A DNA stretch of 27,790 nt from a virus: positions 1 to 27,790 of the IMG/VR virus record IMGVR_UViG_3300012985_000021. The stretch is one strand, 5' to 3'. Under the pieces are notes generated by a model, which was given only the letters and a program-made list of their open reading frames with translations, did no database searches and had not been told where the DNA came from. Of the stretch, positions 1 through 27,790 are shown one piece after another (the first letter of the stretch is position 1; each line of letters opens with the position of its first letter). The position numbers were made by a program, and so were the translations under genes.

Positions 1-1
1 A

Positions 2-373
2 CTAAATGCAGTAACATCTAACGGTTCTTATTGGTCTTTAGCGGTTCAAATACCTGTTAATGTAGAATTAGCAGGTATTACGCAAAATATTAGATCAGGG
101 TATACGGAAACAACTCCAAGTGAAGATGCAGTTTTTAAAGAATTTGCTAAATATACAAAAACAGATGATTTGCCTATTATTCCTGTACCGTTTCCAAAAC
201 GTCAATTTACAGCCGACGGAGTTCAAACAACATTTGATTTAACAACAACAGCATTAGCTAACATTGTTTTTTGGAATGGTGCACCTTTAGACGATGCCGA
301 TTGGTCTCAATTAGGAAATATCTTAACATTAACATTTACGCCAGATGCAGGCGCAAAAATAAAACCAGCATAA
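2..373 (+). CDS. Phage tail/structural protein, C-terminal part
   Basis: The reading frame is open from the left edge, so this is the last ~123 residues of a longer protein whose start lies outside the window; a TTG at 170 is not a believable start. The final ~60 residues (QFTADGVQTTFDL, then VFWNGAPLDDADW and LTLTFTPDAGAKI) match a small beta-rich module common in tail-fibre and tail-tip proteins, in which F-T-A-x-G-x-T-x-F is followed by x-V-x-x-N-G and an alternating hydrophobic strand ending in a G-A-x-I turn. It lies one base upstream of the tail spike, in the same orientation, so a role at the tail tip is likely. The exact structural role cannot be fixed from a fragment. Confidence 0.7.
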   Translation, partial: LNAVTSNGSYWSLAVQIPVNVELAGITQNIRSGYTETTPSEDAVFKEFAKYTKTDDLPIIPVPFPKRQFTADGVQTTFDLTTTALANIVFWNGAPLDDADWSQLGNILTLTFTPDAGAKIKPA

Positions 374-374
374 C

Positions 375-3300
375 ATGAAAAAAATACTTTTTTTATTATT
401 ACTTACCGTATCGAGTTACGGGCAAACGTTGCAGAATCCTACATACGGAAATACAACAACAAACACGCTTAAAATTAAAACGCCTGCAACGGTATCTACT
501 GTTAATTTCTTATCAACGAACGAAGCAGACGGAAGCGTTAGCAAGATTGCGCCTATAAACGTAAATATTCCGTACATGCCTGTAAATTACAGCGCGCCTA
601 CACAGACAATAGGCAATCATTTAGCAGGCATTGACACACGTTTAGGGCAAATCAGCAGTACTTCGGCAGGACTTACACAACGTGTTTGGTTTACGGCCGA
701 TAATACAACAGTTACAGCTGGAACGTTTTTCGCTTCAAATCCATTAGGAAAAGGAGCAACCGCAACTGGTTCGCCTTCTGCTTTAGTATTGGGGGATAAC
801 GTAAAAGCTTATTTCAATAAAGATTTGATTTCTGGAGCACAGCCTTCGGCTACAATTGGTTATGCAGGGACTTACAGCGGTAATTTAACCGTATCGGCAA
901 CACCAACACCAAACGCAACACAGCAACGTTTTACTTTAGAAGTTTATCGCTGCAACAATGGAGGCACACCAATTGCTTCAGGAGTATCAGGTGCTCCAGT
1001 TGGGGATTTGGGCGTTACAGTAGTAGCGATATTGGACAGCGGTTTGGTAAATTTAGTTGCGGGATCAATCAGCAATGTTTCAATTTCTGGAACACTTACG
1101 CAAAACATTACAATAAATACAGGCGAAAGACTTCGCTATCATGTATCTGCTCAAAAAGTCGGAGTAGGAGGCGGAAATGTTACTTTTGGCGTTTATTACG
1201 GCAGTTCTTATAATTCTTATTATGATGTTCCTGTAGCAATTACTACAGACGCGGTTTTGAATAAAAGCAACATTACACCGGCAGTTACGTCAAGCGACGC
1301 TTTAAACACAATCAACGGAGCTTTGATTTATAAAAGAACAATTTCTCAAATTCGCGCATTATCTGGAACTTTGCCAAGCAATAATTTTTATACTACTGAT
1401 TTAGGGCAGGAAGGGAACTGGTATTACGACTCAACAGATGTCACAAGTTCTGACAACACAGGAACTATTTTAGTTACTTCCGATGGAAAACGTATAAAAA
1501 GAATTTTTAATGATTCTGTTAATATTCAATGGTTTGGAGCTATTGGAGATGGAACAACAGATAACACTGCATTTATTCAAATCGCAATAGCTACAGGTAA
1601 AAAAATATTTGTACCGGAAGGTGTTTTTATAACTTCAAATATAAATTTATTGAATAATTCTAACATATCAGGATTAGGAGAAAAAAGTATTATAAAATTT
1701 AAATCTGGGTCTATTGGTTATATGTTAAACGCTGATTTAGTAGGAGGTATTAACATAGATAAAGTAGCGTTATATGGTGCCGATGATATAGAGTATCAGA
1801 CAGTATCTTCTATAGGTACTAGATCAGGTATTTATTTAAACACTAATTTTCCTAAAAGCAAAATAACTAATTGTAAAATATATGGGTTTAATGCAATAGG
1901 AATCGGATATAATGGAACTGTTACCTCAAAGGACAATAAAAGTATAGACATAAATAACTGTAATTTCCTAAGTAATTATTGCGCAATATCTACTGCGCCA
2001 AACGGAGTTAATCACTATACAAGCGTTTCTGGTGGTGCTGGCGGTGAATATAGTAATATAATAGGATCTTCTTTTTATCTAAATAGATATGCAGTAGTTG
2101 CTAGTGCTGGCAATACTAATGTTACAGGAAACGTAATAAGTAATAATGGATATGGAATTTACACAACATCAGTCAGTAATGTCGGGCATGGGAATATAGT
2201 TAGCAATCTTATTAATCATTCTACTGTAAACTCAATAGAGATGGTAGATAATATAATAAGCCATGTAATAACAGGTAACGCGATATACAGTGGGAACATA
2301 GTATTTACAAATTGCACAGGAATTATTTTCAGTAGTAATCAGATAAGCGTTACAGGAATTACTATTACAGGATCAGGTTTTCACAACTTTGCAGATAACT
2401 TTTATTTTTTAGATCCTATATTTTCTGGAGGTTTTACTAACTGCCTTTTCTCAAATAACTTTAGTAAAACATTAAATGAATTTGTAAACAATGATTCTTT
2501 TATAGGAAAAATAACATCAGGTTTTATCCCTAGAGCGAACAGCGTTGGAAGATTTGTAAATGCTAATATTTATGATGATGGATCGAACATAGGAATAGGA
2601 ACAACTAACCCTATGGGTAAACTAAATGTGTTAACCGGAACTGTTCAAACCACTGATATAGCAAACCAATTGTCTGGCAGTGTATCTATGTCTAATTTCG
2701 GCTCAGGTGTAGCAATTCCGTTAATTTCTGGGAAGTCTTCTACTTCAGTAGGTTTGTATGTTTTGTCATCTACAACAGATGTTCATGCGGGTTCCGCAGA
2801 TATGCAAATTAATGTTAGAAAAACAGATAATACAGATTTTACCACACTTACAAGTTCAGCATTTAAACTTTCCAGATTTAGCACGACTTTGGTAGATATT
2901 TTACGAAACGGGAACGCTACTTTTTCAGGTAATATAACCGCACCTGGTTTTATAGGTAGCGCAACCCTAACAGGAACGCCAACAGCACCAACAGCAACAG
3001 CAGGAACAAACACAACTCAGATTGCTACAACTGCTTTTGTTCAGGCGGCAATAGGAACTTCTGGAGCATATACGCCAACACTTACAAACACTTCAAACGT
3101 GTCTTCTAGTTCATTACAAGACGCGGTATATACAAAGATAGGGAATATTGTAACGGTTAGGGTAGGCTATCAATTGACACCAACAACAGGAGGCACAAGC
3201 ACTACTTTGACTATTACTTTACCTATAAATAGAGTATCTACTACAGCTACAAATGTAGGGTCTGGCGTTATCTCTCAAGGTTCAAGTATTACGAGCTCTT

Positions 3301-3407
3301 TGGTTCAATTGCCATCAGCTAACAGCACGCAAGCTGTAATATTATCTATACCGCCTACAAATGCATTATTGGCAGGTGTGGTAAGTTTTAGCTATTCTAT
3401 ACTTTAA
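375..3407 (+). CDS. Tail spike/tail fibre with pectate-lyase-like beta-helix and N-terminal signal peptide
   Basis: A 1010-residue receptor-binding or polysaccharide-degrading tail protein. Residues 1-17 (MKKILFLLLLTVSSYGQ) form a textbook Sec signal peptide, which is odd for a tail protein. Residues 386-398 (WFGAIGDGTTDNT) are the entry motif of the pectate_lyase_3/tailspike beta-helix family, and residues ~400-700 are Asn/Gly/Ile-rich short strands as in a right-handed parallel beta-helix. Around residue 740 is the IGIGTTNP..KLNV motif common in flavobacterial phage fibres. Around 865-890 is the GTPTAPTA...TTQIATTAFV fibre motif, followed by a compact C-terminal domain. The central helix-coding DNA is clearly more AT-rich than the flanks, suggesting exchange of the host-recognition module. 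It precedes the lysis genes. Enzymatic activity is inferred only; no catalytic residues could be fixed. Confidence 0.85.
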   Translation: MKKILFLLLLTVSSYGQTLQNPTYGNTTTNTLKIKTPATVSTVNFLSTNEADGSVSKIAPINVNIPYMPVNYSAPTQTIGNHLAGIDTRLGQISSTSAGLTQRVWFTADNTTVTAGTFFASNPLGKGATATGSPSALVLGDNVKAYFNKDLISGAQPSATIGYAGTYSGNLTVSATPTPNATQQRFTLEVYRCNNGGTPIASGVSGAPVGDLGVTVVAILDSGLVNLVAGSISNVSISGTLTQNITINTGERLRYHVSAQKVGVGGGNVTFGVYYGSSYNSYYDVPVAITTDAVLNKSNITPAVTSSDALNTINGALIYKRTISQIRALSGTLPSNNFYTTDLGQEGNWYYDSTDVTSSDNTGTILVTSDGKRIKRIFNDSVNIQWFGAIGDGTTDNTAFIQIAIATGKKIFVPEGVFITSNINLLNNSNISGLGEKSIIKFKSGSIGYMLNADLVGGINIDKVALYGADDIEYQTVSSIGTRSGIYLNTNFPKSKITNCKIYGFNAIGIGYNGTVTSKDNKSIDINNCNFLSNYCAISTAPNGVNHYTSVSGGAGGEYSNIIGSSFYLNRYAVVASAGNTNVTGNVISNNGYGIYTTSVSNVGHGNIVSNLINHSTVNSIEMVDNIISHVITGNAIYSGNIVFTNCTGIIFSSNQISVTGITITGSGFHNFADNFYFLDPIFSGGFTNCLFSNNFSKTLNEFVNNDSFIGKITSGFIPRANSVGRFVNANIYDDGSNIGIGTTNPMGKLNVLTGTVQTTDIANQLSGSVSMSNFGSGVAIPLISGKSSTSVGLYVLSSTTDVHAGSADMQINVRKTDNTDFTTLTSSAFKLSRFSTTLVDILRNGNATFSGNITAPGFIGSATLTGTPTAPTATAGTNTTQIATTAFVQAAIGTSGAYTPTLTNTSNVSSSSLQDAVYTKIGNIVTVRVGYQLTPTTGGTSTTLTITLPINRVSTTATNVGSGVISQGSSITSSLVQLPSANSTQAVILSIPPTNALLAGVVSFSYSIL

Positions 3408-3428
3408 TTAAAACAAAATATATAAAAC

Positions 3429-3710
3429 ATGAAAAATATTACAGATATAGTTAGGGCATCCATTACAGGCATAACAATGCTTTTTGGGTTTGTATACTTT
3501 TTTTTAGCAGCATTTATTTATGAGGTAAAAGACCCGCAGATCACTATTTGCGTTGTCAGTTTAATGACAGGAGTATTTGGGTATTGGCTAGGCTCTAGTT
3601 TGGGAAGCTCTAAAAAACAAGACACATTAGACGCTATTCAAAAAACAGCCAATGCTAGTTCTGATGGCGATCCAATCCCGCCAAATGGACCAAAAGGTGG
3701 TAAACCATGA
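3429..3710 (+). CDS. Small membrane protein, holin candidate
   Basis: 93 residues with two predicted transmembrane helices (about 12-31 and 38-57), the second ending in GYWLGSSLGSSKK, then a polar, Pro/Gly-rich C-terminal tail (PIPPNGPKGGKP). Size, two-helix topology and a charged tail fit a class II holin or holin-like protein, and it opens the lysis cluster two genes before the membrane-less endolysin. The FGYWLGSS-type motif is one I associate with small membrane proteins next to phage lysis genes in Bacteroidetes, but this is recall rather than a search. Its stop overlaps the next start (ATGA). Which of the three membrane proteins here is the true holin cannot be decided from sequence. 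Confidence 0.65.
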   Translation: MKNITDIVRASITGITMLFGFVYFFLAAFIYEVKDPQITICVVSLMTGVFGYWLGSSLGSSKKQDTLDAIQKTANASSDGDPIPPNGPKGGKP

Positions 3711-4012
3711 AAATAGAAAAAATACCAATTTATACACTGCTTATGTTTACAGCAGTGTATATGCTTTTTGCTAAAAACACGCCAATTTGGAATGGATTAT
3801 ATTTTGTTTCTAATTATGGCATAATGGCTATTTTATTTTACGAATGCAAAGATAAATGGATTAAGATTATCGGTACTTCATTGTCACTATCTATTCTTAT
3901 TTTTTCTGTATTAAAATTCTTTATATCTTTAAATCAAAATTATCTAGACATTTTAAATGTGATTATATTTATATTGATCGCATTAGCTTTTTATAAATTA
4001 GAGCCTAAATAA
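3707..4012 (+). CDS. Small four-helix membrane protein, lysis cluster
   Basis: 101 residues, strongly hydrophobic, with about four membrane segments (roughly 8-22, 30-46, 53-74 and 80-97) and short charged turns (YECKDKW). It is translationally coupled to the preceding gene by an ATGA overlap. I do not recognise a family. The position between two holin-like genes and the endolysin suggests a role in timing lysis (holin, antiholin) or in blocking superinfection, but nothing in the sequence separates these. Confidence 0.6.
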   Translation: MKIEKIPIYTLLMFTAVYMLFAKNTPIWNGLYFVSNYGIMAILFYECKDKWIKIIGTSLSLSILIFSVLKFFISLNQNYLDILNVIIFILIALAFYKLEPK

Positions 4013-4015
4013 GTA

Positions 4016-4300
4016 ATGCATTACCTACTGTCAAAAACATTAAATATAGGAACATGGTTCTCGACAAGTTTGTTTTTTATAAGCGAATATGTTGATGCTA
4101 ATATGATTTACAAATCAATCATAGCTATTCTAAGCTTGGTTTTGCTAGTTCTGCAATTAACAAATCAATGGAACATAAGACAAGATAGGAAAGAAAAGAA
4201 GATGCAGGAAGGAAAGGTTATTATATTGGATAAAGATAATTCTTATGGAGAAATTAAAGATTCATTAACGGATAATAATCACGAAAACTTAAAGAAATGA
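4016..4300 (+). CDS. Small membrane protein with charged C-terminal tail, holin candidate
   Basis: 94 residues: a weakly hydrophobic stretch at about 9-24, a strong transmembrane helix at about 32-49 (IYKSIIAILSLVLLVLQLTN), then a highly charged cytoplasmic-type tail beginning IRQDRKEKKMQEGK. Its stop codon overlaps the start of the endolysin gene (ATGA), so the two are probably translationally coupled. This arrangement makes it, with the gene at 3429, the leading holin or antiholin candidate. No family could be assigned. Confidence 0.6.
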   Translation: MHYLLSKTLNIGTWFSTSLFFISEYVDANMIYKSIIAILSLVLLVLQLTNQWNIRQDRKEKKMQEGKVIILDKDNSYGEIKDSLTDNNHENLKK

Positions 4301-4788
4301 CACCAAAAGAATTTGTACAAAAATTTAGAAAAGACGCAGAAGAATGCCAAATGACTACAGGAATACATTTTGTAGCTACTTTGGCTCAAGCTGCGCTTGA
4401 AACAGGATGGGCGAAAGCAGTTCCAGGAAATATGTTTTTTGGTATTAAAGCAAAAGCAACTGACACAGAAAAACAATTAATCACAACACGAGAGATTTTA
4501 AAAACTCGTAATGCAAAGTTTCCTGAGATAATTTCAATCACAGACAATAAAAACGGAACATGGAGTTATAAAGTAAAAGATTGGTTTCGTAAATATAAAA
4601 CTCCTGCGGATTCTTTTAAAGATCATTCGCGATTCTTTTTTAAAAATCCAAGATACGCAAAAGCTTTAGAAGTTCGCGGAGACTATAATAAATGGTTTGA
4701 TGAAATAGCCAAGGCAGGCTATGCAACCGACCCAAATTACGCAAAAACATTAAAAGCAGTTGCTAAAACAATAATCAAAAATTTATAG
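4297..4788 (+). CDS. Endolysin: glucosaminidase (GH73-like) domain protein
   Basis: 163 residues forming a single mannosyl-glycoprotein endo-beta-N-acetylglucosaminidase (FlgJ/GH73-type) domain, which cuts the glycan strands of peptidoglycan. Key features are AQAALETGW at 30-38 with E35 as the likely catalytic acid, NMFFGIKAK at 45-53 (the family's N-x-F-G-I-K), a W-x-x-K-Y-K-T segment near 99, SFKDHSRFF near 109, and RYAKAL plus a C-terminal GYATDPNYAKTL motif, all in the family order. There is no signal peptide, so release to the periplasm would depend on a holin, as expected from the membrane-protein genes just upstream. The putative spanin follows after three bases. Confidence 0.92.
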   Translation: MTPKEFVQKFRKDAEECQMTTGIHFVATLAQAALETGWAKAVPGNMFFGIKAKATDTEKQLITTREILKTRNAKFPEIISITDNKNGTWSYKVKDWFRKYKTPADSFKDHSRFFFKNPRYAKALEVRGDYNKWFDEIAKAGYATDPNYAKTLKAVAKTIIKNL

Positions 4789-4791
4789 ATC

Positions 4792-5337
4792 ATGAAAACC
4801 ATAATCAAAACATTCATAATACTAACCGTTATTTCATTAATTTGGTTATTACTTTCATGCGGTTCCCGTAAAGTAAACAAAGAGCATTCAAAAGAAGAAA
4901 CAAAAACGGAGCAAATCGACAACTCAATCACAGAAATACAATCTGAATCAAACATTAAGCAAACAACTACTTTGAAAGTTGATGATAAAAACGAGATTGT
5001 TTCAAAGGAAGATACTTTCGAGCCTATAGACCCGACAAAAGAGGCTTCAATAATAGACGAAAACGGAAAAAAGACAATCTTAAACAACTCAAAAAAAACA
5101 AGTAAATCAATTAATCAAAAGAATAATACGGCAACTAGTAAGGAAATCTTACAAGTTGAAACGAAAAAGGAAGCTATAACAGAACAAAAAGCCGTCAAAC
5201 AGGTAAATACATCTAAAAAAGAAAATAGTTCAAAGGCTATAAATAAAAAGCAGTTTAACCCATTTGAGTTGCTTTGGTTGATAATCCCTTTGTTAATTAT
5301 TTATTGGGCATACAGAAAATATAAAAATTTGCCGTAA
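4792..5337 (+). CDS. Putative one-component spanin (lipoprotein with C-terminal transmembrane anchor)
   Basis: 181 residues with both membrane anchors expected of a u-spanin: an N-terminal signal ending in a lipobox (L20-L21-S22-C23) for attachment to the outer membrane, and a C-terminal helix (about 158-175, ELLWLIIPLLIIYWAYRKY) for the inner membrane. The ~130 residues between are Lys/Glu/Ser/Thr/Gln-rich with no hydrophobic core, suited to spanning the periplasm. The residues after Cys23 (GSRKVNK) lack the acidic lipoprotein export signal of Bacteroidetes surface lipoproteins, consistent with a periplasm-facing lipid anchor. It directly follows the endolysin. T1 gp11 is the precedent for this architecture. 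An alternative is an unrelated phage lipoprotein. Confidence 0.75.
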   Translation: MKTIIKTFIILTVISLIWLLLSCGSRKVNKEHSKEETKTEQIDNSITEIQSESNIKQTTTLKVDDKNEIVSKEDTFEPIDPTKEASIIDENGKKTILNNSKKTSKSINQKNNTATSKEILQVETKKEAITEQKAVKQVNTSKKENSSKAINKKQFNPFELLWLIIPLLIIYWAYRKYKNLP

Positions 5338-5357
5338 CGAAATAATTATTATCTTTA
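5329..5357 (+). promoter_or_regulatory. Candidate Bacteroidetes-type promoter
   Basis: TTG at 5329-5331, 18 nt, then TATCTTTA at 5350-5357. This fits the flavobacterial pattern TTG-N17-19-TAnnTTTG except for the final A. It lies just after the lysis operon and 32 nt before the start of the small gene at 5390. Confidence 0.55.
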
Positions 5358-5389
5358 CATTATTAATTAACACTTTAAAAAATTAAGCA

Positions 5390-5611
5390 ATGAGAACATT
5401 ACAAGCAAAGTTCAAAGTAGGCTCAGTAGTAGACTACGGAAACAAAAACATTGAAGCAAATATGACGGCTGTTATTGGGGATTCTCCAGAGAACAAAACG
5501 TTTAGCATTTACACTCCTAACGCTTCGGTTAAAATGCATATCACTAATCCTGATGCATTAGATTTCTTTGAAGCAGGAGAAGAATATATTTGCGAGTTTA
5601 GAAAAGCGTAA
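5390..5611 (+). CDS. Conserved-looking small protein of unknown function
   Basis: 73 residues (MRTLQAKFKVGSVVDYGN...). The pattern of alternating hydrophobic residues with turns (KVGSVVDYGN, EANMTAVIGD, NKTFSIYTPNASVKM, EEYICEFRKA) suggests a small beta-barrel or OB-like fold, but no family is recognised. It stands alone between its own promoter candidate and the terminator at 5724, so it is probably a single-gene transcript separate from the lysis genes. The ATG is preceded by the A-rich AATTAAGCA leader. Confidence 0.65.
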   Translation: MRTLQAKFKVGSVVDYGNKNIEANMTAVIGDSPENKTFSIYTPNASVKMHITNPDALDFFEAGEEYICEFRKA

Positions 5612-5621
5612 TTTATTTTAT

Positions 5622-5754
5622 TATCTTTACAGTCTCAAGTACAAAAATTTCTTTCATAATTTTATTTTTACAGTTTTTAGGCTTTTGAAGTCTGGTTAAC
5701 TTCGCAATTTGGGGATTATTATTAAAACCGCTTCTTAATTGGAGCGGTTTTTTT
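5622..5754 (+). ncRNA. Candidate small RNA or long 3' untranslated region
   Basis: The 277 bases between 5611 and 5889 hold no gene. They contain a -7-like TATCTTTA (5622-5629, same octamer as at 5350) without a well-spaced TTG, a small hairpin GAAGT/ACTTC (5687-5703) and a strong terminator. A ~120-nt transcript could start here; equally the region may simply be the 3' end of the 5390 gene's mRNA. Confidence 0.25.
5724..5754 (+). terminator. Intrinsic terminator
   Basis: Perfect 9-bp stem AAAACCGCT (5724-5732) / AGCGGTTTT (5743-5751) with a 10-nt loop and a run of seven T. It would stop both the 5390 transcript and any late transcript arriving from the lysis genes. Confidence 0.85.
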
Positions 5755-5828
5755 GCATTCTACACGTCAACGAAAACTATTAAAGTGTTAATTTTTAGTT
5801 TTAAAGTAATTTTATTTTAATTAAATTA

Positions 5829-5858
5829 TTGTGTAATTAAAAAATAGTGTTATATTTG
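5829..5858 (+). promoter_or_regulatory. Bacteroidetes-type early promoter
   Basis: TTG at 5829-5831, exactly 19 nt, then TATATTTG at 5851-5858, a full match to TTG-N19-TAnnTTTG. The transcript would begin near 5864 and reach the first ATG at 5889. A related AT-rich box, AAGTGTTAATTTTTAGT, lies upstream at 5783-5799. It heads the early recombination operon. Confidence 0.8.
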
Positions 5859-5888
5859 CTCTAAGATAGCCACTAAAACAAAATTATC

Positions 5889-6095
5889 ATGAATACAATA
5901 ACTATAGAATGCGGAAAAGGATTACAAGCTATATTGGTAGACATATTAAAGCCTCTTTCATTAAGAAAATCAGATGGTAAAACTCAATACAGAGCTACAT
6001 TTGAATTAGTAGGCGTTGAAGACAATCCAATACAGCTACTAAAAGATTACGGTCATGGAGTATTCGAATGTTTAAATATAATTTCAATAAACTAA
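5889..6095 (+). CDS. Small protein of unknown function, first gene of early operon
   Basis: 68 residues (MNTITIECGKGLQAILVDIL...) with an alternating N-terminal beta-strand pattern and a C-terminal GHGVFECLNIISIN. No recognised family. It is the first gene after the strong promoter at 5829-5858, a position often taken by host-takeover proteins; that role is inference only. The start has an A-rich leader and no Shine-Dalgarno. Confidence 0.6.
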   Translation: MNTITIECGKGLQAILVDILKPLSLRKSDGKTQYRATFELVGVEDNPIQLLKDYGHGVFECLNIISIN

Positions 6096-6105
6096 ATATA
6101 AAACT

Positions 6106-6261
6106 ATGGCAAGACCTAAAATTAAAGATCGCGGAGAAATTAAAGACATTCTAACGATTAGCATCGAAAGAAAGTATTTAACCAACCAAGACAAAGAACA
6201 ATTAAGAACAGTTGCTTACTCGGCAATTGTCGGATTTATTAACAACCAAAAAACAAATTGA
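6106..6261 (+). CDS. Small basic protein, possible DNA-binding
   Basis: 51 residues (MARPKIKDRGEIKDILTISI...). The N-terminal R-P-K-x-K-D-R-G followed by a strand (ILTISIERKYL) and a helix (EQLRTVAYSAIVGFINNQ) resembles a short ribbon-helix-helix-like or AT-hook-like DNA-binding protein, but the match is weak. It fits between its neighbours with gaps of 10 and 4 bases and keeps a clean frame, which supports it being real despite its length. Confidence 0.5.
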   Translation: MARPKIKDRGEIKDILTISIERKYLTNQDKEQLRTVAYSAIVGFINNQKTN

Positions 6262-6265
6262 AATT

Positions 6266-6559
6266 ATGGAATTTAAAGGGACTAAAGGAGAATGGGATAT
6301 ATATGTAGATGACGATTTTTTTTGTGTTAAAAATGAAAAATTAGAAGATGTATGTATAATAAGTTCTAAGATTATCGATGATGAAGAAAGTGCAAATGCA
6401 AAACTTATTTCATATGCACCTGAACTTTTGGAAATGGTTAAAAAATTGCAATTTGAATTAACCGAGAATATAAAAGATCTTCACTTAAAAGGTTTTCTTG
6501 AAGCTGATTTTCAAACATGTTATGAAGCGCACGAACTTATTAAAAAAGTTACATCATGA
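6266..6559 (+). CDS. Conserved phage protein of the W-x(n)-NAKLI-APELLE family (copy 1)
   Basis: 97 residues. The start is ATG 6266, not the TTG at 6212, because the sequence from 6266 (MEFKGTKGEWDIYVDDD) aligns with the protein at 22250 (MEFKGTKGKWNVISP) from its first residue. The family signature is ANAKLISYAPELLEMVKKL at about 52-70, widespread in tailed phages with no known function, followed by a helical C terminus ending HELIKKVTS. Its stop overlaps the start of the next, interrupted gene (ATGA). It is one of two paralogues in this window. Confidence 0.8.
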   Translation: MEFKGTKGEWDIYVDDDFFCVKNEKLEDVCIISSKIIDDEESANAKLISYAPELLEMVKKLQFELTENIKDLHLKGFLEADFQTCYEAHELIKKVTS

Positions 6560-6780
6560 AAAACTTTGCAGTAATAACCAACAGCCAACGGGATTTTAAT
6601 GTTTTTAAATTAGAAAACCAATATTCCTGAACTACACACAACTTCATCCAAGTGCAAACTATTGAAGATGTATTAAAGAACCAATTCAACGACTACGTTA
6701 ATAAAAGCAATTCCGTTAAGATGCCGAATGTGAATGCGATTATTAAGGCTGTTGAGAATAATATTAATCAGTTAAATTAA
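6556..6780 (+). pseudogene. Small gene interrupted by in-frame TGA
   Basis: An ATGA overlap with the preceding gene opens a frame that stops after 24 codons at TGA 6628-6630. The same frame then stays open for 49 more codons to TAA 6778-6780, and the downstream part reads like ordinary protein (HNFIQVQTIEDVLKNQFNDY). Together they make a 74-codon gene with one nonsense codon, most simply a TGG (Trp) to TGA change within QYS-stop-TTHNF. Tight junctions on both sides (ATGA before, 6-bp gap after) support an originally intact gene. Function unknown. Confidence 0.55.
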
Positions 6781-6786
6781 AGAGGT

Positions 6787-7056
6787 ATGAATATAGCAAT
6801 ATCAAAAGAAATAGGTGTCATTCAAAACACAGCTTACAAAATAAGTCAAAAAATATCTAAGCTAAGAGAGAAGTTAGAAGTTGATCAAGAAAAATTTTAT
6901 AATTTTTCAGAAAAGAAACAAGAATCCGAAAAAGGTCAAGAGCTTAATCAAAAAAATGAAGATTTAGAAACTCTTATTTATGAACTGGAAGAGCAACAGG
7001 AGATACTTGAAAGCGTGGCAGAACAATTGGAATTAATATCAAACGGCACCGAATAA
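6787..7056 (+). CDS. Small coiled-coil protein
   Basis: 89 residues, almost entirely helical and Glu/Lys/Gln-rich, with heptad-like leucine spacing from about residue 20 to 85 (KISKLREKLEV..., LETLIYELEEQQEILESVAEQLELI). It is probably a dimerising or partner-binding accessory protein; no family is recognised. TAATG overlap with the next gene. Confidence 0.65.
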   Translation: MNIAISKEIGVIQNTAYKISQKISKLREKLEVDQEKFYNFSEKKQESEKGQELNQKNEDLETLIYELEEQQEILESVAEQLELISNGTE

Positions 7057-7274
7057 TGAACCCAGAACTAATAAACCACTGTAAAACGCAAATCCGAAAG
7101 AACTCAAAGCGAGTGTACAGAAAGTCTTTGAAGTTGGTTGTAGTGTCTAAAAATGGCGCAATAACAACAATCCAAATAACAACCCACTACGCAAAAGAAA
7201 TCAAACAACAGGCAAAAGTATTTAAAAACAATATTATTACTAACCAGATAAATAAATATGATTATGAACGATAA
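7056..7274 (+). CDS. Small basic protein of unknown function
   Basis: 72 residues, Lys/Arg-rich (IRKNSKRVYRKSLKL, then a strand pair LVVVSKNGAITTIQITTHYAKEI). The positive charge hints at nucleic-acid binding, which is speculation. It overlaps the previous gene by one base (TAATG) and the next gene by 17 bases. Confidence 0.55.
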   Translation: MNPELINHCKTQIRKNSKRVYRKSLKLVVVSKNGAITTIQITTHYAKEIKQQAKVFKNNIITNQINKYDYER

Positions 7275-7500
7275 AATAGATTACTTAGAATTAGCACAAG
7301 ATTTTTTCTTAGAACTTAAAAAAGATTTTCAAAACGAAGACAACGATTCAATGGGTGGCGCTAGTTCAAAAGATTATAATATAGACGGTTTTGAATTTGA
7401 AATATTTGTCGATGGATTTTGGGAGAAAGCAAAGTTTTTCGATTATAAAGTAGTTGATAAATCAGGAGCTATTATCGAATCAGGAGATTATTGTTTTTAA
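7258..7500 (+). CDS. Small acidic protein of unknown function
   Basis: 80 residues from ATG 7258; ATG 7264 is an equally possible start. Strongly acidic (NEDNDSMGGASSKDYNIDGFEFEIFVDGFWEKAKFFDYKV), a composition seen in phage proteins that mimic DNA or bind basic host proteins. That role is inference only. No family is recognised. Confidence 0.55.
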   Translation: MIMNDKIDYLELAQDFFLELKKDFQNEDNDSMGGASSKDYNIDGFEFEIFVDGFWEKAKFFDYKVVDKSGAIIESGDYCF

Positions 7501-7502
7501 CC

Positions 7503-7652
7503 ATGTACATCACAGTCCACATAAAAATACCGTACAGAAAGGTATCTAAAGCGAAAAACACAATAACCAAAATGAATAAGGACAATTGGACTCTCACATG
7601 TAAAAATCGTGGCTTCTTTTCAACAACCTATTCATTCAGTAAAATAATTTAA
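7503..7652 (+). CDS. Very small basic protein
   Basis: 49 residues (MYITVHIKIPYRKVSKAKNT...) with a clean frame between the 7500 stop and the leader of the 7675 gene. Basic, with two short beta-strand patterns. No family; included on packing and start context only. Confidence 0.4.
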   Translation: MYITVHIKIPYRKVSKAKNTITKMNKDNWTLTCKNRGFFSTTYSFSKII

Positions 7653-7674
7653 ACCCTAAAATAGAAATAAAATT

Positions 7675-8190
7675 ATGGAAACATTAACCCATTGGAAGAA
7701 AAACAATGATTCGCGCTACATTAGCGGAGAAGATTTAAAAGCCGAACTAAAGGGCTTAAAAAAAGAAATGAATGTCGTAATTTCAAAGTTTGAAGATTCT
7801 GAAACTTTCGACATGAACAGCCAAAAAAAACTAACTCGTACAGGTTTTTGGCTTTCAGAATATCCAAGCGGGAAGCCGTTATACAAACCTGTTATTTTGA
7901 ACAATACAAACGCTAATTTTTGCGAAAAGGAGTTTGGAAGCGAATACATGGAACATTGGCTAAATAAACCGCTTGTGCTTTACGCGTTAGCTGATAAAAG
8001 ACACGGACATGTAGCAAGATTCAAAAAGTATTATGCGCCTCAGATATCAGATGTAAACGCGTTGGCAACTTTAAACAAATCTAAAACATTAGATGAGTTA
8101 AAATCTAATTGGGAGTTATTGACCGCGACTGAAAAGAATTTACCGACCGCATTATCTTTAAAAGACAAACTTAAAAACGAACTTAAATAA
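7675..8190 (+). CDS. Recombination-cassette-associated phage protein
   Basis: 171 residues. It resembles a family often found beside phage exonuclease and annealase genes: an N-terminal THWKKNNDSRYISGEDL, then a core KPVILNNTNANFCEKEFGSEYMEHWLNKPLVLY (about 64-100) in which the P-x-I-L-N-x-T-N-A motif and the E-x-W-x-x-K-x-L-x-x-Y stretch are characteristic, then a C-terminal helical region. Its biochemical role is not established. Neighbours agree: the YqaJ exonuclease starts 300 bases downstream and an OB-fold protein follows. The gene has the standard CCCTAAAATAG...AATTATG leader. The identification is by remembered pattern, so moderate. Confidence 0.65.
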   Translation: METLTHWKKNNDSRYISGEDLKAELKGLKKEMNVVISKFEDSETFDMNSQKKLTRTGFWLSEYPSGKPLYKPVILNNTNANFCEKEFGSEYMEHWLNKPLVLYALADKRHGHVARFKKYYAPQISDVNALATLNKSKTLDELKSNWELLTATEKNLPTALSLKDKLKNELK

Positions 8191-8192
8191 TT

Positions 8193-8492
8193 ATGGAAAC
8201 CAAAATAAGTAAAAAAAGATTAAAAGAGTTAGAGAAAGCCGAAGCAAAATTAAACGCATTAGAAAACGGAGGTGTTGATAATTGGGAGTGGTACGACCAA
8301 GCAATGACGGCCTATAACGATTCAGTTGAATTAGAAGAAAAAGTAGAACAGCTTTTAGAAGATATTGAATGCACTTTATTAGTAGGTGTTTATGAACCAA
8401 GCGAAAGAGGCGCAGGATTCGCTGCTTCGGATGATGCAAGAGAACAAACATTAGAAATATTAATGAATTTTGCAAAAGAATTGAAGCCATGA
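8193..8492 (+). CDS. Conserved phage protein with GGVDNWEWY motif, unknown function
   Basis: 99 residues, helical and acidic. The segment LENGGVDNWEWYDQAM (about 23-38) is a motif I recognise from many unannotated phage proteins. A helical C-terminal half holds VYEPSERGAGFAASDDA, with a Gly/Ala-rich loop. It is packed between the two recombination genes, with its TGA overlapping the exonuclease start. An open frame on the opposite strand over the same bases is a shadow. Confidence 0.65.
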   Translation: METKISKKRLKELEKAEAKLNALENGGVDNWEWYDQAMTAYNDSVELEEKVEQLLEDIECTLLVGVYEPSERGAGFAASDDAREQTLEILMNFAKELKP

Positions 8493-9199
8493 TAAACTAC
8501 AAAAACATTGAGCAGAATACCCCAGAATGGCACGCGATACGATGGAGAAAAATAGGTGGCACATCATCAAAAGGTCTGTTTGTTGATTCTGAAACATTAT
8601 TCATTGATTTGCTTTCTCAGCATTTAGAAGAATATAAAGACCAAGATGAAGAAGGTTACATGAACGATGCAATGATACGCGGTAAGGAATTAGAACCGAG
8701 AGCACTTGAATACATTTCACAATACACCGGAATACAATTTCATAATTCAGGATGGCTACAAAGCGAAGAATCTAAATTATTAGGCGTTTCTCCTGATGGA
8801 ATTTCAGAGTGTGAAGAATACGGAGCAGAAGCAAAATGTTTATCCAGGAAAGAACACACCGCAATTTTAGTAGAGAACAAAACGCCAAAGGAAAAGATAC
8901 CGCAAATAGTTGAATACTTTACCGTAAACCCTAAATTTAAAAAAGTTTGGTTTATCGCGTACAGACCTGAAAGTATCAAGCCTTTTATTGAAGAATTTAC
9001 GCGTGAATCGGTTGTTGATATGGGATGGAAAAAGAAAGTTGAAGTTGAAGTAATTGGAGCAAAAGGAACGCCAATAAAGCCGAAAATTGAAACGGTTACG
9101 GATTGGCGAACAATTGACAAATGGACAAAAATTGCTATCGAAAGAGCGAATAAATTAGAAGTTAGAATCGAAGAAAAAATTAAACAATTAAAATTTTAA
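8489..9199 (+). CDS. YqaJ-like (lambda-exonuclease-type) viral recombinase
   Basis: 236 residues. A PD-(D/E)xK exonuclease that resects double-stranded DNA ends to give 3' overhangs for annealing. Visible motifs are TPEWHAIRWRKIGGTSS at 11-27, RGKELEPRA at 64-72, the metal-binding D103 in GVSPDG, and E114-A-K116 in GAEAKC, followed by a conserved Q139 region (IPQIVEYF). Order and spacing (Asp, then E-x-K eleven residues later) match the family. No RecT, Erf or Redbeta-like annealase is recognisable nearby, so one of the unknown neighbours may supply it. Start ATG 8489 overlaps the upstream stop. Confidence 0.93.
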   Translation: MINYKNIEQNTPEWHAIRWRKIGGTSSKGLFVDSETLFIDLLSQHLEEYKDQDEEGYMNDAMIRGKELEPRALEYISQYTGIQFHNSGWLQSEESKLLGVSPDGISECEEYGAEAKCLSRKEHTAILVENKTPKEKIPQIVEYFTVNPKFKKVWFIAYRPESIKPFIEEFTRESVVDMGWKKKVEVEVIGAKGTPIKPKIETVTDWRTIDKWTKIAIERANKLEVRIEEKIKQLKF

Positions 9200-9201
9200 A
9201 T

Positions 9202-9486
9202 ATGACTATCAAAGGAGAAATCGAACACATCGGAACAGAGGAAACAAGCGGAACATTTAAAAAGCGTTCTTTAATATTGAAAACAGAGCGAGATTCCCAA
9301 TATCCACAATCAATTAATATTGAATTTCAGCAAGACAGAGTTGATTTAATTGATCCGTATAATGTCGGTCAGGAAGTTACAGTATCTTATAATTTAAAAG
9401 GTAGAAAATGGACAGATCCGCAAGGTGTAGACAAGTATTTTAATACTATTGTAGGTTGGAAAATTGAAGGAAACACAAACTTTTAG
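9202..9486 (+). CDS. DUF3127-type OB-fold protein, probable ssDNA-binding protein
   Basis: 94 residues. The order of blocks (MTIKGEIEHIGTEETSGTFKKRSLIL, SINIEFQQDRVDLIDPYNVGQEVTVSYNLKGRKW, FNTIVGWKIE) matches DUF3127, a Bacteroidetes family with an OB-like fold often found near recombination genes. Being two bases after the exonuclease supports a role binding the single strands it produces; the ssDNA-binding role is inferred. Confidence 0.8.
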   Translation: MTIKGEIEHIGTEETSGTFKKRSLILKTERDSQYPQSINIEFQQDRVDLIDPYNVGQEVTVSYNLKGRKWTDPQGVDKYFNTIVGWKIEGNTNF

Positions 9487-9488
9487 CC

Positions 9489-9557
9489 ATGACCACCAAC
9501 CCAAACAACATCGAAGTAATAGACCCTGAAACAGTAGCTTATGAAACTAAAGATTGA
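9489..9557 (+). CDS. Possible 22-codon mini-gene
   Basis: ATG 9489 opens 22 codons (MTTNPNNIEVIDPETVAYET...) ending in TGA, overlapping the next gene by 17 bases. It could be a leader peptide, a chance frame, or the 5' remnant of a frameshifted gene. Reported only because the junction spacing resembles its neighbours. Confidence 0.25.
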   Translation: MTTNPNNIEVIDPETVAYETKD

Positions 9558-9705
9558 ACAGAAAAAGAAGCTGAGAGCTAAAGAGCGATTAAATTTAGCA
9601 CCTTTTAAAATAGAAACTAAACAGGTTTATATTCAAAGGTTAATTGATAAACATTATCCTAAACCTGAACGATACGAAATATTTGAATCAAAATTTAATA
9701 ATTAA
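9541..9705 (+). CDS. Very small basic protein
   Basis: 54 residues (MKLKIEQKKKLRAKERLNLA...YEIFESKFNN), a basic helical N terminus followed by a short KPERYEIFE tail. No family recognised. The frame is clean and fills the space between the DUF3127 gene and the 9728 gene. Confidence 0.45.
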   Translation: MKLKIEQKKKLRAKERLNLAPFKIETKQVYIQRLIDKHYPKPERYEIFESKFNN

Positions 9706-9727
9706 TAATCAATAAACAAAAATAATT

Positions 9728-9952
9728 ATGAAATTAAAATTAATAATCCCGCCCGCAGAAACATTTATTTTAAATAAAAAACAAGAGTTAGAATTTAATA
9801 TTGCTCCAACTCCAAAACAAGTAGAGGAATGGATGATTGAATTTACTAAATTACATCTCGAGGAATCATTTAAACAAATAAGTAAAAAGTTTAAAAATCC
9901 TGATAATATTAGGACTATATTAAAAACGTATTCTTTAGATAACGTAGTATAA
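9728..9952 (+). CDS. Small protein of unknown function, last gene of operon
   Basis: 74 residues (MKLKLIIPPAETFILNKKQ...), with a C-terminal helical region holding EEWMIEFTKLHLEESFKQISKKF. No family recognised. A clear intrinsic terminator begins seven bases after its stop, so it closes the early recombination operon. The frame on the opposite strand here is a shadow. Confidence 0.6.
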   Translation: MKLKLIIPPAETFILNKKQELEFNIAPTPKQVEEWMIEFTKLHLEESFKQISKKFKNPDNIRTILKTYSLDNVV

Positions 9953-9958
9953 TAACCC

Positions 9959-9985
9959 AAAGCCGATTCACTTCGGCTTTTTTTT
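9959..9985 (+). terminator. Intrinsic terminator
   Basis: Perfect 8-bp stem AAAGCCGA (9959-9966) / TCGGCTTT (9973-9980) with a six-base loop and a total run of eight T. It ends the operon that began at 5858 and insulates it from the promoter 40 bases further on. Confidence 0.88.
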
Positions 9986-9997
9986 AGTGATATGCGG

Positions 9998-10051
9998 AAA
10001 TGTTAAAGTTTTAGAAAAGTGTTGCGTAATTCAAAAGATGTTGTATATTTG
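9998..10051 (+). promoter_or_regulatory. Bacteroidetes-type promoter with upstream 18-bp box
   Basis: TTG at 10022-10024, exactly 19 nt, then TATATTTG at 10044-10051. Upstream, AAATGTTAAAGTTTTAGA (9998-10015) is identical to a box at 11615-11632 and sits at the same distance from the -7 element. It drives the methyltransferase gene. Confidence 0.82.
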
Positions 10052-10079
10052 TACTCAGATAACCATTAAAAATAAAATT

Positions 10080-11483
10080 ATGTATCACGATGAACTTTAC
10101 CCAACACCACTACATGTATTAGAAATTATGCAACTTGATTGCGTAGGAAAAATTGTTTTAGATCCTCATGCAGGATTTGGAAACATTTTAGAATACGCTA
10201 AAACAATAGGGGCAAAAGAAATTATAGCAATTGAAATAAACGAAAGATGTCAGTCTATTTTAAAAGATAAACAAATAAAATTAATAGGCAAAGACTTTTT
10301 TAATTGTACAGCTGAAATGATTTCTCATGTTGACTGCATTTATATGAATCCTCCTTTTAGCGATGCGCATAAACATATTTTGCATGCTTGGGAAATCGCT
10401 CCTGAAGGCTGTGAAATAGTTTCTTTGTGTAATTGGCAAACAATTGAAAACTTCAATAGATACGGTAAGCTTTCCGTAATATTAAAAAACGGAATTACAG
10501 AAAACATAGGTGACGTATTTTCAACTGCTGAAAGAACTACAGGAATTGACATAGGATTAATAAAACTTTACAAACCTATACTAAGCGAAGGAGCCGAATT
10601 TGAAGGCTTTTTTATGGACGAAGACGAAGAAGAGGAACAAGGTATTGGAATAATGGAGTTTAACGAAGTTAGAGCTTTAGTAAATAGATACGTTGGAACA
10701 ATGAAAGCGTTCGATTTAATGAAAGAAGAAGTTGAAAATGTAAATAGATTACTTTCTGGTATAAATATGAGTAAAATTGATTTACAAATAGGTTATAATA
10801 AATCAGTAGCCAATAAAGATGACTTTTCTAAAACTCTTCAAAAAGAATCATGGAAATATATATTTTCAAAAATGAGGATGGATAAATATGTAACCTCTGG
10901 GGTTATGAAGGATATAAACAAATTTGTTGAAACACAGGAAAAAGTTCCATTTACAATGAAAAATATTTACAGAATGTTTCAAATAATTGTAGGTACAAGA
11001 CAAAATACCTATAACAGAGCTTTAGAGGAAGCTATAGACAATTTTACAAAACATACCCACGAAAATAGATATAAAATTGAAGGATGGAAAACTAATTCAG
11101 GACACATGCTTAATAAAAAGTTTATTGTTGATGGAATGGTAGAAGAAAAATATAATAGAGAAGGTTTAAGCATGCGTTATTCTTCTTATGGTAGCGATAA
11201 AATGGATGATCTCATAAAAGTACTTTGCAATATTACTGCTAAAAATTACGACAATTACGGCAGAATATACAATTGGAACAGTATTAAAAATCCTGAATAT
11301 GGCAAACCAAACCAAATAAATATTTTACCTAATACATGGTATGAATGGGGTTTTTTTGAAATGAAGTTCTTTAAAAAAGGAACTATGCATATTAAATTTA
11401 AAGATTTAAACGATTGGTACATGCTAAACAAAGCTTACGGAGAACTAAAAGGATTTTCATTGCCAGAACAACATAAAAATTAA
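10080..11483 (+). CDS. DNA methyltransferase (N6-adenine type, NPPF) fused to DUF4942 domain
   Basis: 467 residues. The start is ATG 10080; an upstream GTG at 9987 would run through the promoter. Motif I, the SAM-binding loop, is LDPHAGFGNILEY (27-39), the acidic end of strand 2 is in IAIEINERC (49-57), and the catalytic motif IV is MNPPF (89-93), so it is a class I methyltransferase of the N6-adenine type. The C-terminal ~270 residues, with SWKYIFSKMRMDKYVTSGV, EKVPFTMKNIYRMFQIIVGT and YKIEGWKTNSGHMLNKKFI, match DUF4942, a domain common in Bacteroidetes mobile elements. No restriction enzyme is nearby, so it is probably a solitary enzyme protecting phage DNA. The role is inferred. Confidence 0.88.
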   Translation: MYHDELYPTPLHVLEIMQLDCVGKIVLDPHAGFGNILEYAKTIGAKEIIAIEINERCQSILKDKQIKLIGKDFFNCTAEMISHVDCIYMNPPFSDAHKHILHAWEIAPEGCEIVSLCNWQTIENFNRYGKLSVILKNGITENIGDVFSTAERTTGIDIGLIKLYKPILSEGAEFEGFFMDEDEEEEQGIGIMEFNEVRALVNRYVGTMKAFDLMKEEVENVNRLLSGINMSKIDLQIGYNKSVANKDDFSKTLQKESWKYIFSKMRMDKYVTSGVMKDINKFVETQEKVPFTMKNIYRMFQIIVGTRQNTYNRALEEAIDNFTKHTHENRYKIEGWKTNSGHMLNKKFIVDGMVEEKYNREGLSMRYSSYGSDKMDDLIKVLCNITAKNYDNYGRIYNWNSIKNPEYGKPNQINILPNTWYEWGFFEMKFFKKGTMHIKFKDLNDWYMLNKAYGELKGFSLPEQHKN

Positions 11484-11490
11484 TTACAAC

Positions 11491-11631
11491 ATGAAACAAG
11501 AAAGTAAAAGAGGTGGTAAAAGAGCAGGTGCAGGACGCCCAAAGAAAGAACCCACAACAACAATACGTATTCCGTGTATTTTAAAACCTATAATTGAAAG
11601 GTATGTAAAAATTAAAATGTTAAAGTTTTAG
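11491..11631 (+). CDS. Small basic GRPKK-motif protein, putative DNA-binding
   Basis: 46 residues. The N terminus SKRGGKRAGAGRPKKEPTTT followed by TIRIP is a pattern seen in many small phage proteins: a basic AT-hook-like arm followed by a strand and helix of ribbon-helix-helix type. The C-terminal codons run into the 18-bp promoter box of the next operon, so the box is both coding and regulatory. It follows the methyltransferase by seven bases. Confidence 0.55.
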   Translation: MKQESKRGGKRAGAGRPKKEPTTTIRIPCILKPIIERYVKIKMLKF

Positions 11632-11668
11632 ATTGTTGTTGCAAATATCAAAATTAGTATTATATTTG
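11615..11668 (+). promoter_or_regulatory. Bacteroidetes-type promoter with upstream 18-bp box
   Basis: TTG 11639-11641, 19 nt, TATATTTG 11661-11668. The box AAATGTTAAAGTTTTAGA at 11615-11632 is identical in sequence and in spacing to that at 9998. It heads the 11690-14001 gene cluster. Confidence 0.82.
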
Positions 11669-11689
11669 TATAACAAAAACAAAGAAACC

Positions 11690-11971
11690 ATGTACAACAA
11701 ATCAATCATATTCAAATCAGCCCACGCAATCTACAAAATGCAAAACGTAACTTTTTCTGAGGCTTTGATAGAAGCGTGGTGCAAAGTAAAACAAGGTGTT
11801 AAAGCTATTGTAATGAAGTGTAATAGACTGGTAAAAAGCAAAGGATTAGGATATGAAACGGTTTACTTTAATGAATTGGTTTTTACTAATATTGTAGTGA
11901 GTAGAGATTCAGTAGCTTACAATCCTGCTATTGAAAAATGGTACGGATGCGGAATGTATAACAACGATTAA
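11690..11971 (+). CDS. Small phage protein with TFSEAL(I/K)EAW motif
   Basis: 93 residues from ATG 11690, chosen because the promoter's -7 element lies 22 bases upstream; a TTG at 11633 would precede it. The N terminus IFKSAHAIYKMQNVTFSEALIEAW resembles a short helical motif (x-x-A-x-x-x-x-x-x-x-x-F-x-x-A-L-x-x-A-W) seen in many small phage proteins of unknown function. The second half is a beta-rich stretch (YETVYFNELVFTNIVVSRDSV). Function unknown. Confidence 0.65.
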   Translation: MYNKSIIFKSAHAIYKMQNVTFSEALIEAWCKVKQGVKAIVMKCNRLVKSKGLGYETVYFNELVFTNIVVSRDSVAYNPAIEKWYGCGMYNND

Positions 11972-11973
11972 TT

Positions 11974-12225
11974 ATGGATCATTTATTATTACACGGAACT
12001 ACTGCAACTTTAATGAGTGACAAACTAAAAGAAGAATGGTTTGCAAAAAGAATAAAATTACATGAAATAAAAGACAGGCTTTGCAAATTAGAGATACCTA
12101 GTTTTTTACGTAGTGAAATAATACAAATGTCTGAATATAGAAAATATGACAGGATTAAAGATGATATAGAGGAAGCAATGTTTGATGCTGTTTGTTATCA
12201 TATAGTAAAAGAAATAATGAAATAA
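11974..12225 (+). CDS. Small helical protein of unknown function
   Basis: 83 residues, mainly helical and charged (DKLKEEWFAKRIKLHEIKDRLCKLEIP, then IKDDIEEAMFDAVCYHIVKEIMK). No family recognised. It begins two bases after the previous stop and is read as part of the same operon. Confidence 0.6.
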   Translation: MDHLLLHGTTATLMSDKLKEEWFAKRIKLHEIKDRLCKLEIPSFLRSEIIQMSEYRKYDRIKDDIEEAMFDAVCYHIVKEIMK

Positions 12226-12259
12226 GAAACGATTAATTAACCACTTAAAAATAAATATT

Positions 12260-12511
12260 ATGAAAGAGTTTCAAATTGAGAAAGTAAGAAAAGCAATAAC
12301 CGCAGTTGGGGATAAAATTTTATTAGTCAATTATTATCCTGCACAAGATAATTTAAGTCACTTTTCATTTTACAATGAAGATGCTGTAAAAGATGCAAAA
12401 TCAAAATTCTCAGCAGGAAAATGGAATATTAAATGTCTGCATAATTGGAAAACAAATATTAAAGAACAATACCAAGAATGTAGAAATTGCGGAATTGGAC
12501 ATGCATTGTAA
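12260..12511 (+). CDS. Small protein with probable zinc site (CxH...CxxC)
   Basis: 83 residues. C59-L-H61-N-W and, thirteen residues on, C74-R-N-C77-G form a plausible zinc-binding site (CxH-x12-CxxC), common in phage-encoded small zinc proteins. The N-terminal half has no recognised domain. Preceded by the recurrent CCACTTAAAAATAAATATTATG-type leader. The function could be nucleic-acid or protein binding; neither is shown. Confidence 0.6.
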   Translation: MKEFQIEKVRKAITAVGDKILLVNYYPAQDNLSHFSFYNEDAVKDAKSKFSAGKWNIKCLHNWKTNIKEQYQECRNCGIGHAL

Positions 12512-12547
12512 AACCAACAGATAAATAAAATCACTAAAAATAGAATT

Positions 12548-13012
12548 ATGAGTATAGAAAAAGAATTATACAGTAAGTTACCAAAGGATAAAATAAAGAT
12601 TAATTTCAATAGAAATCCGGTTCCAATGGAAAAGTTTTTATCATTCCTAACTATTCCAACTGAAAGAATACATGACCATTTAGGTTCGTCAAACGGATGG
12701 ACTAGATTTGAAAATAAAGAAAATAAATTAATTGTAAGTGGCGGAATATGCGACAATGGCCATTGGTTGCATTATTTGGAATATGGTAAAAACATTGATA
12801 ATCCTTATAATAACTTTATAAATCCTTTGCAAATGTTAGATATTTTGAATGACGAAGGAAAAAGGTTTTTCGTAAACTATTATAAAACTGATATTCAAAA
12901 GATAATTGATAAAACAAAATCAGATGTGGCTTTTATAGAAAACCAGCTTAAAAATGCAAAAGTTTTAAGATCACAAATTAAAGCAGAAACCGACAAATTA
13001 TTTTCGTTATGA
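12548..13012 (+). CDS. Protein of unknown function
   Basis: 154 residues. Mixed fold with IVSGGICDNGHWLHYLEYG near 62-80 and a helical, Lys/Glu-rich C terminus from about 115 (TDIQKIIDKTKSDVAFIENQLKNAKVL) that may be a coiled coil. No family recognised. Its stop overlaps the start of the next small gene (ATGA). Confidence 0.6.
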   Translation: MSIEKELYSKLPKDKIKINFNRNPVPMEKFLSFLTIPTERIHDHLGSSNGWTRFENKENKLIVSGGICDNGHWLHYLEYGKNIDNPYNNFINPLQMLDILNDEGKRFFVNYYKTDIQKIIDKTKSDVAFIENQLKNAKVLRSQIKAETDKLFSL

Positions 13013-13173
13013 GAACAACCCAACAGATATTCGCAAACCTCAACAACGCCCTTAAAAAACGATTGTTGCCGGAACCGACAAATAGAGAACCAATCGAATG
13101 CACATCGTTTTCTGACAAATACGATGATGTTATTAACTTTAATTTAGAACAACATGGAATTAAAAACGACTAA
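13009..13173 (+). CDS. Very small protein of unknown function
   Basis: 54 residues (MRTTQQIFANLNNALKKRLL...), beginning in an ATGA overlap with the previous gene and ending 20 bases inside the next. The tight double overlap supports it being translated. No family recognised. Confidence 0.45.
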   Translation: MRTTQQIFANLNNALKKRLLPEPTNREPIECTSFSDKYDDVINFNLEQHGIKND

Positions 13174-13531
13174 CTTAAGAATAGGTAATTATATTTGGGA
13201 TGATTACAGTGGAGTAATGATTATTCATCAAATAAGTAACGATTTAGTATATTGTAAAAAAGAAAATCATTTACCTAGTGGCAGATATGATATACAAAGT
13301 ATCAAACCTATAGTTATTGATGGTAATTGGCTATTAAAACTTGGCTTTAATTACATTGGTGGTAATTATTATTTAGACCATGGATCTATTGAAATTGGAT
13401 TAATGACATCTAAACGTTTTTATCTTCAAATAAGAAGCGAAAATACAACCTTAGATATTAAATATATTCATCAGTTACAGAACTTTTGGCACGTACTTAC
13501 AGGCAAAGAACTAACCCCCACAAATTTATAA
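13154..13531 (+). CDS. Conserved Bacteroidetes phage protein (LRIGNY... family)
   Basis: 125 residues. The order of blocks LRIGNYI (8-14), an I-x-P-I-x-I-x-x-x-W-L-L-K-L-G-F stretch (50-65) and a C-terminal IKYIHQLQNFWHVLTGKEL (~101-119) matches a family very common in Bacteroidetes phages and prophages, often with several copies per genome. The function is unknown. It starts inside the previous gene. The strong family match gives confidence that it is a real gene. Confidence 0.82.
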   Translation: MELKTTNLRIGNYIWDDYSGVMIIHQISNDLVYCKKENHLPSGRYDIQSIKPIVIDGNWLLKLGFNYIGGNYYLDHGSIEIGLMTSKRFYLQIRSENTTLDIKYIHQLQNFWHVLTGKELTPTNL

Positions 13532-13549
13532 CTTAAAAACAATATAAAG

Positions 13550-13777
13550 ATGAAAACGGCAATACAGAACCTATATCAAAACTTGATTGATATTCCAGAG
13601 GTAATGAATTTACCTATGGATTTAATCCAAAAAATAACTTCAGAATTTAATGATGCTCACTATGAAGAAAGAGTACAAATTGAAGTGGCTTTTATTCATG
13701 GAAACAGACTTGAATTCTATGATGCAACAGAAGAAGAAGCTTGTCAAAAATACTACAACCAAACATTCAAAAACTAA
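13550..13777 (+). CDS. Small conserved phage protein ending in YYNQTF
   Basis: 75 residues. The C-terminal EEACQKYYNQTFKN resembles a tail (E-x-Y/W-Y-N-x-T-F) seen in many small Bacteroidetes prophage proteins, with an amphipathic helical N terminus (IQNLYQNLIDIPEVMNLPMD). Function unknown. A frame at 13650 in another register is a shadow. Confidence 0.65.
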   Translation: MKTAIQNLYQNLIDIPEVMNLPMDLIQKITSEFNDAHYEERVQIEVAFIHGNRLEFYDATEEEACQKYYNQTFKN

Positions 13778-13803
13778 CGCCAAAAGGCACAAAATAGGAG
13801 ATT

Positions 13804-14001
13804 ATGAAAGACTTAATTATATCAAGATTAGAAAGCTACAAAATGCATAGGCAAGAATGGATTGATAAACAGAACAATTATAAATGGACTTCACATGAAT
13901 TAGAAAATGGGTCGACATTGTATGGAAGTTATCAAGAAAAAGAAGCTTTATTTACTACTAAAATAGTAGAATTAGAATGGGTTTTAAGCATTATTATATA
14001 A
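13804..14001 (+). CDS. Small protein of unknown function, last gene of the cluster
   Basis: 65 residues (MKDLIISRLESYKMHRQEWIDK...KIVELEWVLSIII). Helical, with a tryptophan- and glutamate-bearing C terminus. No family recognised. A 160-base gap with promoter and RNA-like signals follows it. Confidence 0.55.
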   Translation: MKDLIISRLESYKMHRQEWIDKQNNYKWTSHELENGSTLYGSYQEKEALFTTKIVELEWVLSIII

Positions 14002-14085
14002 AAACATATTGCACAATCCAACAATATTCCCTACATTTACATAAAACAAGGCTAGTAAAAATTAGGCTTATTAAATAAAAAGAAG

Positions 14086-14093
14086 TATATTTG
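14086..14093 (+). promoter_or_regulatory. Bacteroidetes -7 promoter element upstream of candidate RNA
   Basis: TATATTTG matches TAnnTTTG exactly. There is no TTG at the usual -33 spacing; instead ATTAGGCTTA (14061-14070) lies there, nearly identical to ATTAGGTTTA in front of the -7 element at 20848. A weaker tandem promoter (TTG 14009-14011, 20 nt, TACATTTA 14032-14039) lies upstream. Confidence 0.6.
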
Positions 14094-14099
14094 AATATC

Positions 14100-14202
14100 A
14101 ATAACAGCGAACGTCCACCGCTTGTAAAGTATAAGGTAACTTACCTTAAACAACCCGAATTATGACAGGAGTGGACGCCTTGATTATTTCGGGTTTCTTT
14201 TT
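14100..14202 (+). ncRNA. Candidate structured leader or small RNA with possible pseudoknot
   Basis: Three perfect pairings sit in about 85 bases: P1 CGTCCAC (14112-14118) / GTGGACG (14171-14177); P2 TAAGGTAACTTACCTTA (14132-14148, 8-bp dyad); and P3 AACCCGAA (14152-14159) / TTCGGGTT (14188-14195), followed by a T-rich run ending at 14202. P1 and P3 interlock as an H-type pseudoknot or alternate as switch states. P3 spans the HNH start codon at 14162, so it could control transcription or translation of that gene. Seen directly: the pairings and the -7 element. Inference: that the RNA exists and its function. Confidence 0.5.
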
Positions 14203-14665
14203 TACTATGATTTTGAACTACACAATTCAGGATTTAAAAAATTACATTGAGCTTATAGAAAACTATAATAATAAGTTTTTTAAGATAGATGTAAAAAACA
14301 TTCACGATTACAGAATATCTTTTGCAATACTTTGTGATGTTATTTTTGATGATAACATTGCCGAAAAAGCATTAAGTAGTTTGAATGTAGCAGAAAGGAA
14401 TAGTATTGTAATTGTTTCAGATAACAAGAGAAAAGAAGCGAACATTTATATTTCTAAAAAGAATATACGAAAAGAGGTTTTTAGGATTCACGGCAACAGT
14501 TGTTTAAAATGTGGTTCTAACTATAAATTATCTTTAGATCATATTATTCCAATTTGCAAAGGTGGCCAGAATTGCATAACAAATCTACAGCCGTTATGTA
14601 AAAATTGCAATTCAAGCAAAGGATCTAAAATTATTGATTACCGAAAAGCGTGTCACATGTATTAA
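14162..14665 (+). CDS. HNH endonuclease, probable homing endonuclease
   Basis: 167 residues from ATG 14162, whose GAATTATG context matches other starts here; ATG 14207 (MILNYTIQDL) would give 152 residues and lies beyond the hairpin, so the start is uncertain. The C-terminal HNH domain has zinc ligands C114-x-x-C117 and C146-x-x-C149, the L-D-H-I-I-P catalytic block with D126-H127, and N141 in the T-N-L-Q-P-L-C stretch. The N-terminal ~100 residues are not recognised and may give target recognition. It sits alone between the small-gene cluster and the primase, typical of a mobile freestanding homing endonuclease. A packaging-type HNH is an alternative but is usually next to terminase. Confidence 0.85.
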   Translation: MTGVDALIISGFFFTMILNYTIQDLKNYIELIENYNNKFFKIDVKNIHDYRISFAILCDVIFDDNIAEKALSSLNVAERNSIVIVSDNKRKEANIYISKKNIRKEVFRIHGNSCLKCGSNYKLSLDHIIPICKGGQNCITNLQPLCKNCNSSKGSKIIDYRKACHMY

Positions 14666-14817
14666 AAAACACCCTAATACATATTATATAAAAAACGATA
14701 TTTAGTAAAAAATCATTTTTTAAAATAAAAAAAGTAAAAAAATGTGTCATTGCGACACAAAAACATAAAATCTCAATGTTTTAAAGGGATTAAAGCGTGT
14801 CACATACCGTGTCACAT
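14645..14817 (+). other. Candidate replication origin: iterons and AT-rich stretch
   Basis: GTGTCACAT occurs three times (14650-14658, 14797-14805, 14809-14817), the first two within an identical 14-mer AAAGCGTGTCACAT, the last two 12 bases apart. A related inverted repeat TGTGTC/GACACA lies at 14743-14759. Between copies one and two is an almost pure A/T region (14661-14742) suited to strand opening. It abuts the primase-helicase gene, a usual place for a phage origin. The function is inferred. Confidence 0.45.
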
Positions 14818-14836
14818 CATTAAAAACATAATTATT

Positions 14837-17197
14837 ATGATCGCATTAGTATCTATTTTTAAGCTTATAACCGATGTAAACAATCCTTATCATAAGGATA
14901 TTAATTACGCTTTGGACAGAATAAAAAACGGAAATTCAAAAGACATGATTCTTAAGCTTAGAAAAATGAGCAAAGAAGATTATGATAAAAACAAAAAAAT
15001 ACTTCCTGTAGTTTGTTTTAATGGACAGTTTAAAACTAGATCAGATTCAAACATAATTGAACATTCTGGATTTATGATTTTAGATTTTGATAAGTTCGAT
15101 TCTGAAGAAGAAACTGTTATTTTTAAAAATTCAATTTGCTCAGACAAATATATTTTCGCTTGTTGGATTTCTCCAAGTGCAAAAGGAATTAAGGCTTTGG
15201 TAAAAATACCAAAAGAACCTAAGAATCATAAAGGATATTTTTGTTCTATTGAAAAATACTTTAATCATCCTAATTGGGATCAAAGCGGGAAAGATTTAAG
15301 CAGAACATGCTTTGAATCTTATGATCCTGAAATATTTATTAATCCTGATTCGGAGTTATGGACTGATTTGGAACAGCCAGAAATTGAAGAAATTGGAGTT
15401 TTTGAACCAATTGTTAGAATGACTTCGTCAAATCAAATAGTTGAGAATCTTCTAAAATGGTGGAGTGAAAAATATGGTTTCATAGAAGGAAAGAAAAATA
15501 CAAATCTTCATGTTTTAGCCTCTGCTTTTAATACTTTCGGAGTTACCAAGACTGATGCTGAATATGAGTGTTTAAAATTCAATACGGGCGGAAAAGAAGA
15601 AGAAATTTTAAAATTAGTTGCTTCTGCTTATAAAAGAACTAGCGAATTTAACACGAGAGCTTTTGAGGATACCGTAAAAAAAACACAAATAGAAAAGCTA
15701 ATAAGATCAGGTAAACCAAAAAAGGAAATACAAAACGAGTTTAAAGACATTGATCTGAATTTAATAAAAGATTCTTTGGATATTGACGAATTTTGGTTTT
15801 ATAATGACAAAGGGAAAATAAATTTATCTACGCATAGATTTAAATTCTGGCTGGAGCAAAATAATTTTTTTAAGTTCTACCCTTCGGATAGTTCAAGTAC
15901 TTTTACTTTTATAAAAAAGGAACAAAATTTACTTGAAGAAACTAATGACAAAAGAATTAAGGATTATGTTCTTAATAATATATTAAGCCGTGAGAATATT
16001 GGTTACGCTCCTTATGATTACATGGCATCAAATACCAGTTATTTTAAGAGTGAATTTTTATCAATGCTTGATACTACCAAAGTAAAAATAAAAGAAGATA
16101 CTTTAGAGGAATGTTTTTTATATTTCAAAAATTGCGTTGTTGAAGTAAAAAAAGATAAAGTTAAGCAATACGATTACTTAGATATTGATGGTTATGTTTG
16201 GAAAAGACAAATTATTGACAGGGATTTTGTAAAAGAAGATCATCATTCGGCTGTGTTCAGAAAATTCCTTTGGCTTATATCTGGAAAAGACGTAAGTAAA
16301 TATAATAGCTTTAAATCGGTTATAGGCTATTTGCTTCACTCATTCAAAACCTCAGCAAACAATAAAGCGATAATTTTCAATGATGAAACAATTTCAGAGA
16401 ATCCAAACGGAGGAAGTGGAAAAGGATTGTTTTGGAACGCTCTAAAAAACATGAAAAAACTTAGCAGAATTGACGGGAAGTCTTTTGAGTTTACAAAATC
16501 TTTTCCTTATCAGACAGTTTCAACAGATACTCAAATTTTGGTTTTTGATGATGTTAAAAAGAACTTCAATTTTGAATCATTATTTAGTTTGATTACTGAG
16601 GGAATAACATTAGAATACAAAGGACAGGACGCTATTTCTATTCCTGTAGAACAGTCTCCAAAAATATTGATAACTACAAATTATACAATTGGAGGTGTTG
16701 GTGGTTCTTTTGAAAGGAGAAAATTTGAAGTTGAAATGAGTTCTTATTTTAGCTATAAGCACACGCCTTTGGATGAATTTGGACATATGTTGTTTACTGA
16801 TTGGGATAGCAAAGAGTGGCTTAGATTTGACAACTTTATGATAAACTGTGTTCAATATTATTTGCAAAATGGATTAGTTAAACACGAATTTAATAATCTT
16901 GAAGTAAGAAAGTTTATAAAAGAAACGAGTTTTGAGTTTTACGAATGGTCACAAGATAGAGATAATTTACCGCATAATATTAGATTAGATAAATCTGAAT
17001 ACTTCCATAAGTTTATTGCAGAATATCAGGATTTTAAAAAATGGCTTACTCAAAAGAGATTTACTCAATGGTTAGAGGAGTATGGTAAATTTTACAATAT
17101 TGAATTTAATACTGGAAGAACTCACAGTATGAGATTTATTGAGTTTGTGGATAAAAACGAAAAACCAGAAGATATAGATAACGAAATTCCTTTTTAA
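14837..17197 (+). CDS. Primase-helicase: VirE_N/BT4734-type N terminus and SF3-like (DUF5906) ATPase
   Basis: 786 residues; start ATG 14837, since a TTG at 14744 would run through the iteron region. Residues 1-170 match the BT4734/VirE N-terminal family (LPVVCFNGQF, then HSGFMILDFDKFD with acidic residues that may be catalytic, and CWISPSAKGIKALVKI), linked to primase activity. The C-terminal half is a helicase ATPase: Walker A GGSGKG at 525-530 (K529), Walker B ILVFDDV with D571-D572, and an ILITTNYTIGG sensor-like stretch near 612. Together these should prime and unwind at the fork, using the host polymerase. No phage polymerase is present in the window. The candidate origin lies immediately upstream. 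Confidence 0.9.
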   Translation: MIALVSIFKLITDVNNPYHKDINYALDRIKNGNSKDMILKLRKMSKEDYDKNKKILPVVCFNGQFKTRSDSNIIEHSGFMILDFDKFDSEEETVIFKNSICSDKYIFACWISPSAKGIKALVKIPKEPKNHKGYFCSIEKYFNHPNWDQSGKDLSRTCFESYDPEIFINPDSELWTDLEQPEIEEIGVFEPIVRMTSSNQIVENLLKWWSEKYGFIEGKKNTNLHVLASAFNTFGVTKTDAEYECLKFNTGGKEEEILKLVASAYKRTSEFNTRAFEDTVKKTQIEKLIRSGKPKKEIQNEFKDIDLNLIKDSLDIDEFWFYNDKGKINLSTHRFKFWLEQNNFFKFYPSDSSSTFTFIKKEQNLLEETNDKRIKDYVLNNILSRENIGYAPYDYMASNTSYFKSEFLSMLDTTKVKIKEDTLEECFLYFKNCVVEVKKDKVKQYDYLDIDGYVWKRQIIDRDFVKEDHHSAVFRKFLWLISGKDVSKYNSFKSVIGYLLHSFKTSANNKAIIFNDETISENPNGGSGKGLFWNALKNMKKLSRIDGKSFEFTKSFPYQTVSTDTQILVFDDVKKNFNFESLFSLITEGITLEYKGQDAISIPVEQSPKILITTNYTIGGVGGSFERRKFEVEMSSYFSYKHTPLDEFGHMLFTDWDSKEWLRFDNFMINCVQYYLQNGLVKHEFNNLEVRKFIKETSFEFYEWSQDRDNLPHNIRLDKSEYFHKFIAEYQDFKKWLTQKRFTQWLEEYGKFYNIEFNTGRTHSMRFIEFVDKNEKPEDIDNEIPF

Positions 17198-17337
17198 TGG
17201 AATATAATTTATTACTTAGAATGTACGATTATCATTGTAATTTATTTATCGATGGTAAAATATGTTTAGAAATGTTTCAGGCAATAGAAACCGAGTATAT
17301 TAAAAGAAAACAACTATTTACAATTAACCTTAACTGA
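17197..17337 (+). CDS. Very small protein between primase and helicase
   Basis: 46 residues (MEYNLLLRMYDYHCNLFIDG...), starting in a TAATG overlap with the primase stop and ending three bases before the SF2 helicase. No family recognised; the tight coupling on both sides is the evidence for translation. Confidence 0.45.
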   Translation: MEYNLLLRMYDYHCNLFIDGKICLEMFQAIETEYIKRKQLFTINLN

Positions 17338-17340
17338 ATT

Positions 17341-18600
17341 ATGAAAAAAACACTAAGAGATTACCAGAAAGAAATATCATTAAAAGGAATTGAAATACTA
17401 GGTAAATACGGACTTGTTTATTACTCTATGGAAGTTCGTACAGGAAAAACAGCAACTGCGCTAGAAACGGCTTATTTATACGGCGCAAAGGTTGTTTTAT
17501 TCCTAACTAAAAAACGTGCTATTACGAGTATTGAAAATGACTATAAAGATTTCGGTTATGAGGATAAATTTGATTTAATTGTTGCCAATGACGAAAGTTT
17601 ACATTTGATTACTTCAATACCGGATTTAGTAATACATGATGAGCACCACAGGTTTGGAGCATTCCCAAAGCCAAATAAGACCGCAAAATTATTTAAAGAT
17701 AAATTTGGAAAACTTCCAATGATTTTTTTATCTGGCACACCTCATCCAGAATCATACTCGCAAATATTTCATCAGTTTTGGGTAAAGGTTGGTTTCTGGA
17801 AAAGGCATATTAATTTTTATAAATGGGCGAATGATTACGTAGTTAAAAAGAAAAAGCATTTAGGATATGCAGAAGTAAACGACTATACAGAAGTTAATGC
17901 GGACGGAATGAATTTTATACGCAAAATGCAGGAACTAATATTTGTTTCTTACACCCAGGTTCAATCGGGTTTTAATACCTCGGTAAATAAAAAAGTTTTG
18001 TTTTGTGATATGAAGCCAGAAACAGCATTGTTGCAAAAACAACTTATAAAGAACCTTTATTTAAAAATGAACGATCAGGATATAATTGCAGATACAGCCG
18101 TTAAGCTTCAAAATAAAATACATCAGTTAAGTTCAGGATCAATAATAACAGACGAAAAAAATACAATCGTAGTAGATTATTCAAAAGCGGAATTTATAAG
18201 AGATTATTTCAAAGGTAAAAAATTAGCAATATTCTATTTTTTCAAAGAGGAATATAATATTTTAGATACTATTTTTTTAGATGATTTAACCAATGATTTA
18301 GAAACTTTCAATACAACTGATAAACATATTGCATTACAGCAAATTTCAGGAGCTGAGGGAATTAGTTTAGCTAAAGCAGATGTGTTAATTTTTTATAACT
18401 TTGGTTTTTCTAATGTAAAATTTACTCAGGCAATTGACAGATTGACCACAATGGAAAGAAAAGAAAACGATGTTTATTTTATATTCGGCAAAGGAGGAAT
18501 AGAAGAAAAAATATACAATCGATTGGAACTTAAAAAGGATTACATAACATCAGCATTTAAAAAAGATTACAATGTCAAGTTTCCAAAAAAAGTTAATTAA
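17341..18600 (+). CDS. SF2 DEAD/SNF2-like DNA helicase
   Basis: 419 residues. Motifs in order: LRDYQ (5-9, Q-motif-like), EVRTGKTATAL (31-41, Walker A with K37), DEHH (100-103, Walker B), LSGTP (130-134, motif III), the second RecA-like lobe with ISGAEGISLAKADVLIFYNFG near 340, and QAIDRLTTMER with R367 in the motif VI region. It is ATP-dependent and probably remodels or unwinds replication or recombination intermediates. The next gene, a VRR-NUC nuclease, overlaps by 29 bases; helicase and VRR-NUC neighbours are common in phages and suggest a joint complex. Start ATG 17341 follows a CTGAATTATG leader. Confidence 0.92.
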   Translation: MKKTLRDYQKEISLKGIEILGKYGLVYYSMEVRTGKTATALETAYLYGAKVVLFLTKKRAITSIENDYKDFGYEDKFDLIVANDESLHLITSIPDLVIHDEHHRFGAFPKPNKTAKLFKDKFGKLPMIFLSGTPHPESYSQIFHQFWVKVGFWKRHINFYKWANDYVVKKKKHLGYAEVNDYTEVNADGMNFIRKMQELIFVSYTQVQSGFNTSVNKKVLFCDMKPETALLQKQLIKNLYLKMNDQDIIADTAVKLQNKIHQLSSGSIITDEKNTIVVDYSKAEFIRDYFKGKKLAIFYFFKEEYNILDTIFLDDLTNDLETFNTTDKHIALQQISGAEGISLAKADVLIFYNFGFSNVKFTQAIDRLTTMERKENDVYFIFGKGGIEEKIYNRLELKKDYITSAFKKDYNVKFPKKVN

Positions 18601-18838
18601 AGAATACACGCAAAAAGGATATACAGTTTTGAAAACTATTCGATTGAACTCAAACGCTTATCCAGATTTGTTATGTATGAAATTAGGAGAGGTAGATATT
18701 TGGATTGAATCAAAAGAATTAAACGATGATTTAAAACCATTACAGAAACTAAGAATTGACCAATTAAACGCATTAGGTAAACGTGCCTTTTGTATGCAAG
18801 ACACTAAGGGCATTATTTATCCCCTACCCAAAAATTGA
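18572..18838 (+). CDS. VRR-NUC domain nuclease
   Basis: 88 residues, a stand-alone VRR-NUC (PD-(D/E)xK) nuclease. Catalytic residues visible are P31-D32 in NAYPDLLCM, then E46-S-K48 in DIWIESKE, with the usual downstream LKPLQKLRIDQLNALGKRAF helix and strand. Typically 80-110 residues in phages, so the gene is full length. It likely cuts branched or flap DNA structures, working with the overlapping SF2 helicase. It starts 29 bases inside the helicase gene. Confidence 0.92.
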   Translation: MSSFQKKLIKEYTQKGYTVLKTIRLNSNAYPDLLCMKLGEVDIWIESKELNDDLKPLQKLRIDQLNALGKRAFCMQDTKGIIYPLPKN

Positions 18839-18870
18839 GCCTTATTTGAAAACTAAAACGAACGAATGAA

Positions 18871-19182
18871 ATGAGTTACAACAGAAGATTATATTTACTC
18901 AGAAAGAATACGATATTCTATAAACGAGAACATTATTTAAACTATCTAAAAAATAGTTGCAAAGGGAATGAATTAACTTTCTTTGAAAACATTTTATTAA
19001 TGGGCGATATGCTTTATGCGTTAAACGGATTTATTAGACGTGAAAAGAAACTAATTAATCAAAAAGAAGTTGCAGATTACTATATTAAATTATTCGGATC
19101 TGAATTTAGAGGCGATAGAATAATGCATAAATACATTGACGACTTAAAATTAATTATGAGTTACTACGAATTTGAAAACTAA
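18871..19182 (+). CDS. Protein of unknown function
   Basis: 103 residues, basic and largely helical (MSYNRRLYLLRKNTIFYKREHYLNYLKNSC..., DMLYALNGFIRREKKLINQKEVADYYIKLFG). No family recognised. A short DNA- or RNA-binding helical protein is possible but not supported by a defined motif. The gene is 32 bases after the nuclease and probably in the same operon. Confidence 0.6.
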   Translation: MSYNRRLYLLRKNTIFYKREHYLNYLKNSCKGNELTFFENILLMGDMLYALNGFIRREKKLINQKEVADYYIKLFGSEFRGDRIMHKYIDDLKLIMSYYEFEN

Positions 19183-19196
19183 AAATAAATAGAGAA

Positions 19197-19475
19197 ATGG
19201 AAACATCATACGAGATAATATCGATTACAGAAAAAGTATCAATACATTTTGTTTATGTGCCTGATGGTCATAAATTAAAAAAAGTTGATTTAGAAAATCA
19301 TAAAATACATAAACTATCAAAACTAAATAGTTTGAATAGAGTTAAGAAATTACAAAACTTAAAACCTATTAACGGCTGTTTAGTGAAATTATTCAGAGAT
19401 GCTTTAATAAAAAGAAATTGGAATTTCGAAAAGTTTCCTAATCCAGAATCGTTTATTGCGGAACTGATCGACTAA
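19197..19475 (+). CDS. Small protein of unknown function
   Basis: 92 residues (METSYEIISITEKVSIHFVY...) with beta-strands at the start and a basic middle (HKLKKVDLENHKIHKLSKLNSLNRVKKLQNL). No family recognised. Likely co-transcribed with its neighbours. Confidence 0.55.
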   Translation: METSYEIISITEKVSIHFVYVPDGHKLKKVDLENHKIHKLSKLNSLNRVKKLQNLKPINGCLVKLFRDALIKRNWNFEKFPNPESFIAELID

Positions 19476-19511
19476 CCAACCTTATTTTAAATAACATTAA
19501 AAAAATAGATT

Positions 19512-19892
19512 ATGAAAGACTTACGGGCATCATTAAAAACAAAATGGTTCGAAATGACGAAAGCTAAAATTAAACGTGAGGATTATAGAGAAATTACTCC
19601 ATATTGGATTAGTCGTTTAATTGAAAAAGAATTCGCGTGGGGATGCAAAACAATTGAAGATATTCAACATGCACTGTACGCATGTCCAAACGGTGTATTT
19701 AAAAAGTTTAATGCTAATATCATGACTTTGGGTTATCCAAAATCAGGAGATAAGAAAAGAATCATTAAATATAAACATGATGGGATAGAAATAAGAACAG
19801 GAAATCCAGATTGGGGAGCAGAACCAGGAAAAGTATATTTTGTAATTAAACACGGAGAAGAACTAACCCCTAAAACAGCTATTAACTATTAA
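19512..19892 (+). CDS. ASCH (PUA-like) domain protein
   Basis: 126 residues. The order LKTKWFEMTKAKIKREDYREITPYW (~8-32), an insertion, then FKKFNANIMTLGYPKS and a C-terminal IEIRTGNPDWGAEPGKVYFVIKHGEEL matches the phage branch of the ASCH fold, in which x-K-x-E-Y-R-E-I-x-P-Y-W near the start and G-x-P-x-W-G-A near the end are diagnostic. ASCH domains bind RNA or modified nucleosides; some members act on nucleic acids or nucleotides. The specific role here is unknown. Its stop codon is spanned by a 17-bp repeat that recurs after the next gene. Confidence 0.75.
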   Translation: MKDLRASLKTKWFEMTKAKIKREDYREITPYWISRLIEKEFAWGCKTIEDIQHALYACPNGVFKKFNANIMTLGYPKSGDKKRIIKYKHDGIEIRTGNPDWGAEPGKVYFVIKHGEELTPKTAINY

Positions 19893-19898
19893 CGGAAT
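19882..19898 (+). repeat. 17-bp direct repeat, left copy
   Basis: TTAACTATTAACGGAAT, identical to 20095-20111. It covers the stop codon of the ASCH gene and, with the right copy, brackets the 64-codon gene at 19904. Confidence 0.8.
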
Positions 19899-19903
19899 TA
19901 ATT

Positions 19904-20098
19904 ATGAAACAAGCGATTAAGGTTATCGAAAAAAGAATAGAACTACTAAACAAAGAATTGGATAAAAAAGACAAAGATTTTGAAAATTGCGAAATGTTTT
20001 CAGATCATGAATTTTTAAGTAACGATTTAGCAAATATTGAATTAGAAATAATTGAACTACAAAAGGCAATCAAAATACTTAACGATACTATTGTTTAA
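19904..20098 (+). CDS. Small coiled-coil protein, flanked by direct repeats
   Basis: 64 residues: MKQAIKVIEKRIELLNKELDKKDKD, then LANIELEIIELQKAIKIL, two helices with heptad leucine and isoleucine spacing. It resembles small Bacteroidetes prophage proteins ending in x-x-E-L-x-x-A-I-K-I-L, function unknown. The gene lies exactly between two copies of a 17-bp repeat, each spanning a stop codon, so it looks like a removable cassette. Confidence 0.65.
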   Translation: MKQAIKVIEKRIELLNKELDKKDKDFENCEMFSDHEFLSNDLANIELEIIELQKAIKILNDTIV

Positions 20099-20111
20099 CT
20101 ATTAACGGAAT
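20095..20111 (+). repeat. 17-bp direct repeat, right copy
   Basis: Identical to 19882-19898 and again overlapping a stop codon, here that of the 64-codon gene. The two copies are 213 bases apart, start to start. Confidence 0.8.
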
Positions 20112-20140
20112 GTTTGGAGATAAAAAATAGAAAATAACCA

Positions 20141-20157
20141 TGTCGTGAAACGCGACA
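20141..20157 (+). promoter_or_regulatory. GC-rich hairpin before the 20176 gene
   Basis: TGTCGTGAAACGCGACA folds as a 7-bp RNA stem (one G-U pair) with an AAA loop, 18 bases before the 20176 start. There is no T run, so it is not a terminator. It may be an operator or a translation or RNA-processing signal. Confidence 0.4.
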
Positions 20158-20175
20158 CCCTTAAAAACTTAAATT

Positions 20176-20577
20176 ATGAAAACAATTGCAACAAAAAGAA
20201 TCGTAAAAGTACTAATTGACGAAAAACACAGAAAATCATTTCCGTTGTTTATGCTGGATTATGTAAATAATATTCCGGCAGAAGAAATTGTTAAAATGTC
20301 AAAAGGAATGAGATTAACAGATAGTGATCACGTAATAGCATCGCCGTATGTTTTCGATACATTAGTTTACAATTATCTGGAATACATTAAAAAGAGCGAA
20401 CCATACAGCTATGATATTGTTAAAAAAGCAAAAGTGATCGGAACCAGAAAAATAAAACAAAAATATTCTGCTGATTATTTCGAACTGTATTTTGATAATA
20501 ATATTTCGATGAAATGCCCAGAATATATTTTTAATTACTCAGCTAATAAAATGCCGACACTAAACCGCAACTATTGA
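20176..20577 (+). CDS. Protein of unknown function
   Basis: 133 residues. Beta-strands at the N terminus (TIATKRIVKVLIDE), a central helical stretch, and a basic C-terminal half (VKKAKVIGTRKIKQKYSADYFELYF). No family recognised. Preceded by a stable hairpin and a CCCTTAAAAACTTAAATTATG-type leader. Its stop is one base before the next start. Confidence 0.6.
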   Translation: MKTIATKRIVKVLIDEKHRKSFPLFMLDYVNNIPAEEIVKMSKGMRLTDSDHVIASPYVFDTLVYNYLEYIKKSEPYSYDIVKKAKVIGTRKIKQKYSADYFELYFDNNISMKCPEYIFNYSANKMPTLNRNY

Positions 20578-20578
20578 T

Positions 20579-20800
20579 ATGAAATACTGTAAATGCCGTA
20601 ATCCTGAGTTAATGAAAACCAGATGCAGAAAATGTAATTTAGAAATTTCTACCATTGTTCATGAGTCTTTTGCAGACTTGGAAGCAAAGAAAAATAAATT
20701 ATACGCATCTGGAAAACGTGATGAAGCAAGAGATGTACAGGCTGAATTGGATTTCCTGTACTACGGAATCAAAAAGGTTTACGCTGAAAGGGGGAAATAA
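20579..20800 (+). CDS. Small zinc-site protein (CxC...CxxC)
   Basis: 73 residues. C4-K-C6 and C16-R-K-C19 form a compact zinc-ribbon-like knuckle (CKCRNPELMKTRCRKC), followed by a helical, charged region (FADLEAKKNKLYASGKRDEARDVQAELDFL). Nucleic-acid or protein binding is possible. Its 3' end touches the variant promoter box at 20800. Confidence 0.65.
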   Translation: MKYCKCRNPELMKTRCRKCNLEISTIVHESFADLEAKKNKLYASGKRDEARDVQAELDFLYYGIKKVYAERGK

Positions 20801-20855
20801 AATGTTAAATTTTTAAATAAGATTAGGTTTATAACCAAATTATATATTATATTTG
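20800..20855 (+). promoter_or_regulatory. Variant phage promoter
   Basis: TATATTTG at 20848-20855 is a perfect -7 element. At the -33 region there is ATTAGGTTTA (20822-20831) rather than TTG, as at 14061. Further up, AAATGTTAAATTTTTAAA (20800-20817) is a divergent copy of the box at 9998 and 11615. It heads the 20891-23018 unit. Confidence 0.65.
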
Positions 20856-20890
20856 TATCAGAATAATAACCACTAATAAAAATAGAAATT

Positions 20891-21502
20891 ATGGGATGTG
20901 ATATACACATGTTTGTAGAGTACAAAAGAGATGGTAAATGGATGAATGGAGATTACTTCAAAAAGAATCCGTATTACAAAAAAAACCAAGAAGCAGAAAG
21001 CGAAGATTATTACGAAAAAGAATTTGAAGTTATAGAGCTTCACGGTAACAGAAATTACGATTTGTTTTCTACACTAGCAGGAGTAAGAGATTATTCAGGA
21101 AAAATAATTCCTGTAGCAGAAGAAAGAGGACTGCCTGAAGATGTTACGGAGTTCGTTAAAAAAGAATCAGACGAATACGGGTGTGATGGTCATACTCATT
21201 CATGGCTTACTTTGAAAGAAATTAAAGAATACGATTCTAAAAAAGAAAAGTTAACAATGACCGGATTACTTTCTTTGCAACAAAGAATTGATTTAGATAA
21301 TGGAAATTTACCTGAACATTGGTGTCAGGGCACTAATCAACCAAATCACGAAAGAAGAGAATGGTTAGTAGAAAATTATACTTTAACCGCTTTGATTTCT
21401 AAAATGGAAAAAAGAGTACATGAGCTTTTAAGTCGTGATTGGAGAGAGTACGATGCTGAGAACGACGAAAATATAAGAATTGTTTTTTGGTTTGATAATT
21501 AA
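20891..21502 (+). CDS. MGCDIH-family phage protein, unknown function
   Basis: 203 residues. MGCDIHMFVEYKRDGKW at the start, then GNRNYDLFSTLAGVRDYSG (~52-70), a GLPEDV block (~80), SDEYGCDGHTHSWLTLKEI (~93-111) and a C-terminal helical part with a terminal FWFDN. This combination identifies a large phage family, widespread in siphoviruses, whose function is not known. Conserved Cys3, Asp4, His6 and the DGHTHSW histidines could bind metal, suggesting an enzyme; that is inference. It is the first gene after a dedicated promoter, so it is probably expressed separately and strongly. Confidence 0.85.
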   Translation: MGCDIHMFVEYKRDGKWMNGDYFKKNPYYKKNQEAESEDYYEKEFEVIELHGNRNYDLFSTLAGVRDYSGKIIPVAEERGLPEDVTEFVKKESDEYGCDGHTHSWLTLKEIKEYDSKKEKLTMTGLLSLQQRIDLDNGNLPEHWCQGTNQPNHERREWLVENYTLTALISKMEKRVHELLSRDWREYDAENDENIRIVFWFDN

Positions 21503-21507
21503 TTGTT

Positions 21508-21732
21508 ATGCTTAAAGAAATTCAACCAATAATTTTAAAAGACCTGATTAAAAAGTCAGGTCTTACAACTCAGAAGTCATTTGCTCATAAACATAAAATT
21601 GATGTAAGTTTCTTATCTGAGGTTATAAACGGAAAATCAGAATACAGATCAGCAACACTTCAGTTAATCGCAATGGATGAAGGATTTGAAATCGAGTTAC
21701 ATTATTTATTAAAACCAATAAAACAAAAGTAA
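21508..21732 (+). CDS. Small helix-turn-helix (XRE/Cro-like) protein
   Basis: 74 residues with a Cro-type helix-turn-helix at about 21-42 (TTQKSFAHKHKIDVSFLSEVIN), then a helix EYRSATLQLIAMDEGF. It may be the phage's own transcription switch or an anti-host repressor. No divergent promoter or integrase accompanies it, so a lysogeny repressor is unlikely. It starts five bases after the MGCDIH gene. Confidence 0.7.
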   Translation: MLKEIQPIILKDLIKKSGLTTQKSFAHKHKIDVSFLSEVINGKSEYRSATLQLIAMDEGFEIELHYLLKPIKQK

Positions 21733-21733
21733 G

Positions 21734-21925
21734 ATGAAAATTAAAGACACCGAATACTACAGAGAATTAAAATTTAGAGATCCATACGGAAAAGTAACCA
21801 TCAGGATTCAAAAAGATTTAAGTCAAATAACCTTAGAAACGGCAAATGGAGATTGTTATGCTGACATAGATAAAAATGAATTAGAAGCAATAAGAGATTT
21901 TATAAACCTAATGTTAACCAATTAA
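21734..21925 (+). CDS. Small protein of unknown function
   Basis: 63 residues (MKIKDTEYYRELKFRDPYGKVTIRIQKDL...ELEAIRDFINLMLTN): three or four beta-strands followed by a C-terminal helix. No family recognised. It directly follows the helix-turn-helix gene. Confidence 0.55.
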   Translation: MKIKDTEYYRELKFRDPYGKVTIRIQKDLSQITLETANGDCYADIDKNELEAIRDFINLMLTN

Positions 21926-21936
21926 ATTAGGAAATC

Positions 21937-22056
21937 ATGTTATACATATCAAATAAAAAAGTAGAAAGAATCAGTACTTCAAAATCTGCATTGTACATTG
22001 TAATTGCTATATTAATCGTTTTAATCCCTGTCCTTATTTGGGGCGACTTATCGTAA
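21937..22056 (+). CDS. Single-pass membrane micro-protein
   Basis: 39 residues with one strong transmembrane helix at about 18-34 (ALYIVIAILIVLIPVLI), positively charged N-terminal side. It is coupled to the next gene by a TAATG overlap. Such phage micro-proteins sometimes disturb host membranes or exclude other phages; function here is unknown. Confidence 0.5.
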   Translation: MLYISNKKVERISTSKSALYIVIAILIVLIPVLIWGDLS

Positions 22057-22247
22057 TGAAAGAAAAATTCTCAGAATGCCAAACGCCTTTTACTAAGTGT
22101 TGGTGTGAAGCGGTTCCAGGTAGAATGAATAATCCGCATTGTAAGGACGCGGTGGATAGTTTGCCAATACAAAGCGATGTACTGACTATCATTTTGGTTT
22201 TAGCTATATTCGCTTACGTTTATAATATATTTAAAATAAAACTATAA
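22056..22247 (+). CDS. Small Cys-rich membrane protein
   Basis: 63 residues from ATG 22056, which overlaps the previous stop as TAATG; the upstream alternative start at 22038 is a TTG. C8, C15, C17 and C29 lie in the soluble part (CQTPFTKCWCEAVPGRMNNPHC), and a transmembrane helix covers about 42-59 (VLTIILVLAIFAYVYNIF). Possibly a metal-binding or disulfide-stabilised membrane protein. No family recognised. Confidence 0.55.
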   Translation: MKEKFSECQTPFTKCWCEAVPGRMNNPHCKDAVDSLPIQSDVLTIILVLAIFAYVYNIFKIKL

Positions 22248-22249
22248 TT

Positions 22250-22528
22250 ATGGAATTTAAAGGAACAAAAGGTAAGTGGAATGTAATATCTCCATTCAAC
22301 AATGAAGATTATTTGTTATTAGACGAAAATAGTTTTCAAATAGGAATTATTCAAGAAGAATACATACAAGATCCTGTCAAGATTAAATCCAACGCAAAAC
22401 TAATTGCGTGCGCTCCTGAAATGTTGGAAGCGTTACAAAACATTGTTAAAGAATATGATTTAGATATTGTTCAGGGTATTGACGCAATAAAAATACGTGA
22501 ACTAATAAAAAAAGCAACAACAATTTAA
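22250..22528 (+). CDS. Conserved phage protein of the W-x(n)-NAKLI-APEMLE family (copy 2)
   Basis: 92 residues, a paralogue of the protein at 6266: MEFKGTKGKWNV at the start, then SNAKLIACAPEMLEALQNIV (~46-65) and IKIRELIKKATTI at the end, against ANAKLISYAPELLEMVKKL and AHELIKKVTS in copy 1. The middle regions differ. Function unknown; the family is abundant in phages. Confidence 0.82.
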   Translation: MEFKGTKGKWNVISPFNNEDYLLLDENSFQIGIIQEEYIQDPVKIKSNAKLIACAPEMLEALQNIVKEYDLDIVQGIDAIKIRELIKKATTI

Positions 22529-22546
22529 CCAAGTAAATTATTAGGG

Positions 22547-22822
22547 ATGGAAGAGCGATACGAAAAACGAACAGCCTTTAGAGATCATTTCGATTTGAAT
22601 GATGATAATTTATATTATAAACGACTTGGCGAGTTATGGGCAGAATTTGGTAACTACGGTAAACGAACAACGCCTGCAGGACATCATTTTATTCAGGAAA
22701 TTATAGAACATAATTTTGTTGATTGGAGAAGTTGGAATAAAAAAATGCATCCTGATTTAGTTGAAATAATTAAAAAAGAATTTCCTCAATTAATGTGTAC
22801 ATTTAAAAAGTATGCGCAGTAA
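22547..22822 (+). CDS. Protein of unknown function
   Basis: 91 residues (MEERYEKRTAFRDHFDLNDDNLYYKRLGELWAEFG...), rich in aromatic and charged residues with a helical C-terminal half (HPDLVEIIKKEFPQLMCTF). The motif ...HHFIQEIIEHNFVDWRSWNKKMHP is distinctive but not one I can place. It lies in the last early operon before the late genes. Confidence 0.55.
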   Translation: MEERYEKRTAFRDHFDLNDDNLYYKRLGELWAEFGNYGKRTTPAGHHFIQEIIEHNFVDWRSWNKKMHPDLVEIIKKEFPQLMCTFKKYAQ

Positions 22823-22856
22823 CAAAACCTAAGTACGAATTACAAATAAAGAGATT

Positions 22857-23018
22857 ATGAAAGCAAACGAAATCACAGGAGTTATGAAAATACAATCTAA
22901 CGACAAATACGAAACTTTCGAGTATAGAGACATGTATAACGATACTCAAACAGTAACGTTTCCTAAGAATTGGGATATGACTATTGAAGAAGTTGAAGAG
23001 TACCTTTCGATCAATTAA
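22857..23018 (+). CDS. Very small acidic protein, last early gene
   Basis: 53 residues (MKANEITGVMKIQSNDKYET...EEVEEYLSIN). No family recognised. Its stop codon lies within the terminator stem at 23017, a neat end to the early operon. Preceded by an AAAGAGATTATG leader. Confidence 0.5.
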   Translation: MKANEITGVMKIQSNDKYETFEYRDMYNDTQTVTFPKNWDMTIEEVEEYLSIN

Positions 23019-23040
23019 CACGTTTAGTTACGTGTTTTTT
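23017..23040 (+). terminator. Intrinsic terminator separating early and late genes
   Basis: Perfect 7-bp stem AACACGT (23017-23023) / ACGTGTT (23030-23036) with a six-base loop and a T run to 23040. It overlaps the last two bases of the 22857 gene's stop codon. Confidence 0.82.
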
Positions 23041-23069
23041 GCTTTTTACGTTGAAAATTAGTAATTTTG
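23039..23069 (+). promoter_or_regulatory. Candidate late promoter, leaderless arrangement
   Basis: TTG at 23039-23041, 20 nt, then TAATTTTG at 23062-23069. Only four bases separate the -7 element from the terminase small subunit ATG (23074), so the transcript would start at or very near the AUG. Confidence 0.55.
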
Positions 23070-23073
23070 AGAC

Positions 23074-23631
23074 ATGGAACTTACAGAGAAACAAGAAAGA
23101 TTTTGCCAAGCATACATTGAATTTGGAGAGAAAGGACGCGCTTATCGTGATGCTTTCGATGCAGACGCTATGAATTCTAATTCTGTTGCAGTAGAGGCAA
23201 ACAAGCTATTTAAAGACCCTAAAATCACCCTAAGAGTAAAAGAGTTGCAAGACGAAATCAGAGAGCGTAATAAGGTCAAAATTGACGATGTTTTAGGTGT
23301 TCTTGCCGATATGATAAAGTTTGATATTGCCGAGATTTACGATGAAAACGGAAGACTTAAATCAATACATGATATTCCTAAACAACATAGAGAGATGATA
23401 TCCTCAGTAAAAGTTTATGAGGAATATATTACTATTTCCGGACAAAAAGAACTTATGGGGGAGACGAAGGAAGTTCGTTTATTAAATAAACTTGATGTTA
23501 TTGAAAAATTCATGAAGCATTTAGGAGCTTATGAAAAAGACAATAATCAAAAACAAACAAATATAACAGTTAGCCCTTTGGTTCCAGAAGAAATAAAAAA
23601 AATAAATGACAACCTCGAATCTACTTACTAA
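23074..23631 (+). CDS. terS: Terminase small subunit
   Basis: 185 residues of the Terminase_2 family. It starts with LTEKQERFCQAYIEFGEKGRAYRDAF (3-28), the DNA-binding helix-turn-helix region, continues with NSNSVAVEANKLFKDPKITLRVKEL and the KVKIDDVLGVLADMIKFDIAEIYDENG block (~68-94), and has a polar C terminus. It binds the packaging site in the phage DNA and delivers it to the large subunit, whose gene overlaps its 3' end by 26 bases. It opens the late operon, with a promoter that would give a leaderless mRNA. Confidence 0.92.
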   Translation: MELTEKQERFCQAYIEFGEKGRAYRDAFDADAMNSNSVAVEANKLFKDPKITLRVKELQDEIRERNKVKIDDVLGVLADMIKFDIAEIYDENGRLKSIHDIPKQHREMISSVKVYEEYITISGQKELMGETKEVRLLNKLDVIEKFMKHLGAYEKDNNQKQTNITVSPLVPEEIKKINDNLESTY

Positions 23632-25006
23632 TTACCAAAAAGTATTAAAGGTAAAATGTGAGAATGATTTATTATTTTTCACCAGATATATTTATAAAGA
23701 AAATCACAGGCGTAATTTTATAGTTGCGCCTCATTTCGTTTTAATAGCTGAGTTCTTGACCAAAGTGTATAACGGAGAAATAAAAAGAGCTATTATAAAC
23801 ATTCCGCCCCGCTACGGAAAGACAGAATTAGCTGTTAAATGTTTTATAAGTTGGTGCCTTGCCAAAAATCCTGCATCTAAATTCATTCACTTATCTTACT
23901 CTGATGATTTAGCACTCGACAACAGCTCCCAAACAAAAGAATACATTGAAAGCGAATCATTTCAAGAACTTTGGCAAATGAAGCTTAAAAAAGATGCTCA
24001 GGGTAAAAAGAAATGGTTTAATGAATTAGGAGGGGGTGTTTATGCTACTGCATCTGGTGGAGCTATTACGGGATTTGGTGCCGGAGTAGCTGAAAGTAAA
24101 ACTTTTGCAGGAGCAATTATAATAGATGATCCATTAAAGCCAGATGACGCTAATTCAGATGCTAAAAGAGGTTCGGTTAATGAAAGATATAATTCAACAA
24201 TAAGAAGCCGTGTAAACGACAGAGAAACGCCTATTATTGTGATTATGCAAAGATTACATGAAGAAGATTTAAGCGGGTTTCTTTTAAATGATGGTTCAGG
24301 CGAAAAATGGGATCATTTATGTTTGCCTGCATTGGATGAAGAAAACAACCCGTTATGGAAAGACAAGCATTCATTTGAAGAATTAGAACAAATTAGACAA
24401 GCTAACCGTTATAATTTTGCAGGTCAATATATGCAGACTCCTTCTCCTGCTGAGGGTGGAGAATGGCGTAAAGATTGGTTTCAAATAAAAGACAAATCAG
24501 AAATACCATTTGAAAAACTAAATTGGGAACTACTTATTGATGGGGCGTACACAAAAGACACAAAAAATGACCCTAGCGGTTTCCAGATTGGCGCAAAATG
24601 GAATAATGATTACGTTATACTTTCCTCGATAGATAAGTATTTAGAAATGCCGGAGCTATTAAAATTCGTACCTAATCATATTTCTACTTCTGGAGTTAAA
24701 ATAAACATGACTTTAGTGGAGCCAAAAGCCAGTGGTAAAAGTTTAGTGCAAATAATTAGACAGCAAACAAATATAAATATTTCGGAAATAAAGACTACTT
24801 TTGTTAATAGTTCAAAAATTGAGAATGCAAGAGCGTGTTCGCATTTTATTGAGGGCGGTCGTGTTATTTTGGTAAAAGGAAGTTGGAACGAGGCTTTTTT
24901 GCATCAAATAGCTATATTTCCAAATGGAAAACACGATGAGCATATTGATTTAACTTGCTATGGAATTGAACGGAATTTGATAGGAAATTCATTTTTCCTT
25001 ATGTAA
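23606..25006 (+). CDS. terL: Terminase large subunit
   Basis: 466 residues, full length for the family. The N-terminal packaging ATPase has Walker A PPRYGKTE (67-74, K72), Walker B IIIDD (171-175) and a QRLHEEDLSGFLL motif (215-227). The C-terminal RNase H-like nuclease starts with D312 in LLIDGAYT, and the HDEHIDL block near the end supplies further metal ligands. It pumps DNA into the prohead and cuts it at the end of packaging, together with the small subunit upstream. The start ATG 23606 lies inside the small subunit gene, a usual coupling. Confidence 0.95.
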   Translation: MTTSNLLTNYQKVLKVKCENDLLFFTRYIYKENHRRNFIVAPHFVLIAEFLTKVYNGEIKRAIINIPPRYGKTELAVKCFISWCLAKNPASKFIHLSYSDDLALDNSSQTKEYIESESFQELWQMKLKKDAQGKKKWFNELGGGVYATASGGAITGFGAGVAESKTFAGAIIIDDPLKPDDANSDAKRGSVNERYNSTIRSRVNDRETPIIVIMQRLHEEDLSGFLLNDGSGEKWDHLCLPALDEENNPLWKDKHSFEELEQIRQANRYNFAGQYMQTPSPAEGGEWRKDWFQIKDKSEIPFEKLNWELLIDGAYTKDTKNDPSGFQIGAKWNNDYVILSSIDKYLEMPELLKFVPNHISTSGVKINMTLVEPKASGKSLVQIIRQQTNINISEIKTTFVNSSKIENARACSHFIEGGRVILVKGSWNEAFLHQIAIFPNGKHDEHIDLTCYGIERNLIGNSFFLM

Positions 25007-25018
25007 TAAAAATTTATA

Positions 25019-25026
25019 TATCTTTG
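25019..25026 (+). promoter_or_regulatory. Candidate leaderless promoter for the portal gene
   Basis: TATCTTTG (TAnnTTTG) lies five bases before the portal ATG at 25032. No TTG is found at the usual -33 position, so it is weaker than the others. Confidence 0.45.
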
Positions 25027-25031
25027 TATCT

Positions 25032-26429
25032 ATGGCGAATATATTATTAACAGGAATGAAATTAGGTCTTGACTACATTCGAGGTGGTAAAGAAGTCCGT
25101 AATGCTTACAATAAAGCGTTTTATCAGTTGATTGGAATGGGTTATGTGAAATACGACCATAAAAACCCTACCTACCTAAAACACGGATATAATGAAAACC
25201 CAACGGTTTATTCGATTGTAAACAAATCAACTGTAAAATTAGTTTCTGTTCCTTATGCCATCAAAGAAGTTGAGGACAAACAAAGCTATTCCAAGTTAAA
25301 ACAATTAGACTTAGCTACTAAAGGTAATATTTCTATTCAGCAACATATTAAACGCAATAAATTAGAATTAAAAGCTTATTCAGATACAGAAAAACCTTTC
25401 CCGTTAGAACAACCAAATCCAAATCAAACATGGTCAGATATTTGGGGATTATACAAGACATACATGGATTTAATTGGTAATTTTTATCTTTATACTACGA
25501 AACCAGAATTTGGAATTAATAAAGGAGTTCCCAAAATGGCTTATGCATTGCCAGCTCATTTAATGCAAATTGTTTTAAAACCAAACGCTAACTTATTGGT
25601 TGACGAAAACCCGATAGATTATTACATGTTGATTAATGGAGAAAGCTACATTCAATTCCCTGTAGAAGATGTTATTCATGTAAAAACAGTAAATCCAAAC
25701 TATGACCAAGCAGGATCGCAATTGTATGGGCAATCCCGTTTAAGAGCCGGATTAAGAAATTTACAATCTCAGAACTCAGCAATCGACACTAATATTCAGA
25801 TGCTTAAGTCTGCTGGAGCATACGGTTTTCTATATGGAAAAGGAACACCGTTAACACCAGATCAAGCATCATCATTAAAAGAGCGTTTAGTTGAAATGGA
25901 TAAAGACCCTGGAAGATTGGGTAAAATTGGTGCTTCATCTGCTGAAATTGGGTTTCAAAGAATTTCGCTTACTACAGATGAATTAAAGCCTTTTGATTAT
26001 TTAGAATGGGATCAAAAGCAAATCTGTAATGTTTTAAACTATCCCGATGAATTATTAAACAATGATGGGCGTTCGTCTATTGGTGGCGGAAATGAAACTC
26101 AGGAAGCTAAAAAGACTTTGATTACTGAAAACATTAAACCTGATTTGGTATTGTTACAAGATGCTTTAAATAAGTCTTTTATTCCATTGTTTCCTGGTTA
26201 TGAAAATAGCGTAATTGAGTGGGATGTCACAGATTTACCAGAAATGCAAACTGAATTAAAACAGCAAGCCGAGACGCTTAATCTATTACCTTTAACGCCA
26301 AATGAATTAAGAACTGCATTCAAATACGAAACATTAGACGACGATGGAATGGATGTTGTTTGGATTAATTCCGGCAAGCAAAGAATTGACGATGTAAGTG
26401 AGGGAGTAATGAACAATGCTAATCAATGA
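25032..26429 (+). CDS. Portal protein (HK97-type)
   Basis: 465 residues matching the HK97-type portal family: NPTVYSIVNKSTVKLVSVPYAI near 55-76, QTWSDIWGLYKTYMDLIGNFYLY (~131-153), the VEDVIHVKTVNPNYDQAGSQLYGQSRLRAGLRNLQ block (~213-247), a KPFDYLEWDQKQICNVLNYPDELL segment and a C-terminal helical clip. The dodecameric portal is the DNA channel at one capsid vertex, where the terminase docks. Size and position, after terminase and before a minor head protein, are standard. Its stop overlaps the next start (ATGATGG). Confidence 0.93.
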   Translation: MANILLTGMKLGLDYIRGGKEVRNAYNKAFYQLIGMGYVKYDHKNPTYLKHGYNENPTVYSIVNKSTVKLVSVPYAIKEVEDKQSYSKLKQLDLATKGNISIQQHIKRNKLELKAYSDTEKPFPLEQPNPNQTWSDIWGLYKTYMDLIGNFYLYTTKPEFGINKGVPKMAYALPAHLMQIVLKPNANLLVDENPIDYYMLINGESYIQFPVEDVIHVKTVNPNYDQAGSQLYGQSRLRAGLRNLQSQNSAIDTNIQMLKSAGAYGFLYGKGTPLTPDQASSLKERLVEMDKDPGRLGKIGASSAEIGFQRISLTTDELKPFDYLEWDQKQICNVLNYPDELLNNDGRSSIGGGNETQEAKKTLITENIKPDLVLLQDALNKSFIPLFPGYENSVIEWDVTDLPEMQTELKQQAETLNLLPLTPNELRTAFKYETLDDDGMDVVWINSGKQRIDDVSEGVMNNANQ

Positions 26430-27199
26430 TGGAATGGGAAAAACAACATCGAATATACGAACGTAAAGCGTATATAATTGTTCAGAAACACATAAAAAAA
26501 ATCCTGAACAAAATTCCTGTTTCAAATACTGAATTATGGAATTATGAAGTTGTAATAAATATTTCAATAACGCAAGAAGACATTTATAAAATGTATGCTG
26601 AGGTTTACTCGACTATCGGAATTAACTACGGAAATAAAGTAAATAATTCTTTAGAAAAGGTAAAAAAGGCAAATGTTTTATTCAATCAGAACTTATTAAG
26701 GGAAATTTTACTATTTTTGTCTACTGAAGGCGGTGTTAAAATTACTTCTGTTCGTAATACGCTGATTGAAGATGTTATAAATACAATCAAACAAGCGATA
26801 GGAGAAAACGCAACGGTTGTTCAATTGCGTGATGCCATACAGTCAATAATAAGTAAGTCGCAGACTTTTTATAAATGGCAGTCGCTTAGAATAGCAAGAA
26901 CAGAAACAACAAGCGCAAGCAATTTGGCAGCAATTAAAACAGCCGAAGCAAGTGATTTGGTTTTAGATAAAGTTTGGCTGAGCGTACAGGACAAAAGAAC
27001 CAGAATAACGCCTTTCGATCATTTAGATATGAATAACCAAAAACAAGAACTGAACAAACCATTTTTTGTTGGAGGAGAAAATATAAATTATCCTGGTGAT
27101 ACGAAAGCAAGTGCCGGAAACGTAATTAATTGCAGGTGTACGATTGCATTTGTTCCTAAGCGTGATGCAGAAGGAAATTTAATATTAAAAAATACTTAG
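26426..27199 (+). CDS. Phage head morphogenesis protein (Mu gpF / SPP1 gp7-like)
   Basis: 257 residues. The C-terminal half carries the family signature: SLRIARTETTSASNLAAIKTAE, then KVWLSVQDKRTRITPFDHLDMNNQ and the end block YPGDTKASAGNVINCRCTIAFVPK, with the conserved N-C-R-C-x near residue 237. The N-terminal half is helical and less conserved, as usual. It is a minor head component thought to be packaged inside the capsid and to help head assembly or DNA ejection. It overlaps the portal gene by four bases. The prohead protease follows after one base. Confidence 0.9.
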   Translation: MMEWEKQHRIYERKAYIIVQKHIKKILNKIPVSNTELWNYEVVINISITQEDIYKMYAEVYSTIGINYGNKVNNSLEKVKKANVLFNQNLLREILLFLSTEGGVKITSVRNTLIEDVINTIKQAIGENATVVQLRDAIQSIISKSQTFYKWQSLRIARTETTSASNLAAIKTAEASDLVLDKVWLSVQDKRTRITPFDHLDMNNQKQELNKPFFVGGENINYPGDTKASAGNVINCRCTIAFVPKRDAEGNLILKNT

Positions 27200-27200
27200 A

Positions 27201-27790
27201 ATGGACGGATTGTTAGAATTTAAAAGCATTTCAGGTACTGTAAAAGATATCGATTATAAAAACCGTATTGTTACCGGTTATCTTGCTAATTTCGGAACCC
27301 GTGACCATGATGATGATGTTATTGAAAAAGGAGCTTTTGCAAAATCTATAAAAGAACGAAAAGACAGTATTTATTTTCTTAATCAGCACGATTGGTCTAA
27401 GCCTCACGGCAAGTTTTCAGAATTGAAAGAAGACAATACAGGATTATATTTTGAAAGTATGCCATTGCCAAACACTTCATATTCTAACGATCTATTGGAA
27501 TTATACGCACTTGGAATTGTAAACGAACATTCTATTGGATATTCTGTTACAAAAGCATTGCAAGGAGAGAATTGGAAACGAACAATTAAAGAAGCAAAAC
27601 TTTATGAGGGAAGCAATGTAACATTAGGCGCCAATTCAAAAACTCCATTCCTAGGGTTTAAAAACCGTTCTATTGGAGAAATAAACGATCAGGTTTCGGT
27701 TATATTGAAAGCAGTTAAAAGCGGACAATTTACAGACGAAACATTTATGCAGTTAGAAATTGCATTAAAACAGCTTCAATTAGAAAGCTA
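27201..27790 (+). CDS. HK97-type prohead protease (serine peptidase S78), 3' truncated
   Basis: The first 196 residues plus two bases, cut by the right edge. Motifs are the N-terminal KSISGTVKDIDYKNRIVTGYLANFG strand region, H63 in NQHDWSKPHGKF, S111 in NEHSIGYS, and KEAKLYEGSNVTLGAN (~129-145), corresponding to the family's catalytic His, Ser and third acidic residue. It removes the scaffolding domain from the capsid protein during maturation. The C-terminal part beyond residue ~150 may be a scaffold fusion; this cannot be judged from the fragment. The major capsid gene should lie just beyond the window. Confidence 0.92.
   Translation, partial: MDGLLEFKSISGTVKDIDYKNRIVTGYLANFGTRDHDDDVIEKGAFAKSIKERKDSIYFLNQHDWSKPHGKFSELKEDNTGLYFESMPLPNTSYSNDLLELYALGIVNEHSIGYSVTKALQGENWKRTIKEAKLYEGSNVTLGANSKTPFLGFKNRSIGEINDQVSVILKAVKSGQFTDETFMQLEIALKQLQLES

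Follow-up and report, generated by a model that had tools for sequence, protein, structure and literature searches.

A recurrent kissing-loop leader RNA ahead of replication genes in Bacteroidetes phages, a candidate conditional terminator

Features of the locus

The window analysed here, a stretch of 27,790 nucleotides of viral DNA (IMG/VR record IMGVR_UViG_3300012985_000021), carries on its plus strand a predicted structured RNA of ~100 bases with its own promoter and a terminator-like end, followed by two genes. An HNH endonuclease of 152 amino acids (14207-14665; Pfam HNH_5, 3.3e-10; HNH, 5.7e-10) is encoded between this leader and the gene for a primase or VirE-type replication protein with a BT4734-like N-terminal domain (14837-17197; PF08800, 3.2e-20). 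The spacer separating the two genes (14677-14837) is AT-rich, contains repeated GTGTCA/TGACAC-type motifs and may be what is left of a regulatory region or an origin.

An earlier note on this DNA had described three perfect pairings in an interlocking order, a perfect -7 promoter element and a T-rich run after the last stem, all of which are present. The -7 box, TATATTTG (14086-14093), matches in sequence the Bacteroidetes sigma-A type TAnnTTTG (consensus from PMC9723704); transcription is expected to start at ~14099-14101, and a box identical in type precedes nearly all homologous leaders (L031 lacks an exact one). The pairings join CGTCCAC (14112-14118) with GTGGACG (14171-14177) over 7 bp, and, over 8 bp each, TAAGGTAA (14132-14139) with TTACCTTA (14141-14148) and AACCCGAA (14152-14159) with TTCGGGTT (14188-14195); as a hairpin, the second comprises 5-6 pairs and a small loop, and the first and third together form a pseudoknot.

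The fold contains elements that the earlier note did not mention: the helix of hairpin P1 (14106-14122; AGCG, 14106-14109, with CGCT, 14119-14122) and, within the terminator hairpin P3 (14152-14195; lower stem 14152-14162/14185-14195), an inner stem (AGG, 14167-14169, with CCU, 14178-14180) above an internal loop with tandem G.A (UGAC, 14163-14166; UGAU, 14181-14184). Since the AGCG/CGCT helix places the 5' strand of the 7-bp pairing in a hairpin loop, the interaction is a loop-loop kiss: the strand L1, CGUCCAC (14112-14118), lies in the P1 loop AACGUCCAC and is perfectly complementary to L3, GUGGACG (14171-14177), in the 8-base apical loop AGUGGACG of P3 (14170-14177). The GC-rich codons that had been taken as a sign of RNA structure are this kissing strand. 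The U-tract UCUUUUUU (14196-14203) of the presumed intrinsic terminator comes directly afterwards, so that P3 and U-tract together span 14152-14203, and in the homologues P3 likewise has a U-rich stretch behind it. A small hairpin, P2 (AAGGU/ACCUU; 14132-14148), does not belong to the core; it occurs mainly in the CGUCCAC subfamily described below and has no counterpart in L003, L050, L055 and the second copy in L048. The nested fold of the window is more stable than shuffled sequences (z = -2.8).

The start codon of the nuclease had been placed at 14162, inside the last hairpin. This assignment was rejected: the N-termini of four homologous nucleases align from ATG 14207, just past the terminator, and the start codon thus lies outside the hairpin, which leaves a switch of translation that operates through a start codon within it unsupported.

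Close relatives of the leader

The CGUCCAC leader is found in seven further viral contigs (L002, L031, L048, L049, L050, L051 and L055). The underlying 16-base pattern search gave 14 matches, six of which lack a surrounding leader; L043, L044, L045, L047 and L052-L054 were discarded as unrelated. The covariation check in homologues that had been suggested earlier gave a positive result: in six aligned sequences of the subfamily, standard pairs make up 99.5% of pair cells, and both-sided changes occur in three P1 pairs and three pairs of the P3 lower stem (9 cells), a value that none of 500 shuffles reached. Three of the four P1 pairs are changed on both sides in homologues (GUAG/CUAC versus AGCG/CGCU). 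The kiss itself is invariant in the CGUCCAC subfamily and consequently shows no covariation within it. In L050 (573-656, minus strand) and L055 (570-653, plus strand), the stems and the linker differ from those of the window, yet AACGUCCAC and UAGGAGUGGACGCCUUGA are as in the window. Because the search pattern contained their kiss, its sharing is not independent evidence, and the common apical module is partly an effect of the pattern.

Different genes lie behind these leaders: the HNH gene in the window, L002 and L031, a different HNH gene in L051, and genes for DnaD-like or small proteins, followed by replication genes, in L048, L049 and L055. Conversely, L003 carries the same nuclease as the window behind a different leader, whose P1 loop reads GUGAGACG and P3 loop CGUCUCAC, with GGA/GAA as internal loop, and a second leader in L048, with the kiss AGUCGCAG/CUGCGACU, lies ahead of a NUMOD4-HNH gene.

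A wider class of kissing-loop leaders

A script was run over 80 viral loci surrounding the primase to find the architecture without a fixed pairing sequence. In many it turned up immediately before the primase, and reading the leaders added more: a promoter, P1 and a terminator whose apical loop kisses P1 recur in dozens of Bacteroidetes phage contigs. The sample consists of metagenomic contigs without hosts, the elemo phages excepted. The order is invariant (promoter, P1, terminator with P1-complementary loop, U-tract, start codon), P3 is followed at once by the U-tract in almost every version, and many leaders, though not all, have an internal loop that is GA-rich or resembles loop E. From the leader end to the start codon on the same strand it is usually 4 to ~35 nt, and the gene mostly belongs to a primase or replication operon.

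The kiss comprises 6-9 bp and differs in sequence in more than 20 leaders, for example CCUUCAC/GUGAAGG (L212), CUCACUAC/GUAGUGAG (L215), GCUUCUCAC/GUGAGAAGC (L216), UGGUGG/CCACCA (L217 and kin), CUGGAAG/CUUCCAG (L219), AUGGAAG/CUUCCAU (L232), GAUACAG/CUGUAUC (L237), GGCUCAG/CUGAGCC (L247), AGUCCCAUU/AAUGGGACU (L248) and GCUCUGAC/GUCAGAGC (L252). Compensatory double changes separate the leaders of L216 and L231, which share 84% identity: two in the kiss (C-G to U-A; U-A to C-G) and one in P1 (G-C to C-G). The pairings are thus conserved both by compensatory change and through wholesale sequence replacement, and the best reading is that structure, not sequence, is conserved in the leader.

Among cultured phages, the Flavobacterium phage elemoE has a leader with the kiss GUGGAGG/CCUCCAC before its replication operon, on the minus strand of MT497078 at ~20243-20375; in elemoA-D, the promoter region is kept, the interior is different and the kiss is UGAGAGC/GCUCUCA, the leader of elemoA being that in L305. 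Comparison of L305-L308 with L293, all from elemo phages, reveals near-identical promoter regions and unrelated interiors with a 7-bp kiss in both, a pattern that suggests recombination at the leader.

Two tests with custom scripts addressed chance. In the first, anchored at promoters in 2.66 Mb with both strands counted, a score of at least 25 was obtained at 34 of 2159 promoters and at 8 of 10,795 controls (dinucleotide-shuffled 150-base tails), corresponding to 1.6 expected; its thresholds, like those of the other scan scripts, were fixed after the first examples had been seen. The second and cleanest test selects leaders without using the kiss, by position alone (a promoter 92-160 bases before a gene and a simple terminator found). 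The terminator loop has a complement of at least 7 bases in its own 5' part in 11 of 22 such leaders, compared with 2% of swapped pairs; none of 20,000 permutations of own and swapped loops reached 11, the highest being 7. Among the 11 misses, several represent leaders of other classes or parsing errors of the script.

The earlier note had matched the element to no riboswitch class known to it, and Rfam likewise gave no match at the gathering score for the window and ten homologous loci (riboswitches, ribozymes, HEARO and C4 included) and nothing credible at E<=10, the best sub-threshold match having an E of 5.8. With the window or the CGUCCAC leader as query, no DNA similarity was found in phage and plasmid collections. 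A pattern scan of genome contigs gave 118 matches, all attributable to chance and for the most part GC-rich, and covariance model R1, which covers one subfamily alone, had no match in 395 Bacteroidia genomes; reverse-strand covariance-model matches that fell on the same leader were discarded as palindrome artefacts. Sequence-based family searches miss the leader RNA because almost nothing is kept but base pairing. The primase as query found few relatives in genomes, the best at 41% identity in a locus without the leader; the rarity of prophage relatives in the searched genomes hints at virulent phages.

The downstream genes

A primase homologue sits directly behind the leader in many phages and is the usual following gene in relatives. 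The link drawn in the earlier note to the HNH endonuclease as the regulated gene finds no support as a general rule: in other phages, leaders precede primase, helicase, DnaD-like and other early genes. The second leader of L216 lies ahead of a helicase gene, the leader of L214 ahead of the gene for a candidate recombination protein without a Pfam match, and those of L230 and L249 ahead of NUMOD4/HNH genes.

Between leader and primase, nucleases of the kinds HNH_5, HNH and NUMOD4 with HNH_3 are found in different phages. The position directly after the leader is a recurrent insertion site for at least three kinds of endonuclease (window, 14207-14665; L051; L230; L249; L048, minus strand, 649-746). 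Several families of HNH and NUMOD4 genes seem to have entered between the leader and the replication gene. The most plausible view of the nuclease is that of an insertion exploiting the leader, with the HNH gene incidental to it.

Proposed mechanism and alternatives

As far as sequence features go, the locus has the layout of an intrinsic-terminator attenuator: the first gene is preceded by a promoter, a leader and a terminator-like hairpin that ends in a U-tract. In our estimate the chances are about even that the leader is a conditional terminator (attenuator) and, at the same time, the small-RNA leader of the phage replication operon; of the attenuator and the independent RNA of ~100 nt proposed earlier, either, and perhaps both, may be true. 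The proposed mechanism is as follows. A strong promoter would drive synthesis of ~100 nt that fold into P1 and the terminator hairpin P3. P1 would fold first and dock on the P3 loop as P3 emerges from the polymerase. Part of the transcripts would end at the U-tract, yielding a compact RNA of ~100 nt as by-product or second product, whereas read-through transcripts would express the replication genes (in the window the HNH nuclease, then the primase). The kiss would set the ratio of termination to read-through, and breaking or occupying it would shift this ratio. Termination, its regulation and the role of the kiss as control point are all inferred; the leader looks like an on/off control of phage replication, not an endonuclease switch.

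The kiss leaves both arms of the P3 terminator unpaired by it and does not compete with them. Docking that helps termination is slightly favoured, both terminator arms being left free. Because of this lack of competition, no antiterminator is visible, and the minimum-energy folds of three leaders contain no mutually exclusive antiterminator hairpin. The lower stem of P3 alone looks sufficient as a terminator, which counts against a kiss-controlled attenuator. Action in cis is favoured by the position at gene starts, on one strand, and by the different kisses of two leaders in one phage (L216 and L048).

Alternatively, though this is unlikely, the main product may be the terminated RNA of ~100 nt, which would either address host or phage targets in trans or serve as an immunity-type RNA; the lock of 5' hairpin to terminator would then stabilise it, and the downstream gene would be expressed by leak or from elsewhere. 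The own promoter, own terminator and compact fold joining both ends fit this reading, and IsrK of prophage Gifsy-1, a C4-like RNA made as a short RNA and a long read-through mRNA from one promoter (PMC4825925), sets a precedent. However, the loops are mutually engaged and leave little free sequence for pairing in trans, no matching target lies within the window (complements of L1 or L3 occur there no more than by chance), the unrelated kiss sequences of different leaders indicate that there is no shared target, and the leaders lie right at gene starts, like cis elements.

The kissing structure might also protect or time the 5' end of the read-through mRNA, as exonuclease barrier or RNase shield, with termination incidental. 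A ring-like 5' structure near the transcript start would suit such a role, as would the pseudoknot of a second leader class (see below), which exists in the read-through mRNA only; we nevertheless regard it as improbable, since a shield needs no U-tract and one is kept after P3 almost always.

That the leader is a riboswitch for a metabolite or an ion, of a class not yet described, is very unlikely. In favour of one are the pseudoknotted leader with an expression platform and a topology that may loosely resemble that of the ZTP riboswitch, but a ligand pocket would show some conserved nucleotides: beyond the promoter, only the pairing, the U-tract and, in a part of the leaders, internal loops rich in GA or similar to loop E are kept, which makes a small-molecule pocket unlikely, and Rfam gives no match. 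Similarly small is the probability of an origin-linked primer transcript beside the primase gene with a direct role in replication; its location where the replication module begins agrees with this, whereas leaders also precede helicase, candidate recombination protein and NUMOD4 nuclease genes, in some cases with two per phage, and a primer is not expected to have an intrinsic terminator. An HNH-specific device, be it for expression control of a homing endonuclease or as RNA partner of the nuclease, is the least probable and already largely refuted: a nuclease follows the leader in the window, L002, L003, L031, L051, L230, L249 and the second copy in L048, but the nucleases come from different families and many nuclease-free leaders have primase or other replication genes directly behind.

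Relation to known systems and other leader classes

The putative attenuator shares with those of the pT181/pIP501 type a 5' leader with hairpins, a terminator before a replication gene and kissing-loop contacts. Kissing attenuator hairpins are reported to need interior loops (PMC4878617), and the internal loop beneath the kissing loop in the window fits this requirement. It differs in that the kiss forms within one RNA and in that neither an antisense RNA nor an alternative antiterminator hairpin was found. ColE1 RNA I and RNA II form fully paired loop-loop helices of ~7 bp whose specificity varies freely and which lie close to a replication function; in contrast, the kiss of the leader is intramolecular, its carrier is a phage, not a plasmid, and no antisense gene is evident, the window having no second loop complement beyond chance. 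The CI RNA of satellite phage P4 is likewise a short RNA made with a long mRNA from one promoter before phage control or replication genes. Unlike P4 CI and C4-like RNAs, the leader class has no separate complementary target segment downstream, the partner of the kiss lying inside the short RNA itself, and no Rfam match; relatives of the window primase seem to be rare as prophages. HEARO and OMEGA RNAs are also structured RNAs beside an HNH gene, but the leader matches no Rfam model, and RNA and nuclease do not always occur together, many leaders being nuclease-free.

Two other arrangements were observed upstream of the primase. In a second leader class (L222, L223, L226, L229, L233, L243 and L280), a three-way-junction terminator-like hairpin, often with an GGAGGCAUCC arm, is present, and the loop of a second hairpin pairs over 9 bp (6 in L280) with a segment past the U-tract, just before the start codon, and covaries with it. 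This class thus pairs with a downstream segment, unlike the kissing class, and with the partner located after the U-tract it cannot act on first-passage termination. A third variant (L254, L255, L257, L258 and L262) has a complement of 13 bp, wobble in part, that joins the 5' end to the terminator loop; covariation in the L254-type alignment is weak, and this alignment was excluded from the main evidence.

Significance

The class of leaders recurrent before DNA-replication genes of Flavobacterium-type phages looks undescribed. A search by position plus pairing finds them before replication genes of many Bacteroidetes phages, cultured ones included, in which gene control is poorly known. The locus is moreover one at which nucleases of several families have settled, with a strong leader on one side and a replication gene on the other, and the leader's dozens of natural orthogonal kiss variants offer a clean system for the tuning of an intrinsic terminator by loop-loop contacts. 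A more far-reaching reading, which we consider rather unlikely, is that of a large leader class conserved in shape alone, in which transcription of the replication genes is gated by self-specific RNA-RNA recognition with a private kissing code for each leader, possibly sensing its own copies in trans; if true, Bacteroidetes phages would use an RNA to control copy number or superinfection.
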